Assembly (NCBI GenBank): GCA_903924855.1 | Contig: CAIYCW010000026.1 | Location: 62,001-126,000, forward strand | Length of the DNA: 64,000 nt | Direction: 5' to 3' | DNA from: an uncultured Rhodospirillales bacterium | GTDB taxonomy: Bacteria > Pseudomonadota > Alphaproteobacteria > Acetobacterales > Acetobacteraceae | Shown: one piece after another, positions 1-64,000 of the stretch | Numbering within the stretch: position 1 is the first letter of the stretch | How the letters are laid out: the number at the start of each line of letters is the position of its first letter | The notes under the pieces: model-generated | Databases searched by the model: none | Told to the model about the DNA's origin: nothing | Seen by the model: the letters and a program-made list of their open reading frames with translations, nothing else | Made by a program: the position numbers and the translations under genes

Positions 1-2
1 CA

Positions 3-2351
3 GCCCAGTCGGTGCTCGATCAGGCCCAGGATGCCGGGCGCAATATGGCCCTGCTGACCACCGCCCCGCCTGCCGATGGCAGCGCACCCCGCCTGCAACA
101 GCCGGTGCCGGCCGCCGAGCTGCGCCCTGTCCTCGCAGCCCTGCTGCCCAAGCCCTGGGGCACCGACCGCACAGCGGCGGCCAGATTGCTGGCCGGCGTG
201 CAGGACGGCACCGTGGTCTATCTGAGCGACGGGATCGGCGCCGATCCCGCCTTCAACGACGCCCTCGCCAAAGCCGGGCCGGTGCGGCTGCTGCTCGCCG
301 ACACCCCAGGCGTGCTGCTGCTGCCCCCGGTCAGCGAGGCGGAGCGCATGGTGGCGCGCATCTCGGTGCTGCCACGCGGCCAGACGCAGCGCATCGCCGT
401 CCTCGCCCAGGCCGCGGACGGTCGCACACTGTCCCGTGCCGAGATCGCCGTGCCGTCCGGCGCCGATCACGGCGAGGCCGCGATCAGCCTGCCGCCCGAA
501 CTGCGCAACCAGCTGGCCCGGCTGGTGGTGGAGGGCGATCCCTCCGCCGGTGCCGTGCGGCTGCTGGACGAAACCGCCCGCCGCCGCCCGGTCGGCCTGC
601 TCGCCGCCAGCACCGCCGCCGACACACCACTCATCGGCGCGCTGTTCTATGTGCGCCGCGCGCTCGACCCCACCGCCGAATTGCGGGAGGGCGACCTTGC
701 CACCCTGCTCGGCCGCGCGCTGTCGGTTCTCGTGATGCCGGATGCATCGATCGGGGACGATCAACAGCGCACCCAGCTGGAAGCCTGGGTTCGCAAGGGC
801 GGCACGCTGATCCGCTTCGCAGGCCCGGCCCTTGCCGCCCATCCCGACACGCTGCTGCCCGTCACCCTGCTCGATGGCGACCGCCAGCTCGGCGGCGCGA
901 TGTCCTGGACCAAACCGCCCGGCCTCGCCGGCTTCGAGGCCGGCAGCCTGTTCGCGGGCCTCACCGTGCCCTCCGACGTGCACGTCACCCGCCAGGTCCT
1001 CGCCTCCCCCGCCTCGGTGCTGACACCGGCCGGCCAGCCGTCACGCGTGCTGGCCCGGCTGGAAGACGGCACACCGCTGGTCACCCAGGCCCCGCTCGGC
1101 GCCGGGCGGCTGGTGCTGTTTCACGTCACCGCCAATGCGGACTGGTCGGACCTGCCGCTCTCCGGCCTGTTCGTCGATCTGCTGCGCCGGCTGGTGGCGC
1201 AGGCCAATGGCGTGGCAGAGATCTCCTCCGACCTCTCCGACCCCACGCCGCTGCCCCCGGTAGCGACATTGGACGGCTTCGGCCAACTCGGCCCACCACC
1301 GGGTGCCGCCCTCGCCATCACCGCCCGCGACCTCGCAGCCGAACCCGCCTCACCGCGCCATCCGCCCGGTCTCTACGGGCCGGAAGCCAGGCGCCGCGCC
1401 CGCAATCTGGGGGACACGATCTCGAAGCTGGAACCGGCACTGACGCCACCGGGGGCCGAAATCAGCGGCCTTGCGGTGATCACCACCGATTTCGACCTCG
1501 CCCCCTGGCTGATGGGGGCTGCCCTCGCTTTGCTGGCACTCGATCTGCTGATCTCGCTGCCGATGCGCGGCCTGTGGCGCGTGGCCGCGGTGCTGGCGCT
1601 GCTGTCCGGCTCGGGAGGCTTCCAACCCGCTGTGGCGCAGATGACGCGCGACAACCCGGCGCTGACCACCCGCCTCGCCTATCTCGTCACGCATGACGAC
1701 GCGCGTGATGAGATCTCCCGCACCGGCCTGCTCGGCCTCTCGGAATACGTCAACCGCCGCACCAACGCGGCCCTCGGCCTGCCCGCCGCCGTGCAGCCCG
1801 GGGTGGATGATCTCAGCTTCTACCCGCTGCTCTACTGGCCGATCGGCGCCGGTGACCCACCGCCGCAGCCGGAGGCGATGCGCGCGCTGAACGACTACAC
1901 CGCCCATGGCGGCATCATCCTGATCGACACCCGCAACGCCGGCAGCGGCGAGGGTTTCGCCCCCGGGGCCGATGCCACGCTGGCCCAGCTCGGCACCTCG
2001 CTGGTGGTGCCGGCACTGACGCCGCTCACCTCGGCGCATGTGCTCGCCCGCTCCTTCTACCTGCTGCAGGATTTCCCCGGCCGCTATGCCGGCGGGACGG
2101 TCTGGGTCCAGCGCGACGAGGATCGCAGCAATGACAGCGTCTCCCCGGTGATCATCGGCGGACATGATTGGGCGGCGGCCTGGGCGGTCGATGACCAGGG
2201 CCGCAACCCCTACGCCACGCTGCCCGGCGGCGTGCGTCAGCGCGTGCTGGCCTACCGCTTCGGCGTCAACCTCGTGATGTACGCGCTGACCGGCAACTAC
2301 AAAGGCGATCAGGTGCATATCCCCGCCTTGCTGGAGCGGCTGGGGCAATGA
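3..2351 (+). CDS. DUF4159 domain-containing membrane protein (5' end missing)
   Basis: The reading frame is open from the left window edge, so the N-terminus lies outside; a GTG at 12 is probably internal. The visible part has a hydrophobic segment near residues 500-530 (LMGAALALLALDLLISLP). After it comes a C-terminal domain of about 230 residues (TTRLAYLVTHD, LSFYPLLYWPI, GGIILIDTR) typical of DUF4159. In the family, full-length members carry an N-terminal aerotolerance-type (BatA) membrane domain and lie in MoxR/DUF58 clusters; that part is not seen here. It overlaps the next gene by 4 nt (ATGA), so the two are translationally coupled. Function unknown; a membrane-associated envelope or stress role is inferred. 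Confidence 0.8.
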   Translation, partial: AQSVLDQAQDAGRNMALLTTAPPADGSAPRLQQPVPAAELRPVLAALLPKPWGTDRTAAARLLAGVQDGTVVYLSDGIGADPAFNDALAKAGPVRLLLADTPGVLLLPPVSEAERMVARISVLPRGQTQRIAVLAQAADGRTLSRAEIAVPSGADHGEAAISLPPELRNQLARLVVEGDPSAGAVRLLDETARRRPVGLLAASTAADTPLIGALFYVRRALDPTAELREGDLATLLGRALSVLVMPDASIGDDQQRTQLEAWVRKGGTLIRFAGPALAAHPDTLLPVTLLDGDRQLGGAMSWTKPPGLAGFEAGSLFAGLTVPSDVHVTRQVLASPASVLTPAGQPSRVLARLEDGTPLVTQAPLGAGRLVLFHVTANADWSDLPLSGLFVDLLRRLVAQANGVAEISSDLSDPTPLPPVATLDGFGQLGPPPGAALAITARDLAAEPASPRHPPGLYGPEARRRARNLGDTISKLEPALTPPGAEISGLAVITTDFDLAPWLMGAALALLALDLLISLPMRGLWRVAAVLALLSGSGGFQPAVAQMTRDNPALTTRLAYLVTHDDARDEISRTGLLGLSEYVNRRTNAALGLPAAVQPGVDDLSFYPLLYWPIGAGDPPPQPEAMRALNDYTAHGGIILIDTRNAGSGEGFAPGADATLAQLGTSLVVPALTPLTSAHVLARSFYLLQDFPGRYAGGTVWVQRDEDRSNDSVSPVIIGGHDWAAAWAVDDQGRNPYATLPGGVRQRVLAYRFGVNLVMYALTGNYKGDQVHIPALLERLGQ

Positions 2352-4480
2352 ACGATCTGACGCAGACCATCGCAGCCCTGCGCTTCACCCCGCTGCTGCC
2401 ACAGGCGCTGCTGCTGGCGCTGGCCGGGCTCTGCCTGCTCGCCCTCGCCCTCGCCACATGGCGTCGCGCCCGCGGCGCTGTCTGGCGCGCCCTGCTGTTC
2501 ACCGCCATCCTGCTCTGGCTGGCAGGCCCGCGCCTGGTGGAGGAAAGCCGGCAGACACGGCCGGACATCGCGTTGCTGGTGGTGGACCAGACCGCCTCCA
2601 TGACCATCGGCGACCGCCCGGCCCTCGCCGCAGCCGCCCAGCGCACCATCGAGGAGCAGATCCGCCAGCACGCAAGCGAGCTGGACGGGCTGCAGCTCAG
2701 AACCGTGGTGGTGCCGGAGGCCGGCTCGGCCGGCACCAGGCTGTTCGCCGCCATCGACCGCGCTTTGGCGGACATCCCCACCTCCCGCCTCGCCGGCGTG
2801 ATGATGATCACCGACGGCCAGCTGCACGACATTCCAACCACGCTGCCGCCCAGCCTCGCCGGCGGTGTGCCGCTGCACGTGCTGCTCGCAGCACGCGGCG
2901 AGGAGACCGACCGCCGCCTGCGCGTGGTCTCCGCCCCCGGCTACGGCATTGTCGGCAAATCCGTCACGTTGCGCGTGGTGGTGGAGGATCTGGGTGTGGA
3001 GCCCGGCCTGCTGCAGGGGCCGGCCACCGCCGAGATCACCATCCGCAGGGATGGCGAGCCACCACGCCAGGTGCCGGTGCAGGTCGGGCGCGAGCAGGAG
3101 ATCGAGTTTCCGATCACCCGCGCCGGCCCTTCGGTGATCGATCTGTCGGTGGGCGAACGGCCCGGCGAGGTCAGCACACTCAACAACCGCGCGGTGGTGA
3201 CGGTGAACGGTGTGCGCGACCGGCTGCGGGTGCTGCTGGTCTCCGGCGAACCACATCCGGGCGAGCGCACCTGGCGGCGGCTGCTGAAGGCGGACCCCGC
3301 GGTGGATCTGGTGCATTTCACCATTCTGCGCCCACCGGAGAAGGACGACCTCACCCCGCTCAACGAGCTGGCGCTGATCGCCTTTCCGGTGCGCGAGCTG
3401 TTCCAGGTCAAGATCCGCGAGTTCGACCTGATCATCCTGGACCGCTTCACCAATCGCGGCCTGCTGCCGGTGCCCTATCTGCGCAACATCGCCGATTACG
3501 TGCGCGGCGGCGGCGCCCTGCTGGTCAGCGCCGGCCCGGAATACGCGGGCTCCGGCAGCCCGGCCCTCACGCCGCTCTCAGCCGTGCTGCCGGCGCGACC
3601 GGCGGCAGGCGGGGAGGCCGCGGTGATCAACCAGGAATTCCGCCCCGAGATCACCCCGCTCGGCACCCGCCACCCGATCACCGAGGCGCTGCCGGGCTGG
3701 CGGCCCAACGCCAGGCCGGTCTGGGGGCCGTGGTATCGCGCCGTGGCGGTGGCCCCCCCCAAGGGCGACGTGCTGATGAGCCTGCCGGACGGTCAGCCTC
3801 TGCTGATCACCGATCGGGTCGGCGAGGGGCGTGTGGCGCTGCTGCTGTCCGATCAGATCTGGCTGTGGTCACGCGGCCATGACGGCGGCGGCCCGCAGGC
3901 GGAGCTGCTGCGCCGTGTCGCGCACTGGCTGATGAAGGAGCCGGAGCTGGACGAGACCGCGCTGTCAGCCGAGATCTCCAGCGGTCAGCTGCACATACTG
4001 CGCCGCAGCACCGACGCCGCCGCCCCCGGGCCGGTCACGGTCACCGATCCCTCCGGCAAGACCAGCCAGATCACGCTGGAGGCCAGCGGCCCCGGCCAGT
4101 TCACCAAGACCCTGCCAGGGGCCGGGCCCGGCGTCTGGCAGGTGGGGGATGGTGAGCGCAGCGCCTATGCGGCGGCCGGTGCGGACAATCCGCTGGAATA
4201 CGAGGATCTGCGCGCCACCGCCGCGAAACTTGCCCCCATCGTCAAGGCCTCGGGCGGGACGGTGCATTTTCTGGCCGCCGGCGGTGCCACGCCAGGCGCG
4301 CCCGAGCTGCGCCGGATCGATGCCGGGCGCGATGCCGGCGGGTCGGCGTGGATCGGCCTGCCCAGGCGCGACGATCACATCGTCACCGGTGTTGCATCCA
4401 GCCCGCTGCTGCCGGCATGGTTGGCCTTGCCGTTGATCCTGGGTCTGGCACTCTTGGCATGGCGCCGTGAGGGAGGGTGA
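2348..4480 (+). CDS. Membrane protein with VWA-like and glutamine-amidotransferase-like regions
   Basis: This 710-residue protein has two N-terminal membrane segments (about residues 15-38 and 45-63). A VWA-like region follows with a degenerate metal-site motif DQTAS near residue 78, where DxSxS is expected. The middle (about 300-520) resembles the class-I amidotransferase-like fold seen in this family, with ADYVRGGGALLVSAGPEY and GEGRVALLLSDQ. A last membrane helix closes the C-terminus (LPAWLALPLILGLALLAWRR). The start is fixed by the ATGA overlap with the upstream DUF4159 gene, its usual partner. The exact role is not known; a joint function at the inner membrane is inferred. Confidence 0.75.
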   Translation: MNDLTQTIAALRFTPLLPQALLLALAGLCLLALALATWRRARGAVWRALLFTAILLWLAGPRLVEESRQTRPDIALLVVDQTASMTIGDRPALAAAAQRTIEEQIRQHASELDGLQLRTVVVPEAGSAGTRLFAAIDRALADIPTSRLAGVMMITDGQLHDIPTTLPPSLAGGVPLHVLLAARGEETDRRLRVVSAPGYGIVGKSVTLRVVVEDLGVEPGLLQGPATAEITIRRDGEPPRQVPVQVGREQEIEFPITRAGPSVIDLSVGERPGEVSTLNNRAVVTVNGVRDRLRVLLVSGEPHPGERTWRRLLKADPAVDLVHFTILRPPEKDDLTPLNELALIAFPVRELFQVKIREFDLIILDRFTNRGLLPVPYLRNIADYVRGGGALLVSAGPEYAGSGSPALTPLSAVLPARPAAGGEAAVINQEFRPEITPLGTRHPITEALPGWRPNARPVWGPWYRAVAVAPPKGDVLMSLPDGQPLLITDRVGEGRVALLLSDQIWLWSRGHDGGGPQAELLRRVAHWLMKEPELDETALSAEISSGQLHILRRSTDAAAPGPVTVTDPSGKTSQITLEASGPGQFTKTLPGAGPGVWQVGDGERSAYAAAGADNPLEYEDLRATAAKLAPIVKASGGTVHFLAAGGATPGAPELRRIDAGRDAGGSAWIGLPRRDDHIVTGVASSPLLPAWLALPLILGLALLAWRREGG

Positions 4481-4484
4481 TAAA

Positions 4485-5042
4485 ATGCGGGAATATGCGT
4501 TCCAGAAATCCACCCGCCCCGGCGGCCGCCGGCGCTTCAACCCGCGCGACGAGATGCCGCAGGGCGAGGGTTCACCCTGGCCGGCCCTGGCGGGCTTCAT
4601 CGGCCTCTGCCTGCTGGTCGGGCTCAGCGCCGCCGCCGTGAATGCCCCCGCGATGCAAAACTGGTATCCGCAGCTGATCCGCCCGCGCGGCACCCCGCCG
4701 GACTGGCTGTTCGGCCCGGTCTGGACCCTGCTGCACCTGATGATCGGCACCTCCGCCTGGCTGATCTGGTGGCGCGGGCCGGTGGGCCGGCGCCAGCGCG
4801 CGGCGTTGCAGCTCTGGGGCTGGCAGCTTCTGCTGAACGCGCTGTGGTCGCCGGCCTTCTTTGGCCTGCACAGCCCGGCGCTGGGCCTGTTGGTGATCTT
4901 CCCGATGCTGCTGCTGATCGGGCTGACCATGGCAAGCTTCGCGCGGCTGCAGCGCAATGCGGCCCTGCTGCTGCTGCCCTATCTGGTCTGGACCAGCTAC
5001 GCCGCCTATCTCAACACGGGGTTCTGGTGGCTGAACCGCTGA
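4485..5042 (+). CDS. tspO: TspO/MBR family tryptophan-rich membrane protein
   Basis: Members of this family bind tetrapyrroles and act in the bacterial outer or inner membrane as sensors or transporters. The 185-residue product shows the family signatures FGPVWTLLHLMIG and WGWQLLLNALWSPAFF, many tryptophans and five hydrophobic segments, with a final QRNAALLLLPYLVWTSYAAYLN. I chose ATG 4485 because GAGGGAGGG lies just upstream; an in-frame GTG at 4467 sits inside the preceding gene. The N-terminal 30 residues are basic and longer than usual. It follows the previous gene by 4 nt and may share its transcript. Confidence 0.88.
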   Translation: MREYAFQKSTRPGGRRRFNPRDEMPQGEGSPWPALAGFIGLCLLVGLSAAAVNAPAMQNWYPQLIRPRGTPPDWLFGPVWTLLHLMIGTSAWLIWWRGPVGRRQRAALQLWGWQLLLNALWSPAFFGLHSPALGLLVIFPMLLLIGLTMASFARLQRNAALLLLPYLVWTSYAAYLNTGFWWLNR

Positions 5043-5060
5043 TGCGCTAAAGGAGGCGCG

Positions 5061-5723
5061 TTGAGGTTGGGTGACATTGCCATGAACATGCGGTCGGTTC
5101 TGTTTGCTGCCTTGGGCGCAGCCTGCGTTCTCGGGTTTTCCATGGGCACCGCCCATGCCCAGACCAGCGCCACCGAGGAGCTCGGCCGCAAGCCGATCGT
5201 CAGCGGCACCGGGGAACGCAAGGCACCCCGCAACGAGCAGCCGCCGGCACTGCCCGGCACCCAGATCAACCGCGATCGCGTGATCCCGGCCGAACACGCC
5301 GCCAGCGACATGCCGCCCACCGAAGCCCTGTTCGACGCCGTCAACCGCGGCGATGTGGCGGCGGCCCGTGATGCCATCGCCCGCGGTGCTGATTTCAACG
5401 GCCGCAACGCGCTGGGCATGACACCGCTGGATGAATCGATCGATCTGGCCCGCAACGACATCACCTTCATGCTGCTCTCCCTGCGCGGCGCATTCGGGGA
5501 GCCGTCTTCCGCCCCGCAGGTGATGACGCGCCCGGCCGCCAAGGCCACGGCCAAGCCGGCACAGCCGGTGGCCGCACAGAAAGTGGCAACCGCACCAGTA
5601 CCCGCACCCAAACCGGAAATGCGCAGCGCGGCGCCAAGCCCGGCCATCACCGGCCAGATGGCAGGCCCGGCCTCCACCGGAACGCCGGATGCGAAAAGCG
5701 GCTTCCTCGGCTTCGGCGGCTAG
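5061..5723 (+). CDS. Exported ankyrin-repeat-like protein
   Basis: The 220-residue protein has a signal peptide (VLFAALGAACVLGFSMGTAHA, cleavage before QTS). A single ankyrin-like unit lies near residues 90-135 (EALFDAVNRGDVAAARDAIARGADFNGRN). An alanine/proline-rich tail ends in SGFLGFGG. A perfect AGGAGG at 5051-5056 is 4 nt before a TTG at 5061, which argues for that start; ATG codons at 5082 and 5088 would give a more ordinary signal peptide but have no Shine-Dalgarno sequence. It follows tspO by 18 nt. The stop codon runs directly into a long palindrome. Function not known; periplasmic protein interaction is the family-based guess. Confidence 0.65.
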   Translation: MRLGDIAMNMRSVLFAALGAACVLGFSMGTAHAQTSATEELGRKPIVSGTGERKAPRNEQPPALPGTQINRDRVIPAEHAASDMPPTEALFDAVNRGDVAAARDAIARGADFNGRNALGMTPLDESIDLARNDITFMLLSLRGAFGEPSSAPQVMTRPAAKATAKPAQPVAAQKVATAPVPAPKPEMRSAAPSPAITGQMAGPASTGTPDAKSGFLGFGG

Positions 5724-5766
5724 AACACGGTCCGACCGATTGGACTCAATCGGTCGGACAGTGTTC
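5723..5766. repeat. Long palindrome at gene end, copy A (terminator-like)
   Basis: GAACACgGTCCGACCGATTG is followed by 4 nt and then the reverse complement, broken by a single G/A mismatch. The left arm begins at the last base of the stop codon of the ankyrin-like gene. The core CCGACCGATTG recurs as copy B at 8899-8938. No T-run follows, so a Rho-independent terminator in the strict sense is not shown; a 3'-end hairpin or REP-like element fits better. Confidence 0.8.
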
Positions 5767-5983
5767 CAAGACCGCAACCAACCGCGCCGAACCCTTCATC
5801 CGACAAGCCGGAAGACCGGCACGCCTGCCGTGGCCGTGTGTTGCGCATGCGAGATGTGCGCGCGATCACGCTGGCTTTGCCGCTGCCACAATTGCTATAC
5901 CCTGGCTCACAGACGTCACCTAAGCTGTTGACTTGGCAGCAATGTGACAGTCCTTCGCGTTTCCTTGATCTGGGTTGCCGGAT

Positions 5984-6904
5984 ATGAATGTTCTGCTGCG
6001 CCGCAAGATGCTGGTCGCCTCGGCCGCAACATTGGTGGCGGGCGTATCGGCGCGCGCCGGCGCCGGCATCGTCGACACCCTCCCCCAACTGCGCGCGCCG
6101 GCGGACAGGTTCAAGCTGCCCGCCCTCGATGCCGAGTTGGCGCCGAAACTGCCGGCCAGCCCCGCCGCCCCGCGCTGGCAGCGCTATGCCGTGGCTGCCC
6201 CGGCAGACCGGGATCGCCCGGCGATCACCGTCGTGGTGGACGATCTGGGCGTGATGCACCCGCACACCGAGCGCGTTCTCGCCCTGCCGGCACCGCTCAC
6301 GCTGTCCTGGTTTCCCTTCGCACACAACCTGCCGGCCCAGGTCGCGGCCGGCAGCGCGCGGGGCCATGAGGCAACCTTGCACATGCCGATGCAGTCCTTC
6401 GGCAACGGCATCGCCTGGACCGGTCCGGACCCGCTGCGCGTCGACCTGTCCGACAGCGTGAACCTGGATCGGCTGCGCGCCGCCATCGCCGCCGTGCCGG
6501 ACACGGTGGGGCTGAACAACCATATGGGCTCGATCGCAACCCATGATCCGGCTCTGATGGCGCTGGTGGCACGGGAAATCCGGGCGCAGGGCATGCTGTT
6601 TCTGGACAGCGTGGTCATCCCCCACTCGCAGGGCTATCCGGCGGCACGCAACGAGGGCGTTCCGGCCGCAGCACGCGACGTGTTCATCGATCACAGCAAC
6701 AAGATAGACGATATTCGCGCGCAGCTGGCCGATATCGAGGCCCATGCCCGCAAGCATGGCGATGTGATCGCCATCGGCCATCCCTGGCCGCACACCATCG
6801 CGGCCCTGGAAGAATGGCTGCCGACGCTGGATGCCAAAGGTTTCACGCTGTGGCCGCTCTCCGCCATGGTGGCGCGCCGCAACGGGCTGCAACTGCCGGC
6901 CTGA
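5984..6904 (+). CDS. Divergent polysaccharide deacetylase family protein
   Basis: The product is a 306-residue exported protein. The motifs ITVVVDDLGV near residue 80, HEATLHMPMQ and GLNNHMGS match the divergent polysaccharide deacetylase family (YibQ/DUF610), which has the NodB-like fold but only part of its metal-site pattern. The N-terminus LLRRKMLVASAATLVAG is a signal peptide with a Tat-like RR pair. ATG 5984 is preferred; an in-frame TTG at 5975 would add three residues. It stands alone after a 260-nt gap that holds palindrome copy A, and it converges with the amidase gene. Confidence 0.8.
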   Translation: MNVLLRRKMLVASAATLVAGVSARAGAGIVDTLPQLRAPADRFKLPALDAELAPKLPASPAAPRWQRYAVAAPADRDRPAITVVVDDLGVMHPHTERVLALPAPLTLSWFPFAHNLPAQVAAGSARGHEATLHMPMQSFGNGIAWTGPDPLRVDLSDSVNLDRLRAAIAAVPDTVGLNNHMGSIATHDPALMALVAREIRAQGMLFLDSVVIPHSQGYPAARNEGVPAAARDVFIDHSNKIDDIRAQLADIEAHARKHGDVIAIGHPWPHTIAALEEWLPTLDAKGFTLWPLSAMVARRNGLQLPA

Positions 6905-6927
6905 TCCAGACCAGGCCGGCAACAGCA

Positions 6928-8313
6928 TCAGAGATCGGCGATCGGCACCGGGCAGGCCAGTTCCAGGCTGCGGGCGGCGCGCAACACCAGCTCATCCCGA
7001 TACAGCCCCGCCGCAAGCTGCACGCTGCGCGGCAGACCCTGTTCGGTGAAGCCCATCGGCACCGAGATCGCCGGCTGGCGGGTGAGGTTCCAGGCAAAGG
7101 TCCACGGCGCCCAGCGCGTCCACAGCGCCTCCACCGGGTCGCCGATCGGCTGATCGACCCTGGGCGCAGGGTTGGGCACGCAGGGGCTGAGCACCAGATC
7201 ATAGCGCTGGTGCAGCCGCGCCATGCTGTGCGCCGCCTGCACCCGCATCGCCTCCGCCTCCATCATGTCGAGTGCCTTGATCCCGCCAGTGGCGGCCGCC
7301 ACCTGCAGCAGGCCAGGATCGAGCATGGCGCGATTGGCCTCGGACGTTGCCGCCACCTGGCGGCTGAGCGCCATCGCCCAGATCCGGCTGAAGATCTCGC
7401 GCACATCCGGCAGATCGATATCGACATCCTCCACCTCGGCACCCGCCTCCATCAGATGGCGCGCGGCCTGCTCGATGGCGGCGATACCCTCCCAATCCAC
7501 TGGCGCATCAAACCCCGGTCGGCGCAGCACCGCAATCCGCAGCCCGGCCACGCCCTGCTCGATGCCGTCCAACCAGTCTCGCGGATCATCCGGCAGGCAG
7601 AACGGATCGCGCAGGTCATGCCGGCCGATCACCCCCAGCATCAGCGCCGCATCCCGCACCGTGCGGGTCATCGGGCCCGCCACCGCCACATTGCCAAAGG
7701 CGCCCAACGGCCATTGCGGCACGCGGCCAAAGCTGGGCTTCAGCCCCACCACACCGCACCAGGCGGCCGGAATACGGATCGAACCGCCGGCATCGGTTCC
7801 CACATGCAACGGCCCAAACCCCGCGGCACAGGCCGCAGCCGCCCCCGAACTGGAGCCACCAGGCGTGTGATCGGTGTTCCACGGATTGCGGGTGATGCCG
7901 TGCAGCGGGCAATCCCCGGGTGATTTCCAGCCGAACTCGGTGGTGGTGGTCTTGCCGATGATCACCGCACCGGCGGCGCGCAGGCTGGTGACGATGGGCG
8001 CGTCATCTGCGGCAGGCGTGCTGGGCGTGGTGCGCGAGCCACGCCGGGTCGGCATACCCGCCACATCGATCAAATCCTTCACCGTGACCGGCACCCCGTC
8101 CAACGGCCCGATCGGCCGCCCGGCCCGCCAGCGCGCAGCGCTGTCGCCGGCCTGGACCAGCGCATCGCGGTGCATGGCGGCAAAGGCGTTGATGCCAGGA
8201 TTGAGCCGGGCCACCCTCGCCGTCACCGCCTGCAACATCTCCACCGGATCGATGATCCGACGGGCAAAAAGCTGAACCATCTCCTCGGCGGGCAGCAGGC
8301 TTGGGTCGGTCAT
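6928..8313 (-). CDS. Amidase (amidase signature family)
   Basis: Amidase-signature enzymes hydrolyse carboxamides with a Ser-cisSer-Lys triad. All three elements are visible in this 461-residue protein: Lys79 in DGVPVTVKDLID, the serines of PGGSSSGAAA (about 154-156), and Ser178 in GTDAGGSIRIPA. No GatB or GatC gene is nearby and no signal peptide is seen, so a stand-alone cytoplasmic amidase is more likely than GatA. The substrate cannot be inferred. ATG at 8313 fits the family N-terminus. The gene converges with the deacetylase and its upstream side faces the repeat block at 8.4-8.9 kb. Confidence 0.85.
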   Translation of the reverse strand: MTDPSLLPAEEMVQLFARRIIDPVEMLQAVTARVARLNPGINAFAAMHRDALVQAGDSAARWRAGRPIGPLDGVPVTVKDLIDVAGMPTRRGSRTTPSTPAADDAPIVTSLRAAGAVIIGKTTTTEFGWKSPGDCPLHGITRNPWNTDHTPGGSSSGAAAACAAGFGPLHVGTDAGGSIRIPAAWCGVVGLKPSFGRVPQWPLGAFGNVAVAGPMTRTVRDAALMLGVIGRHDLRDPFCLPDDPRDWLDGIEQGVAGLRIAVLRRPGFDAPVDWEGIAAIEQAARHLMEAGAEVEDVDIDLPDVREIFSRIWAMALSRQVAATSEANRAMLDPGLLQVAAATGGIKALDMMEAEAMRVQAAHSMARLHQRYDLVLSPCVPNPAPRVDQPIGDPVEALWTRWAPWTFAWNLTRQPAISVPMGFTEQGLPRSVQLAAGLYRDELVLRAARSLELACPVPIADL

Positions 8314-8420
8314 GTCTCGTCCGATGATGCAGATGGTTCGGTGATACCACCTGTTGCGCCGGACGACAGCCGGGGGCGTTGACAGAGATCAGGCGACAGC
8401 GTGCTTTTTTGAAAAATGTC

Positions 8421-8519
8421 GCGGCTGGCCCAGATCAGCATTCACGTGATCATTGATCCGATGTCAGCGGTCTTATCGGTTTCAAAGCTGCCTCAAGGGT
8501 TGACCGGCTTCGCCGGCGC
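8421..8519 (+). repeat. 99-bp intergenic repeat unit, copy 1
   Basis: The unit starts GCGGCTGGCCCAGAT and ends TTCGCCGGCGC. Its first 48 bases match the reverse complement of 8742-8789 at about 40 of 48 positions, and the remaining 51 bases align without gaps to the rest of copy 2. Its distal part folds with following DNA (TTTCAA...CTTGAAA around 8480-8544) into a hairpin of its own. Confidence 0.75.
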
Positions 8520-8580
8520 ACAGCGCCCCTGACGCAGCCTTGAAATCGAGCAGACCACGCAACCATTGGATAAATTCTTG

Positions 8581-8684
8581 GGGGCTGGCCTAGATAACGG
8601 CGCTCGGTGACCGGTTAACCATTGAGATTCAAGCATTTATCCGATGTTGGCATTCTCTGCTCGATTTTGCAGTTGCGTCAAGGG
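8581..8684 (+). repeat. Partial or diverged copy of the 99-bp repeat
   Basis: It begins GGGGCTGGCCTAGAT like the full unit. It then has an unrelated insert containing ATTGAGATTCAAG, and resumes with CATTTATCCGATGTTGGC ... CTCGATTTTGCA ... GCGTCAAGGG, which matches the inverted copy 2. Together with copy 2 it forms imperfect arms of about 50 bp around a GCGCCGGCGGAGCCGG centre. Confidence 0.65.
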
Positions 8685-8690
8685 CGCGAA

Positions 8691-8789
8691 GCGCCGGCGG
8701 AGCCGGTAAACCCTTGACGCAAATGCAAAATCGAGAAAACAGCTGACATCGGATCAATGCGTTGGTGAATGCTTATCTGAGCCAGCCCC
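8691..8789 (-). repeat. 99-bp intergenic repeat unit, copy 2 (inverted)
   Basis: Read on the minus strand it runs GGGGCTGGCTCAGAT ... ACCGGCTCCGCCGGCGC and is exactly the same length as copy 1. Its inner part TGCAAAATCGAG pairs perfectly with CTCGATTTTGCA at 8660-8671, and CCCTTGACGCAA pairs with TTGCGTCAAGGG, giving a very stable cruciform or RNA hairpin at 8660-8735. Confidence 0.75.
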
Positions 8790-8898
8790 AATTCTTGAAT
8801 CTCAATGATGTATGAGCCGTAAGAGCTTTCCATCCAGGCCAGCCCCAAAATTTCTTCACGGCCTCATGGGCGCTGGGCCCAGGCGAAGTCTCACCAGC

Positions 8899-8938
8899 GC
8901 ACGGTCCGACCGATTGGAATCAATCGGTCGGACCGTGC
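8899..8938. repeat. Long palindrome at gene end, copy B
   Basis: Two perfect 18-bp arms (GCACGGTCCGACCGATTG and its reverse complement) flank a 4-nt loop. It lies about 30 nt downstream of the motA stop codon on the minus strand. It shares its core with copy A at 5723-5766. It is placed like a transcript-end hairpin but lacks a T-run. Confidence 0.8.
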
Positions 8939-8969
8939 TCTAAGCGCTCCAGTCAGGTCGGACGTTCCT

Positions 8970-9833
8970 TCAGATCTGCAGCGATTGGGTCGCCTGCTCC
9001 AATTCCTGAAAACTCGGCATGAACTGGTTCGGCGCCATCTTGCGGCCGGATTCCACGCTGACGGCCGGCGGGTTGCCGTGCAGATGCGCCACCAGCACCG
9101 CGCGGATCACCTCGAAATATTTCGCCTCCTCCTCGATGACGGATTTCAGCCTGGCCGCCACCGGCCCCGCCATGCCGTAGGCGAGCAGAATGCCCAGAAA
9201 CGTGCCGACCAGCGCGCCCCCGATCATCGCCCCCAGCACCGCCGGCGGCTCGTTGATATGCGACATCGTCTTGATCACACCCAGCACGGCCGCCACGATC
9301 CCAAGGGCCGGCAGACCATCCGCCATCGTCTGGATGGCATGGGCGGCGTGCAGTTCCTCATGCAGGGTCTTCTTCAGCTCACGCCCCATCAGATCCTCGA
9401 TCTGGTTGGGATCATCGGCATTCATCCCCACCATCCGCAGATAGTCGCAGATCGTGTCACACACATGGTGGTTCGCGAGCAGTTTGGGAAATTTGGCGAA
9501 GGCCGGGCTGTCCGCCGGCTTTTCGATATGCGGCTCCAACGCCATCGTGCCCTTGGTGCTGGCAAGGCGCACGAAGTAATAAAGCAGGCTCAGCAGTTCC
9601 AGATAGTCACTGCCCTTATAGGCGGCACCGGACAGCACTTTCTTGAAGCCCCCCAGAGTGTGCTTCACATCATGCATGGAGTTGGACATCACGAACGTGC
9701 CCACCGCGGCCCCGCCGATGGTCAGCAGCTCGAACGGCAGCGCCTCGATCAACGGCGCCATACTGCCGCCCGACAGCAGATAGCTGCCGAACACACAGAC
9801 CAGCACGAACACAAGGCCGCCAATGGTGGTCAT
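8970..9833 (-). CDS. motA: Flagellar motor stator protein MotA
   Basis: MotA forms the proton channel of the flagellar stator with MotB. The 287-residue sequence has the expected length and four membrane segments. These include TTIGGLVFVLVCVFGSYLLSGG at the N-terminus, ALGIVAAVLGVIKTMSHI near 185-205 and ALVGTFLGILLAYGMAGPV near 210-230. A long cytoplasmic loop lies between segments 2 and 3. Its start overlaps the motB stop by 4 nt, so the two are translated as a unit in the order motB, motA, opposite to the enteric order. No other flagellar gene lies in the window. Confidence 0.92.
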   Translation of the reverse strand: MTTIGGLVFVLVCVFGSYLLSGGSMAPLIEALPFELLTIGGAAVGTFVMSNSMHDVKHTLGGFKKVLSGAAYKGSDYLELLSLLYYFVRLASTKGTMALEPHIEKPADSPAFAKFPKLLANHHVCDTICDYLRMVGMNADDPNQIEDLMGRELKKTLHEELHAAHAIQTMADGLPALGIVAAVLGVIKTMSHINEPPAVLGAMIGGALVGTFLGILLAYGMAGPVAARLKSVIEEEAKYFEVIRAVLVAHLHGNPPAVSVESGRKMAPNQFMPSFQELEQATQSLQI

Positions 9834-11008
9834 TTGCCAGATCCCGGCGTGGCGCCTGCCGCGCCCCCCGCCTGCCCCGAGCCAGAAGTTCGCAGCACCA
9901 GTATCGCAATCCGCCGATTGGCGGCGGCCAACGGGTCGCCCGGCAGCAACAGGTCACGATCCGCATTGCCGGCAACACTGCGGATATGCGTCTCCGGCAA
10001 GCCCCCCTCCACCAGCAGACGGCGTGTGGTGTTGGCCCGTTCCGCCGAAAGATCCCAGTTCGACCGGTCAGTGCCGCGGTAGGGCGCGGCATCGGTATGG
10101 CCGGAAATCGCAATCGGCTCCGGTAGCTTTGCCAGAACCGGCGCCATCCTTGCCAACAGCAGCTGCGCGCGCTTTTCCATCGTTGCGGAGCCAAGCGCGA
10201 ACATCGGGCGCCGATCCTCATCCAGCAGCTGAACCCGCAGCCCCTCCGGCGTCTGGTCGATGGCAACCTGGCTGGAGATCTCCTCCAGCAGCTTGTCCCC
10301 CCGAATCGTCTCGCGCAGAGTTCGCGCCGTCTGCTCGAAACTCGCCTTCTCCCGCCGATCCTGGTCCGCGCGCAAGGCGGCCTCATCGGCTGCGGCACGC
10401 GCTGCCGCTTCCGCCGCCTGCGGGGTCTTGGTGCCGATCAGCGCCAGCATCCGCGCATCCGGTGAGGCGGTCAGCCGCGATACCGTCTGGCCACTGGCCG
10501 GATTGACCTGTGAACCCGCTGTCTCTCCGGCAAACGCCGCCTGATCGCGCGCATCCCCCGGATGCCCTCCCTGCTTGCCGCGCGCCGCCACCCCGTGTTC
10601 CGGGCCGGGCGGCTCATCCGCATCCTCCTCACTCGGGGTGTGCGGCAAGGAGCTCTCGGTCACCGGATCGTCCGGCACCGGCTGCTCGTTGCTGCGCCCC
10701 TGCACCACCGCCATCGTGCCACGATCAGACACCATCTCACCGGTCTCGAACGGGGTCTTGCCCCCAAATGGCCGCCCGGTGCCGGAGGCCCCGCGCGCCA
10801 GCGGGTTCATCGGCGAGAAATAATCCGCAAGGCCACGCCGCTGCTCATCCGTCGTGGCGTTGAGCAGCCACATCAACAGAAAGAACGCCATCATCGCGGT
10901 GACGAAATCGGCATACGCCACCTTCCAGGCGCCACCATGGTGGCCACCCTCCACCACCTCCTCACGCCTGATCACGATGGGGCGCTTGGCCCCCTGCTGT
11001 TTGCTCAT
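9830..11008 (-). CDS. motB: Flagellar motor stator protein MotB
   Basis: MotB anchors the stator to peptidoglycan. The 392-residue protein has a short cytoplasmic N-terminus and one membrane helix carrying the proton-binding aspartate (VAYADFVTAMMAFF, Asp34). A long charged, proline-rich linker (about 60-210) follows. The C-terminal OmpA-like domain shows PIAISGHTDAAPYRG and NWDLSAERANTTRRLL. I chose ATG 11008, which gives the standard MSKQQGAKRP start; an upstream in-frame start at 11077 would add 23 residues before the conserved region. The linker is long, as in other alphaproteobacterial MotB proteins. Confidence 0.92.
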   Translation of the reverse strand: MSKQQGAKRPIVIRREEVVEGGHHGGAWKVAYADFVTAMMAFFLLMWLLNATTDEQRRGLADYFSPMNPLARGASGTGRPFGGKTPFETGEMVSDRGTMAVVQGRSNEQPVPDDPVTESSLPHTPSEEDADEPPGPEHGVAARGKQGGHPGDARDQAAFAGETAGSQVNPASGQTVSRLTASPDARMLALIGTKTPQAAEAAARAAADEAALRADQDRREKASFEQTARTLRETIRGDKLLEEISSQVAIDQTPEGLRVQLLDEDRRPMFALGSATMEKRAQLLLARMAPVLAKLPEPIAISGHTDAAPYRGTDRSNWDLSAERANTTRRLLVEGGLPETHIRSVAGNADRDLLLPGDPLAAANRRIAILVLRTSGSGQAGGAAGATPGSGK

Positions 11009-11108
11009 GCCGTGCGGGCCACCCTGCAAAATCAAAACGGAAAGCGGCAAGGCTTCCGAAACGCAGAATGGGCCCAAGGCATTGAGAGAAGCTTAATCCA
11101 CCGCCGTC

Positions 11109-12092
11109 TCAGGCGGCGATGGCGCGGGTGAACACCGCCGGGTCCACATTGCCGCCGCTCAACACCGCCCCCACCACCTGGCCACGCACATCAAGCTTGC
11201 CGGCCAGCAACGCGGCCAGGCACACCGCACCACCCGGCTCCACCACCAGCTTCAGGCGCAGGAAGGCAAAGCGGATGGCGGCCAGCACCTCGTCATCGGT
11301 CACCGACAGGCCTTGTGCCAGACGGGGCTGGTTGATCGCAAAGGTCAGGCGCCCTGGCATCGGGGTCAGCAGCGCGTCGCACAGCAACGAGCCACCCGGG
11401 GCCGCCGGCAATCTTGTGCCGGCCGCCAGCGAGCGTGCGGTGTCATCCCAATCGGCCGGCTCCACCGAATGCAGCACTGTCGACGGCGACGCATGCTCCA
11501 GCGCCAGCGCACAACCCGCCACCATCCCGCCGCCGCCGGTGCACACCAGAAACCGGTCCATCCGAAGCCCCAGCGCCGCCGCATCCGCCGCCGCCTCCAG
11601 CGCCAGCGTGCCCTGCCCCGCAATCACATGCGGATGATCATAAGGCGGGATCAACGTCGCACCGGTGCGGGCCACAAAGTCGCGCCCCATCTGGTCACGG
11701 TCATCGTTCAGCCGATCGAATGGCACAATCGTGGCGCCCCAGGCCCGTGTGCTCTCCACCTTGATGCCCGGCGCATCGCTCGGCATGAAGATGGTAGCGG
11801 CAATGCCGGCGCGGGCGGCGGCGCAGGCAATCGCCTGGCCATGATTGCCGGAGGAGAACGTCACCACCCCGGCCCGGCGTTGCGCCTCGCTCAACTGCAG
11901 CACCGCGTTGCTCGCACCGCGAAACTTGAAACTGCCGGTGCGCTGCAGCGGCTCGGCCTTCAGCAGCACGGCGGCGCCGGTGATCTCATCAAGCTGCGGG
12001 TTGCGCAGCAGCGGCGTGTGCAGCACATGCGGCGCAAGCCGGGCACGGGCGGCCAAAACATCATCATGTGTGGGAAGGCTGGGGCTGGACAT
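11109..12092 (-). CDS. PLP-dependent threonine/serine dehydratase-like enzyme
   Basis: This fold-type-II PLP enzyme has 327 residues. It shows the Schiff-base lysine in TGSFKFRGASNA (about residue 53), the substrate loop SSGNHGQA and the phosphate-binding loop CTGGGGMVAG. There is no C-terminal ACT domain, so it is not the feedback-regulated biosynthetic IlvA. A catabolic threonine or serine dehydratase, serine racemase or hydroxyaspartate ammonia-lyase is possible. The stop codon of the upstream GT39 gene overlaps its ATG by one base, suggesting co-transcription. Confidence 0.8.
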   Translation of the reverse strand: MSSPSLPTHDDVLAARARLAPHVLHTPLLRNPQLDEITGAAVLLKAEPLQRTGSFKFRGASNAVLQLSEAQRRAGVVTFSSGNHGQAIACAAARAGIAATIFMPSDAPGIKVESTRAWGATIVPFDRLNDDRDQMGRDFVARTGATLIPPYDHPHVIAGQGTLALEAAADAAALGLRMDRFLVCTGGGGMVAGCALALEHASPSTVLHSVEPADWDDTARSLAAGTRLPAAPGGSLLCDALLTPMPGRLTFAINQPRLAQGLSVTDDEVLAAIRFAFLRLKLVVEPGGAVCLAALLAGKLDVRGQVVGAVLSGGNVDPAVFTRAIAA

Positions 12093-13540
12093 CAGGGCAG
12101 ATCTTTCGGTCGGGGCATCACCGCAAGCTCGAAGAACGGTGCCGCACTTGTCACACGATAAAGCCGGAATTCCTCGGCCACCATGGCGTTGCGGCTGCGT
12201 GCGATCATCGGCAACCGCGTGATCACGGACCAGGCCGGGCTCTCCGGCGTGTCCGCCCGTCTTGCGCTGCGCACCAACAGCCCGTTTGTGCCGGCAGGAA
12301 AGCGTGGTCGCGGCAGATCGAAATTGGGCCAGCGCTCATCCAGCCCCAGCACCACACGCCCCTTCGGCAACAGCCGCGCCAGCAAGGCAGCCTGCCCGTA
12401 ATTGTCGGCGACGATGAACGCTGCCCCCTGCCGCGCTGCCTCGGCGTCGATCTGTGCGGCCCATTGCTCCCACCCGCCCAGACGCAGCAAGGTCGGATCG
12501 CGCATCATCGGCAACGCCAGCGGCGCCACAGCGGCCTGAACCCACACCACGGCCGTGAGAACCACCCCAAGTCCCATCGCCGCCGGCCGCAGCCGGGCCC
12601 AGACGCCAGACAATCTGGCCGCGGCAAGCAGGGCCGAGGGAAACAGAATGGCCGGCCAGTTCGCCTGCACCCGATCGCCCAACGCGTGCTGCACAAACAC
12701 CAGCAACGGGATCAGCGTGAAACAGGCCAGCAACGTCCAGCCGGCATCATGGTTGCGCGCCCGGCGCACCGCCGCACCCAGGCCCGCGGCGGCCAGAACG
12801 GCAATCAGCGGTGTTGCCAGGCCGATCTGCCCCCCCAGCAATTCCCCCAGAAACTGCAGCGCGCGGCCAGGCGACCAGTCCGCCGCACGGCCGCCCTGCT
12901 TGGCAAAGCTGATCCAGCCATGCAGGTCGTTCCACCACAGCACCGGCGTGAAGATCAGCAGCGCAAGCCAACCACCCAGATAGGGATGCGGCCTCCGCAG
13001 CCAGGGGCGCATCCTGGGCGACCACAGCAGCCAGGCCAGAATGGCAGGCGCCATCAGCACGGCCGTGTATTTGCTGTCCAGCGCAAGCCCCGCGGCAAGC
13101 CCGGCCACCAGCCACCATTTGCCCCGCCCACTCACCTGCAGCTCGGCCAGCGCCCAGAGTGTCGCGGTCCAGAACAGCAAAAGCGGCGTGTCCGGCGTCA
13201 TCGTGGTGGCGCCGACACCCATGATCAGCGTGGCGTTCAGCAGACCCGCAGCCCATGGCCCGGCCTGCGTGCCCGGCGCCAACAACCGCCCGGTGCGCAC
13301 CAACAGAACCGACCCCAGCGCCGCCGTCACCGGGGCCAGCAGGCGCACACCAAGATTGCCGTCCCCCGCCAGCACGGTGCCGGCGCGGATGAACAACGCC
13401 ACCATCGGTGGATGGTCGTAATACCCGGCAGCCAGGGCCCGCGACCAAACCCAGTAATACGCCTCATCCGGCGCCATCGGGGTCGCCCAGGCCACCACCA
13501 GCCGCAGCGCCGTGACGGCAGCCAGCGCCAGCCAGAGCAT
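12092..13540 (-). CDS. Glycosyltransferase family 39 (ArnT/PMT-like) membrane protein
   Basis: The 482-residue protein has about ten to twelve hydrophobic helices. The first periplasmic loop carries MAPDEAYYWVWSRALAAGYY, whose acidic DEAYYW pair is the catalytic signature of lipid-linked sugar transferases of family GT39/83. GYYDHPPMVALFIRAG is also typical. Such enzymes move a sugar from a polyprenyl phosphate to protein or lipid A in the periplasm; the acceptor here is unknown. It lies 5 nt downstream of the lrp-type gene on the same strand. Confidence 0.8.
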   Translation of the reverse strand: MLWLALAAVTALRLVVAWATPMAPDEAYYWVWSRALAAGYYDHPPMVALFIRAGTVLAGDGNLGVRLLAPVTAALGSVLLVRTGRLLAPGTQAGPWAAGLLNATLIMGVGATTMTPDTPLLLFWTATLWALAELQVSGRGKWWLVAGLAAGLALDSKYTAVLMAPAILAWLLWSPRMRPWLRRPHPYLGGWLALLIFTPVLWWNDLHGWISFAKQGGRAADWSPGRALQFLGELLGGQIGLATPLIAVLAAAGLGAAVRRARNHDAGWTLLACFTLIPLLVFVQHALGDRVQANWPAILFPSALLAAARLSGVWARLRPAAMGLGVVLTAVVWVQAAVAPLALPMMRDPTLLRLGGWEQWAAQIDAEAARQGAAFIVADNYGQAALLARLLPKGRVVLGLDERWPNFDLPRPRFPAGTNGLLVRSARRADTPESPAWSVITRLPMIARSRNAMVAEEFRLYRVTSAAPFFELAVMPRPKDLP

Positions 13541-13545
13541 TGGGG

Positions 13546-14025
13546 TCAGAGCGGCACCCCGGCCATCGACCGGCTGGTGCGGATCGTCTGCAATGTCTGC
13601 ACCCGGCTCACATGCGCAGCCCCGGTAAGCAACTGGGTCAGCTGGTTCTCATGCGCCGTGTCGCGTGCCACCAGCCGCAGCAGGAAATCGCCCCCGCCGC
13701 GGATCATGTGGCATTCCCGCACCTCCGGCCAATCCGCCACCATCCGCTCAAAGCCGGACAGCACCTGCTCCTTCTGGCTCTCAAGCCCCACAATGGCGAA
13801 GAAGGTGATCTCCCAGCCGAGCTTCTGCGGGTCCGAATCCGCGTGATAGCCGCGGATGATGCCGGCCTCCTCCAGCCGGCGCACACGCCGCAGACAGGGC
13901 GGGGCCGAAATGCCGGCGCGGCGCGCCAGTTCCACATTGGTCATCCGCCCATCATCCTGCAACTCGGCCAGGATGCGCCGGTCGATGGAATCGAGCAGAG
14001 CGGGTTCGTCGGGCAGGGTTTTCAT
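13546..14025 (-). CDS. Lrp/AsnC family transcriptional regulator
   Basis: This 159-residue protein has the family's two parts. The N-terminal winged helix shows LLDSIDRRILAELQDDGRMTNVELARRAGIS and CLRRVRRLEEAGII. The C-terminal RAM domain carries HMIRGGGDFLLRLVARD. ATG 14025 gives the standard start; an upstream GTG at 14112 would add 29 residues without similarity. It diverges from trxB across 212 nt holding two operator-like palindromes, so it may regulate itself and trxB. Confidence 0.9.
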   Translation of the reverse strand: MKTLPDEPALLDSIDRRILAELQDDGRMTNVELARRAGISAPPCLRRVRRLEEAGIIRGYHADSDPQKLGWEITFFAIVGLESQKEQVLSGFERMVADWPEVRECHMIRGGGDFLLRLVARDTAHENQLTQLLTGAAHVSRVQTLQTIRTSRSMAGVPL

Positions 14026-14080
14026 AGCTGGGTGTTCATCGCCCGGGGTCTGGTGTTCTAGCCGAGGTCCGACATGCCTG

Positions 14081-14141
14081 ATCGCCGATCGGCGATGTGA
14101 TCCATGTTGCACGACGGACCGGTGCTACGAAATATTATTCC
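14081..14141. promoter_or_regulatory. Divergent lrp-type/trxB promoter region with operator-like palindromes
   Basis: ATCGCCGATCGGCGAT at 14081-14096 is a perfect 16-bp palindrome. At 14129-14141 an AT-rich near-palindrome GAAATATTATTCC stands out in GC-rich DNA and resembles Lrp/AsnC sites. TTGCAC at 14107 followed after 18 nt by AATATT could be a trxB promoter. These are pattern readings only. Confidence 0.4.
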
Positions 14142-14237
14142 ACACGCGCGCCGCTGCAAGGCCTGATATGCGGCGCGCCTTGTTCTGTGTTCGAAGCCCT
14201 CCGATATTGGGGGTCCGTTCGTTGCGAAAGCCACCAC

Positions 14238-15203
14238 ATGTCCACCACACATCGCGTCCAGGTCCTGATCATCGGCGCAGGGCCGGCCGGCTACACCGCT
14301 GCCATCTACACCGCGCGCGCCGGGCTGCAGCCCATGCTGGTGGCCGGTCTGCAGCCCGGCGGGCAGCTGATGATCACCACCGAGGTGGAGAACTACCCGG
14401 GCTTCGCGCAGGCAATCCAAGGGCCGTGGCTGATGGAGCAGATGCAGGCCCAGGCCGAACATGTCGGCACCACGATGGTTCATGACATCATCGTGTCGGT
14501 CGATTTCAGCAAGCGCCCGTTCCGCGCCATCGGCGACTCGGGCGATGTCGCCATCGCGGACAGCGTCATCATCGCAACCGGCGCCCAGGCACGCTGGCTC
14601 GGCCTCGAATCGGAGCAGCGCCTGCAGGGCTCCGGCGTCTCCGGCTGCGCCACCTGCGACGGTTTCTTCTTCCGCGGCCGCGAGGTTGCGGTGATCGGCG
14701 GCGGCAACACCGCGGTCGAGGAAGCCCTCTACCTCACCCATCACGCAAGCAGGGTCACGCTGATCCACCGCAGGGACAGTCTGCGCGCGGAGAAGATCCT
14801 GCAGAATCGGCTGATGTCTCACCCCAAGGTGCAGGTGATCTGGAACAGCGTAGTGGAGGAGATCACCAACGCCACCCGCCCAGGTGTGGACGGCCTGGTG
14901 CTGCGCGACGTGATCACCGGCGAGCGCCGCAGCCTCGCGGTGGACGGCGTCTTCGTGGCGATTGGCCACACCCCCAGCACCGCCCTGTTCAAGGGGCATG
15001 TGGCGCTTGATGACGATGGCTACGTGATCACCACGCCCGGCACCACACGCACCTCGGTGCCAGGCGTGTTCGCCGCCGGCGACGTGCAGGACAAGGTGTG
15101 GCGCCAGGCGGTGACCGCCGCCGGCACCGGCTGCATGGCGGCCCTGGAGGTGGAGAAATTTCTCGCCGAACATGCCGTCGGTGAGGAATTGCTGGCCGAT
15201 TAG
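14238..15203 (+). CDS. trxB: Thioredoxin-disulfide reductase
   Basis: TrxB uses NADPH and FAD to reduce thioredoxin in the cytoplasm. The 321-residue product has the FAD-binding GAGPAG near residue 13 and GGQLMITTEVENYPGF. The redox-active Cys137/Cys140 lie in SGCATCDGFF, the NADPH-binding GGGNTAVEEALYL follows, and TSVPGVFAAGDVQD is near the C-terminus. ATG 14238 gives the standard N-terminus; the frame is open 47 codons further up but without family similarity. It is flanked by an Lrp-type gene (divergent) and a LysR gene (same strand). A 61-bp inverted repeat follows it. Confidence 0.95.
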   Translation: MSTTHRVQVLIIGAGPAGYTAAIYTARAGLQPMLVAGLQPGGQLMITTEVENYPGFAQAIQGPWLMEQMQAQAEHVGTTMVHDIIVSVDFSKRPFRAIGDSGDVAIADSVIIATGAQARWLGLESEQRLQGSGVSGCATCDGFFFRGREVAVIGGGNTAVEEALYLTHHASRVTLIHRRDSLRAEKILQNRLMSHPKVQVIWNSVVEEITNATRPGVDGLVLRDVITGERRSLAVDGVFVAIGHTPSTALFKGHVALDDDGYVITTPGTTRTSVPGVFAAGDVQDKVWRQAVTAAGTGCMAALEVEKFLAEHAVGEELLAD

Positions 15204-15262
15204 CAAAAAAGATGCGTCAATTCGGTCTGTTTCTTCACGAAGACGCACTCATGTGTTGATCT

Positions 15263-15323
15263 GGCCTGCGGGTTGAATCAGAAATTCAATTATCGAATTT
15301 CTGATTCGCGCTGCAAACAGGCC
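15263..15323. promoter_or_regulatory. Nested inverted repeat between trxB and lysR-type gene
   Basis: Perfect 13-bp arms GAATCAGAAATTC / GAATTTCTGATTC (15275-15307) surround a 7-nt AT-only-plus-C loop. An outer 6-bp pair GGCCTG / CAGGCC encloses them. ATTC-N7-GAAT has the T-N11-A form of LysR boxes. It lies 93 nt before the lysR-type ATG and may be its operator, or a trxB transcript-end hairpin. Confidence 0.55.
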
Positions 15324-15415
15324 AACTCCGGAATCAAGGCAGGTGTCACCCTGACATGCTGCCAGCAGGCTGGAGGACTCGGGCTGCGGCAGGCGGACGA
15401 AAAAGGATCGCGGGT

Positions 15416-16297
15416 ATGGATTGGGACAAGCTTCGGGTTTTTCATGCGGTCGCCGAGGCAGGCAGCTTCACCCATGCCGGGGACACGCTCAATCTGAGCC
15501 AGTCGGCGGTTTCGCGACAGATCTCAGCGCTTGAGGAAGCGTTGCAGGTGCCGCTGTTCCACCGCCATGCGCGCGGCCTGATCCTCACCGAGCAGGGGGA
15601 GAGCCTGAACCGCACCGTGCGCGAGGTCTTCGCCAAGCTCGCGATGACCGAGGCATTGCTCACCGAAAGCAAGGAACGCCCGGCCGGCCGCCTGAAGGTG
15701 ACCACCACGGTGGGCTTCGGCGCCTCCTGGCTGGCACCGCGCCTGCAAGGCTTCCTGGACGCCTATCCCGACGTCTCGATGACCCTGCTGCTGGACGACA
15801 CCGACCTCGATCTCGCAATGCGCGAGGCCGATGTTGCCATCCGCATGCATCCGCCCAAGCAGCCCGATCTGGTCCAGCGCCATCTGATGGCGATCGACTG
15901 GCATGTGATGGCCTCGCCCGAATACCTCAAGCGCGCCGGCACGCCGCAAAAGGCCGAGGACCTGGACAATCACAAGATCATCCTGTTCGGCAATTACCGC
16001 CCACCGGTCCCGGATGTGGACTGGCTGGCAGAGGCGGGGCGCCGTCCGGGCAGCCCGCGCAAGCCGTTGCTCGAAGTGAATTCGCTGCAGGCGATGATGG
16101 AGGCGGTGCGCTCCGGCCTCGGCATCGCCGCACTCCCGGATTACATGGCCAACGAAGCCGAGGGTCTGGTGCGGGTGCTGCCCGATCTCAAGGCACCACG
16201 GGTGGACGTGTTCTTCGTCTATCCGGAGGAGCTGCGCAACAGCAAGCGCGTGGCGGTGTTCCGCGACTTCCTGCTGGCACGCCTCGCCCATCGCTGA
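15416..16297 (+). CDS. LysR family transcriptional regulator
   Basis: The 293-residue protein begins with MDWDKLRVFHAVAEAGSFTH and the LysR helix-turn-helix (TLNLSQSAVSRQISALEE). An effector-binding domain with TVGFGASWLAPRL and the terminal SGLGIAALPDYM follows. ATG 15416 is preceded by AAAGGA at a good distance. A LysR gene next to trxB suggests a link to redox or general metabolic control, but neither the effector nor the targets can be read from the sequence. The 61-bp inverted repeat upstream is a candidate autoregulatory site. Confidence 0.9.
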   Translation: MDWDKLRVFHAVAEAGSFTHAGDTLNLSQSAVSRQISALEEALQVPLFHRHARGLILTEQGESLNRTVREVFAKLAMTEALLTESKERPAGRLKVTTTVGFGASWLAPRLQGFLDAYPDVSMTLLLDDTDLDLAMREADVAIRMHPPKQPDLVQRHLMAIDWHVMASPEYLKRAGTPQKAEDLDNHKIILFGNYRPPVPDVDWLAEAGRRPGSPRKPLLEVNSLQAMMEAVRSGLGIAALPDYMANEAEGLVRVLPDLKAPRVDVFFVYPEELRNSKRVAVFRDFLLARLAHR

Positions 16298-16327
16298 CCG
16301 GTTGGCGCGTCCCGCGGATTGATCCGA

Positions 16328-16777
16328 TCAATCCGCGGCAAGCCGTGTGGGCCGTGCCATCTGGGCCTGTTGGAGCAGCAGCTCGATCTGTTGCAGCAGC
16401 TGCGCCACTGTGAAGGGTTTGGCCAGAACAGCAAGGCTGTGCGGCAGCTCGGGGCCTCGCGCATGCATGTCGGACAGCGTGGCAATATGGCCGCCGCTGA
16501 TCAGCAACACCGGCAGATCAGGGTCATGCTGCGCAACCCAGGCCGCCAGCTGCAGGCCGCCCTTCGGGGTTGAGAGCATGATGTCGGTGATCAGCATCTG
16601 CATCGCCCCGCAGTCCAGCGCGGCCCGCGCATCTGAACCCCGGGCAGCGGTTGTGACCGCATAGCCGTTGAACGTCAGAGCACGCTCGAGCGACGCCCTC
16701 AGCAGGTCATTGTCTTCGACAAGCAGAATCCGACAGCGGCCGGACACGATAGCATCCCCCTCAACGCCTGCCCGCAT
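16328..16777 (-). CDS. Single-domain response regulator (CheY-like receiver)
   Basis: Only a receiver domain is present (149 residues). The acidic pair is in LLVEDND (Glu21/Asp22), the phospho-acceptor is Asp65 in MLITDIML, and the conserved lysine is Lys120 in LAKPFT. No output domain follows, so it must act through protein contact. The start is uncertain: ATG 16777 lies in a small hairpin (CCTGCC...GGCAGG), and a GTG at 16747 is also possible. It lies downstream of the bcs operon on the same strand, with palindrome copy C between them. No histidine kinase gene is adjacent. Confidence 0.75.
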   Translation of the reverse strand: MRAGVEGDAIVSGRCRILLVEDNDLLRASLERALTFNGYAVTTAARGSDARAALDCGAMQMLITDIMLSTPKGGLQLAAWVAQHDPDLPVLLISGGHIATLSDMHARGPELPHSLAVLAKPFTVAQLLQQIELLLQQAQMARPTRLAAD

Positions 16778-16920
16778 TGGCAGGCAGGAGAACGCTAGGA
16801 CAGTTTCCCCGTGCCTCGGCAAATTTCACAAATATGTGTCAGGCCGGTTGCAAAGGCGGCCACAGGTGCTGTGTCGCAGTCAGACCAGTGTCCGACCGCT
16901 CTCTCGAAATCATAACATTT

Positions 16921-16981
16921 AGAGCAATTTAGTCCGATCTGACTGACCGCCAAGCGGTTCAGTCAGATCGAACGTTGCGCT
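16921..16981. repeat. Long palindrome at gene end, copy C (variant)
   Basis: Near-perfect arms GATCTGACTGACCGC / GCGGTTCAGTCAGATC flank a CAA loop, with weaker outer pairing AGAGCAA / TTGCGCT. The right end covers part of the stop codon of the BcsC-barrel gene, read on the minus strand. The arm sequence differs from copies A and B, but position, size and the outer GAGCA-like ends are alike. Confidence 0.7.
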
Positions 16982-19070
16982 AGCGTACCTCGAAGCCGTT
17001 GAACACGTAGCGCGCGAAGAAGCCGCCGCCATATTGCTGGTAATCGCCAGACTGCAGGAAGCTGCCCTTGGCGCCGACCGTGAGGCTGTCGGTCAGGCGC
17101 ACATTGATCTGCCCGCTCACCCCACCAGAGATCCCGGAGGAATGTGTCCCGGCGTAATAGGTGCTCAGCAGCGGATTGGTCAGCGCCTGCTTGGTGATCT
17201 GCGACTGCAAACCCGGATCGATAGGGAAATACGGCGACCGGCTGTCGGCGAATTGCTGATAGCCAACCGAGCCGTTCAGGTCATACGACACATCCTGGTC
17301 GATGCTGTTGTGATACGTGATCGGCACCATCGCCGTCAGGAAACGCTGCGGGCTGAAATACCCGCCCTGGCCATAGGTGAAGAAGCGCAGATTCTTGTCG
17401 AAATGCGAGTAGTGCAGATCAACGCCAAGACGCAGCTCTTCCTGGTCACCGGTGAACACCGGATAGGTGGCGCCGGCGCCCAAATCATAGGCCTCGTTGC
17501 TCTTGACATGCCGTCCGGTCAGCTGACCGGCATTGCCGCCGACATAGAGATTCCAAGGCCCAATCGACGATTCAACCGCAACCTTGCCCTCGCTGCGCAC
17601 CACGCCGCCCCAGGTCTTGCCGGAATACGGATCGGTGGCACCGGAATAGGACAGGAAGCTCTCAGTCACCGAACGGCGCTGGGCCGTCATCCGCAGGCGG
17701 ATATTGTCGGTGATGTTGGGGGCAAGCTCGATGCCGCCCAGCGTCTGGATCACCTTGAAGCCCAGCGGCGATGTGCCGAAATCGACGCTGCCATAGCCAA
17801 AGGTGTAGCGAAGATCGAGACCCACGCCATCCGCGCTCTGATCCTTCGGCTTCGGCCCAAAATAGGTCGGCGGTGTGTAGGTATACGGCGCCGTTTTGGA
17901 GACGAACGGCGCCTGGATGCCAACGGCCATCGTGCCGAAGCGCTGGAAATTGGAATCACTGCCGCCCAGGCGGCCCGCATAGAGCTGCGTTGGCGTCACG
18001 GACAGTTTCAGCTGACCGATGCCGGCCGGTGAGAATGTGGCCTCAACAGGTTCCATATAGGTGTTCAGCTTGCTGAGACCGGATTCACCGCTATGGCCAA
18101 GATAATCGGCGCCCACCTGCACAGAGGGGGCCACGGCTGCGCGCAACTCACGGATATTGCGATCGATCTCCTGTGTCACCGGATCATAGCCCGCCGTGCC
18201 GAAGCCGGGCGCGTTGCTGGCCTGGGCGGTGATCGAGGCCGGCGCGTTATACGGCGCTGCCACCTGGACCGCGCGTTCCGGGCTGTAGGGCTGGGCACCA
18301 GGCGGGGGCGTGGCGGGGGCCGGGGATGCCACCGGCAAAGCGGCAGCACCACCGGTCAGCAACGGCCCGTCATCACCCGGCAGGCCGGTGGACCCCGGCG
18401 CTGCGGCAGGCGCAGCCTGCACCTGCACAACGCGGCGGCCCGGTGCCTGATACTGATATTCGGCGGGGAGGGTGGCACGCGGCGTGAAGGCCTGTGCGAC
18501 CACCTGGGCACCCGGATACATCGGCGCGGAGCCAGGGGTGATCACCGGCTGGCGCGAGACCAGGGCCGGGCGCGGTGCCGGGGCGGAAACAGGCTGCAAT
18601 TGCTGGGCGTTCAGATCATCCGCGGATGGGGCAGGTGCCACTGGCCTTGGCAACGGGCGCGGCGCAGCCACACGCGGCTGCGGGACCACGGCGGCCGGCG
18701 GCGGCTGCAGATCCGCCACCGGAGCCGGAGCAGGCGCTGGCATTGGTGCCGCCTGCGGTTCGATCGGCGCCGGCGGAGCCGCTGGTGCCGGGGCGGGCGC
18801 TGCCGCAGCCCGTGTGAGCGGCGGCGGGATCACCAGCGGGTTGGGCGCATCCTGCCCCAGATCCGCACCCGCATAGACCGGAACAGCCTCACTCGGCGCC
18901 GCATGGGACCCCAGCGGTGCCAGTTTCACACCCTGAGCCTGGGCATGGGCTGGCAGCAGATCCACCAGGCCGATCAACCCGGCAAGGGCTGTCGCCGCAG
19001 CCAGCGACCCGCGCAGGCGGCGCGGCATCTTGCCGGTGAAAGCCACCGGGCCGTGGATCAGGATGGTCAT
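16980..19070 (-). CDS. bcsC: BcsC-type outer-membrane barrel protein lacking TPRs
   Basis: This is the outer-membrane exit for cellulose, but only the C-terminal half of a normal BcsC. After a signal peptide ending PAHAQA come about 230 residues rich in proline and alanine (for example PAPAPAAPPAPIEPQ, PRPLPRPVAPAPS). The BcsC C-terminal domain then runs from about residue 275 (YDPVTQEIDRNIRELR, APSVQVGADY, GESGLSKL, VTPTQLYAGRLG) to the terminal FFARYVFNGFEVR. No TPR is visible; a typical BcsC has over 700 residues of them. ATG 19070 has GGAG upstream. It lies 61 nt behind bcsAB in the same operon. The TPR half may be the protein at 40498-43149. Confidence 0.85.
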   Translation of the reverse strand: MTILIHGPVAFTGKMPRRLRGSLAAATALAGLIGLVDLLPAHAQAQGVKLAPLGSHAAPSEAVPVYAGADLGQDAPNPLVIPPPLTRAAAAPAPAPAAPPAPIEPQAAPMPAPAPAPVADLQPPPAAVVPQPRVAAPRPLPRPVAPAPSADDLNAQQLQPVSAPAPRPALVSRQPVITPGSAPMYPGAQVVAQAFTPRATLPAEYQYQAPGRRVVQVQAAPAAAPGSTGLPGDDGPLLTGGAAALPVASPAPATPPPGAQPYSPERAVQVAAPYNAPASITAQASNAPGFGTAGYDPVTQEIDRNIRELRAAVAPSVQVGADYLGHSGESGLSKLNTYMEPVEATFSPAGIGQLKLSVTPTQLYAGRLGGSDSNFQRFGTMAVGIQAPFVSKTAPYTYTPPTYFGPKPKDQSADGVGLDLRYTFGYGSVDFGTSPLGFKVIQTLGGIELAPNITDNIRLRMTAQRRSVTESFLSYSGATDPYSGKTWGGVVRSEGKVAVESSIGPWNLYVGGNAGQLTGRHVKSNEAYDLGAGATYPVFTGDQEELRLGVDLHYSHFDKNLRFFTYGQGGYFSPQRFLTAMVPITYHNSIDQDVSYDLNGSVGYQQFADSRSPYFPIDPGLQSQITKQALTNPLLSTYYAGTHSSGISGGVSGQINVRLTDSLTVGAKGSFLQSGDYQQYGGGFFARYVFNGFEVR

Positions 19071-19131
19071 GGGCTACTCCGGCAGCGTCTGCGTGGGTTG
19101 GTCGTAAAAGCGGCGCATCAGATCGATTGCG

Positions 19132-22100
19132 TCACTCGGCGGCAGAGTGGGGTGGCGGATCGATTGGCGCAAGCCGCACCGCTGTCCGCCGCTTCATCGC
19201 CCAGAACAGCGCCATGCCGGTCCCAAGCGACGCCACCAGCAGCATCAGCACGATGAGATAGGGCTGATCCCGCAGGAAGTAGCTCGGATACAGCCACAAC
19301 GGCAGGTCACCCACCGTGTAAGGCTCCGCCACCCGATAGGATGTCACCCGGTTGGCGGTCATGATCGCTAGATCGCCCTGAATGAAGGCGGATTGCTCAC
19401 TGTCACGAATGCCGGCCACCGCCGCATCAAGCGCCTGGGACGATCCACCCAGCACAGCCACCACCGAACGATGCGACGCATAGGGGCTTTCAAAGCCCAC
19501 CAGGGCGGAGAGCTGCTCGTTGGCCGCAGCCTGCAGGCTGGTGGCCGCGCGCTGACGTTCACCGTCGCTCTGCTCGACAAACAGCCGGCGGATCGATTCC
19601 AGCTGGTTGGGGATGGCGACCGAAATGCGCCCATCGCCAAAGGTCAACGGCCCGGCATTGAGCAGATCAGCAGCCCCGATCAGATGCGGCAACGTGCCGA
19701 TCACCAGCAGGTCGCGGTTGGCCACCGTGTTGATCTGGCCCGGACGAACCACCTCCATCCGCACCGGCGGATAGCCGCTGAGCGAGGCGATGCGGCCCAT
19801 CAGCGTCAGGTAATCCGAGATCTCCGAGATGCTCGGCCGTTCCGGCAGCACCACAGCCGATTCCGAGAAATCCGCCATACGGGTGAACGGGAAGCCGGAG
19901 TTTGCGAAGAACTGCAGGTTCGGCATCTGCGTGAAGCGATAGCCACGCGACAGATCGATGGTGCTGTCTGGATCGATCGACATCTTGATGTCGGTCGGGA
20001 TCGCCACGCAGTCACCCCGGTGCAGCGGCTGCGCATCGAAGTAGAACTGCATGTCATTGAAGCCATACACGTTGTACGACGGCACGTTGACCTTGGCTTC
20101 ACCCTGCTCCGCGCCAAGCCCCAGCGTGCGCGCAAGGAAGCCGGTGCCCTGCGCCAAGGCGAGCGGCGTGGTGTTCAGATAGGTGCCGTTGATGCCGATA
20201 TCGAGGCGCGACGGTGCCAGATCGACCACCGGCCCCGGGGGCGCGCGGAACTTCACGTTCAGGGCAAAGCCACGGTCACGCCAGGTGTAGAAATCGGGTG
20301 CGGTGCGGAACGGCACATGCAGCAGGCCGGTATAACCCAGCACCTGCAGATCGCTCGCATCCACCAGCGCACCCAGCTTCACCGGATGGCGTGTGTCGAT
20401 CCAGTTCGGCGCGTCATAGGGCGAGCGGTTGGGGATTTCAGGCGCGCGGACCAGCGCCACGTCCGACCCCAAAGCGCGGTTGCCGAGCACCAGCGTCGTG
20501 GCAGCCGTCACCGCCTCATCCGCGGTGCGACCGGCGACGAGCAGGATGGAGGCGAGCGGGTCGTTCGGGTTGGCAATCACCCCAAGCGTCGGCCCGTTGA
20601 TCGGCGGCAGGCCATCCGGCAGCTTGCCTTCGCCGGTGACGACGATCATCACCGCATTGCCTTCCGCCGGCAGCTCGTTCTGCACCGGGAAAATGGCGCC
20701 GCGGAACGAGGCCTGCTGGCCGAACCAGGCGGCCGTGATGCCGGACGCCTTCAGCGCCCCGTTGCTCGGCGCGCCGGAGACAACAAACGGCAGGCTCAGC
20801 TGGGTCTTCTCACGCTCGTCAAAGAACGGCAGCGGCAGACGCGACAGGTCGCGCTGCGGCGGCAGGCGCTCCAGCGTCAGCGTGAGGGTGGAGTTGTCGT
20901 AGATGGTCGACCACAGCAGGCCGGACAGCGGGTCGTTGCAATCCTGGGTGTAGCGGCCGGTGAAGCGGAAGTTGAGGCGGTTCAGATCCTGAAAGAACAC
21001 AGGGCTGACGGCCATCTCCGTGGTGAAGTTGGTCTGCCCCTTCACCACCGGGATGGTGCCGACATATTCCTCGTTCATCGTCACGGTCACATTGCTGAAC
21101 TCAGGCAGCAGACCTGGCGACATCGCACCGGTCAGGTTGAGCTGGGCGCCGGTGACGACCTCGTCCGCACGGATGCCGAACTCCACACCCTGCAGCGCGC
21201 TGGTGCCGCGCAGTGCCAGCGGCCCTTTGGCACCCAGCTGACGCAGATTGTAGACCACCCGGCGCACCGAGGGACGCGAGGCATCCGCATCGGCGGCAGC
21301 GGCCAGTGGCGCGGCGTCGGCCGCCGGCAGCTGGGAGGTCGGCTGCGCCACCGGGCGCACCACGACCGTGCCGGGCGGAACCGCCTGGGCCAGTGAGCCG
21401 GATGGCAGCAGCAGCGTCAGAAGGAGGACGATGGCGGTGTTGGCGACCGCGCGCCCGGCTTCCGCGGCGGCGAGGCGGTTGCCGCCGCCGTTGCCCTGGG
21501 TTGGCGGCGGGGCCGCCCGCCGATCACGGGGGCGAAACAGGCCACGGATCGACACGATCACCCTCCACAGGCTGGCGAGCGGACGATCGGCGGGGAAGGC
21601 GGACCAATCGGTCCAGGCATCGGCGCGGCTGAAGACGGCTTGGACCACGTTGGCTTCTTCCTCAATGGTTTTTGGCTGCCAACGCAGCTGCAGGGCCTGT
21701 TTGTCCCAGCGCAGCGTGCGCGCCGGAACCATGATGGGGGTCGAGCCGAGGCGGAACTCGACGCCGACCATAGCACCGTCCACCACACCCTCGGGGCGCG
21801 GCACGTTCAGGCTGCCACCACCCTGCGACAGGTCGCGGGTGACGGCCGAGATCAGGCGGCCATCCGGCAGATGCACAATCACCTGCTCGTTGGCGGTCAA
21901 GCGATGGCGCGAGCGGATCTGGCGGGTCTCACGGCCCACCGCCAGCGCCGCCAGCACGATGGACAGCGCAAGCGACGCCCAGATCGTGTTCAGCAGCAGC
22001 GCCTGGAACACCAGCGGCTCGTTGGTGATGAAGATCAGCCGGATGATACCGCTGAGCACGCCGGCGATGATCAGGAAGGCCATGATCAGGTTCGGATAGA

Positions 22101-23631
22101 CCGACCCGATGTCAAAGAAGCCGTTCTGCAGCAGGCCGCCCTTGGCGGTCACGTTGAACTTGCCATGGCGCGGCGACAGCATGGTGACGATATTCACCCG
22201 CACCAGGAACAGCGCAAGCACCGTTTCATACACCTCGGACCAGAAGGAATGGCGCCAGCAGCCCTGCAGCCGCGCATTGGTGGCCACCGAATGCAGCATG
22301 TGCGGCAGCGCATAGGCGGTGATCGCCAGTGGAGAGGCCGTGATGATGTTCTGGCCGAACAACAGGAAGGCAAGCGGCGAGGTGAGGAACACGACGCGCG
22401 GCAGGGCGAACAGGAAGTGGCCCATCGCCTGCGTGTAGCAGATGCGCTGCCCCAGGGTCAGGCCCTTGCCGAACAGCGGGCAGTCGATGCGGAAGATCTG
22501 CAACATGCCGCGCGCCCAGCGCATACGCTGACCGATATGCAGGCCCAGGCGCTCGGTGGCGAGGCCGGCCGCCAGCGGATAGCGCAGATAGCAGCTGTCC
22601 CAGCCGTTGCGGTGCAGCTTGAGCATGGTGTGCGCGTCTTCGGTCACCGTCTCGACGGCCACACCGCCGATGCTCTCAAGCGCGGTGCGGCGCAGCACCG
22701 CGCAGGAGCCGCAGAAGAAGGTGGCGTTCCAGAAATCGTTGCCGTCCTGGATCAGGCCGTAGAACATGTTGCCCTCGGCCGGCACGCGTGTGCCCGCCTC
22801 AAGGTTCCGCTGGAACGGATCCGGCGAATAGAAATGATGCGGCGTCTGCACCAGCGCAACATTGGCGTCCGCCACCATGAAGCCCATGGTCATCTGCAGG
22901 AAGGCGCGGGTCGGGATGTGATCGCAGTCAAAGATCGCGATATATTCGCCGGTGGTGACCGTCATCGCGTGATTGAGATTGCCGGCCTTGGCGTGCTTGT
23001 TGTTGTTGCGGATGATGTAGCCGACACCCACCAGATCAGCGAACTGGCGGAATTCCTCACGCCGCCCGTCATCCAGGATGTAGACCTTCATCTTCTCCGG
23101 CGGGTAGTCGATCGCCATAGCCCCCAGCACGGTGGCGCGCACGATCGACAGATCCTCATTGTAGGTCGGGATGTAGATATCCACCGTGGGCCAGCTGGAC
23201 GGGTCATCCGGCAGCGGGATCGGCTTGCGCTCAAGCGGCCACACGGTCTGGAAATAGCCCAGCGCCAGGGTCAGCACCGCGTATATCTCCGCCAGCACCA
23301 GACCCGACCCCAGCACGATCTCGATGGGCGATTGGAAGTCGATCGTCTCGGTCAGGCGCCAATACATGTAGCGCGCCGACACCGACAGCGAGAGCATCAC
23401 CAGAAACATCGTCACCTTGCGCGACGGGTAGCGGTTGGCGATGGTGAACACGATCGCGGTCGTGATGCCAAACATCGCCTGCTCCCGCGGCAGCAACGGC
23501 ACCGTGGCAGCGGCGGCGATCACCAGCACACCGATCACGCCGATCAGGATCTCGAGCACCCCGAAGCCTTTCGGCTTGCGGCGCTGCGGCGCACGGGCCG
23601 GGGTCAAACGCTCGAATGTGGTGCTGCTCAT
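19132..23631 (-). CDS. bcsAB: Fused cellulose synthase BcsA-BcsB
   Basis: This 1499-residue protein makes beta-1,4-glucan from UDP-glucose and moves it across the inner membrane. Residues 1-700 are BcsA: family-2 transferase motifs DDG (187-189), DCD (235-237), TED (330-332) and QRMRW (368-372), multiple membrane helices, and a PilZ domain with RxxxR (573-577) and DLSQGG (600-605) for cyclic-di-GMP. From about 785 it is BcsB (VVYNLRQLG, NVTVTMNEEYVGT), ending in a helix (YLIVLMLLVASLGTGMALF). The A-B fusion is typical of acetic acid bacteria. ATG 23631 gives the standard start; upstream in-frame codons lack similarity. Confidence 0.95.
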   Translation of the reverse strand: MSSTTFERLTPARAPQRRKPKGFGVLEILIGVIGVLVIAAAATVPLLPREQAMFGITTAIVFTIANRYPSRKVTMFLVMLSLSVSARYMYWRLTETIDFQSPIEIVLGSGLVLAEIYAVLTLALGYFQTVWPLERKPIPLPDDPSSWPTVDIYIPTYNEDLSIVRATVLGAMAIDYPPEKMKVYILDDGRREEFRQFADLVGVGYIIRNNNKHAKAGNLNHAMTVTTGEYIAIFDCDHIPTRAFLQMTMGFMVADANVALVQTPHHFYSPDPFQRNLEAGTRVPAEGNMFYGLIQDGNDFWNATFFCGSCAVLRRTALESIGGVAVETVTEDAHTMLKLHRNGWDSCYLRYPLAAGLATERLGLHIGQRMRWARGMLQIFRIDCPLFGKGLTLGQRICYTQAMGHFLFALPRVVFLTSPLAFLLFGQNIITASPLAITAYALPHMLHSVATNARLQGCWRHSFWSEVYETVLALFLVRVNIVTMLSPRHGKFNVTAKGGLLQNGFFDIGSVYPNLIMAFLIIAGVLSGIIRLIFITNEPLVFQALLLNTIWASLALSIVLAALAVGRETRQIRSRHRLTANEQVIVHLPDGRLISAVTRDLSQGGGSLNVPRPEGVVDGAMVGVEFRLGSTPIMVPARTLRWDKQALQLRWQPKTIEEEANVVQAVFSRADAWTDWSAFPADRPLASLWRVIVSIRGLFRPRDRRAAPPPTQGNGGGNRLAAAEAGRAVANTAIVLLLTLLLPSGSLAQAVPPGTVVVRPVAQPTSQLPAADAAPLAAAADADASRPSVRRVVYNLRQLGAKGPLALRGTSALQGVEFGIRADEVVTGAQLNLTGAMSPGLLPEFSNVTVTMNEEYVGTIPVVKGQTNFTTEMAVSPVFFQDLNRLNFRFTGRYTQDCNDPLSGLLWSTIYDNSTLTLTLERLPPQRDLSRLPLPFFDEREKTQLSLPFVVSGAPSNGALKASGITAAWFGQQASFRGAIFPVQNELPAEGNAVMIVVTGEGKLPDGLPPINGPTLGVIANPNDPLASILLVAGRTADEAVTAATTLVLGNRALGSDVALVRAPEIPNRSPYDAPNWIDTRHPVKLGALVDASDLQVLGYTGLLHVPFRTAPDFYTWRDRGFALNVKFRAPPGPVVDLAPSRLDIGINGTYLNTTPLALAQGTGFLARTLGLGAEQGEAKVNVPSYNVYGFNDMQFYFDAQPLHRGDCVAIPTDIKMSIDPDSTIDLSRGYRFTQMPNLQFFANSGFPFTRMADFSESAVVLPERPSISEISDYLTLMGRIASLSGYPPVRMEVVRPGQINTVANRDLLVIGTLPHLIGAADLLNAGPLTFGDGRISVAIPNQLESIRRLFVEQSDGERQRAATSLQAAANEQLSALVGFESPYASHRSVVAVLGGSSQALDAAVAGIRDSEQSAFIQGDLAIMTANRVTSYRVAEPYTVGDLPLWLYPSYFLRDQPYLIVLMLLVASLGTGMALFWAMKRRTAVRLAPIDPPPHSAAE

Positions 23632-24628
23632 CGGGCTACTCTCTGGGCAACGGTTACTGGACGGCCATACATACAATGACGGACATAACGGCGAATTCGT
23701 CGGGCAGAACGACCTGGCCGTGACAGACACGCAAGAAAATCAACACGATTTCGTGAAGTGATTTTCCAGCGGGCTGTAAAACCCCGCATCGTATTGCCGC
23801 CGATTTCACCAGCGCCATCATCAACATTGTGCGACGACAGCAAGCCGATCCCGCTCATTCGCAGCGCTTCGCCCGCTGCATCCTCCCCAGCGACGCGATC
23901 CCTACGACGCAAAAGCGGGGTCACGCAACCGGAAAATCGCAACGGTCTTGGTTTAGCAAATGAAATGGTCTTCGGCTTGTTCATGTAGCATCCATGCAGG
24001 AAACACCACCAACCGGTCCAATCAAAACCCGAGGAGCGGAATTTAACCAAGCGTAAAATATCGACAATGACAGTTGAAACCGGAAAGACAGATACTCAAC
24101 CACATCAAAACACACATAGTCCGGAACGAACTGGCACGCATCGGGCGCGGGCACGCAGGCAACGCCCGACACCGCACGCGGCGCGCTTTTGCTGCCGTGC
24201 AGCGATCTGTCCGTCATCCGTCGCCCCCGCACTCAAGAGAACATCCTAACGTCCTGTATAAGGACATTTGATGCAGTTGCGAAGTGTGAAGTTCTGTGAT
24301 CGTGGCCGCAGACGTATTCATCGCCCCCGGCGAAACTGCGGAAATCGGGCTTACTGTCAGGCGATCACAGCTATGTCAGAGATTGTCGGATGTTGTCTGT
24401 TAACTTGTTACGCGCAAGCAAGACCGCAAACAGCAATATCACGACCTGCCATTTGAGCGTATCTTGAAACATCCATATATATGACGAAACAAGGAAAACC
24501 GGGCGTTTCAAGCCCGACCGGCCGCCGCAGGACCATAGCCAACGCCCTGCCCGGCACAAATCTTATACCGGACAGCCGAATGCGACCGGGCCCGAGATGC
24601 ACCGGCCGCGCCTCAATCGGGAATGATC
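23632..24628. other. 997-bp gene-free leader between bcsAB and the CcpAx-like gene
   Basis: No convincing coding frame was found on either strand. The stretch is clearly more AT-rich than its neighbours, so it probably holds the bcsAB promoter and a long 5' leader. TTAACCAAGCGTAAA at 24043-24057 resembles a CtrA site (TTAA-N7-TTAA) with one mismatch. A small hairpin GTCCTGTATAAGGAC lies near 24250-24264. A degraded gene cannot be excluded. Confidence 0.6.
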
Positions 24629-25225
24629 TCAGAGCCTGCGGAACAGATCGCGCGTGTCATCCGCCCGTGGCGACTGCGACTCGGCCGGGCGGGCGGCAGA
24701 CTCACCATCCTGCGGCACCGCCCGGCCCGCCAGCATGTTGAACATCGCAGCCAGCGAACGCTGCTCGGCGCCGATCGCCGAGGTCGAGGACAACGGGTCC
24801 CGGCGATCGCGCCAGAGCTCGGGCAGGCCAAGCGGCGCCGCCCGGGGCAGATCACGCGGCGAACTTGCCGCCGCCGGACGCGGCTCGGCCTCCGACACGG
24901 TCTGCGGCGGGTTCATGAACCTCGATGGCAGCGGTGCCTGCGGTGCAACCTGCGCCTCAACCCAGTCAGCCTCCGTCGAAGGGGCCGTTACGGCATGTGA
25001 AACCAGCGGCGCCTCGGGCACCATCGTCGCTTCCGGCTCTGCTAGCGGCGCCGGCGGATGATATTCCGCCTCGCCCTGATCGTTGTAGGTGAACAGCTGC
25101 GACAGGCTCGGCTCGCGCGGCGTGATCTTCAGGCCGCCGAAGCTGTAATAGTTCAGGCTGATCCCACCGATCGCTGCAACGGCACGGTCAACATCAGTTG
25201 TCGGCTCGCTCACAGGGCTCTCCAT
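24629..25225 (-). CDS. CcpAx/BcsH-like cellulose-complementing protein (probable)
   Basis: In Komagataeibacter the gene between the GH8 endoglucanase and bcsAB is ccpAx (bcsH), needed to arrange cellulose synthase complexes. This 198-residue product occupies that place, 45 nt after the GH8 gene. It shares only general features: low complexity, proline/alanine-rich middle, and short hydrophobic motifs at both ends (SLSQLFTYND near 40 and RSLAAMFNMLAGR near 160). The second recalls the AEVFMTLGGR motif of CcpAx. It has no signal peptide and no membrane segment, so it should be cytoplasmic. It is shorter than CcpAx. The call rests on position and these weak motifs. Confidence 0.55.
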   Translation of the reverse strand: MESPVSEPTTDVDRAVAAIGGISLNYYSFGGLKITPREPSLSQLFTYNDQGEAEYHPPAPLAEPEATMVPEAPLVSHAVTAPSTEADWVEAQVAPQAPLPSRFMNPPQTVSEAEPRPAAASSPRDLPRAAPLGLPELWRDRRDPLSSTSAIGAEQRSLAAMFNMLAGRAVPQDGESAARPAESQSPRADDTRDLFRRL

Positions 25226-25270
25226 TCCACAACAGGGTGCCGGCGCGCCGATCTGAAGACCCTTCGAAGC

Positions 25271-26506
25271 TCAAGCCTCGACGCTCTCCTGCAGCGCACA
25301 ATGCGACAACAGGGTTAATGCCGCAGAGTAGTAGTCAATGGAAGCAGAAAGCGCCGGCAGCGCTGCCGGTGTGCCCGGTTTGGCCTCGCGCGCCGATAAC
25401 ACTGACGCGATTTGCCCAATGGCAAGCATTCCCGCCGGCGCCGGATAGCCCGCCAGACGGTTGGACGTCAGATCGACCCAGGCCGGTGGCTGCGGCTGAT
25501 AACGCTGCCAATAGGCCAGAAAATCCTGCGCAGGGGCGGCAGGCCCGGCCTTGGACCACGCAAGCCAGAGCGGAATGCGGATCGCGTCATAGGAAAACCG
25601 TGCGGGCCGGCTGGGATCAGGGCTCAGCGCCCCGGTGCGTTGGTCAACGCGCAGCCAATCCGGCGGCAGCCGGAACGCTCCGAACCGGCCCTCCGCGAGG
25701 ATGTCCTGCCCGGAGGACAGCAGCGCCGACCATTGCGGGGAGGCCTGCAGTGCCGCCAGCTCCTCGATCACCGGTATCACGTGATAGGATGGGTTGATGG
25801 TCACACTGTCCGCCCGCTCGAACCCCACCGCACCCGGCAGCAACACGGTGCGCCCGCCTGGCTTTCGCACCAGCACATCCAGAATGTCGCGCGCGATCTC
25901 ACCCGCGGCGCGGGCATAGCCCGGCTCCTGCCACCGCCAGGCAGCCCGCCACAACCCAGCCGCGATGAACAGGTCCCCATCGGTCGCGTTGTTGTGGTCC
26001 GCCACCGGCACCGCGGATTGCGGCACATAGCGCCAGGCATGCAGCGCGTCCGCACGCACCTGCAGGTTCCGCCTTGTCCAGTCGTGCAGCGTGTCGAAGA
26101 ACGCCCTGTCGTCGAACGCCACCGCAAGCATCATGCCCCAGCCCTGCCCCTCGCTGTGCGACACATTGCCATTGCCGGTGTCACACACCCGCCCATCCGG
26201 CGCGGTGAAGCGGCGCTTGAACGCCTCCCAATCGGCAAGCACCGCAGGCGCGTGTCGCGGCGGAGATTGCAGCCGGCGCGGCACGGCGCCCGCACGCGCA
26301 AACCAGCCAGGGCGGGCGGCCGCCTGCAGCGTGTCCAGCAAGCCAGGCCCACCCAAGGCCGCTCCGCCATAGCCCATGCTGCGGCCAAGCCCCCGAAGAA
26401 CGCCATGCGGGACGCTCGAGACGGCCAGCGCGCTTGCAGCCGTCAGCGCCAGAATCGTCCTGCGTGAGGCGCCTGGCGCCACCGTTACGTCGAAATCGGA
26501 GGGCAT
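25271..26506 (-). CDS. cmcAx: GH8 endoglucanase of the cellulose locus (CMCax/BcsZ)
   Basis: This periplasmic beta-1,4-glucanase of 411 residues trims or proofreads nascent cellulose. The GH8 acid is Glu119 in HSEGQGWGMMLA and the base region is Asp176 in NNATDGDLFIAAGLWRA. The substrate-cleft element DSVTINPSYHVIPV is also present. The N-terminus carries SRRTILALTAASALAV, a Tat-type signal. ATG 26506 has GGAG nine bases upstream; a GTG at 26521 is possible. It is the first gene of the bcs operon, as in Komagataeibacter. The N-terminal 85 residues before the catalytic domain are longer than usual. Confidence 0.88.
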   Translation of the reverse strand: MPSDFDVTVAPGASRRTILALTAASALAVSSVPHGVLRGLGRSMGYGGAALGGPGLLDTLQAAARPGWFARAGAVPRRLQSPPRHAPAVLADWEAFKRRFTAPDGRVCDTGNGNVSHSEGQGWGMMLAVAFDDRAFFDTLHDWTRRNLQVRADALHAWRYVPQSAVPVADHNNATDGDLFIAAGLWRAAWRWQEPGYARAAGEIARDILDVLVRKPGGRTVLLPGAVGFERADSVTINPSYHVIPVIEELAALQASPQWSALLSSGQDILAEGRFGAFRLPPDWLRVDQRTGALSPDPSRPARFSYDAIRIPLWLAWSKAGPAAPAQDFLAYWQRYQPQPPAWVDLTSNRLAGYPAPAGMLAIGQIASVLSAREAKPGTPAALPALSASIDYYSAALTLLSHCALQESVEA

Positions 26507-26675
26507 AGAGACCCGCTCCACCGCAAACCCGGAGCAGGCCGGCGCTGCGCCGAACCCATTCAGGGATCACACCGCGCGCCGTTCTGGACTGCGGATACGG
26601 TCTCGTTCTGCGGGAAATTCGTAAAGAAACCACCAATCAGGTGAGATTCGTCTCATTTTACGAGACACCCAAAAC

Positions 26676-26702
26676 CCTGACGGAAGCGCCGGCGGGATCA
26701 GG
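26676..26702 (-). terminator. Possible tRNA-Gly terminator
   Basis: On the minus strand CCTGA ... TCAGG forms a stem around a GC-rich loop and is followed by GTTTT. It lies 3 nt after the encoded CCA of the tRNA. The stem is short, so this is tentative. Confidence 0.35.
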
Positions 26703-26704
26703 TC

Positions 26705-26778
26705 TGGAGCGGGTGAAGGGAATCGAACCCTCGTATGCAGCTTGGGAAGCTGCCGTTCTACCATTGAACTACACCCGC
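26705..26778 (-). tRNA. tRNA-Gly (anticodon CCC)
   Basis: The 74-nt cloverleaf includes an encoded CCA. The acceptor stem is GCGGGTG/CACCCGC, the T-arm contains GGTTCGATTCC, and the anticodon stem GCAGC/GCTGC encloses TTCCCAA, giving anticodon CCC for GGG codons. The discriminator base is T. It lies between the cellulose operon and the metZ leader. Confidence 0.95.
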
Positions 26779-26872
26779 GCCCGGCACCGCCGCGGCGGCA
26801 GGCGCATGTTATAGGAAGCCTGCGTTGACGGCGCAATGCGCAACACCTAAGGTCTCGCCTCGCCCCACAGGC

Positions 26873-26929
26873 GACCTCGTGATTTGTCCGGCCGGATTGC
26901 GGCGAGGTGAAAGAAACGCGCTAAAGAGG
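26873..26929 (+). ncRNA. SAM-II riboswitch upstream of metZ
   Basis: The P1 stem ACCTCG (26874-26879) / CGAGGT (26903-26908) encloses the characteristic TGATTTG and GGATTGC. It is followed by GAAAGAAACGCGCTAAAGAGG, whose CGCTAAAG is the conserved pseudoknot strand. This matches the SAM-II pattern known from alphaproteobacterial methionine genes, where SAM binding lowers expression. AGAGGCC (26925-26931) can also pair with GGCCTCT (26983-26989) just before metZ, a possible expression platform. Confidence 0.85.
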
Positions 26930-27008
26930 CCCACGGCGTGATCGTACGGGAATGGTCCCGGCGGCGCCGCACCTCCACGGCAGGCCTCTCTCGCGATAGG
27001 GCCTTCAC

Positions 27009-28229
27009 ATGGCGAACACCACCCTCCCCCCAAATCTCCGCCCGGCCACCCTGCTTGTGCATGGTGGGACCGAACGCACGCCCTATGGCGAAACCGACGA
27101 GGCGCTTTTTCTGACCTCCGGCTTCGTCTACGAAAGCGCCGAGCAGGCGGAAGCCACCTTCAAAGGGGAGGTGGAGCACTACCAGTATTCCCGCTTCGGC
27201 AACCCCACGGTTGCCATGTTCGAAAAGCGCCTCGCCCTGCTGGAAGGGGCTGAGGCATGCCTTGCCACCGCCACCGGCATGGCCGCCGTGCACGGCGCCC
27301 TGCTGTCGCATCTGAAAACCGGCGACCGCGTGGTGGCGTCCCGCGCCCTGTTCGGCTCCTGCCACTGGATCGTCTCCACCCTGCTGCCGCGCTACGGCAT
27401 CGAGACCGAGTTCGTCGACGGCCATGACCTCGATGCCTGGAAGCAGGCCTTCGCCCGGCCCGCCACGTTGGTGCTGTTGGAAAGCCCGTCCAACCCGATG
27501 CTCGATCTGGTGGACATCCAAGCCGTGTCGGCGCTCGCCCATGAAGCCGGCGCAATTGTGGTGGTCGACAACGTCTTCGCCACCCCCCTGCTGCAAAAGC
27601 CGCTGCAGCTCGGCGCGGATGTGGTGGTGTATTCCTGCACCAAACATATCGACGGGCAGGGCCGCGTGCTCGGCGGCGCCGTGCTGGGCTCGCAGAAATG
27701 GGTGACGGAGGTGCTGCAGCCCTTCCTGCGCAACACCGGCCCGGCGCTGTCGCCCTTCAATGCCTGGCTGCTGCTCAAAGGCCTGGAAACCCTGTCCCTT
27801 CGCGTGGATGCCGCAACACGAAGTGCGGCCGCTGTGGCCGATTTCCTGGCCTCCCGCCCGGAAGTCGCCGCGGTGCGCTACCCGTTCCGCGCCGACCATC
27901 CGCAGCACGAGCTGGCCAAACGCCAGATGAGCGCCGGCGGCACGCTGGTCGCCTTCGAGATGGCGGGCGGCAAGGAGGCGGCCTTTGCCATGATGAACGC
28001 GGCACGGCTGGTCGCGGTGTCGAACAATCTGGGCGATTCCAAATCCCTCGCCACCCACCCGGCCACCACAACCCATATGCGCATCGGTGCTGAGGAACGT
28101 GCGCGGCTGGGCATCAGTGATGGCGCCATCCGCCTGTCGGTGGGGCTGGAGGATGCGGCCGATCTGATCGCCGATCTGGAACAGGCCCTCGGCAATCTGC
28201 CGCAAGCCCGGCGCAGCGCCGCCGAATAG
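27009..28229 (+). CDS. metZ: O-succinylhomoserine sulfhydrylase
   Basis: MetZ converts O-succinylhomoserine and sulfide to homocysteine, a step in methionine synthesis. The 406-residue protein belongs to the Cys/Met PLP family: YQYSRFGNPTVAMFEKRLA near 60, LESPSNPMLDLVDI, VVVDNVFATPLLQKPL, and the PLP lysine Lys212 in VYSCTKHIDGQGRVLGG. The C-terminal AATTHMR-type motif appears as PATTTHMRIG. The motif set fits sulfhydrylase rather than cystathionine synthase. The SAM-II riboswitch 80 nt upstream supports methionine biosynthesis. ATG 27009 has AGGG nearby. Confidence 0.9.
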   Translation: MANTTLPPNLRPATLLVHGGTERTPYGETDEALFLTSGFVYESAEQAEATFKGEVEHYQYSRFGNPTVAMFEKRLALLEGAEACLATATGMAAVHGALLSHLKTGDRVVASRALFGSCHWIVSTLLPRYGIETEFVDGHDLDAWKQAFARPATLVLLESPSNPMLDLVDIQAVSALAHEAGAIVVVDNVFATPLLQKPLQLGADVVVYSCTKHIDGQGRVLGGAVLGSQKWVTEVLQPFLRNTGPALSPFNAWLLLKGLETLSLRVDAATRSAAAVADFLASRPEVAAVRYPFRADHPQHELAKRQMSAGGTLVAFEMAGGKEAAFAMMNAARLVAVSNNLGDSKSLATHPATTTHMRIGAEERARLGISDGAIRLSVGLEDAADLIADLEQALGNLPQARRSAAE

Positions 28230-28248
28230 CACGTCATTGCTTGACATT

Positions 28249-28280
28249 CCCCCGCCCTGGCCGGGCAATAAGGGCGGGGG
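28249..28280 (+). promoter_or_regulatory. GC-rich hairpin covering the apaG ribosome-binding site
   Basis: CCCCCGCCC (28249-28257) and GGGCGGGGG (28272-28280) form perfect 9-bp arms. The right arm contains the only Shine-Dalgarno-like sequence for apaG (ATG 28287), so folding would hide it. A TTGACA at 28241-28246 could be a -35 box, but no good -10 follows. Confidence 0.5.
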
Positions 28281-28286
28281 ACACCG

Positions 28287-28691
28287 ATGCAGGCAGACTA
28301 TTCGCAGACCACCAACGACATCCGCGTCACCGTGCGCAGCTTCTACCTGGCGGACCAGTCACGGCCGGAAAGCGGCGAATTCATCTGGGCGTATCACATC
28401 CGCCTCGAAAATCTGGGGCAGCGTTCCGTGCAGCTGCTGCGGCGCACCTGGCACATCGTGGACGCCAAAGGCCGCGCGCAGATGGTCAACGGCGAGGGCG
28501 TGATCGGCCAACAGCCGGTGCTGGAGCCGGGCGGAAGCTTCGAATACACCTCCGGCACACCGCTCTCGACGCCATCGGGTTTCATGTCCGGGCTGTATCA
28601 CATGGTTGTGACGTCAACAGGTGACGGGTTTGATGTGATCATTCCGACGTTCAGTCTGGACAGCCCGCATCATATCGGAGCGCTACACTGA
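28287..28691 (+). CDS. apaG: ApaG domain protein
   Basis: ApaG proteins are small fibronectin-III-like beta sandwiches. Their biochemical role is unsettled; older annotation links them to cobalt and magnesium resistance. The 134-residue sequence has all family marks: [59 protein letters not shown] and GFMSGLYHM. Length matches the family. It follows metZ by 57 nt and precedes folE by about 100 nt on the same strand. Confidence 0.93.
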
Positions 28692-28794
28692 CACGGCCGG
28701 GTTCTTGCCGGTCCCGGCAAGGCGCCCACATAGATCGAACTGGACCGGGCAATGTCGCACCGGGACACATGCTCAATCGATCAGGAAGACCAAG

Positions 28795-29406
28795 GTGACA
28801 TTCGTCAAGCCACTGCAGCATATCACCGAAGCAACCTCTCCGTCCCGGGAAGAGGCGGAGGCCGCGGTGCGCGTGCTGCTGCGTTGGGCCGGGGACAACC
28901 CCAACCGCGAGGGTCTGCTCGACACGCCCAGCCGCGTGGTGCGCTCCTATGAGGAGTTCTTCGCCGGCTACCGGATTGATCCTGTGGCACTCCTGGAACG
29001 CACCTTCGAGGAGGTCGAGGGCTACGACGAGATCGTGCTGCTGCGCGACATCCGGCTGGAGAGCTATTGCGAGCACCACATGGTGCCGATCATCGGCAAG
29101 GTGCATGTGGCCTATCTGCCGCATCACCGCGTGGTGGGCATCAGCAAGCTGGCCCGCGTGGTCGAAGCCTATGGCAAGCGCCTGCAGATCCAGGAAAAGC
29201 TCACCGCCCAGATCGCCAACACCATCAACGAAGTGCTGGAGCCGCGCGGCGTTGCCGTGGTGATCGAGGCCGAGCATCAATGCATGAGCACACGCGGCGT
29301 GCACAAATCCGGCGTGTCGATGGTCACCAGCCGCATGCTGGGCGCCTTCCGCGAGGATGAGGCGACACGGCGGGAGTTGCTCGCCATGATCACCCGCCCG
29401 CAATAG
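28795..29406 (+). CDS. folE: GTP cyclohydrolase I
   Basis: FolE makes dihydroneopterin triphosphate from GTP, the first step of folate synthesis. The 203-residue protein has the zinc ligands Cys92 and His95 in [12 protein letters not shown] and Cys163 in [11 protein letters not shown]. The [20 protein letters not shown] helix is also present. GTG 28795 is chosen because AGGAAG lies 7 nt upstream; the frame stays open to 28705 without family similarity. A GC-rich hairpin follows the stop codon. The later folate step FolB is encoded at 59.5 kb. Confidence 0.94.
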
Positions 29407-29411
29407 GACAG

Positions 29412-29433
29412 TGAGGCGGGCTCGCCCGCCTCA
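29412..29433 (+). terminator. Hairpin after folE
   Basis: TGAGGCGGGC / GCCCGCCTCA forms a perfect 10-bp stem with a TC loop, 6 nt after the folE stop. No T-run follows directly. A second small stem AGCC-GTTCG-GGCT at 29489-29501 is followed by TTTT and may complete termination. Confidence 0.55.
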
Positions 29434-29589
29434 TCCAGTGCCCACGCGGGCAGAATGCCCGCCCCGCCATCCGCAAATGCGGCCCCGCAGCCGTTCGGGC
29501 TTTTTGCCAGCGGCGCGATCCAGCCTTCCTGACACCCGCACCAATGCGCGCAAAGCTGATATGCGCCTCTTTACAGCCCTGTGAAAACG

Positions 29590-29609
29590 GATTAACCGGT
29601 TAGTTAATC
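29590..29609. promoter_or_regulatory. 20-bp operator-like palindrome before the ABC-aroQ-aroE operon
   Basis: Perfect 7-bp arms GATTAAC / GTTAATC are separated by 6 nt and overlap a second palindrome TAACCGGTTA. It lies 32 nt before the first ATG, where a repressor would block transcription. Such sites are common for GntR- or IclR-type regulators; no regulator gene is adjacent. Confidence 0.5.
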
Positions 29610-29640
29610 GACGGCAGACAGGTCGAACGCGGGAGGATAA

Positions 29641-30309
29641 ATGGGCTACGAGCTCGATTTTTCGGTGGTCTGGGAACATCTCCCGGAACTGCTCTGGGGC
29701 TGCCTTGGCACGCTGGGCCTGGCGCTGTCCGGCATGACACTGGCCATGATCATCGGCGTGCTGGGCGTCTTCGCGCGCGGCTCCAACATGGCCTGGCTGC
29801 GGCGGCTGGTGATCGCGTTCATCGAGGTCATCCGCAACACGCCCTTCCTGGTGCAGATCTTCTTCCTCTATTTCGCGCTGCCCTCGATGGGGCTGAAGCT
29901 CAACCCCACCGTCACCGCCATCATCGCACTTGGCCTCAACGGCGGCGCCTATGCCATCGAGATCATCCGCGGCGGCGTGCAATCCATCCACAAGGGCCAG
30001 GTCGAGGCCGGCCTCGCACTCGGGCTGCACAAAACGCAGGTGTTTCGCCTGATCGTGCTCAAACCCGCCATCCGCGCGATCTACCCCTCGCTCACCGGCC
30101 AGTTCATCATGCTGACCCTGACATCGAGCATCTGCACCTCGGTTGCCGCCTACGAGCTGACCTCGGTGGCGCAGCGCATCGAGAGCGACACGTTTCGCAG
30201 CTTCGAGGTCTACTTCACCGTGACCCTGATGTACCTGGCGATCTCCTGGATGCTGATGACCGCGTTCGCCGCGATCTCGCGCCAGTATTTCAGCTACCCC
30301 ACACGCTGA
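29641..30309 (+). CDS. Polar-amino-acid-type ABC transporter permease 1
   Basis: This 222-residue inner-membrane subunit has about five helices. It carries the permease signature that docks to the ATPase (GGAYAIEIIRGGVQSIHKGQVEAGLALGL) and the N-terminal IEVIRNTPFLVQIFFLYFALP typical of the HisMQ/GlnP group. It opens a six-gene operon; the second permease starts 10 nt after its stop. GGAGG precedes the ATG. The substrate is uncertain: aroQ and aroE in the same operon suggest a quinate- or shikimate-type compound rather than an amino acid. Confidence 0.88.
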   Translation: MGYELDFSVVWEHLPELLWGCLGTLGLALSGMTLAMIIGVLGVFARGSNMAWLRRLVIAFIEVIRNTPFLVQIFFLYFALPSMGLKLNPTVTAIIALGLNGGAYAIEIIRGGVQSIHKGQVEAGLALGLHKTQVFRLIVLKPAIRAIYPSLTGQFIMLTLTSSICTSVAAYELTSVAQRIESDTFRSFEVYFTVTLMYLAISWMLMTAFAAISRQYFSYPTR

Positions 30310-30319
30310 GGAGACGGAC

Positions 30320-30970
30320 ATGACCAGTGTCTTCGGCCCAAAGGAACTCGTCTTCCTGCTCTCCGGTCTGAAATGGACCATCCTGCTCTCCGCCATCGCC
30401 TTCACCGGCGGCGGCATCGCAGGCCTGCTGGTGGCGGTCGGCCGCACGGCGGAGCGCGCGTGGCTGCGCCGGGCGATGATCCTCTATATCGGGGTGTTCC
30501 AGGGCACCCCGCTGCTGATGCAGCTCTTCGTGGTGTATTACGGCCTCGGCCTGCTCGGCATTCAGGTGCCGGCCTGGGCCGCGGTGACCATCGCCTTCAC
30601 CCTCAACGCCTCCGCCTTTCTGGGCGATATCTGGCGCGGCGCCATCCAGGCCCTGCCGCGCGGGCAGACCGAGGCCGCGATCGCACTTGGCCTGCCGCTG
30701 AGCTCGCGCCTGCGCGACATCATCCTGCCGCAGGCCCTGCGCATCGCCCAACCCGCCACGGTCGGCTACGCGGTGCAGCTGATCAAGGGCACCTCGCTTG
30801 CCGCCATCGTGGGCTTCATCGAGCTGGCGCGCGCCGGCCAGATCGTCTCCAGCCAGACCTTTGCCCCGATCCTCGTCTTCGCCGTGGTCGGCGCCATCTA
30901 CTTCGCCCTGTGCTGGCCGCTGTCCCTCTACAGCGCACGGCTTGAGGCCAAGTTCGCCGCCGCACGGTGA
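30320..30970 (+). CDS. Polar-amino-acid-type ABC transporter permease 2
   Basis: The second HisMQ-type permease has 216 residues and five helices. GVFQGTPLLMQLFVVYYGL and the ATPase-docking loop SAFLGDIWRGAIQALPRGQTEAAIALGLP are visible. It forms the heterodimeric channel with the upstream permease. GGAGACGG lies just before ATG 30320. It lies 42 nt before the binding-protein gene. Confidence 0.88.
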   Translation: MTSVFGPKELVFLLSGLKWTILLSAIAFTGGGIAGLLVAVGRTAERAWLRRAMILYIGVFQGTPLLMQLFVVYYGLGLLGIQVPAWAAVTIAFTLNASAFLGDIWRGAIQALPRGQTEAAIALGLPLSSRLRDIILPQALRIAQPATVGYAVQLIKGTSLAAIVGFIELARAGQIVSSQTFAPILVFAVVGAIYFALCWPLSLYSARLEAKFAAAR

Positions 30971-31012
30971 AAATCCCCCACACCCATCAACCAACAAGCA
31001 AGGAAGCCGTCC

Positions 31013-31849
31013 ATGACACGTGAATTCACCCTGTCCCGCCGCACGCTGCTGGCCGCAGCAAGCCTGAGCCTCACCGCCGGCCTGCTGCCGCTTGCCGCGA
31101 ACGCGCAGAGCATCTCCACCATCAAAAGCCGCGGCAAGGTGCTGATCGGCATTCAGGGCGACAACCCGCCCTGGGGTTTCGTCAACACCAACGGCGCGTC
31201 GGACGGGTTTGACGCCGTCATCGGCACCGCCTTCGCCAAATATCTCGGCGTCGGCGTCGAGTTCATGCCGCTCGCCGTGGTCAACCGCATCCCGGCCCTG
31301 ACCACCGGGCGCGTGGACATCCTGTTCGCCACCATGGCGATGCTGCCGGAACGCGCCAAGGTCGTGCAGTTCTCCAAGCCCTACGTGGCCAACATCATCC
31401 AGCTCGTCGGCGCCAAGGCCACCAGCATCAAGACCAACGAGGACATGAAGAAGGTCACCATCGGCGTGCCGCGTGCCAGCGTGCAGGACACCCAGGTGAC
31501 CAAGAACGCGCCGGAGGGCACCACCATCCGCCGCTTCGATGACGACGCCGCCACCATCCAGGCGCTGATCTCCGGCCAGGTCGATGCCGTGGGGGCCAAC
31601 ATGTTCTACATGGACCGCATCAACCAGGCGAAGCCGGGCGTGTTCGAGACCAAGCTCGAATTCACCCGCCTGTTCAACGGCGCCTGCACCCGCCTTGGCG
31701 ACAAGGAGCTGAACGCGGCCGCCAACAGCTTCATCGACCAGATCAAGACCAACGGCGTGCTGCAGGCGGCCTACACGACCTGGATGAAGCAGGATGCGCC
31801 CTCCGCCTTCCCGGACTCCGTCGAAGGCGTGCCCTTCGTCGCTTCGTGA
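31013..31849 (+). CDS. Periplasmic solute-binding protein of the ABC transporter
   Basis: This 278-residue family-3 binding protein begins with a Tat-like signal (LSRRTLLAAASLSLTAG, cleavage after ANAQ). Mature-part motifs are KSRGKVLIGIQGDNPPWGFVN, GFDAVIGTAFAKYLG, IPALTTGRVDILFATMAMLPERAKVVQFSKPY and the hinge KKVTIGVPRASVQD. The usual arginine that grips amino-acid carboxylates is not clearly placed (ATMAMLPERAK, against T.T..R in amino-acid binders). The ligand may therefore be a different carboxylate. A strong hairpin separates it from the ATPase gene. Confidence 0.85.
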   Translation: MTREFTLSRRTLLAAASLSLTAGLLPLAANAQSISTIKSRGKVLIGIQGDNPPWGFVNTNGASDGFDAVIGTAFAKYLGVGVEFMPLAVVNRIPALTTGRVDILFATMAMLPERAKVVQFSKPYVANIIQLVGAKATSIKTNEDMKKVTIGVPRASVQDTQVTKNAPEGTTIRRFDDDAATIQALISGQVDAVGANMFYMDRINQAKPGVFETKLEFTRLFNGACTRLGDKELNAAANSFIDQIKTNGVLQAAYTTWMKQDAPSAFPDSVEGVPFVAS

Positions 31850-31888
31850 TCGGCTGACCTGACGCCTGAACGCGGCATTGCCCCGTGC

Positions 31889-31926
31889 CCCCAATCCCAG
31901 GCTTCACCGCAAGCCTGGGATTGGGG
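31889..31926 (+). terminator. Strong intra-operon hairpin after the binding-protein gene
   Basis: CCCCAATCCCAGGCTT and its exact reverse complement form a 16-bp stem with a 6-nt loop, 39 nt after the stop codon. There is no T-run, so it is more likely an mRNA-stabilising or attenuating element. Such hairpins behind binding-protein genes often give an excess of the binding protein over its transporter. Confidence 0.7.
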
Positions 31927-31976
31927 AGGCCGGCCAGACCCAGCCGCGCGCCCACGCATCCTCTCTGGAAGTCGCC

Positions 31977-32750
31977 ATGACCCCGCCCTCCTCGCACCCA
32001 GCACACACCGAGCAGCCACTGATCCTGATGGAGGCGGTGGAGAAATGGTACGGCTCGTTCCAGGCCCTGAAATCGGTCAACCTGTCCGTCTCCAAGGGCG
32101 AGAAGATCGTGCTCTGCGGGCCGTCCGGCTCCGGCAAATCGACGCTGATCCGCTGCATCAACCATCTTGAGGTCTATCAGAAGGGCCGCATCGTGGTGGA
32201 CGGCATCTCGGTTGCCGACAATCCCAAGGCGATCGACATCGTCCGCCAGGAGGTCGGCATGGTGTTCCAGGGCTTCAACCTCTTCCCGCATATGACGGTG
32301 CTGCAGAACTGCATGCTGGCGCCGATCCGGGTGCGCGGCACCGGCAAGGCCGAGGCGGAGGCCACCGCCCGCCAATATCTGGACCGCGTGCATATCGGCA
32401 ACCAGGCCGACAAATTCCCAGCCCAGCTCTCCGGCGGCCAGCAGCAGCGCGTGGCGATCGCCCGCGCGCTGTGCATGCAGCCCAAGGTGATGCTGTTCGA
32501 CGAGCCGACCTCCGCCCTCGATCCCGAGATGGTCAAGGAGGTGCTCGACACCATGATCGGCCTGGCCCAGGACGGCATGACGATGATCTGCGTCACCCAT
32601 GAGATGGGCTTTGCCCGTCAGGTGGCCGATCGGGTCATTTTCATGGCGGAAGGCGAGATCCTGGAGGAGGCCGCGCCCGACACCTTCTTCCGTTCGCCCT
32701 CGCATCCGCGCGCCAAGCAATTTCTCGGCGAAATTCTCGCCCATCACTGA
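31977..32750 (+). CDS. ABC transporter ATP-binding protein (polar amino acid type)
   Basis: The 257-residue ATPase energises the transporter. Walker A is GPSGSGKST, the Q-loop [16 protein letters not shown], the signature [15 protein letters not shown], Walker [15 protein letters not shown] and the H-loop [16 protein letters not shown]. This is the GlnQ/HisP type. ATG 31977 gives the usual start; upstream in-frame codons overlap the hairpin. It is followed by aroQ after 15 nt. Confidence 0.92.
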
Positions 32751-32765
32751 TTTGGAGCAACTGAC

Positions 32766-33215
32766 ATGAGCCGCCTCGTCTTCGTCCTCAACGGCCCCAA
32801 TCTCAACCTGCTCGGCAAGCGCCAGCCGCATATCTACGGCCATGAAACGCTCGCCGATGTGGCGGCAAAATGCCGTGCGCTTGGCGCCGAGCTGGGCCTG
32901 GAGATCCGGTTTCACCAATCGAACCGTGAATACGAGATCATCGACTGGATCCATGAGGCGCGCGAGATCGCAGGCGGCATCGTCATCAACCCGGCCGCCT
33001 TCACCCACACCTCGGTTGCCATTCTGGACGCGCTGAACACCTTCGATCATCCGGTGATCGAGGTGCATATCTCCAACGTCCACAAGCGCGAGGAATTCCG
33101 CCACCACTCCTTCGTCTCCGGCCGGGCGGACGGCGTGATCGCGGGCTTCGGCACCCAGGGCTACCTGCTCGGCCTGCGCCGGGTGGCAAGCCTGCTCGAC
33201 GAGAAGAAGGCATAG
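32766..33215 (+). CDS. aroQ: Type II 3-dehydroquinate dehydratase
   Basis: AroQ interconverts 3-dehydroquinate and 3-dehydroshikimate and serves in both shikimate synthesis and quinate breakdown. The 149-residue protein has [17 protein letters not shown] with the catalytic tyrosine, [30 protein letters not shown] and [17 protein letters not shown] with the catalytic histidine. Length is normal for the family. Placement behind an uptake system and before aroE by 4 nt points to a catabolic role; this is inference. Confidence 0.94.
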
Positions 33216-33219
33216 CGCC

Positions 33220-34074
33220 GTGACCCACTCCGTCACACTGATCGGCCTGATCGGCGCCGACATCCAGGGCTCGGCCGGTCCCGAACTGCACATGACCGAG
33301 GGCCAGGCGCAGGGGCTGCGCTATGTCTATCGGTTGATCGACCTGACCAAACTGGGCCTCACCGCAGACGCCCTGCCCGAGCTGCTGCTGGCAGCCGAGC
33401 GCACCGGCTTTACCGGGCTTGGCATCACCCATCCCTGCAAACAGGCCGTCATCCCCTATCTCGATGAGCTGTCCGAAGACGCGAAGGCGCTCGGCGCGGT
33501 CAACACCGTGCTGCTGCGGGACGGCAGGCGGATCGGCCACAACACCGACTGGTCCGGCTATGCCGAAGGCTTCCGCCGCAACATGGGCGACGTGGCCCGC
33601 ACCCGCGTGGTGCAGCTGGGTGCCGGTGGCGCCGGCGCCGCCGTGGCCCATGCCGGCCTCACTTTGGGCTTTGGCGAGCTGTCTTTGTTCGACACCGACC
33701 CGCGCCGCGCCGAAGACGTGGCGAACCGGCTCAACCAGCATTTCGGCCCCGGCCGCGCCGTGGTCGGCACCGATCTCGCAGCCGCCGTCGCCGCCGCCGA
33801 CGGCCTGGTGAACTGCACGCCGATCGGCATGGACGCCCATCCCGGCGTGCCGCTGCCCGTGGAACTGCTGCGCGCCGATCTGTGGGTGTCCGACGTGATC
33901 TACTTCCCGCGCGAAACCGAGCTGCTGCGCCACGCCCGCGAGCTCGGCGCCCGCACCGATAACGGGGTGGGGATGAACATCTACCAGGCGGTGGCACAGT
34001 TCCGGCTGTTCAGCGGGGTGGAGCCGGATGCGGACCGGATGGCCGCCAGCTTTGCTCGGATCCGGCCGCTTTAG
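33220..34074 (+). CDS. aroE: Shikimate/quinate dehydrogenase family protein
   Basis: The 284-residue product has the substrate-domain motif GLGITHPCKQAVIPYLDELS with the catalytic lysine. GAVNTVLLRDGRRIGHNTDWSGY and the nucleotide loop LGAGGAGAAVAHA follow, and then VNCTPIGMDAHPG. PCKQ replaces the PYK of housekeeping AroE and resembles quinate/shikimate dehydrogenases. It starts with GTG 33220, 4 nt after aroQ, and ends the operon. A catabolic role on quinate or shikimate is likely but not proven; housekeeping AroE is the alternative. Confidence 0.88.
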   Translation: MTHSVTLIGLIGADIQGSAGPELHMTEGQAQGLRYVYRLIDLTKLGLTADALPELLLAAERTGFTGLGITHPCKQAVIPYLDELSEDAKALGAVNTVLLRDGRRIGHNTDWSGYAEGFRRNMGDVARTRVVQLGAGGAGAAVAHAGLTLGFGELSLFDTDPRRAEDVANRLNQHFGPGRAVVGTDLAAAVAAADGLVNCTPIGMDAHPGVPLPVELLRADLWVSDVIYFPRETELLRHARELGARTDNGVGMNIYQAVAQFRLFSGVEPDADRMAASFARIRPL

Positions 34075-34093
34075 GCTGCACCGGTGAAGGTTT

Positions 34094-34114
34094 AAGGAAG
34101 GAAGATCTTCTTTT
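34094..34114 (+). terminator. Terminator-like stem after aroE
   Basis: AAGGAAG and CTTCTTT can pair (one G-U) around a 6-nt loop and end in a T-rich tract, about 20 nt after the aroE stop. Further A/T-rich complementary runs (AAAAAAACTTTTTT) follow to 34146. Confidence 0.4.
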
Positions 34115-34213
34115 TGTGAACAAAAATAAGCAAAAAAACTTTTTTCTTTGAGCTGCGGCACGGTGCGTGCCGGTCCATTCAAGTGGCAGACTGCGTTGAG
34201 GGGAAAAGAGGGC

Positions 34214-34234
34214 GCTTCTTTTTCGAAAAGAAGC
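34214..34234 (-). terminator. Terminator hairpin after the aminotransferase gene
   Basis: GCTTCTTTT-TCG-AAAAGAAGC is a perfect 9-bp stem, 7 nt beyond the aminotransferase stop codon on the minus strand. It is followed there by CTCTTTT. It fits a transcription terminator for the converging minus-strand gene. Confidence 0.6.
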
Positions 34235-34241
34235 TCTTTCT

Positions 34242-35417
34242 TCAACGCCAGCGCCGCAGCCGCTTTATCGCATCCTCGATATCGGCAGTGGGCCCGCAAT
34301 AGCTGAAGCGGACATGGTGGTGGCCGTCCACCCGGTCGAAATCCACACCCGGCGCCGCCGCAATGCCGGTCTCCCGCAACAGGCGGCGGCAGAAGGCCTG
34401 GCTGTCATCGGTGCGGTCGCTGACATCCGCCCAGATGTAGAAGGCACCCTCCGCCGGCGCCAGATTGGCAAACCCGCAGGAAGGCAGCGCCTCCAGCAAC
34501 ATCGCGCGCGACCGGCGATAGACTGCGATGTTGGCCTCAAGCTCCGCACTGCACTCCAGCGCCGCCTCGGCCGCGATCTGCGCAATATGCGGTGCCGAGA
34601 TGAACAGGTTCTGCGCCAGGCCCTCCACCGGGCGGACCAGATCCTCCGGCAGCACCATCCAACCGATGCGCCAGCCCGTCATCGAGAAATACTTGCTGAA
34701 ACTGCTCACCACGATCGCACTTGGCGACACCGCGGCGGTGGACATCGCCTGGCCATAGGTCAACCCGTGATAGATCTCATCACTGATCAGCCGCACCCCG
34801 TTCTCATGGCACCAGGCAGCGATCGCGTGCAGCTCGGCCGGTGACAGCATCGTGCCGGCCGGGTTGCAGGGGCTGGCGACGATCAGCCCATCCGGCCGCG
34901 GGTCGAGCGCCTCCAGCATGGCGATGGTCGGCTGAAACCGTGTGTCGGGCCCGGTCGGCAGCATCACCGGGATCATGCCGAGCGATTGCAGTATGTTGAC
35001 ATAGGGCGGGTAGAACGGCGTTGCCATCGCAACACGGTCCCCGGCATCGAAGGCGGCCAGAAACGCCAGCGGAAACCCGCCCGAGGCCCCAACGGTGATG
35101 GCGATGCGGGCCGGGTCGATCTCCACCCCATACCAGTCCAGGCTGTGCCGGGCGATGCGCCGGCGCAGCGATGGCAGGCCGAGCGCCTCGGTGTAGCCCA
35201 TCGAAAGCCGACTGTGCAGCGCGGCCTGCGCCGCGGCCACGGCCCCTTGCGGGGCGCCGGTGCCGGGCTGGCCGATCTCCATGTGCAGAATGCGCGGCGC
35301 CCCCGGCGGCAGCGCCGCCTGCATCGCGTTGGCGGCGGTGACCACATCCATCACCAGAAAGGCGGGCGAATGCGCGCCCTGCCCGATCTTCAACCGCCCA
35401 CCACGCTGTGACACCAC
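34242..35417 (-). CDS. PLP-dependent aminotransferase (class I/II)
   Basis: The 391-residue fold-type-I enzyme shows EIGQPGTGAP, GYTEALGLPSLRRRIARH, SPCNPAGTML, DEIYHGLTYG and the PLP lysine in SSFSKYFSMTGWRIGW. HHHVRFSYCG, with the substrate arginine, is near the C-terminus. It resembles the aspartate/aromatic aminotransferase group, but specificity cannot be read. The GTG at 35417 directly abuts the stop codon of the upstream gamma-glutamyltransferase-like gene, so coupled translation is likely. Confidence 0.85.
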   Translation of the reverse strand: MVSQRGGRLKIGQGAHSPAFLVMDVVTAANAMQAALPPGAPRILHMEIGQPGTGAPQGAVAAAQAALHSRLSMGYTEALGLPSLRRRIARHSLDWYGVEIDPARIAITVGASGGFPLAFLAAFDAGDRVAMATPFYPPYVNILQSLGMIPVMLPTGPDTRFQPTIAMLEALDPRPDGLIVASPCNPAGTMLSPAELHAIAAWCHENGVRLISDEIYHGLTYGQAMSTAAVSPSAIVVSSFSKYFSMTGWRIGWMVLPEDLVRPVEGLAQNLFISAPHIAQIAAEAALECSAELEANIAVYRRSRAMLLEALPSCGFANLAPAEGAFYIWADVSDRTDDSQAFCRRLLRETGIAAAPGVDFDRVDGHHHVRFSYCGPTADIEDAIKRLRRWR

Positions 35418-36830
35418 TCAGTTACCGCCGATCGCAAGCCCCAGACCGCGCGGATCGGCGGACCAGCCGCAACCGCCGTTCAACTTGGGCAGGATGGTGG
35501 TGCAGGCCAGCACGTCAGCACGGCCCGGCTCGGGCGGGCTTGCCGGCAGATGGCCCTGCAGCCCCTCCAGCAGTCCGAAGGCGGCGGCAACCGGGGCCGC
35601 CTCCTGGCCCGTGCCACCCGCGGCACCCCGGAAGCCCTCCAAGGCGCGGTTGGTCATCATCGCCAGCGACAGCAGCGGCGCCGGCTTGCTCGCGGGCGAC
35701 GCGCCGAGCAGAATCCCGGTCCCCTGCGCCACGCGCCCGGTGCCGAACAGATTGCCCATGCTGACGGCGCACATCGCAGCCTTGCCGTCGTGATCAACCG
35801 CGCCGAACACGGCCGAGGCCGGCAGCGTGCCAAGATCGGCATCCGGCAGCGACTGGTCCAGCAACGCCACCTCCGGTGCCGCACCCCGGCGCAAAGCGCC
35901 CTGGATCGCGGCAACCCGGCGCTGGGCACCGGCCAGATCGGTGTTGTTCTTGATCAGCGCCTCCACCGCCGCCGCGGTGGCAAGCCCACCCGGCACGTTG
36001 GCCGGCAGATAGGCGAAGCTGTCCTGCACGTTGTAGGCGCGCTGCAGGGCGGGGGTGAAGCTTGGCAGGGCGACACGCAGATCGCTGATCGACAGACCGC
36101 CACCGGCCGACGGCATCGCCTCCACCAGGCGCTGGGCCAGCTGCCCCTGATACAGATCGCCAATGCCGGACTGGCGCAGCTTGGCGATGCTGGTGGCAAG
36201 CTCGGGCTGCAACAGCAGGTCGCCTTCACGCAGCGGGACGCCGTTGTGCATGAACACCGACCGCGCACCCGCATCCGCCGAAAGCGGGCCTGCAACCACC
36301 GCAAGATCGCGCAGCAGCGCGCGTGAGACCTGCACACCCAGGCGGGCATATTGCTCGGCAGGGCCCATCAGGCCTTCAACCGGCAGCACGCCGTAGCGTG
36401 CCTGCAACAGCACCAGACCACGTGCCAGCATCGGCACCGAGGCGGGACGGTCGGCCCGGCCGGGATTGGCGGGCGCCACCGCGGGGAACAGGATCGCCTC
36501 CGGATTGCCGCCACCAGGGCCGGTGCTTTTCGGATCATAGGCAAGACACGCGCCACCGGCACCAAGACCCGCGCGCGATGGCAGGGTGACCGCCATGGCA
36601 AAGCCCATCGCGGTCGCGGCATCGGCCGCCGATCCGCCGGAGGCGAGCACGCGGCGCCCGACCAGGGCGGCCTGCGGTTCATCCGCCACCACACCACCGA
36701 TGAAGCCGGCAATGTTGCCTTCCTGCCCCAGCGGCACATCCGGGCTGGAGGAACAGGCCGCCACCAACGGCAAGATGGCGGTGAGCAGGGTCAGCGCCCG
36801 CGACGTCGTGCTGCGTTGCTGTCTTTTCAT
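35418..36830 (-). CDS. Gamma-glutamyltransferase-like lipoprotein with altered nucleophile site
   Basis: The 470-residue protein begins with a lipoprotein signal (LTAILPLVAACSSSPD, lipobox before Cys). The body follows gamma-glutamyltransferases: ASGGSAADAATAMGFAMAVT, SRAGLGAGGACLAYD and MLARGLVLLQARYG. The region NLFGTGRVAQGTGILLG parallels the SGSG-type loop. Where the family has the processing threonine (TTHxSVVD), this protein reads PASAVFGAVD, with serine or alanine instead. It is also shorter than usual (540-580). Autocatalytic processing and transferase activity are therefore doubtful. The next gene, an aminotransferase, is contiguous. Confidence 0.7.
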   Translation of the reverse strand: MKRQQRSTTSRALTLLTAILPLVAACSSSPDVPLGQEGNIAGFIGGVVADEPQAALVGRRVLASGGSAADAATAMGFAMAVTLPSRAGLGAGGACLAYDPKSTGPGGGNPEAILFPAVAPANPGRADRPASVPMLARGLVLLQARYGVLPVEGLMGPAEQYARLGVQVSRALLRDLAVVAGPLSADAGARSVFMHNGVPLREGDLLLQPELATSIAKLRQSGIGDLYQGQLAQRLVEAMPSAGGGLSISDLRVALPSFTPALQRAYNVQDSFAYLPANVPGGLATAAAVEALIKNNTDLAGAQRRVAAIQGALRRGAAPEVALLDQSLPDADLGTLPASAVFGAVDHDGKAAMCAVSMGNLFGTGRVAQGTGILLGASPASKPAPLLSLAMMTNRALEGFRGAAGGTGQEAAPVAAAFGLLEGLQGHLPASPPEPGRADVLACTTILPKLNGGCGWSADPRGLGLAIGGN

Positions 36831-36909
36831 CGCTGGCCACTCCCAGATCCAGTGCAGGACGTGCCATAAACGCCTACGATCCCCCCGGCAACCGCCTCTG
36901 AGGTTAACG

Positions 36910-37665
36910 ATGCGTTCCCTGTTTCCGGCGTTGGCTGTCTGTGCTGCGCTTCTGCTGGGTGCTCCCCACATGGCGTGGGCGCAAACCGCATCCTTCACGC
37001 CGGCACAACGCGCCGAGATCGTCGATATTCTGCGCGACGCGCTGAAGCGCGAACCGTCCATCCTGCGCGATGCGGTGATCGCCCTGCAGGCCGATGACGC
37101 CCGCACCGAGGCCGAAAACCGCGCCGGCCAGTTGGCGCAGTTGACCCCGATGCTGACCGGCAACGCGGCCGATCCGGTGGCCGGCAATCCGCAGGGCCGG
37201 GTTTCCATCGTCGAGTTCTACGACGTGCGCTGCCCGTATTGCCGTCGCATGCTGCCCACATTGGCGAGGCTGCTGAAGGCCAACCCCGATCTGCGGCTGG
37301 TCTACAAGGACCTGCCGGTGTTGGGCCCCGGCTCGGTGATCGGCGCCAAGGCACTGCTCGCCGCCCAGAAACAGGGCGGCTACCAGAAGCTGCATGACGC
37401 GCTGATGAACGGCCCCTCCGAGGTGACGGAGGATCTGGTGCGCAGCCAGGCCCAGCGGCTGGGCCTGGATTGGCCCAAGCTGCAGGCGGACATGAAGGGC
37501 GCTGACATCCAGGGCCGGATCGACGTCAACCTCGCACTGTCCCGCAAGCTCGATCTGCAGGGCACGCCCGCCTACATCATCGGCAGCCGGATCGTGCCGG
37601 GTGCCGAGGAGTTCGACGTGTTGCAGGCGGCCGTGGACGAGGCCCGCCGGACCATGACGCCATAG
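36910..37665 (+). CDS. DsbA-family thioredoxin-like oxidoreductase
   Basis: The 251-residue periplasmic protein has a signal peptide (LFPALAVCAALLLGAPHMAWA), a helical region (about 25-85) and a DsbA-type thioredoxin domain. The active site CPYC lies in VEFYDVRCPYCRRMLP and the cis-proline in LQGTPAYIIGSRIVPG. The inserted helical domain and Com1/ScsC-like N-terminal part suggest a disulfide oxidase or isomerase rather than classic DsbA. ATG 36910 has GAGG 6 nt upstream. It diverges from the gamma-glutamyltransferase-like gene. Confidence 0.85.
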   Translation: MRSLFPALAVCAALLLGAPHMAWAQTASFTPAQRAEIVDILRDALKREPSILRDAVIALQADDARTEAENRAGQLAQLTPMLTGNAADPVAGNPQGRVSIVEFYDVRCPYCRRMLPTLARLLKANPDLRLVYKDLPVLGPGSVIGAKALLAAQKQGGYQKLHDALMNGPSEVTEDLVRSQAQRLGLDWPKLQADMKGADIQGRIDVNLALSRKLDLQGTPAYIIGSRIVPGAEEFDVLQAAVDEARRTMTP

Positions 37666-37691
37666 CGCGTCAGGTCCGAGGCAATCGCCCG

Positions 37692-38441
37692 CTACAGCGT
37701 CCATCCCCCATCGATCACCATCGCCTGGCCGGTGACGAACTGGGCGTCGTTGCTCGCGAGATAGACGGCAAGGGCCGCGATCTCCTCCGGCGTGCCAAGC
37801 CGTCCCATCGCCTGGCGGGCGATGAAGGCCGCGCGCGCTGCTTCCACCGAGCCCGCCACGGCGGCATTGGCGGCAATGCGGTCGTCCAGGCTGGGTGACT
37901 GCACGGTGCCCGGGCAGATCGCGTTGCAGCGAATGCCGGATTTCACGAAATCGGCGGCGATCGACTTGGTCAGCCCGATCACGGCCGCCTTGGTGGTGCC
38001 GTAGATGAAGCGGCCGGGGGCCCCTTTGATCGAGCTGGCGGCCGAGGCCATGTTGATGATCGCCCCCGAGCCCTGCGCCACCATGCCGGGCAGCACCGCC
38101 TGGATCAGGCGGAACATCGACCGCACATTGAGGTTGAAGGCGAAATCCCATTCCGCCTCGGTGGCCTCCAGCACGGTCCCCTGATGCACAAAGCCCGCGC
38201 AGTTGAACAGCACGTCCACCGGGCCGATCTGCGCGGTCAACGCCTGCACGGCCCCGGCGTCCAGCACGTCGAGCGCAGATGTGGTGATGTTGGGCCCCGC
38301 GATCTCGGCCAGTTTGGTGGCGTTGATGTCGGTTGCGATCACCTTCGCCCCCTCGGCCGCAAAGGCCAGCGCGGTGGCGCGGCCGATGCCCTGGGCGCAG
38401 GCGGTGAGAAGGGCGGTCTTGCCAAGCAGGCGTTGGGTCAT
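37692..38441 (-). CDS. SDR dehydrogenase (2-keto-3-deoxy-sugar-acid or 3-hydroxybutyrate type)
   Basis: The 249-residue classical SDR has NAD-binding TACAQGIGRATALAF, NCAGFVHQGTV, the catalytic serine region NMASAASSIKG and YGTTKAAVIGLTKSIA with Tyr/Lys. NAICPGTVQSPSLDDRI is closely like 2-keto-3-deoxy-L-fuconate dehydrogenase and BDH2. It lies about 100 nt downstream of an IlvD/Edd sugar-acid dehydratase on the same strand, which favours oxidation of a 2-keto-3-deoxy sugar acid. ATG 38441 has AAAGGA upstream; the frame is open further without similarity. Confidence 0.82.
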   Translation of the reverse strand: MTQRLLGKTALLTACAQGIGRATALAFAAEGAKVIATDINATKLAEIAGPNITTSALDVLDAGAVQALTAQIGPVDVLFNCAGFVHQGTVLEATEAEWDFAFNLNVRSMFRLIQAVLPGMVAQGSGAIINMASAASSIKGAPGRFIYGTTKAAVIGLTKSIAADFVKSGIRCNAICPGTVQSPSLDDRIAANAAVAGSVEAARAAFIARQAMGRLGTPEEIAALAVYLASNDAQFVTGQAMVIDGGWTL

Positions 38442-38547
38442 GGTGCAATCCTTTGGAGGAGCCGTAGGGCGGAAGCGCGCAGCGCCTCCGCCAAAGGTCT
38501 TTGAGGTGAGATCCCACGGCAGAGGTGCTGAACCTCCGCCCCACGGG

Positions 38548-40350
38548 TCAGTGGTTGTTGCGGGCCTCGCCGCGGGTGTTGAGAATGTCCAGATACAGGG
38601 TCGCCGGCTCCAGGCAGGCGCCGCTGCCGTGCTGGCCAACCATGGAGCGGTAAATCTCCTCCCACGGGGTCTGGTTCTTCAGCACCGGCGGTGTCCAGGC
38701 GGCACGCCGCGCGGCAAGCTCCGCCTCCGGGATCAGCACATCCACCTTGCGGGTGTTGAGGTCGATGCGGATGCGGTCTCCGGTGTTGAGCAATGCCAGC
38801 CCGCCACCAATGGCGGCCTCCGGTGCCACGTTGAGGATCGACGGCGCGGCCGATGTGCCGCTCTGCCGGCCATCGCCCATCGTGGGCAAGGTGGTGATGC
38901 CGCGCTTCAACAGGGCCGCAGGCGGCTGCATGTTCACCACCTCCGCCCCGCCCGGATAGCCCACCGGTCCGCAATTGCGGATGATCAGCACGCTGTCATC
39001 CTCCACCCCCAGATCGGGGTCCTCGATGCGGGCGTGGTAGTCCTCCGGCCCCTCAAACACGATCGCCTTGCCCTCGAACACGTTGGGACGATCGGGGTTG
39101 GACAGGAAGCGGTCCCGGAAGGCCTGATCGATCACGCTGGTCTTCATCACCGCCGATTCGAACAGATTGCCGCTCATAACCACATAGCCGGCGGCGGGTT
39201 TGATCGGCTGATCCCAGGCGCGGATCACATCGCGGTCCGGCTCCGCCACGCCCGCCAGGTTCTCGGCATAGGTCTTGCCGGTGACGGTGCGCACGCTGCC
39301 ATCGATGCGACCGGCTTTCAGCAATTCCCTCATCACGCCGGGAATGCCGCCGGCGCGGTGGAATTTCTCGCCGAGATAGCGCCCGGCCGGCTGGCAATCC
39401 ACCAGCAGCGGCACGCCCTCCCCCATCTCCTGCCAGTCATCGAGTGTGTGCGGAACGCCCATATGGCGCGCGATGGCGATCATGCTGATCGGACAGTTGG
39501 ACGACGCACCAATGGCCGCCGCCGCCACCACCGCGTTGCGAAACGCCGTGTGCGTCATGATGTCCGACGGGCGAAGATTCTCATGCACCATGTCCACGAT
39601 GCGCCTGCCGGTGGCATAGGCCATCTCGCCACGCTCGCGATACGGCCCCGGAATGGCGGCACAGCCCGGCAGCGACATGCCGAGCGCCTCGGCCAGCGAA
39701 TTCATCGAAAGCGCGGTGCCCATCGTGTTGCAATGCCCGACCGACGGGGCGGAGGCACACACCATGTCCATGAACTGGTGATAGTCGATCTTGCCCTCCG
39801 CCAGCATCTTGCGCGCTTCCCAGACGATGGTGCCGGAGCCGGCGAGCTTGCCGCCATACCACCCATCCAGCATCGGCCCGCCGGACAGCACGATGGCGGG
39901 GATGTTGACGGTGGCGGCCCCCATCAGCATGGCGGGCGTGGTCTTGTCGCAGCCGGTGGTGAGCACAACGCCGTCCAGCGGGTAGCCGTGCAGCACCTCC
40001 ACCAGCGACAGATAGGCAAGGTTGCGATCCAGCGCCGCCGTCGGCCGCTTGCCGGTCTCCTGGATCGGATGCACCGGGAATTCCAGCGGAATGCCGCCGG
40101 CATCGCGAATGCCGTCACGCACACGGGTGGCGAGGTCGATATGGTGGCGGTTGCAGGGCGACAGATCCGAGCCGGTCTGCGCGATGCCGATCACCGGCTT
40201 GCCGGATTGCAGCTCGCCGCGCGAGAGGCCGAAATTGGTGTAGCGCTCGACATAAAGCGCCGTCATGCCCGGATCATGCGGGTTGTCGAACCACCGCCGG
40301 CTGCGCAGACGCGGGCGATAATCAGCATGGTCGTCTGACGGATGGTCCAT
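38548..40350 (-). CDS. IlvD/Edd family sugar-acid dehydratase (L-arabonate/D-xylonate type)
   Basis: These Fe-S enzymes turn aldonic acids into 2-keto-3-deoxy acids. The 600-residue protein has cluster cysteines in SDLSPCNRH, TTGCDKTTPAML and SVGHCNTMGT. Family motifs SLPGCAAIPGPYRERGEMAY, GASSNCPISMIAI and MGDGRQSGTSAAPSI are also present. Sequence style (RSRRWFDNP, MTALYVERYTNFG) fits the L-arabonate/D-xylonate/L-fuconate branch, not branched-chain IlvD. With the downstream SDR it can form two steps of a non-phosphorylating sugar pathway. ATG 40350 is chosen as the usual start. Confidence 0.87.
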   Translation of the reverse strand: MDHPSDDHADYRPRLRSRRWFDNPHDPGMTALYVERYTNFGLSRGELQSGKPVIGIAQTGSDLSPCNRHHIDLATRVRDGIRDAGGIPLEFPVHPIQETGKRPTAALDRNLAYLSLVEVLHGYPLDGVVLTTGCDKTTPAMLMGAATVNIPAIVLSGGPMLDGWYGGKLAGSGTIVWEARKMLAEGKIDYHQFMDMVCASAPSVGHCNTMGTALSMNSLAEALGMSLPGCAAIPGPYRERGEMAYATGRRIVDMVHENLRPSDIMTHTAFRNAVVAAAAIGASSNCPISMIAIARHMGVPHTLDDWQEMGEGVPLLVDCQPAGRYLGEKFHRAGGIPGVMRELLKAGRIDGSVRTVTGKTYAENLAGVAEPDRDVIRAWDQPIKPAAGYVVMSGNLFESAVMKTSVIDQAFRDRFLSNPDRPNVFEGKAIVFEGPEDYHARIEDPDLGVEDDSVLIIRNCGPVGYPGGAEVVNMQPPAALLKRGITTLPTMGDGRQSGTSAAPSILNVAPEAAIGGGLALLNTGDRIRIDLNTRKVDVLIPEAELAARRAAWTPPVLKNQTPWEEIYRSMVGQHGSGACLEPATLYLDILNTRGEARNNH

Positions 40351-40497
40351 GGTAGCGTTCCCGGGTGTATGTTGGGTGGCAGGGTGAAACCTGCCGCAGG
40401 GCGCTGTCAATCGCAGCCACGGACCAGCATGGCGCGGCAAATGCACAAAATATCCGAACAATTCTATAAGCGAATGATTTGTCTTTGCTGCGCTGCG

Positions 40498-43149
40498 ATG
40501 CTAGATCACGAGCGAGTGAAGTATCATGATCGCCGCAGGGTCGATCAGCCGGAGCGCCAGTTCTTGATCAACGTCTCGCGGCATGCAGTCTGGCTGACCA
40601 TGACAGTGATTGTGCTGGCACTTGTGTCATCCGCTTCACGTCCGGGCCGGGCCGACACCGCCGCTCCTGCCAACACATCCGCGTCACCCGCGGTCCAGTC
40701 CGCCCGCGGATTGGCTGCCCTTCTGATCGACAAGGCCAAGTTCTGGTCGGGGCATGGCCGCGCCGATGATGCCGCCAGCAGCGTCCAACGCGCCTTGCAG
40801 CTCGACCCGACCTATGTGCCGGCGCTCGTCATGGCGGCACGCATGGCGCTGGATTCTGGAGATGCGAAAAGTGCCGAGGCCTATCTGACGACGCTGAAGC
40901 GTGTGGCGCCCAACGATCCGGAGCTGGCTCTGCTGACGGATCAGCAGGCGATGGAACCGGCCCGGGCACGTCTGCTGGCCGAAGCTCGAACCCTGGCCCA
41001 GCAAGGGCATGGCCCGCAGGCGATCGCCAAATACAAGGCGTTGTTCGGCAACAAGACACCGCCTGACTCACTGGCGCTTGAATATTATCCGCTCGTGGTG
41101 GGGGCATCACCGCAAGGATCGGTCGAGGCGGATCAGGCGCTGGATGCGATGGAGCAGATCGCCAATGCTCACCCGGAATCGCTGGCCATTCAGCACGCCT
41201 ATGCGCATGCCCTGACCTTTGACGAGGAACGGCGCGGCGATGGCGTGGATGTTCTGGCCAAGCTGGCGCAGAACCCGGCCATGACCCGGGAGGTGACTCC
41301 GGAATGGCGTCAGGCGCTGATCTGGTCCGGCGCATCGATCAGGTCGCGCGATCAGCTCGACATCTATCTGCAGACCCATCCGAGCGACCCCGAGCTGGAT
41401 CAGCTTGAGGCACGCATGCAATCGGAACTGCCGACGCGCTCGCTGTTCAAGCAGATGCAGGCGAACCAGGCGTTGAACGAGGGCAACATCGCCGACGCGG
41501 CACAGCTCTACAGCGACTCCTATTCGTTGGATCACGCCAATCTGGACGCGCTGGTGATGGTCGCGGCCTTGCGGCTGCAACAGGGCCGGGTGGCGGAATC
41601 CGACCAGTTGCTCGCCAAGGCCATCGCGGCGGCACCGGAACGCCGCAACGAGTTCCTGGCCATGCTCGGCCGTGATCCGGCATCACAGAAAAAGGCCGCC
41701 GAGGCCGGCGCCAGGATTGCCAGCGAAGCCTTCGCCAAAATCGACACATTGGCCCGCGCCGGCAAATTCGCCGAGGCCGAGGCCCAGCTGCGGCACCTGA
41801 TGGGCGATCACCCGGATGCCGGCAGCCTGATGCAGCTGGCGGATCTGCAGCGGCGCGGCGGTCATCCCGACCTCGCCCTGGCAACGCTGCGCCGCGCGGT
41901 GGAAACTGCCCCGGAGAACGGGGCCGCCAACATGACGCTTGGCTCCGCCCTGATCGGCGCCGATCAGCTGGAGCAGGCGCGACCCTATCTGGACAAGGCG
42001 GCCGCCATCTTCCAGCGCGGCGGAGAGGCGGCCAGCCAGCGCGCCCTGATGGGGGCGCAGGCCGAGTGGCATCGCAAATCGGCGGCGCGTCTGACCGATC
42101 CCGCCGCCCGTCTGGCAGAACTGCGCCAGGCGATGCAGTCCGATCCGCAGAACCCCTGGTTGCGGCTGGATGTGGCGCGCACGCTGCAACCAACCGACCC
42201 CGAGCAGGCGCGCGAGGTGATGGCGCCGGTGGTGCAGGCGGCCAATGATCCGGCCTCCGCCACCAACGGGCAGGCACTGGAGGCGACCTTCATCTGGGCC
42301 AGGCTGCTGGGCGATGATGCCAGCGCGGAGGCTCTGGCCGCCATGGTGCCGCAGGCCCAGCGCAGCCCGGCCATGGCGGAGGCGATCCAGCAGGCCCTGA
42401 TCCGCAAGCAGCTGGCTTCCGCCCAGAAGCGCACCAACCCGGCACTGGCCATGCTGCGCCTGGCCGCACGCCCCGATCCCACGGGCGTGCGCGGCAGCAT
42501 GATCGGCCCAGCGCTGGCGCGGCTGCAGGGCGGGGTTGGGCTGCAGCAGGCGCTGGAGGGCGGCCTCGCCGCAACACCGCCGCCGGCCACGGCAACACGG
42601 CTGCGCTACGCCTATCTGCTGCTGGGGGCCGGGCAGACCGAAGCCGCGAAATCCATGGTGGCCCCTTTGGCTGATGCGAGCCTGTCCGAGGCGCAGCGCC
42701 ATGATCTGGCACAGCTGTCAGACCAGATCACGCAGACCGATGCCCGACTGGCGTTGGAGCGCCACGATCCGAACAGGGCGGCGGCTTTGCTGGCCCCGCT
42801 GGTGGCGCGGGGCGACGGCGATGCCACGCTGCAACTGCTGCAGACGCAGGTCGATCTCGCCCGCGGCAAACCCGCTGACATGCTGGACCGTGTGGTGGCG
42901 CTGAGCCGGCAGAACCCCGCCGACATGCAACGCCGCAACATCGCCATCAACACCGCCCTGGCGGCGGGGCGGACCGAAATCGCAGCCACCCTGGCCGCCG
43001 AAGGCCTTCAACTGGACCCCGCCAATGTCGGCTTGCTGATGCAGGCCGCCCAGGTGGAACGCCAGCGCGGCCATGAGGCGGCGGCGATGCAGCTGTTGCT
43101 GCGCGCGCGGGACGCCCGCAGCAAGGCGATTGCCGCAGGCGCCGGCTGA
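40498..43149 (+). CDS. Exported TPR protein, probable N-terminal (scaffold) half of BcsC
   Basis: BcsC normally joins a periplasmic TPR scaffold to an outer-membrane barrel. This protein of about 883 residues has a signal peptide or anchor (AVWLTMTVIVLALVSSAS) and then TPRs throughout. BcsC-like markers include ALLIDKAKFWSGHGRADDAA, AIAKYKALFG, PPDSLALEYYPLVVG, RRGDGVDVLAKLAQ and ALNEGNIADAAQLYSDSYSLD. It stops at the end of the TPR array (AAAMQLLLRARDARSKA), and no barrel follows. The barrel is encoded at 16980-19070. The start is uncertain: ATG 40498 or GTG 40516, with in-frame codons up to 40342. It stands alone, divergent from the dehydratase gene. Confidence 0.75.
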   Translation: MLDHERVKYHDRRRVDQPERQFLINVSRHAVWLTMTVIVLALVSSASRPGRADTAAPANTSASPAVQSARGLAALLIDKAKFWSGHGRADDAASSVQRALQLDPTYVPALVMAARMALDSGDAKSAEAYLTTLKRVAPNDPELALLTDQQAMEPARARLLAEARTLAQQGHGPQAIAKYKALFGNKTPPDSLALEYYPLVVGASPQGSVEADQALDAMEQIANAHPESLAIQHAYAHALTFDEERRGDGVDVLAKLAQNPAMTREVTPEWRQALIWSGASIRSRDQLDIYLQTHPSDPELDQLEARMQSELPTRSLFKQMQANQALNEGNIADAAQLYSDSYSLDHANLDALVMVAALRLQQGRVAESDQLLAKAIAAAPERRNEFLAMLGRDPASQKKAAEAGARIASEAFAKIDTLARAGKFAEAEAQLRHLMGDHPDAGSLMQLADLQRRGGHPDLALATLRRAVETAPENGAANMTLGSALIGADQLEQARPYLDKAAAIFQRGGEAASQRALMGAQAEWHRKSAARLTDPAARLAELRQAMQSDPQNPWLRLDVARTLQPTDPEQAREVMAPVVQAANDPASATNGQALEATFIWARLLGDDASAEALAAMVPQAQRSPAMAEAIQQALIRKQLASAQKRTNPALAMLRLAARPDPTGVRGSMIGPALARLQGGVGLQQALEGGLAATPPPATATRLRYAYLLLGAGQTEAAKSMVAPLADASLSEAQRHDLAQLSDQITQTDARLALERHDPNRAAALLAPLVARGDGDATLQLLQTQVDLARGKPADMLDRVVALSRQNPADMQRRNIAINTALAAGRTEIAATLAAEGLQLDPANVGLLMQAAQVERQRGHEAAAMQLLLRARDARSKAIAAGAG

Positions 43150-43155
43150 GCCCTG

Positions 43156-44721
43156 CTACTTGGCCATATGGACGAAGCGCACCGCGTTGTCGTCCTGCAC
43201 ATTGGCCTCGTAGCTGAGCCCCGCCTTGGTCGCCCAGGCGTGTTTCTGCCAGTAGAGCGGGATGATGCCGACATCCTGGCCCACGGCAAGCCGCGTGGCC
43301 TCGGCAAACAGCGCGTTGCGCTTCGCCTCGTCAAACTCGCCCAGGCCCTGTGCCAGCAGGGCATCGAATTTCGCGTTGGAATATTGGGTGCGGTTGGAGC
43401 CACCCATGCCGGTGGCCACATTGCGGGTGGCGAGCAGCGATTTCAGCCCCTCCGACGCGTCAGGCGAAGCGCTGTTGTAGGCCCACAGAAACAGGCTGAA
43501 TTTCTGGGCCGCCGCCTGCCCAATGATAACGTTGAACGGCATCGACACCACGCCGTTGATATGCAACCCACCGCGGGTCAGCATCTGGCCGATCGCCTGC
43601 AGATCGGCGCTGTCCTCTGGGAAACGGTCATTGGAGGAATGGATGGTGAGGCCGAAGCCGTTCGGATAGCCGGCCTCGGCCAGAAGCTTCCTGGCCCCGT
43701 CAATATCCAGCACATCCGGCTTCAGATCATCGGCATAGCCACCCTGACCGGGCGGCACGATCTGCCCCGCCACAACACCCTGCCCGCCGGCCACACGATC
43801 GACCAGCAGCTGACGGTTGATCATCCGGGAGATCGCCCGCCGGATGCGGACATCGGCCAGCGGGTTCTTCTCCAGCGGCTTGCCGTCCAGATCGGTTGCA
43901 AACGGCGTCACCGGGCGCGGGCTGTCGATGGCGAGGAAGGTGATGCGGTTGGTCAGGCCCGACCAGACTTTCAGCTCCGGATGGGCGGTGATGGTGGGGA
44001 TGTCGTTGGGCGGAATGCCGTCGATCACGTCCACCGCCCCTGACAGCAGCGCGGCCATGCGCGCTGCCGTGTTGGTGATGAAACGCAGCGTCACATGGTC
44101 GAACTCGGGCTTGCCGCGCCAGAAGCCGGGATAGGCCTCAAGCTCCACCCGGTCGCCGCGCTGCCAGGAGACAAAGCGGTACGGGCCGGTGCCAAGCGCC
44201 GCCTTGCCGGAGTTGAAATCCTCGGTGGAGGCGTTGGCAGCCGCCTTCTTCGAGACGATGAACACATTGCCGATCTCGTCCATCAGCAGCGGCTTCGGCT
44301 CCTTGGTGTGGACGATGATGGTGAGCGGGTCCTTGATGTCGATGTGATCGACCGAGGCGACCGAGCGGGTCCAGGGGGCGGCGGCGCCGATCAGGTGGTT
44401 GGGCCGGTCGAGCGAGAACACCACGTCTTCCGCGGTGAACGGCGAGCCGTCCTGGAAGGTGACCCCCTTCTGCAGATGGATCTCCCAGGTGAGCGGATCG
44501 AGCGCCGTCCAGGATGTGGCAAGGCTCGGCACCATGCTCTGATCCGCCTTCATATCCACCAGGCGGTCGAAGATGTTCTGTGCGGTCGAGACGTCGTTGC
44601 CGGCATCGTTGAAATGCGGGTCGATCGCCGCCTGCTCGGTGCCGCGGGCGAAGATCAGATCCCGCGCATCGGCGGGTGCGGCGGCGGCAAGCAGGCTCAA
44701 GGCGAGAAGCGTGGCGCGCAT
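43156..44721 (-). CDS. ABC transporter substrate-binding protein, family 5 (peptide/nickel type)
   Basis: The 521-residue periplasmic protein has a signal peptide (LLALSLLAAAAPADA) and SBP family 5 motifs: VPSLATSWTALDPLTWEIHLQKGVTFQDGSPFTAEDVVFSLDR, ALGTGPYRFVSWQRGDRVELEAYPGFW and RIRRAISRMINRQLL. No cognate permease or ATPase gene is adjacent, so the partner transporter lies elsewhere. ATG 44721 is preferred for its GGAG; ATG 44736, overlapping the upstream stop by one base, is possible. It converges with the TPR gene. Confidence 0.88.
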   Translation of the reverse strand: MRATLLALSLLAAAAPADARDLIFARGTEQAAIDPHFNDAGNDVSTAQNIFDRLVDMKADQSMVPSLATSWTALDPLTWEIHLQKGVTFQDGSPFTAEDVVFSLDRPNHLIGAAAPWTRSVASVDHIDIKDPLTIIVHTKEPKPLLMDEIGNVFIVSKKAAANASTEDFNSGKAALGTGPYRFVSWQRGDRVELEAYPGFWRGKPEFDHVTLRFITNTAARMAALLSGAVDVIDGIPPNDIPTITAHPELKVWSGLTNRITFLAIDSPRPVTPFATDLDGKPLEKNPLADVRIRRAISRMINRQLLVDRVAGGQGVVAGQIVPPGQGGYADDLKPDVLDIDGARKLLAEAGYPNGFGLTIHSSNDRFPEDSADLQAIGQMLTRGGLHINGVVSMPFNVIIGQAAAQKFSLFLWAYNSASPDASEGLKSLLATRNVATGMGGSNRTQYSNAKFDALLAQGLGEFDEAKRNALFAEATRLAVGQDVGIIPLYWQKHAWATKAGLSYEANVQDDNAVRFVHMAK

Positions 44722-44735
44722 GGCGGGCTCCAGCA

Positions 44736-46259
44736 TCAGGAAGTGGCGATAACGCAGCCCAGAACGTCGTTGAGGGCGGCAAGGTCCATCGGGTGGTCGC
44801 TCTCGTTGGACACCGCGAGCACGCGTTGCGCCCCGCGCAGGATGAACACGCGCTGGTCGGACGCACCGGACAGCCAGGCCGCATCCGGCGGCAGAGCGGG
44901 GAATTTGCGATCGGCGTTGGTCCAGAACGTGGCGGCGTAGCTGGTGCCGGCGTGGCAGGCGTCGAGCGCGTACTGCACCCAGCCTTCCGGCAGCAATCGC
45001 TCGCCGTTCCACACACCGTCCTGCAGATAAAGCACGGCAAGCTTGGCCCAGTCGCGCAGCGTGGCGAAGGCCGAGCCAGAGGCCACCAGATTGCCCGCGA
45101 TGTCGCCCGACATACGATAGCTCGCCATGCCCAGCAGATCCGGCAGCAAGCCGTAGAGCGTCTGGTGATAGGGCAGGCCGCGCACCTCGATCCGGTCGCG
45201 CAGAATGGCGCCCAGCGCGTTGATCCCGGCATTGATGTAGCGGAACACCGCACCGGGGCGGGTGGCCACGATATTGGCCTGGGCGGCGGCAAAGCAGTCG
45301 ATCGCATCCATGTAGACGGATGAGCCCTCGAAGCCGATATGCGTCTCGCCGCTGCCATCAAAGCAGGGCAAGGCCAGGCCGCTGCGCATGCGCAGCAGGT
45401 CATCGAGGGTGATCAGCGCATGAATGCCCCGCGGATCACGCCAGGCCGGCACCGGGGCGCGGGCATAGACATCGGACAGCCAGCCCAGCTGCAACATCCG
45501 GCCGATCAGGCTTCCAGTCATCGACTTGTTCATCGACCAGCTCGGCGTCACCCGATCGGGCGACCCGCCGGCACCGTAGCGCTCGAACAGCACGCGCTCT
45601 GGACTTGCGATCAGCAGGCCATAGACGCCGGGGGAGGCTGCCATGAAATGCGCCACGGCGCGGGCCAAGGCCGCATCCGGTGCGGCCGGCGCGGCCACGT
45701 CATCCCCCAACGGCCAAGGCTTGCCTGCCTGCGGTGCGGCGCGGCGGATCGGCGACGATGTCACACCGGCCGGTGTCGAGGTGCCGGTGACAATCCCGCC
45801 CCAACCTTCCGGCGCCGCGGCCCCGCCGATCACAGGCGGGCCGAAGGCGGCATCGGTCCAGTTGGCCCGCACCGAACGGCTGGTCGCATCGAGGCTGAAG
45901 CTGATGTCACCGCGCGCGAGCGCCGCTTCCAGCGCCGCGCGGCGTGGCGCGCTGTCCAGGAACGCATCAAGCGGGCTTGCCGGTGGAATGCCGCGCAACC
46001 TCAGCCGGCCGATCGCGTCCGACCACGCCAGACCACTCACCAGCGTCATGTCGGCAAGGCGTTTGGCGGCATGGTTCATCTCACGCAGACGCAGCGCCGC
46101 CTCGGTGTTGTCATGCACCCAAGGGTCAGGCAGGCCTGGCGTGCCATGCGGAATGAACGGTTTGCGGCTGTCCACCGTGCCCTCGCCCTCCGGGCGCAGC
46201 CAGGCGCGATGGAATCGCGGCGGCATGGCGCCGGCCGGCGTTGTTGGGGGCTTGGACAT
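44736..46259 (-). CDS. Beta-lactamase-family serine hydrolase
   Basis: The 507-residue protein carries the class-C-type SxxK nucleophile motif (SWSMNKSMTGSLIGR) and the YxN motif (FRYINAGINALG), with LITLDDLLRMRSGL in between. The N-terminal 190 residues have no clear similarity, and no signal peptide is visible, so a cytoplasmic esterase or amide hydrolase is more likely than a resistance enzyme. The downstream peptide-type binding-protein gene begins at its stop codon, which suggests peptide or ester utilisation as a unit. Confidence 0.8.
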   Translation of the reverse strand: MSKPPTTPAGAMPPRFHRAWLRPEGEGTVDSRKPFIPHGTPGLPDPWVHDNTEAALRLREMNHAAKRLADMTLVSGLAWSDAIGRLRLRGIPPASPLDAFLDSAPRRAALEAALARGDISFSLDATSRSVRANWTDAAFGPPVIGGAAAPEGWGGIVTGTSTPAGVTSSPIRRAAPQAGKPWPLGDDVAAPAAPDAALARAVAHFMAASPGVYGLLIASPERVLFERYGAGGSPDRVTPSWSMNKSMTGSLIGRMLQLGWLSDVYARAPVPAWRDPRGIHALITLDDLLRMRSGLALPCFDGSGETHIGFEGSSVYMDAIDCFAAAQANIVATRPGAVFRYINAGINALGAILRDRIEVRGLPYHQTLYGLLPDLLGMASYRMSGDIAGNLVASGSAFATLRDWAKLAVLYLQDGVWNGERLLPEGWVQYALDACHAGTSYAATFWTNADRKFPALPPDAAWLSGASDQRVFILRGAQRVLAVSNESDHPMDLAALNDVLGCVIATS

Positions 46260-46348
46260 GTCGTTTCTTCCCGGCAGGCTTTATTGCAGTGGATTTGCGC
46301 CCTTTACGCCAGTGTTTGCCGGAACAGCCTGGATCGCAACCCCTGAAA

Positions 46349-47257
46349 TCAGCGCCCCGCCACCACCAGCAGCACACCGGCCACCACCAGCACGAGCCCG
46401 GCCACATCGGCCCGGCGCAGCGTCTCCTTCAGGTAGAAGCGGCTGAACAGCAGGGTGAACACCATCTCGACCTGCCCCAGCGCCCGCACCAGCGCCACGG
46501 GGGCCGAGGCAAAGCCGAAGAACCAGCAGGCCGAGCCGCAGGCGGACAGGGTTCCGACCCAGGCCGAGCTGCGCCAGGTGGTGAAGGCGAGGCGAAACTG
46601 CTCCGGCTCACGCGCCAGCAGATAGCAGCCCTGCATCAGCGTCTGCAGCGCGTTGGTCACCACCAGCGACAGCAGCGCGGCCACCACCAGATCGCCATCC
46701 CCCAGCCGATGCGAGGCAACGCGGATGGCAAGGCCCGTGGTGGTGAAGCAGAACCCGGCCCCCAGCCCGCACAGTGCCGCCGGTTGGATGGTGGCGCGCA
46801 GCAATTCGCCGGGTTTCAGGCCGCGCCCGGCCAGCGACAGCACCAGCACGCCGATCACCCCGATGCCGATGCCTGCCAGCGCCAGCCTGTGCAGCGCCTC
46901 GCCCAACACGATGAAGCCGATGATGGCGCCCTGCACCGACTCGGTTTTCGAATAGGCGGTGCCGACGGCAAAGTTGCGATAGCCGAACGCCATGATCAGC
47001 AGCGAGGTGCCGATGATCTGCAACAACCCTCCCGCGGCGCAGAGCAGCACGAAACCACCATCGACCGCTGGCAGGCCCGATCCGGTCACGCCGCAGGCCA
47101 GGGTGAGGAACAACAGCCCCGAAGGCAGCGCGTAGACATAGCGCACGAAGCCAGTGGCATTCACCCCAAGCCTGCCGCGCAGCTTCTGCTGCAGGGCGGT
47201 GCGCCAGGTCTGGAACAGGGCGGCGGCCAGGGTGACCGGGATCCAGGCCTCGATCAT
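46349..47257 (-). CDS. DMT-superfamily (EamA-like) transporter
   Basis: The 302-residue protein has ten hydrophobic helices in two halves, the EamA arrangement. Examples are AFGYRNFAVGTAYSKTESVQGAIIGFIVLGEAL in the first half and APVALVRALGQVEMVFTLLFSRFYLKE in the second. Substrates of this superfamily are small metabolites and cannot be predicted. It starts 7 nt after the HpnL-like gene, so the two are probably co-transcribed. Confidence 0.82.
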   Translation of the reverse strand: MIEAWIPVTLAAALFQTWRTALQQKLRGRLGVNATGFVRYVYALPSGLLFLTLACGVTGSGLPAVDGGFVLLCAAGGLLQIIGTSLLIMAFGYRNFAVGTAYSKTESVQGAIIGFIVLGEALHRLALAGIGIGVIGVLVLSLAGRGLKPGELLRATIQPAALCGLGAGFCFTTTGLAIRVASHRLGDGDLVVAALLSLVVTNALQTLMQGCYLLAREPEQFRLAFTTWRSSAWVGTLSACGSACWFFGFASAPVALVRALGQVEMVFTLLFSRFYLKETLRRADVAGLVLVVAGVLLVVAGR

Positions 47258-47264
47258 GGCATGC

Positions 47265-48233
47265 TCAGACGCGGTTGCGGCGGATGATGCGCTTGCCCTC
47301 GGAGACCTGCCAGGCGATCAGGCCCGGAATGCCCACGCAAAGCTCGCGCACCCGCTTGGCCATCGAGAGTGCGATCGCAAAGTCCGGATGGATGTGAAAC
47401 AGGCCGCAGACCAGGATAAAGCCGGCCTCCTGCACGCCAAGCGCCCCGGGCACCACGAAGCCCGCGCTGCGGGCGGCCATGCCGAGGCTTTCGATTGCCA
47501 AAGCCTCGCTCCACATCGGCTGCAGGCCCAAGGCGCGCAGCACCAGCCAGACCTCCAGCGTGCCGAGCGCCCAGGCCAGAAGATGAACCGCGAAAGCCTG
47601 CGCCAAAGCGCGGCGGTTGTCCTGCAGGCGCATCAGCTCGCTGTGCAGGCCGCGCACCGAGTCCATGGTGAGCGAGGGGAACACGCGCTGCAGCCGGCCG
47701 ATAAACGCCTCGATCAGCCGCAGCAGGCCGGCGCGCTGCGCGATGACAAAGCCGATCAGCCCCAGCAGCATGGTGACCAGCCCGCCTTCCACCCATGGCA
47801 CCCAGCGCTGATCCGAGCTGATCGCAGCCAGGGTGGCGATGCCGATCATGGTCCAGGCGAACTGGGTGAAGGCCTCCACCGTGAGATCGAGCGTGGTGCC
47901 GGCCCCGGCGAGCGCGCCCGCGACACCGCGCTGGGTGAGCATGCGGATGCCGACCAGATTGCCGCCCATCTGCGCCACCGGCAGCAGAGAGTTCACCGCC
48001 TCGCGGATCCAGCGGATGCGGAAATACACGATCATCCGCGGCCGGCGTTGACCCACCGAGATGCGCCAGGCGATGGCGGAGAGGTAAAGCTGCACCGCGT
48101 GCAGCGCCAAGGTGAGCGGGATCACCCAGATCACCTCGCGCACCTCATGGCCGATCGCCTGGGCGCCGAACCAGCTGACCAGGGCAATCACCGCACCGCC
48201 GCCGAGGGTGATGGCGAGCAAGGCGAGTTTCAT
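47265..48233 (-). CDS. HpnL-like lysylphosphatidylglycerol-synthase-type membrane protein
   Basis: The 322-residue protein has about eight membrane helices and the flippase-like fold of the lysylphosphatidylglycerol synthase membrane domain, without a transferase domain. SLLPVAQMGGNLVGIRML, GTTLDLTVEAFTQF and ARSAGFVVPGALGVQEAGFIL agree with HpnL, associated with hopanoid synthesis or placement. No other hopanoid gene is in the window. It diverges from cysS by about 107 nt. Confidence 0.75.
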   Translation of the reverse strand: MKLALLAITLGGGAVIALVSWFGAQAIGHEVREVIWVIPLTLALHAVQLYLSAIAWRISVGQRRPRMIVYFRIRWIREAVNSLLPVAQMGGNLVGIRMLTQRGVAGALAGAGTTLDLTVEAFTQFAWTMIGIATLAAISSDQRWVPWVEGGLVTMLLGLIGFVIAQRAGLLRLIEAFIGRLQRVFPSLTMDSVRGLHSELMRLQDNRRALAQAFAVHLLAWALGTLEVWLVLRALGLQPMWSEALAIESLGMAARSAGFVVPGALGVQEAGFILVCGLFHIHPDFAIALSMAKRVRELCVGIPGLIAWQVSEGKRIIRRNRV

Positions 48234-48340
48234 GACGGGGAGATCTTGCGGGGCTGTGTGCTGGGCATGGCTGCTGCGGTGTGGCGCGCAGGCCGGGCCC
48301 GTGTCAAATGGGCATACTGCCCATCCACCGCATCGGAGCC

Positions 48341-49687
48341 ATGATGCCCATCCTGCGCCTGCACAATGTTCTGACCCGACGCCGTGAGGTGTTCACGCCC
48401 GCCGATCCGGCGCATGTGCGCATGTATGTGTGTGGGCCCACCGTCTATGACCGCGCCCATATCGGCAATGGGCGCGCCATCGTGGTGTTCGACGTGATGG
48501 CACGGCTGCTGCGGGCGCTGTATCCGCGCGTGACCTATGTGCGCAACGTCACCGACGTGGACGACAAGATCAACGCGCGCGCCGCCGCCAGCGGCATCAG
48601 CATCGCCGAGGTGACGGCCACCACGCTGCGCGACTTCCATGCCGACATGGCGGCCCTGGGCGCTTTGCCGCCGGATGTCGAGCCGCGCGCCACGGACAAC
48701 ATCACCCAGATGATCGAGATCATCGAGCGGCTGATCGCCTCCGGCCACGCCTATGCCGCGGAGGGCCATGTGCTGTTCTCGGTTGGAAGCTTTGCCGAAT
48801 ACGGCAAATTCTCCGGCCGCAGCCCGGAGGATCTGCTGGCAGGGGCGCGCGTCGAGGTTGCGCCGTACAAGCGCGATGCCGGGGATTTCGTGCTGTGGAA
48901 GCCATCCGAGGACGATCTTCCGGGTTGGCCCTCACCCTGGGGCCGCGGCCGGCCGGGCTGGCATATCGAATGCTCGGCCATGTCCTGGCGCTATCTGGGC
49001 GAGACCTTCGATCTGCATGGCGGTGGCACCGATCTGCTGTTCCCGCATCATGAGAACGAGATCGCGCAATCGATCTGCGCCTTCCCGGGCAGCCGGTTCG
49101 CCCGCTACTGGGTGCACAACGCCATGCTGAATGTCGACGGGCAGAAGATGAGCAAGTCCCTCGGCAATTTTTACACGGTCCAGCAGGTGCTGGAATGGGC
49201 GCCGGCCGAGGCGATCCGCATGCTGCTGCTGCGCGCACAATATTCGCAGACGCTGGAATTCTCCCGCGAGGGTCTGGCCGAGTGCAAACGCGATCTGGAC
49301 CGGTTCTACCGCGCCCTGGAACGTCACCCGGGCGCCGAGAAGACCGCCATCCCCGACAGCGTGATGGAGGCGCTGTGCGACGACCTGAACACGCCGCTTG
49401 CGTTCTCCGCGATGCACGCCCTGGCCGACGCCGCCTTTGCCGGCAACGCGCAGGCCGCGGCCGGATTGCAGGCTTCGGGCGATCTGCTCGGCCTGCTGCA
49501 GGTCTCCCCGGCGGACTGGTTCCGTGGAGGCGATGACGCAGCCGAGATCGACGCCCTGGTGCAGGCGCGCATCGATGCGCGCAAGGCGCGGGATTTTGCC
49601 CGCGCGGATGCGATCCGCGCCGAGCTCGATGCCCGCGGTATCGTGCTGGAGGATGGTCCCGCCGGCACGATCTGGCGCCGCCTCTGA
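48341..49687 (+). CDS. cysS: Cysteinyl-tRNA synthetase
   Basis: CysRS charges tRNA-Cys. The 448-residue class-I enzyme has the zinc-binding Cys in MYVCGPTVYDRAHIGNGR and the HIGH-like site HIGN. Further zinc ligands lie in WHIECSAMS and HHENEIAQS, and the KMSKS loop is QKMSKSLGNF. Length is normal. ATG 48341 follows GGAG; ATG 48344 is the alternative. The stop overlaps the following ATG by one base, linking it to the trmJ-like gene. Confidence 0.96.
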   Translation: MMPILRLHNVLTRRREVFTPADPAHVRMYVCGPTVYDRAHIGNGRAIVVFDVMARLLRALYPRVTYVRNVTDVDDKINARAAASGISIAEVTATTLRDFHADMAALGALPPDVEPRATDNITQMIEIIERLIASGHAYAAEGHVLFSVGSFAEYGKFSGRSPEDLLAGARVEVAPYKRDAGDFVLWKPSEDDLPGWPSPWGRGRPGWHIECSAMSWRYLGETFDLHGGGTDLLFPHHENEIAQSICAFPGSRFARYWVHNAMLNVDGQKMSKSLGNFYTVQQVLEWAPAEAIRMLLLRAQYSQTLEFSREGLAECKRDLDRFYRALERHPGAEKTAIPDSVMEALCDDLNTPLAFSAMHALADAAFAGNAQAAAGLQASGDLLGLLQVSPADWFRGGDDAAEIDALVQARIDARKARDFARADAIRAELDARGIVLEDGPAGTIWRRL

Positions 49688-50478
49688 TGACGGGACGTGA
49701 CGGCGGCGCACCGCTGGAGAGGCTGGGCAATGCCCCGGTGGTGGTGCTGGTGCGCCCGCAGCTGGCCGACAATATCGGCGCCACCGCCCGCGCCATGGCC
49801 AATGGCGGGCTGTTCGACCTGCGGCTGGTGGCCCCACGCGATGGCTGGCCGCAGGAACGCGCCTGGCGCACCGCCTCCGGCGCGGATCGCATCCTCGACT
49901 GCGCCAGCCTGCATGACAGCGTGGCCGATGCGGTGGCCGATCTGCATCACGTCTACGCCACCTGTCCAAGACCGCGCCACATCGTGAAGCCCGTGCTGAC
50001 GGCCCGGGGTGCTGCCGCCGAGATGCGCCAGGTCTGCGCGCGCGATCTGAAGGTCGGGCTGCTGTTCGGCCCCGAACGCGCAGGGCTGGACAATGACGAC
50101 ATGGCCTGTGCCGACGCGCTGGTGCGGTTTCCGCTCAACCCCGCCTTCATGAGCCTCAATCTCGGCCAGGCGGTGCTGGTGATGGCCTATGAGTGGTGGA
50201 TGGCGGAAGACCAGACGGTGCCGCGCCGGCTGATGACCAACGAGACACGGGTTGCCACCAAGGGCGAGCTGGAGAATTTCCTGGGCCATCTGGTGCGCGA
50301 GCTGGATGATTGCGGGTTTCTGCACAACCTGCCCAAGCGGCCCGGCATGGTGCGCAACATCCGGCATTTCTTTGAGCGCGGGGAAGTCACCGAACAGGAG
50401 TTGCGCACGCTGCACGGTGTGGTCAGCGAGCTGGCGCATGGTCACGCACGGCGCGGTCGACAGAAGAACGGCAACTGA
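49687..50478 (+). CDS. trmJ: TrmJ-like SPOUT RNA methyltransferase
   Basis: TrmJ proteins methylate the 2'-OH of position 32 in tRNAs using SAM. The 263-residue protein shows the SpoU motifs: VVLVRPQLADNIGATARAMANGG, GLLFGPERAGLDNDD and LNPAFMSLNLGQAVLVMAYEW, which form the knotted SAM site. A helical C-terminus follows. ATG 49687 overlaps the cysS stop (TGATG). Adjacency to a tRNA synthetase gene fits a tRNA role. The exact target is inferred from the family. Confidence 0.85.
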   Translation: MTGRDGGAPLERLGNAPVVVLVRPQLADNIGATARAMANGGLFDLRLVAPRDGWPQERAWRTASGADRILDCASLHDSVADAVADLHHVYATCPRPRHIVKPVLTARGAAAEMRQVCARDLKVGLLFGPERAGLDNDDMACADALVRFPLNPAFMSLNLGQAVLVMAYEWWMAEDQTVPRRLMTNETRVATKGELENFLGHLVRELDDCGFLHNLPKRPGMVRNIRHFFERGEVTEQELRTLHGVVSELAHGHARRGRQKNGN

Positions 50479-50511
50479 CCTAGGCTTGCTGAAAAACAAG
50501 GGGAGGTTTTG

Positions 50512-51510
50512 ATGCTCGATCGTCGTTTCATGCTGAAGAGCAGCGCGCTGGCAGGACTTGCCGCCTCTGCGGCTGTGGTCTCACCCTCAGAGGCTGCCGA
50601 GGCCGCGATCTGGAGCAAGAACTACACCGCAACCAAGCCAGGCGCGGACGGCAGCAAGGTGGAACTTGCGGTCTATCGCAAGCGCCTGGGCGCGCCGGAT
50701 GGCAAGAGGCGGCCGGTGCTGTTCCTGGTGCACGGCTCCTCCGCCTCGGGGCTTCCGACCTATGATCTGCAGATCCCGGGTCGGGACGATGTGTCGCTGA
50801 TGAATGTCTGCGCGCGCTGGGGCTATGACGTGTGGACGATGGACCATGAGGGCTATGGCCGCTCGTCTCGCACCACCGGCAATTCCAATATCGCAAGCGG
50901 CGTGGAGGATCTGAAGGCGGCCAACGACCTGGTGATGAAGGAAACCGGGGTCGAGCGCATGCACATGATGGGCGAAAGCTCCGGTGCGTTGCGGGTCGGC
51001 GCCTTTGCCATGGCGCGGCCGGAGCATGCCGGACGGCTGGTGCTGCAGGCCTTCACCTATACCGGGTCAGGCTCGGGCACGCTGTCCAAGCGGGCGGAGC
51101 AGGCCGAGTTCTACCGCACCCATAACCGCCGGCCGCGCGATGCCGGGATGCTGAATTCCATCTTCACCCGCGACAAGCCGGGCACCACCGATCAGGACGT
51201 GATCGATGCCTTCATCAAGGCGGAGATGCCGTTCGGCGACAGCGTGCCGGCGGGCACCTATTTCGACATGACGGCCAATCTGCCGGTGGTGCATCCAGAC
51301 CGCGTGTTGTCTCCGGTGCTGCTGGTCAGCGGGCAGTATGACGGGATCGCGGCGCTGGATGACATCTGCAACTTCTTCCAGAAACTGCCCAACGGGGACA
51401 AGCAGATCACCATCGTGCCGGGGGCGGCGCACACGCTGGTGAGCAGCAAGCAGCGCTTCACCTTTTGGAAAATTCTGCGGAACTGGTTGGAACGCGACCA
51501 GACGGTCTGA
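50512..51510 (+). CDS. Exported alpha/beta hydrolase
   Basis: The 332-residue protein has a Tat-like signal (DRRFMLKSSALAGLAASAAV). The hydrolase fold shows VLFLVHGSSASG (oxyanion region), the nucleophile in MMGESSGALR, an aspartate in SGQYDGIA and a histidine in PGAAHTLV. ATG 50512 has GGGGAGG 5 nt upstream; a TTG at 50509 is less likely. The substrate is not evident. It follows trmJ by 33 nt and converges with an unrecognised gene pair. Confidence 0.82.
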   Translation: MLDRRFMLKSSALAGLAASAAVVSPSEAAEAAIWSKNYTATKPGADGSKVELAVYRKRLGAPDGKRRPVLFLVHGSSASGLPTYDLQIPGRDDVSLMNVCARWGYDVWTMDHEGYGRSSRTTGNSNIASGVEDLKAANDLVMKETGVERMHMMGESSGALRVGAFAMARPEHAGRLVLQAFTYTGSGSGTLSKRAEQAEFYRTHNRRPRDAGMLNSIFTRDKPGTTDQDVIDAFIKAEMPFGDSVPAGTYFDMTANLPVVHPDRVLSPVLLVSGQYDGIAALDDICNFFQKLPNGDKQITIVPGAAHTLVSSKQRFTFWKILRNWLERDQTV

Positions 51511-51516
51511 CCCGTC

Positions 51517-52788
51517 TCAGGGGCTGGCCAGCAGCGCCAGGGCTGCTTCCGGCCCCTGCAGGATTTCGATCACCCGGGCCAGGGCCACGCGGTTTGCGGC
51601 TGGGACCGGGATGCGCGCCAGTGTTTCAGCGGCCTTGTGCAGATGCTGCTCGTAATAGGCGGTGGTGCCGAAATGGCGGCTCACCGCCTCAAGCTGGCGC
51701 AGCTCCCTGGCCACATCCTCGGCCGCCTGCCCGGTTGGCGCTGCCGCATGGCCTGTGGAGGGTGGAAGCAGGTTTGCGTTCAACAGCCCGGTGAACCGGT
51801 TGCGGCAGGTCTCGCCCAATCGGCGGCGCAGCTCGGCGATATGCTTCCGGCGCAACGGCCGACCGGCAGGGCCGGACTGGTCGAGGGTCTCCAGCAGATC
51901 GGCGCAGCTGGCCAGGTTGCGCGCGTCCAACGTTGCCGCATCCCGCGTGATGGTGCTGTCGATGTGCTCAAGCGCAGTGTCCAGCGCCGATTCGGCGGCA
52001 AGCCGCGCGGTGGCACCGTCGGGCACGCCCTGGGCCGCGATGAGCACAGCCTCGGCACCGGGCAGACGTGCCAGCAAAACGCAGATCAGCATGCCCAGGC
52101 AGCGCACCGGCAGGTTTGGGTCCATTCCCGGCGCCGGCGCCGGGAGCCGGTTGACCGCGCGGGACAGGCAGGAGCGGATGGCGATGCTGCGCTGATGGGA
52201 GGAGGTGGTCTGCGGATCCAACGCCACCAGCAGCTCGATCGTCGCGGCCTCGGCCAGCACGGCTGACAGCGGGCGGGCGACGTTGAAGTAATCGGCCGCC
52301 GCAAGCCCTGTCGTGGCCGACCAGTCAACCGCCACGGCGCTGTGTGACAGCACACGGGACGCGGCTGCCCAGAGGGGGCGGCCAATGGCAATCAACCGGT
52401 CCGGATCGCGGCTGAGCGAGGGGTCGAGATCGGCTTCGATCCTGCCACACAGATCAGGCTCTGCCTGGCGGATCTGGTTGGCCAGACTGGCGAGCGCGCT
52501 GCGCGGCAGGGCAAGCGTGGTGCGGCGCCAGAGGGTTGTTGCGGTGATCACCGGATCGGCGGGTTGAAACAGCAGGCGCGTGATATTCATCCGCCGCGGG
52601 GGACGGATCTGGCGCAGGCGCGGCCGCAGCGGGTCGATCAGCGCATCGGTGGCGCCCCGAACCGGCAGCGAGTCGACCAGCGAGACGATCTCGCACAGCT
52701 TGGGATCGGCCACCTGGGCCAGTGTCTGCTGCAGCTGGCGCAGCCCGCTGGTCTGTTCGGTCAGGCGCTGGAGCGAATCGGTGTTCAT
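51517..52788 (-). CDS. Unrecognised protein, second gene of an overlapping pair
   Basis: I do not recognise this 423-residue protein. It is mostly predicted helical, rich in alanine, leucine and arginine, with no signal peptide, no clear membrane segment and no known catalytic motif. Possible landmarks are LCEIVSLVDSLPVRGATDALI near residue 35 and the C-terminal VALARVIEILQGPEAALALL. ATG 52788 forms an ATGA overlap with the preceding gene and has GGGGGCGG before it; ATG 52803 is an alternative. Codon use matches neighbours, so recent transfer is not indicated. Confidence 0.7.
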   Translation of the reverse strand: MNTDSLQRLTEQTSGLRQLQQTLAQVADPKLCEIVSLVDSLPVRGATDALIDPLRPRLRQIRPPRRMNITRLLFQPADPVITATTLWRRTTLALPRSALASLANQIRQAEPDLCGRIEADLDPSLSRDPDRLIAIGRPLWAAASRVLSHSAVAVDWSATTGLAAADYFNVARPLSAVLAEAATIELLVALDPQTTSSHQRSIAIRSCLSRAVNRLPAPAPGMDPNLPVRCLGMLICVLLARLPGAEAVLIAAQGVPDGATARLAAESALDTALEHIDSTITRDAATLDARNLASCADLLETLDQSGPAGRPLRRKHIAELRRRLGETCRNRFTGLLNANLLPPSTGHAAAPTGQAAEDVARELRQLEAVSRHFGTTAYYEQHLHKAAETLARIPVPAANRVALARVIEILQGPEAALALLASP

Positions 52789-54044
52789 GCCGCCCCCAGC
52801 CATGCCATGCCGCGCACCTGCTCCAGCCTTGCCACGCGCTCACTGGTGGCAAGCAGCCGGTGATCGATCACCGGGAAAGGCACAGCATCCGCCGGATCAG
52901 GGGCGTGCGGGGCAAGCGCAGGCAACGCCGGGGCGCCGGGCTCACCCAGCCATTCCGCCACCTCCTCGGGCAGGATGGGCAGCAGCCCCGCCATGTCATG
53001 CAGCGCCTGGGTGCGTGACATGATGGACGGTGCGGCCCGCCAGCAGCGCAGAATCTGCGGCCAGCCATCCAGCAGCCAGACGGGGCGGGACAGGATGTCA
53101 TCAACGCCCACAGGGTCTGCGAGGCTTGCATGCAATGTGCCGCACAAATCCTGCAGGCGCTCGCGGGCGGCATCGAGCAAGGCCTGCCCCATGCGGGTGG
53201 CCAGATCGGCTGCGTGCACGGTTATCGCGGCGTTGCGCGTGGCGACCGCCAAAGCCGCCTCCGGGCTGGCGCTTCGCCCCAGGCCAGACACGATCGCGGC
53301 CGTCTGAGTCTGGCGGGACGGGTCCTCCGCCCAAAGCTGCAATTCCTGGCGCAACTGACCCAAGGACGCGATCATCCGGCCGGCGATGCCACCACCGGCA
53401 CCAGCACCACCAGCACCCCCAGGGCCAACCGTGGCGGCAAGCCCTGCCATCTGGTCCAGACGATTCACCACGCTTCCGGGCGGATGATCCCACAGCCGCG
53501 CCAGCACGGTGAGGGCGGCAAGCCCCCGGACCTCCAGCTCCGCCGGTGTGGCTGTCTCCACCGGGGGCAGAGACGGTCCTTGCGGTTGCATCGTCGCTTC
53601 CACCTGCGCGGTGATGCGGCGCAACAAGCCGGCCCTGGTCTCCGCCAGACAGGCGGAAACCTGTTCAGCCTCCAGCCGCGCCTGTGCTGCGACCGCATCG
53701 CCCGCCAGGCCGCGTATGGCGATGTCGGTCGCAATCTCCGCCACGAGAGACGGGGTCAGGCCGCCCGGCCCGTCCGACCGCGCAGCTTCCTCCGCCAATG
53801 TCTGGCCGAGCACGGTGTCATGCATGGTGGGGCGGCAAAGCGATGTGATGTCCGCCCAGGGCAGCAGATAGACGCCGCGGCCACCAGACGGGTTGGGCAC
53901 CAGCACCTCCATCTCCGCGCCGGTCCGCCGCAAGCGGGCTCCCAGCAGAAGCGGCGTGGTGAACGGAGCCGCAAGCCCGCGATCAGCAAAGCTGCGGGGA
54001 CGAAAGCTTTGCAGCAACGGCAGGCTGGTGCGCGATGAGGCCAC
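52785..54044 (-). CDS. Unrecognised protein, first gene of an overlapping pair
   Basis: I do not recognise this 419-residue protein. The N-terminus is rich in Leu, Arg and Phe (LPLLQSFRPRSFADRG). A short part (about 45-70) reads like beta strands. A long helical region with a glycine-rich hinge (GPGGAGGAGAGGGIAG, about 210-225) follows, ending in ERVARLEQVRGMAWLG. No signal peptide or enzyme motif is visible. It starts with GTG 54044 after AGGACG and overlaps the next gene by 4 nt, so the two products probably work together. Confidence 0.7.
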   Translation of the reverse strand: MASSRTSLPLLQSFRPRSFADRGLAAPFTTPLLLGARLRRTGAEMEVLVPNPSGGRGVYLLPWADITSLCRPTMHDTVLGQTLAEEAARSDGPGGLTPSLVAEIATDIAIRGLAGDAVAAQARLEAEQVSACLAETRAGLLRRITAQVEATMQPQGPSLPPVETATPAELEVRGLAALTVLARLWDHPPGSVVNRLDQMAGLAATVGPGGAGGAGAGGGIAGRMIASLGQLRQELQLWAEDPSRQTQTAAIVSGLGRSASPEAALAVATRNAAITVHAADLATRMGQALLDAARERLQDLCGTLHASLADPVGVDDILSRPVWLLDGWPQILRCWRAAPSIMSRTQALHDMAGLLPILPEEVAEWLGEPGAPALPALAPHAPDPADAVPFPVIDHRLLATSERVARLEQVRGMAWLGAA

Positions 54045-54141
54045 GGGAATCGTCCTGCAGGTCTAAGCCCCATGCTGCAGGGAAAAGATTAAACAAGCGT
54101 TGCCAGGCGAGGTGCCACGCAGCCCACGCCGACGCCCTGGA

Positions 54142-54933
54142 TCAGCGCCCGGTCCAGCTTGGTTTGCGCTTCTCGCGAAACGCCTGCACCGCATTGTGGA
54201 AATCCTCGGTGTCCGCAAAGCGGTTCACCGCCGTCTCCTCCTCCGCCGTCACCGGCAGCTTCCCGCGCAGACGTTGAATGGCGGCCTTGTGGAAACGCGC
54301 CGACAGCGGCGCCCCCTCGGCGATGCGCTCCGCCAGGGCACGCGCCTCCTGCTGCACGCTGCCATCTTGCACCAAGCGCGACAGCAAGCCCTTCTCATAG
54401 GCTTCGCGGCCGGAAAAGATGCGCCCCTCGATAAAGATCTCGGCCGCCACCGCACTGCCGACCATGGCGATCACCGGGTCCATCTCGGCATAGGTGTAGT
54501 AAAGGCTTAGGTTGCGCGCGGTGATGCCGAATTTGAGGCCGTCTCCGCCCACCCGGAAATCACACATCGTGGCAATGCCGGCCCCGCCACCGATGCAATA
54601 GCCCTCGATCGCCGCCACCACCGGGTGCTGGCAGCGCCGTATCGCTTGCATGCCGGTGGAGAACGAGACGGCATAGGCGCATTCGGCCTCATAGGAGCCG
54701 CGCTCGATGTCGAACGCCTTGATGTCGGCACCGGAGGAGAACGCCTGATCGCCGGCACCGCGCAGGATCACGCAGCGCAGGCTGTCATCCGCCGACAGCG
54801 CCTGCATGGTGGCGCCAAGCCCGTCCCACATCGACCGAGTGAAGGCGTTGCGAACCTCCGGGCGGTCGAAGGTGACGGTGGCGATGGCGCCGTCGCGGGT
54901 GATCGGCAGGTTCGGGTGCAGAGCTTGGGTCAT
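54142..54933 (-). CDS. Enoyl-CoA hydratase/isomerase family protein
   Basis: The 263-residue crotonase-fold protein has the oxyanion-hole elements FSSGADIKAFD (about 66-74) and IEGYCIGGGAGIA (about 109-121). The two glutamates of classic enoyl-CoA hydratase are not conserved: Gly119 stands where GGGCELA has Glu, and Ala139 in FGITARNLS replaces that of FGQPEILLG. It therefore probably catalyses another reaction of the superfamily. It lies 12 nt downstream of the alkA-like gene on the same strand. Confidence 0.82.
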   Translation of the reverse strand: MTQALHPNLPITRDGAIATVTFDRPEVRNAFTRSMWDGLGATMQALSADDSLRCVILRGAGDQAFSSGADIKAFDIERGSYEAECAYAVSFSTGMQAIRRCQHPVVAAIEGYCIGGGAGIATMCDFRVGGDGLKFGITARNLSLYYTYAEMDPVIAMVGSAVAAEIFIEGRIFSGREAYEKGLLSRLVQDGSVQQEARALAERIAEGAPLSARFHKAAIQRLRGKLPVTAEEETAVNRFADTEDFHNAVQAFREKRKPSWTGR

Positions 54934-54945
54934 ATCGATACCCTG

Positions 54946-55593
54946 TCATGCCGGCGGCAGATCGTCCATCGCGGGCCTGCCGGTCAGATGGCGCCAATGA
55001 TGCCAGAGCAGGCGGGCGGCGAGCGCGCGGTGCGGGCGCCAGCGCTCCGCCAGCAGGCGCAGCGCACGTTCGCTCGGGCGCGTTTCGAGCGCGTGGAGCG
55101 CCATCGCGGCACCGGCCAGCGCCACGTCATTGGCGGGAAACACATCCATGCGCTGCTCGGCGAACAGCAGATAGACCTCCGCCGTCCAGCGCCCCAGGCC
55201 GCGCACCCGGGTGATGGCGGCAATCGCCGCCTCGTCGTCCAGCGCCGCGATGCCGGCCTGCGACAGGCTGCCCTCCACAAAGGCCTGCGCCAGGGACCGC
55301 GCATGCGAGACCTTGGGGCGGGACAGGCCAAGGCCCTGCAGCGCCTCCGGCGCCATGGCGAGGAGCCTGTGCGGGTCCAGCGGCGCCTCGTCCGCCACCA
55401 TGCGCCGCCAGATGGCAGAGGCGGCGGCGTTGCTGATCTGCTGTGCGACGATCGCCTGCAGCAGCCCGGTGAAGCCACCGGGGCGGGTGCGCCAGGGCAG
55501 CTGCCCGGCGTCGGCCTCGATGGTGGCAAGGGCGGGATCGCGCAGCACGAGGCTTTGCAGGCCCACGCGGGCGATCAGCGGAATCTCGGTCAT
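54946..55593 (-). CDS. DNA-3-methyladenine glycosylase II-like (HhH-GPD)
   Basis: The 215-residue base-excision enzyme removes alkylated purines. It has GGFTGLLQAIVAQQIS at the fold start, the helix-hairpin-helix RVRGLGRWTAEVYLLFAEQRMDVFP and the catalytic aspartate in PANDVAL. It lacks the N-terminal domain of E. coli AlkA, like many short homologues. ATG 55593 is chosen; the upstream open frame shows no similarity. It diverges from the response-regulator gene across 104 nt. Confidence 0.87.
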   Translation of the reverse strand: MTEIPLIARVGLQSLVLRDPALATIEADAGQLPWRTRPGGFTGLLQAIVAQQISNAAASAIWRRMVADEAPLDPHRLLAMAPEALQGLGLSRPKVSHARSLAQAFVEGSLSQAGIAALDDEAAIAAITRVRGLGRWTAEVYLLFAEQRMDVFPANDVALAGAAMALHALETRPSERALRLLAERWRPHRALAARLLWHHWRHLTGRPAMDDLPPA

Positions 55594-55697
55594 GCCAAGT
55601 CTGTGATCGCTGGGTCTGGCATGGAATGATCCTGGATCGGCGATGGTTTGTGACGATAGGCTGGATGGCTGTAGGGTGACAGCGGAGGGAGTGCCGC

Positions 55698-56456
55698 ATG
55701 GAAACAGCCGCGTCGCAAGCTGCCAACGCGCCGCCACCGCATATTCTGGTGGTGGATGACGACCGAGAGATCCGCGATCTGCTCGCCCGGTTTCTGGAGC
55801 GGCACGGGCTGCGCGTGACCGCGGTGCGCGATGCGCGTGAGGCGCGCCGCGCCCTGCCGCATGGGCATTTCCAGATGGTGGTGCTGGATCTGATGCTGCC
55901 GGGAGAGACCGGCATGGATTTCGCCCGCTGGCTGCGCAGCCCCGCCAGCGGCCATGCCAGTATCGGCCTGGTGATGCTGACCGCGATGGGCGAGGAGACC
56001 GACCGCATCATCGGGCTGGAGCTGGGGGCGGACGACTACGTGCCGAAACCCTTCAACCCGCGTGAATTGCTGGCCCGCATGCGCGCCGTGCTGCGCCGCA
56101 CCTCCGACACCGCCCGCCCCGCCGATGCCACGCAGCCACGGCTGATGCGCTTCGGCGGCTGGACGCTGGACCCCGCGCGGCGGCGGCTGCTGAACCCAGA
56201 TCAGGTCGAGGTTCCGGTCACCGGCGGGGAATATGATCTGTTGCTGGCGCTGGTGGAACGCGCCAACCGGGTGCTGACCCGCGACATGCTGCTCGATCTG
56301 CTGCGTGGCCGCCAGGCCGGGCCGTTCGACCGCGCCATCGATGTCGCGATCAGCCGGCTGCGGCGCAAGCTGGAGGACAATGGCCGGCACGCGCAGATCA
56401 TCAAGACGGTGCGCGGCGGCGGCTATGTGCTGGCCGCCGAGGTGGAGCGGCTGTGA
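55698..56456 (+). CDS. OmpR-type response regulator
   Basis: The 252-residue regulator has a receiver domain (ILVVDDDREIRDLL, phospho-acceptor Asp in VVLDLMLPG, Lys in YVPKPFNPRELLARM). A winged-helix DNA-binding domain follows (EYDLLLALVERANRVLTRDMLLDLL, DVAISRLRRKLED, VRGGGYVL). It overlaps the kinase gene by 4 nt, so the pair is one two-component system. The motifs are closest to the OmpR/EnvZ group. Target genes are unknown. Confidence 0.93.
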   Translation: METAASQAANAPPPHILVVDDDREIRDLLARFLERHGLRVTAVRDAREARRALPHGHFQMVVLDLMLPGETGMDFARWLRSPASGHASIGLVMLTAMGEETDRIIGLELGADDYVPKPFNPRELLARMRAVLRRTSDTARPADATQPRLMRFGGWTLDPARRRLLNPDQVEVPVTGGEYDLLLALVERANRVLTRDMLLDLLRGRQAGPFDRAIDVAISRLRRKLEDNGRHAQIIKTVRGGGYVLAAEVERL

Positions 56457-57799
56457 CGATCTGGCCGCGCAGCCTCGGCACCCGCACGGCCGCCGTGATG
56501 ATGCTGATGCTCGCCACCGTGCAGATCGTGGGTCTGACCATCCACGCGCTGGACCGCGTCGAATTGCAGCGCCTGGCGCAGACGCGCGATGTGGGGGTGC
56601 GGGTGATGAGCCTGTATCGCTCCGTCGCTCTCGCGGCGCCGGATCAGCGCGAGGATGTGCTGCAGGAGTTGGAGCGGCGCGGCACCGATCAGCGCGATGG
56701 CATGACGGCCGAATTGCTGCCGCACCCACCAGCCGATGAGGAACTGCCGCAGACACCGATCGGGCTGCGAAGGCCGATCGTGGTCAGCATGGGTCTGGTG
56801 CCGGTGCCCGGCCCGGCGCGGGCCCGTGACATCGTCATGCTGGGCAATTCCGATCAGGAGCGCCTGCTGATCGGCATGCATGTGCCGGACGGACCATGGC
56901 TGGTCATCCACATGCCGCTGCCGCCGCCACGGATCTGGCATTCGCGCAGCTTCCTGGTGGCGTTTGTGCTGATGACGGCGGCTGCCGCACTGATCACCTG
57001 GTGGGCGACCAGCCGGCTGACCGCGCCGGTGCGCATGCTGGCCAACGCGGCCGAGGCGCTGGGGCGCGACGTGCGGGCCCCGCCCTTGCCGGAAGACGGA
57101 CCGAGCGAGATCGCGCTGGCGGCCTCGGCGTTCAACACGATGGCGATGCGCATCCGGCGCTTCGTGCAGGATCGCACCTTCATGCTGACCGCCATCGGCC
57201 ACGATCTGCGCACGCCGATCACGCGGCTGAAGCTGCGCACCGAGTTCATCGATGACGAGGATATGCGCCGCAAGATGCTGGCCGATCTGGATGAGCTGGA
57301 GAGTATGGTGTCGGCCACCCTCGCCTTCGGCCGGGATGTGACGATCGATGAGCCGGTCAGCACCGTCGATCTGGCCGAGCTGGTGCGCACCGTGCTGGAT
57401 GAGGCGGGAGACGGCAGGCCGGACCTGGCGGACCAGATCGGCTATGCCGGCCCGCATCATCTGCCGTTCCGCGGCCGGCCGGTGGCGCTGAAGCGGGCGC
57501 TGAGCAATCTGGTGCAGAACGCGCTGGCCTATGGCGGCAGCGCCCAGGCGACGTTGAGCTGTGCGGACGGCATGGCGCAGCTTCTGGTGGAGGATAGCGG
57601 CCCGGGCATTCCACTGGCCGAGCTGGACCGGGTGTTTCAGCCCTTCCATCGCGTGGAGGCCAGCCGCAACAAGGAGACCGGCGGCATGGGGCTGGGTCTG
57701 CCGATCACCCGCAACATCATCCGCGCCCATGGCGGCGATGTGGTGCTCGACAACCGGCCAACCGGTGGGGCACGGGCAACGGTGACCTTGCCGGTTTGA
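56453..57799 (+). CDS. EnvZ-type sensor histidine kinase
   Basis: The 448-residue inner-membrane kinase has membrane helices near 12-32 and 165-185 enclosing a periplasmic domain of about 130 residues. HAMP (SRLTAPVRMLANAAEALG), the H-box histidine in AIGHDLRTPITRLKLR, the N-box in NLVQNALAYGG, DSGPGIP and GMGLGLPITRNI follow. It begins with GTG 56453, overlapping the regulator stop (GTGA). The short H-to-N spacing and HDLRTPITR are EnvZ-like. The stimulus is unknown. Confidence 0.92.
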   Translation: MTIWPRSLGTRTAAVMMLMLATVQIVGLTIHALDRVELQRLAQTRDVGVRVMSLYRSVALAAPDQREDVLQELERRGTDQRDGMTAELLPHPPADEELPQTPIGLRRPIVVSMGLVPVPGPARARDIVMLGNSDQERLLIGMHVPDGPWLVIHMPLPPPRIWHSRSFLVAFVLMTAAAALITWWATSRLTAPVRMLANAAEALGRDVRAPPLPEDGPSEIALAASAFNTMAMRIRRFVQDRTFMLTAIGHDLRTPITRLKLRTEFIDDEDMRRKMLADLDELESMVSATLAFGRDVTIDEPVSTVDLAELVRTVLDEAGDGRPDLADQIGYAGPHHLPFRGRPVALKRALSNLVQNALAYGGSAQATLSCADGMAQLLVEDSGPGIPLAELDRVFQPFHRVEASRNKETGGMGLGLPITRNIIRAHGGDVVLDNRPTGGARATVTLPV

Positions 57800-57814
57800 G
57801 CGCTGCGATGCGCC

Positions 57815-58603
57815 TCAGACCACCAGCAGGCCTCCAACGATGGCCAGGGTCGCCGCCAGGATCGGGCGCAGAACGCGGTCCGGCACGCGCTGGGCGATCT
57901 GGCTGCCCAGAATCACACCTGGAATCGACCCGATCAGCAGCGACATCAGCAGCCCCACATCCACCGAGCCGAGCCACCAATGGCCGACACCCGCCAGCAG
58001 GGTGAGCGGCACGGCATGGGCCACGTCCGATCCGACGATGGTGGCCATGCGCAGGCGCGGGTAGAGCACCAGCAGTGCCACCACGCCCAATGCGCCGGCT
58101 CCCACCGATGAGATCGTCACCAGCACGCCCAGAATGGCACCGGTGACAACCGTCAACAGCGAGATCTGCCGCACCGTCAGCCCATCCGTGACCCGCGCCA
58201 TGCGCGACAGAATGAGGCGCCGCGCCAGCAGCGAGATCGCGGTCAGCACCAGCATCACGCCCAGGATATGCGAGATCATCCGGGCCTCGGCCGGTCCCAT
58301 CAGCGCCCCTTTGGACAGCGCGTAGAGCGTGAGCGCCGACATCGGCAGGCTGCCCAGCGCCAGCAGGCCGGTGATCCGCCAGTTCACCGAACGATTGGCG
58401 CCGTGCACCAGCGTGCCCACCGATTTGGTGGCGGCCGCGTAGAGCAGGTCGGTGCCCACGGCCGCGGCGGGATGCACCCCGAACAGCAGCACCAGAACCG
58501 GTGTCATCAGAGACCCGCCGCCCATCCCGGTCTGCCCCACCAACAGGCCGACCATGAAGCCCGAGAAGGCGTAAAGCGGCTTGAATGCGGCGAGCAGGGC
58601 CAT
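57815..58603 (-). CDS. TauE/SafE family membrane transporter
   Basis: The 262-residue protein has about eight helices and the two family repeats: GFMVGLLVGQTGMGGGSLMTPVLVLLFGVHPAAAVGTDLLYAA and LLTVVTGAILGVLVTISSVGAGALGVVALLVLYPRL. The family exports or imports sulfonates, sulfite and related anions; the substrate here is not known. ATG 58603 has a perfect AGGAGG 5 nt upstream. It diverges from the SDR-folB pair and converges with the kinase gene. Confidence 0.9.
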   Translation of the reverse strand: MALLAAFKPLYAFSGFMVGLLVGQTGMGGGSLMTPVLVLLFGVHPAAAVGTDLLYAAATKSVGTLVHGANRSVNWRITGLLALGSLPMSALTLYALSKGALMGPAEARMISHILGVMLVLTAISLLARRLILSRMARVTDGLTVRQISLLTVVTGAILGVLVTISSVGAGALGVVALLVLYPRLRMATIVGSDVAHAVPLTLLAGVGHWWLGSVDVGLLMSLLIGSIPGVILGSQIAQRVPDRVLRPILAATLAIVGGLLVV

Positions 58604-58666
58604 GTCAGCCTCCTGTTCCTCCGCCCCAGAATATCCATCGATGCGCAGCAATGCTATGGCGGGCGT

Positions 58667-59479
58667 ATGACAGATCGCCCTTTTGCCCCCCTCCCCTCCC
58701 ACAGCCCTCCGCCCGGCGCCGTGCCACAGGCGGCGCTGATCACCGGCGCTGCCCGGCGCATCGGGCGAGGGATCGCGCTGGCGCTGGCGTCTCGCGGCTT
58801 TGCCATCGCCCTGCATTGCCGCGACAGCCGCAGCGATGCGCGGGCAACCCAGGCCGAGATCGAGGCGCTGGGTGTGCGCTGCGTCGTGCTGGAGGCAGCT
58901 CTTGGCGACGAGGCGGCGGTGCGACGCCTGGTGCCACAGGCGGTGGCGGCACTCGGCCCGCTCGGCGTGCTGGTCAACAACGCCTCCACCTTCGAGCGCG
59001 ACGAGGTGGAGGATGCGACGCGCGCCAGCTGGGATGCGCATCTGGAGCCCAATCTGCGCGCACCCTTCGTGCTGATCCAGGATTTCGCGGCCCAGCTGCC
59101 ACCGGAGGCACGCGGGCTGGTGGTCAACATGCTCGATCAGCGCGTGTGGTCACTGACCCCGCATTTCGTGTCCTACACGGTCTCGAAAGCGGCGTTGTGG
59201 ACCTTGACGCAGACCATGGCACTCGCCCTGGCGCCGCGCATCCGCGTCAACGGCATCGGGCCGGGGCCCACGGTGCCGAGCCCGCGGCAGAGCGAGGCGC
59301 AGTTTCTGGCGCAATGCGAGTCCGTGCCGCTGGGGCATGGCAGCTCTCCGGAAGAAATCGGCCACGCCGTGCTGGCCATGCTAGACTTGCCCTCACTGAC
59401 CGGACAGATGCTGGCTCTTGATGGCGGTCAGCATCTGCAATGGAGCCCCGCGGGCCGCAGGCCTGCGATCGAGGAATAG
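58667..59479 (+). CDS. SDR oxidoreductase, pteridine-reductase/FolM-like
   Basis: The 270-residue SDR has ALITGAARRIGRGIALALA, with the arginine pair typical of pteridine reductases. LVNNASTFERDEVED and YTVSKAALWTLTQTMALAL with the catalytic Tyr/Lys follow. It lies 5 nt before folB, which supports a role in reducing dihydropterins in folate metabolism. The specific substrate is inferred from context. ATG 58667 gives a proline-rich 20-residue lead before the Rossmann fold. Confidence 0.82.
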   Translation: MTDRPFAPLPSHSPPPGAVPQAALITGAARRIGRGIALALASRGFAIALHCRDSRSDARATQAEIEALGVRCVVLEAALGDEAAVRRLVPQAVAALGPLGVLVNNASTFERDEVEDATRASWDAHLEPNLRAPFVLIQDFAAQLPPEARGLVVNMLDQRVWSLTPHFVSYTVSKAALWTLTQTMALALAPRIRVNGIGPGPTVPSPRQSEAQFLAQCESVPLGHGSSPEEIGHAVLAMLDLPSLTGQMLALDGGQHLQWSPAGRRPAIEE

Positions 59480-59484
59480 ACGCC

Positions 59485-59895
59485 GTGGAGACATCCCGCC
59501 TCGCTGACGCCGGACGCGCGCTGCGCCACGTGTTCATCCGCGACATGGTGCTGCAGGCCTCGATCGGCGTGTATGCCGCCGAACGGGAGCACACCCAGCG
59601 CATCCGCCTCAATCTTGATCTGTCGGTCGAGGATGAGGGCGCCCGGCACCTGTCCCGCCAGGCGGTAGGGCGCGACGATCTGGCCCGTGTGGTGGATTAC
59701 GAGGCGGTGGCGAACCAGGCGCGCGGCATCGTGGCCAGCGGCCATGTGCAACTGGTTGAAACACTTGCAGAACGCATTGCCGACAGCATCCTGCAGGATG
59801 TCCGGGTTCACATGGTGCGGGTGCGTGTCGAGAAGCTTGACGTGTTCGCAGATGCAGCAAGTGCTGGTGTGGAAATCGAGCGGCGGCAGCGCTGA
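59485..59895 (+). CDS. folB: Dihydroneopterin aldolase
   Basis: FolB cleaves dihydroneopterin to hydroxymethyl-dihydropterin in folate synthesis. The 136-residue protein shows VFIRDMVLQASIGVYAAEREHTQRIRLNLDL with the conserved Gly-x-Tyr/Glu site, VVDYEAVANQARGIV, and VQLVETLAERIADSIL with the catalytic-site glutamate. GTG 59485 is chosen as the first codon after the upstream SDR stop. It follows that gene by 5 nt. Confidence 0.92.
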   Translation: METSRLADAGRALRHVFIRDMVLQASIGVYAAEREHTQRIRLNLDLSVEDEGARHLSRQAVGRDDLARVVDYEAVANQARGIVASGHVQLVETLAERIADSILQDVRVHMVRVRVEKLDVFADAASAGVEIERRQR

Positions 59896-60205
59896 TCGCC
59901 GGCGGATTTTGTCCACCGCTCACCAAGCTCTTCAATTTTTTCAAAAGCATGGCGGATTATTTTAAATTTGTGACGGCGTTACCATGGGAAAATTCAATAA
60001 TTTCAATGGCTTGATTCATGTGCTCACAATTCGTGCAAACCGGGTTTCAAGGCGGTTTTCCGCGACCTGCCGCTCATCACCCAAGTCTTGCCCACAAACT
60101 TATCCACAGCTTTGGTGGAAAACTACGTCAGGCCCTGCTGACAGATTTGGCAACGCGCTTCGAACGGGTGATGCACAGGTTGACAGCCGGGAATAGACTG
60201 CAGCG
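59896..60205. other. 310-bp AT-rich interval with a perfect DnaA box
   Basis: No coding frame is credible here. Bases 59925-60020 are unusually AT-rich for this window. TTATCCACA at 60100-60108 is a perfect DnaA box, preceded by TTGCCCACA, a weaker match. The uvrC promoter must lie in this stretch. One strong box is not enough to call a replication origin; a DnaA-regulated promoter or a chance match is equally possible. Confidence 0.5.
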
Positions 60206-62107
60206 ATGACATCCGATCCTTCCCACTCCGAGACCACAGGCAAGCTGCGCGGTGTCACCGTGATCGAGCAGGCGCTGGAGACGATGCCGCTGTCGCCTGG
60301 CGTGTATCGCATGCTCGATGCGAAGGACGAGGCGCTGTATGTCGGCAAGGCCAAAGCGCTGCGCAAACGCGTGGTGGCCTACACCAAGATCGCGGCCCTG
60401 CCCGAGCGGCTGCGGCGCATGGTGTCCGAGACGGTGCGGATGGAGATCATCACCACCCACACCGAGGCGGAAGCGCTGCTGCTTGAGGCCAATCTCATCA
60501 AGCGCCTCAAGCCGCGCTACAACATCGTGCTGCGCGACGACAAATCCTATCCGTGGCTGGTGCTGCTGGAGGATCACCCCTACCCGCAGATCACCCGCAA
60601 CCGGGGCCAGCAGACCCGCAAGGGCAGCTATTACGGCCCGTTCGCCTCGGCCTGGGCGGTGAACCAGACGCTGGGGGCGATGCAGCGCGTGTTCCTGCTG
60701 CGCTCCTGCAATGACAGCGTGTTCGCCAACCGCACCAGGCCCTGCCTGCTGCATCAGATCAAGCGCTGCTCGGCGCCCTGCGTGGGGCGGGTGAGCGAGG
60801 CCGAATATCAGGCCCTGGTGGATCAGGCGCGCAGCTTCCTGGGCGGCAAGGCCGGCCGGGTGCAGGAACAGCTGGCCCGCGAGATGGAGCAGGCGGCCGA
60901 GACGCTGGAATTCGAGCGCGCGGCGGCGCTGCGCGACCGCATCCGCGGGCTGACCTATGTGCAGGGCAGTGGCGTGATCAACCCGGCATCGATCGAGGAT
61001 GCCGATGTGATCGCGGGCCATCAGATCGCAGGCGCCACCTGCATTCAGGTGTTCTTCATCCGCGGCGGGCGCAACAACGGCAACCGCGCCTTCTACCCCA
61101 GCCACACCAAGGCGGAGGAGACCGCCGAGGTGATGGCCGCCTTCGTGGCCCAGTTCTACGACGACAAGCCACCGCCGCCGCTGCTGCTGCTCAACCATGA
61201 ACTGCCGGAGCAGGCGCTGCTGACCGAGGCGTTGAGCCTGAAGCGCGAGACGCTGAAGCTGCGCGGCAAGGTCGAGATCGCCATGCCCAAACGCGGCGAG
61301 AAGCTCGCCGTGGTGGAGCATGCGGCGATGAACGCGCGCGAGGCGCTGGAGCGCAGGCTTGCCGAGACCGCAGGCCAGGGCAAGCTGCTGGAGGCCGTGG
61401 CCACATTGTTCGACCTGCCGGGCCCGCCCTCACGCATCGAGGTCTATGACAACAGCCACATCATGGGCGCCAACGCCTATGGCGTGATGATCGTCAGCGG
61501 CGCTGACGGGTTCGACAAGAACGCCTACCGGAAATTCGCCATCAAATCGGTGCTCACCCCGGGTGATGATTTCGCGATGATGCGCGAGGTGCTGGAGCGC
61601 CGCTTCGGCCGGGCGCTGCGCGAGGGTCAGGAAGGCGGGCCGTCCTGGCCGGATCTGGTGCTGATCGATGGTGGCGCGGGCCAGCTCTCTGCCGCGCGCG
61701 CCGTGCTGGACGAGCTGGGTGTCTCGGATGTGAAGCTGGTGGCCATCGCCAAGGGGCCGGATCGGGATGCCGGGCGGGAGTGGTTTCACACTGACGGCAA
61801 ACCCGCCTTCCAGCTGCCGCCGCGCGATCCGGTGCTGTATTTCCTGCAGCGCCTGCGTGACGAGGCGCACCGCTTTGCCATCACCACGCACCGGGCCGGC
61901 CGCAGCAAGGCGCTGGTGACCAGCGAGCTCGACGAGATTTCCGGCATCGGCCCCGGCCGCAAGCGCGCTTTGCTCAACCATTTTGGCTCGGCGCGCGGCG
62001 TGAAACAGGCAGGGCTGGCCGATCTGGAGGCCGCCCCCGGCATTTCACGCGAGACGGCGCGGCGCATCTATGCGCATTTTCATCCCGGATTCAGCCAAAC
62101 CGGCTGA
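60206..62107 (+). CDS. uvrC: Excinuclease ABC subunit C
   Basis: UvrC makes both incisions in nucleotide-excision repair. The 633-residue protein contains the GIY-YIG nuclease ([30 protein letters not shown], about 32-60) and the cysteine cluster region [19 protein letters not shown] motif follows ([16 protein letters not shown]), then the RNase-H-like nuclease ([33 protein letters not shown]) and tandem HhH at the C-terminus ([13 protein letters not shown]). Length is standard. pgsA follows by 14 nt, an arrangement common in proteobacteria. Confidence 0.97.
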
Positions 62108-62121
62108 GCACGAGGCCCGAT

Positions 62122-62703
62122 ATGCTCACCGACCTGCCCAACCTTCTTACCCTCAGCCGCATTGCGGCGATCCCGCTGCTGGTGGCCTGCGTGGCCTGGG
62201 GCAAGCCGCTGGGCGATATTCTGGGATGCGCGCTGTTCGCAGCCGCGGCGATCACCGATTATTTCGACGGCAAGCTGGCGCGCGACCGTGCGCAGATCTC
62301 CGATCTCGGCCGCATGCTGGACCCGATCGCCGACAAGCTGCTGGTGGGGGCGACGCTGATGATGCTGGTGGGCATGGGCCGGGTCTCCACCTCGGGCCTG
62401 TATCCGGCCATCGTGATCATGTTGCGCGAGATCCTGGTCAGCGGCCTGCGCGAATATCTGGCGGGGCTGCGCATCAGCCTGCCGGTGACGCAGCTGGCAA
62501 AATGGAAGACCGGCGTGCAGATGGCTGCCCTCGGCACCCTGCTTGCCGGCGACACAGGGGCCGCGCTGATCGGGCTGGGGTGGCTGCCGGTCAGCCTGAT
62601 CGGCGAAATCCTTCTCTGGGCCTCAGCGCTGCTCACCTTGGTGACCGGCTGGGATTATCTGCTGGCCGGGTTGCGCCACGCCAGTGCGGCGCCCAAATCC
62701 TGA
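62122..62703 (+). CDS. pgsA: CDP-diacylglycerol-glycerol-3-phosphate 3-phosphatidyltransferase
   Basis: PgsA makes phosphatidylglycerol phosphate in the inner membrane. The 193-residue protein has the CDP-alcohol phosphotransferase signature DYFDGKLARDRAQISDLGRMLDPIADK, matching DGxxAR...GxxxDxxxD (about 51-74). NLLTLSRIAAIPLL stands at the N-terminus, and four to five helices are visible. It is clustered with uvrC, as usual. Confidence 0.94.
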   Translation: MLTDLPNLLTLSRIAAIPLLVACVAWGKPLGDILGCALFAAAAITDYFDGKLARDRAQISDLGRMLDPIADKLLVGATLMMLVGMGRVSTSGLYPAIVIMLREILVSGLREYLAGLRISLPVTQLAKWKTGVQMAALGTLLAGDTGAALIGLGWLPVSLIGEILLWASALLTLVTGWDYLLAGLRHASAAPKS

Positions 62704-62780
62704 GCCGGACAGCCTGGGTCTTGAGCTCAGCGCCGGCAAAGGGCACATTGCGGGCAACCATCAACCGAGGGTGTTTCGGC

Positions 62781-63104
62781 ATGCGACAACTTGCTCTGCT
62801 TGGCCTGGTCCTGGCCCTGTCCGGCTGCGGCGCCCTTGAGAACGACTATGCCAGCAGCCCGCTGGACGGCGCTGGCGGCTTCATCGTCGACACGCACACC
62901 ATCTACCGCAACCCGAACCGCCCGGTCAGCGAGGCCGCCAACGTGCAGCGCGCCATCGGCATGAAGCCTGCATCGAGCCCGTTGCTCGCCGAGGAAGGCA
63001 ATGTCTGGCCCGGCCCGCTGCCGCCGAGCCTGACGATGATGGACATCGCCAACACGCCGGTGGACCCGAATTTCGGCACACCACGCGCCATTCGGACGCC
63101 GTAA
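62781..63104 (+). CDS. Small lipoprotein of unknown function
   Basis: The 107-residue protein starts with a clear lipoprotein signal (LALLGLVLALSGCGAL, Cys at position 16). The mature part is polar with no known domain (GGFIVDTHTIYRNPNRPV, AIGMKPASSPLLAEEGNVWPGPLPPS). ATG 62781 is preceded by GAGGGTG. The frame is also open upstream through pgsA, but the lipobox fixes this start. It lies 7 nt before moaD. Membrane attachment is inferred; function unknown. Confidence 0.75.
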   Translation: MRQLALLGLVLALSGCGALENDYASSPLDGAGGFIVDTHTIYRNPNRPVSEAANVQRAIGMKPASSPLLAEEGNVWPGPLPPSLTMMDIANTPVDPNFGTPRAIRTP

Positions 63105-63111
63105 TCACCGC

Positions 63112-63363
63112 ATGAAGCTGCTCTATTTCGCCTGGCTGCGCGAACGCGTGGGGCATGGCGAGGAAAGCGTGGCATTGCCCGTTGGCATCACCACCGTGGC
63201 CGAGCTGATCACATGGCTGCGTGGCCGCAGCCCGGGGCACGACATGGCCTTCGCCCATGGCCGGCTGGTGCGCTGCGCTGTGAACGAGGATTTCGCAACA
63301 CCGGACACCGTGATCACCGACCGTGATGAGGTGGCGTTCTTTCCGCCGGTGACCGGTGGCTGA
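63112..63363 (+). CDS. moaD: Molybdopterin synthase small subunit
   Basis: MoaD is the ubiquitin-like sulfur carrier of molybdopterin synthase. The 83-residue protein starts MKLLYFAWLRERVG and ends in FFPPVTGG; the terminal Gly-Gly is the thiocarboxylation site. Length is normal. The stop overlaps the moaE start, so the two subunits are made together. Confidence 0.94.
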   Translation: MKLLYFAWLRERVGHGEESVALPVGITTVAELITWLRGRSPGHDMAFAHGRLVRCAVNEDFATPDTVITDRDEVAFFPPVTGG

Positions 63364-63829
63364 TCCGGCCCTCATCGTCGTTCAGTCCGCGGATTTCAAC
63401 GTCTCCGACGAGATCGCCCGCCTGACCGCGGGGCGCACCGATATCGGCGGCATCGGCAGTTTCATCGGCGTGGTGCGCGGCACCGCGGGCGGGCGTCCGA
63501 TCACCGCGATGACGCTGGAGCATTATCCCGGCATGACCGAGCGGGCACTCTCCCGCATCGCCGATCAGGCGATCACCCGCTTCGATCTGCAAGGCGTCAC
63601 GCTGATCCATCGCGTCGGTGCATTGGCGCCGGGCGACAACATCGTCCTCGTGCTGGCCTGCGCCCCCCATCGCAAGGCGGCGCTGGATGGCACCGCCTTT
63701 CTGATCGACTGGCTCAAGACACGCGCCCCGTTCTGGAAGAAGGAACGCTTCGCCGACGGCACCGAAGCCTGGGTGGACGCGCGGGAGGCCGATGACGCGG
63801 CGGCCAGGCTTTGGGGCGACCTGGCCTGA
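63356..63829 (+). CDS. moaE: Molybdopterin synthase catalytic subunit
   Basis: MoaE converts precursor Z to molybdopterin using MoaD thiocarboxylate. The 157-residue protein has GGIGSFIGVVRGTAGGRPITAMTLEHYPGMTERAL, IHRVGALAPGDNIVLVLACAPHRKAALDG with the catalytic region, and APFWKKERFADGTEAWVDAR with the active-site lysines. It starts with GTG 63356, overlapping moaD by 8 nt. Confidence 0.94.
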   Translation: MADPALIVVQSADFNVSDEIARLTAGRTDIGGIGSFIGVVRGTAGGRPITAMTLEHYPGMTERALSRIADQAITRFDLQGVTLIHRVGALAPGDNIVLVLACAPHRKAALDGTAFLIDWLKTRAPFWKKERFADGTEAWVDAREADDAAARLWGDLA

Positions 63830-63846
63830 TCCTGCCAAGCTGCGTC

Positions 63847-64000
63847 TCAGATCAGCCGGCGCAGGATCAGATAGGCCAAGGTGGAGGCGGTTCCGGTGAG
63901 CACCATGCCCCAGATCATGTCCACCACCGACACGAAGGCTGACCAGCCGGCAAGCGTTGCCAGATTGGTCATGTCATAGGTGCCATAGGCCACCAGCCCC
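63847..64000 (-). CDS. DUF2177 family membrane protein (C-terminal part)
   Basis: The frame is open to the right window edge, so only the last 50 or so residues are visible. They read VAYGTYDMTNLATLAGWSAF, then VVDMIWGMVLTGTASTLAYL, and end in ILRRLI. AYGTYDxTNLATL and DxxWG are hallmarks of DUF2177, a small protein with four helices and unknown function. It converges with moaE, 17 nt apart. Confidence 0.8.
   Translation of the reverse strand, partial: GLVAYGTYDMTNLATLAGWSAFVSVVDMIWGMVLTGTASTLAYLILRRLI

Follow-up and report, generated by a model that had tools for sequence, protein, structure and literature searches.

Members of the IS1595 family usually produce 8-bp target duplications, and the IS1016 group is described as having no N-terminal zinc finger (PMC8101967). 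In the same source, the Merlin superfamily of eukaryotic IS1016 relatives is given terminal GG, duplications of 8 or 9 bp and a related transposase domain. A 165-bp MITE of Haloquadratum walsbyi, with seven copies and an 8-bp repeat, was put with ISHwa6 (PMC3852290). Palindromic, repeated sequences of the REP and REPIN type, linked to RAYT, are documented in PMC3733652. Homogenisation of palindrome arms and inversion of the spacer between them have been ascribed to template switching (PMC8604942; PMC8794818).

The locus described here, within a stretch of 64,000 nucleotides (the window), holds a 209-bp MITE that has received a second copy of itself. It resembles the IS1595 family and IS1016 group in its nearly identical 17-bp ends, in the 8-bp duplication, found in three of the elements of that kind that were read, and in the AT-rich targets seen there. 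It differs from them in that it carries no transposase gene and has the ends alone in common, the IS of the congener G007 being 857 bp long. The relation to ISEc69, ISEc75 and ISAba36 is one of transposase annotation. The MITE of H. walsbyi (PMC3852290) is likewise small, present in several copies and flanked by an 8-bp duplication, but it comes from another domain of life and has another length. Merlin (PMC8101967) is alike in its terminal GG, the size of its duplications and a related transposase domain; it is eukaryotic, and the transposase family alone links it to the MITE. Compared with REPs and REPINs (PMC3733652), which are also palindromic and repeated, the present unit is longer and bears terminal inverted repeats and target duplications, and no RAYT was found.

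The element was not described in the literature on IS1595, IS1016 and MITEs, on Acetobacteraceae and Alphaproteobacteria, or on template switching, as judged from titles and the starts of abstracts among the matches listed, with ISfinder outside the scope. It is a MITE of an ordinary kind and apparently a new family, tied to IS1595-type ends. As an example it is a clean one: the insertion is nested and its empty site is readable in sister copies.

Structure of the Nested Element

The first-pass annotation had noticed gap-free inverted copies of a 99-bp unit at 8421-8519 and 8691-8789, with about 40 of the first 48 bases identical. The alignment bears this out, with 79 of 99 bases identical, 40 of them within the first 48, while elsewhere in the window (8200-9000 excluded) no gap-free inverted match of this 99-mer exceeded 48/99. 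A repeat search extended the inverted arms to 8423-8580 and 8630-8787 (158 nt, 78%). The size of the unit did not hold: the true unit is a quasi-palindromic element of 209 bp, of which the 99-bp stretch makes up half. The segment 8421-8846 is one complete MITE inserted in another of opposite orientation, with the following features.

8413..8420, + strand: outer element target-site duplication, left copy, AAAATGTC; 7/8 identical to 8847-8854 AAAATTTC
8421..8580, - strand: outer MITE, part 1 (columns 209 to 50 of the element); starts GCGGCTGGCCCAGAT and aligns with nine other copies
8573..8580, + strand: inner element 8-bp target duplication, left copy, AATTCTTG, within the outer element; identical to 8790-8797
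8581..8789, + strand: inner MITE, complete, 209 bp, orientation opposite to the outer; end pattern matched at both ends
8581..8597, + strand: inner MITE left terminal inverted repeat, GGGGCTGGCCTAGATAA; no mismatch to an end of the IS1595-type element G007:C29:5026-5882
8660..8735, + strand: inner MITE core hairpin; stem arms 8660-8684 and 8711-8735, loop 26 nt
8773..8789, - strand: inner MITE right terminal inverted repeat, GGGGCTGGCTCAGATAA; from repeat search and end pattern
8790..8797, + strand: inner element 8-bp target duplication, right copy, AATTCTTG
8798..8846, - strand: outer MITE, part 2 (columns 49 to 1 of the element); terminates in CAGGCCAGCCCC
8847..8854, + strand: outer element target-site duplication, right copy, AAAATTTC

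When the insert and one AATTCTTG are taken out of the outer element, exactly 209 bp remain in the alignment. The terminal inverted repeats occupy columns 1-17 and 193-209; the consensus starts with GGGGCTGGCCTRGATAA and ends in an imperfect complement of that start. Boundary motifs lie at 8421, 8581, 8774-8789 (- strand) and 8831-8846 (- strand), and the motif alone is in modest excess in the window (seven matches with at most three mismatches versus 3.1 expected, a number reached by four of 100 shuffles). The ORF list holds no ORF of at least 60 aa over 8421-8846. The 209-bp element is short, is bounded by terminal inverted repeats and has no transposase gene, as is characteristic of a MITE. 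The whole segment 8421-8846 folds with z = -14.7.

Target-Site Duplications and Empty Sites

Mapping of target-site duplications, proposed in the first-pass annotation, was successful for both elements. The inner copy is flanked on both sides by a perfect 8-bp AATTCTTG, the outer by 8-mers identical at seven positions. In all nine other aligned elements the nested target is uninterrupted and present in single copy. Copy C17c has it letter for letter and five have AATGCTTG; C42, C96 and C107 differ by further substitutions.

Comparison of left and right flanking 8-mers gave eight matches of eight for the inner copy and C43, seven for C121a and the outer copy, six for C17a and C33, and none for C96. 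With the duplication length of 8 chosen after the flanks were inspected, only the observed pairing, among the 5040 permutations of right flanks, reached the sum of 42; of 100,000 random shuffles, whose mean was 21.4, 21 did so. The test comprised these seven copies; C42, whose right end is lost, and C17b, C17c, C107 and C121b, whose ends are truncated or unclear, had been set aside before the count. The element family makes target-site duplications, and its dispersed copies are accompanied by sites at which the element is missing.

These duplications bear on the idea, raised in the first-pass annotation, of a REP-like element with an associated RAYT, that is, a REP or REPIN-type palindrome moved by a Y1 tyrosine transposase. 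The element is indeed palindromic, multi-copy and gene-less, and here it stands between two genes. No match to Y1_Tnp (PF01797) was obtained in its own genome, while five of 14 control genomes were positive, and both the terminal inverted repeats and the duplications of 8 bp are such as IS1595-family elements carry; moreover, its 209 bp contrast with the 20-40 bp of the REPs described in PMC3733652. A REP/RAYT origin was rejected on the negative search for a Y1 transposase, the terminal repeats and the target duplications, and we regard it as very improbable.

Copies in the Genome and in Relatives

The search of the genome with 8421-8846 returned 27 matches, which correspond to eleven places after merging both orientations. 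These hold twelve copies, whole or partial, on contigs C26 (the window, with two elements), C43, C17 (three), C121 (two), C42, C33, C96 and C107. Ten copies were aligned, the fragments C17b and C121b being left out, and six of the ten (C26in, C26out, C43, C17a, C121a and C33) have a full length of exactly 209 bp. Copy C96 has 195 bp, and C42 is damaged at, or has lost, its right end. In C17c (L028:2036-2151) and C107 (L029:2004-2151) the palindromic core is nearly all gone, as hairpin deletion would give.

The copies sit on different contigs with different flanks and between different ORFs, and a mechanically called ORF of at least 120 aa overlaps nine of the ten copy places looked at. The first-pass view of a non-autonomous, palindromic and mobile element that has inserted into itself is substantiated by the further copies, the 8-bp duplications and the uninterrupted target in sister copies. 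Identity is 97.1% between the inner copy and C43:20593-20801 and 72.7% between the inner and outer copies; from this difference, the nesting event probably took place long after the two lineages had separated.

With the genome in 154 contigs, a local duplication or an assembly artefact might come to mind. This is scarcely credible, since copies occur on other contigs with different flanks, the inner and outer copies at 72.7% identity are too unlike for a mis-joined single copy, and an exact duplication is found at the insertion junctions.

The search of the genome and related genomes proposed in the first-pass annotation yielded ten further places in the genome, which sets aside its refuting case of a purely local duplication; in the relatives the ends were found and the body was not. 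In a set of 40 relatives that counts seven genus members and the own genome itself, the element occurs in the latter alone. Nearly the same ends recur in one congener, G007, and in other genera, and the match of G007 in this search is a single 36-bp stretch that represents an IS end. A search of 397 family genomes gave only two short, weak matches outside the own genome (E about 5e-4); as it scored two candidates per genome and gave four matches even in the own genome, it is less sensitive than the own-genome search. An exact 18-mer was found elsewhere in seven stretches from seven records, one each, including two alphaproteobacteria (Asticcacaulis and Methylobacterium), about the number expected by chance on our own estimate, in a record set which may omit records close to the genome of the window.

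Between motA and the amidase gene lie 656 bp here; in G001, G004 and G006 the two are neighbours at a distance of about 100 bp, without the element. The exact empty site of the outer copy could not be placed, as the ~100-bp spacers of these three genomes align poorly with the window flanks. Most simply, the insertion at motA arose in the lineage of the own genome. The host probably belongs to the Acetobacteraceae, to judge by the best match of MotA, which is from a Komagataeibacter plasmid (57%).

IS1595-Type Ends and the Probable Transposase

An 857-bp element in the congener G007 (G007:C29:5026-5882) has the ends GGGGCTGGCCTAGATAA and GGGGCTGGCCTAGATAG and a 223-aa gene. Its ends differ from the 17 bp of the MITE by zero and one mismatches. 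A scan of the protein from its second residue on matched PF12762 (1.3e-31) and the IS1595 family transposase model NF033547 (1.5e-48) and gave no zinc-ribbon match. It probably belongs to the IS1016 group, judged by the missing zinc ribbon and not by a tree. At the level of sequence, the MITE and an IS with a predicted IS1595 transposase have their terminal repeats in common. The two are alike over about 17 bp per end only, too little to show descent of the MITE body from the IS. The G007 element ends at a contig end, which makes its own duplication unreadable.

Relatives of the G007 transposase at E <= 1e-20 were present in 15 of 200 family genomes. Among the 28 loci fetched, some of them cut by contig ends, a MITE-type end was found with at most two mismatches in nine and with at most three in 15; 13 have no end within three mismatches, and the reversed pattern was found in none of the 28. 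Genome G125 contains two partial copies, each having an end identical to that of the MITE. Among the matches listed (25 of 75), relatives on plasmids bear annotations as ISEc69, ISEc75 and ISAba36 family, IS1595-like.

Duplications of 8 bp were read directly in this IS type. In G163 the left and right 8-mers are identical for three elements, so that all good cases come from one genome. Other related IS with both ends and flanks readable are unlike or only partly alike, with matches at three of eight positions in L108 (G114), none in L113 (G078) and five in L120 (G065, with poor ends); L134 has a chance-like pair of ends and flanks matching at three of eight. The 8-bp duplications and the missing zinc finger both fit the IS1595 family and IS1016 group as described in PMC8101967.

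A search of the own genome for the partner transposase gave no match to the G007 type at E <= 1e-20; the assembly is 84.5% complete, a level at which absence is unproven. This bears on the present mobility of the element and not on its identity. The only PF12762 match of the genome is a 369-aa protein on C53 (L095:1453-2562) with a zinc-ribbon match. It was rejected as partner of the MITE, as it is of the zinc-ribbon type and no such ends (at most four mismatches) occur in the 3.4 kb around it. ORF 2791-3399 of the same locus is, by its look, presumably an IS3-type integrase.

It is very probable that a DDE transposase of the IS1016-group type, within the IS1595 family, moved the MITE. The data show the element limits, the ends, the target duplications, the multiple copies, the single-copy target in sister copies and, in a congener, an IS whose ends are nearly identical. 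A first copy would have inserted between motA and the amidase gene, and a second would later have inserted into the first at AATTCTTG. The putative chemistry is cut and paste at the 17-bp ends with duplication of 8-bp AT-rich targets. The enzyme may be absent from the genome or may have been missed through the incomplete assembly.

Core Hairpin and Possible Template Switching

The core arms 8660-8684 and 8711-8735 are 96% complementary, and 8640-8760 folds with z = -8.9. Two stem counts were made, each with seven copies. With the seven 209-column copies (C26out in, C96 out), five of 25 stem pairs were changed on both sides and 168 of 175 cells were still Watson-Crick, slid controls giving 0 or 1. 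With C96 in and C26out out, six pairs were changed on both sides, a value which none of 500 shuffles reached and for which slid controls gave 0-1. The paired changes are located in C33, in C26in, in C26in together with C43, and in C96, seemingly four separate lineages, as counted without a tree among few and related copies. Further pair types, one of five measures, did not exceed the shuffles (451 of 500 reached the value), and a test for overlap of variable stem columns was weak (P = 0.06). No pair was changed on both sides in the outer stem (53-67/166-180).

In copy C33 (L025:882-1090) the central loop is inverted relative to the ends: compared with C17a, 31 of 32 positions match as reverse complement and 11 of 32 in direct orientation.

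A very stable core stem with six both-side changes in seven copies would also be expected of a hairpin with secondary mobility that is selected as RNA or DNA, for instance one between motA and the amidase gene acting in mRNA stability or attenuation. Against this reading, contigs and neighbouring ORFs differ from copy to copy, the element is missing between adjacent motA and amidase genes in three genus members, C17c and C107 are nearly coreless, and the outer stem does not show both-side changes. Furthermore, no terminator-like site was found in the element, and template switching yields the same paired changes without selection, plus the loop inversion of C33. Such a selected hairpin is, in our judgement, unlikely. 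The element gave one promoter-like match, and the five Rfam matches, all to microRNA precursors, were far under gathering scores.

The hairpin core is probably held symmetrical by replication template switching and not by a host function. That the core is a record of such events, its palindrome maintained through mutation rather than selection, we put at an even chance. If it is true, covarying stems in such repeats are no evidence of RNA function. Paired arm changes together with the loop inversion indicate that covariation in dispersed palindromes can stem from template switching, and transposed copies of one hairpin might serve to measure it.

A Second Dispersed Palindrome

Another dispersed palindrome of about 50 bp is present in the window at 8895-8942 and 5721-5768. 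It has the form TAGAGCACG-GTCCGACCGATTG-GAAT-CAATCGGTCGGAC-(GGT)CGTGCTCTA, often followed by GAAATCATAATAT. Its pattern was matched 22 times in the own genome, 36 times in the congener G004 (there mostly with GATCGGAATCGATC) and twice in G001, but never in the five remaining genus members; the reversed pattern gave no match. The MITE copy on C43 (L021:1942-2202) lies directly behind a copy of this second palindrome, in its GAAATCAT tail, with the target duplication AATCATTA.
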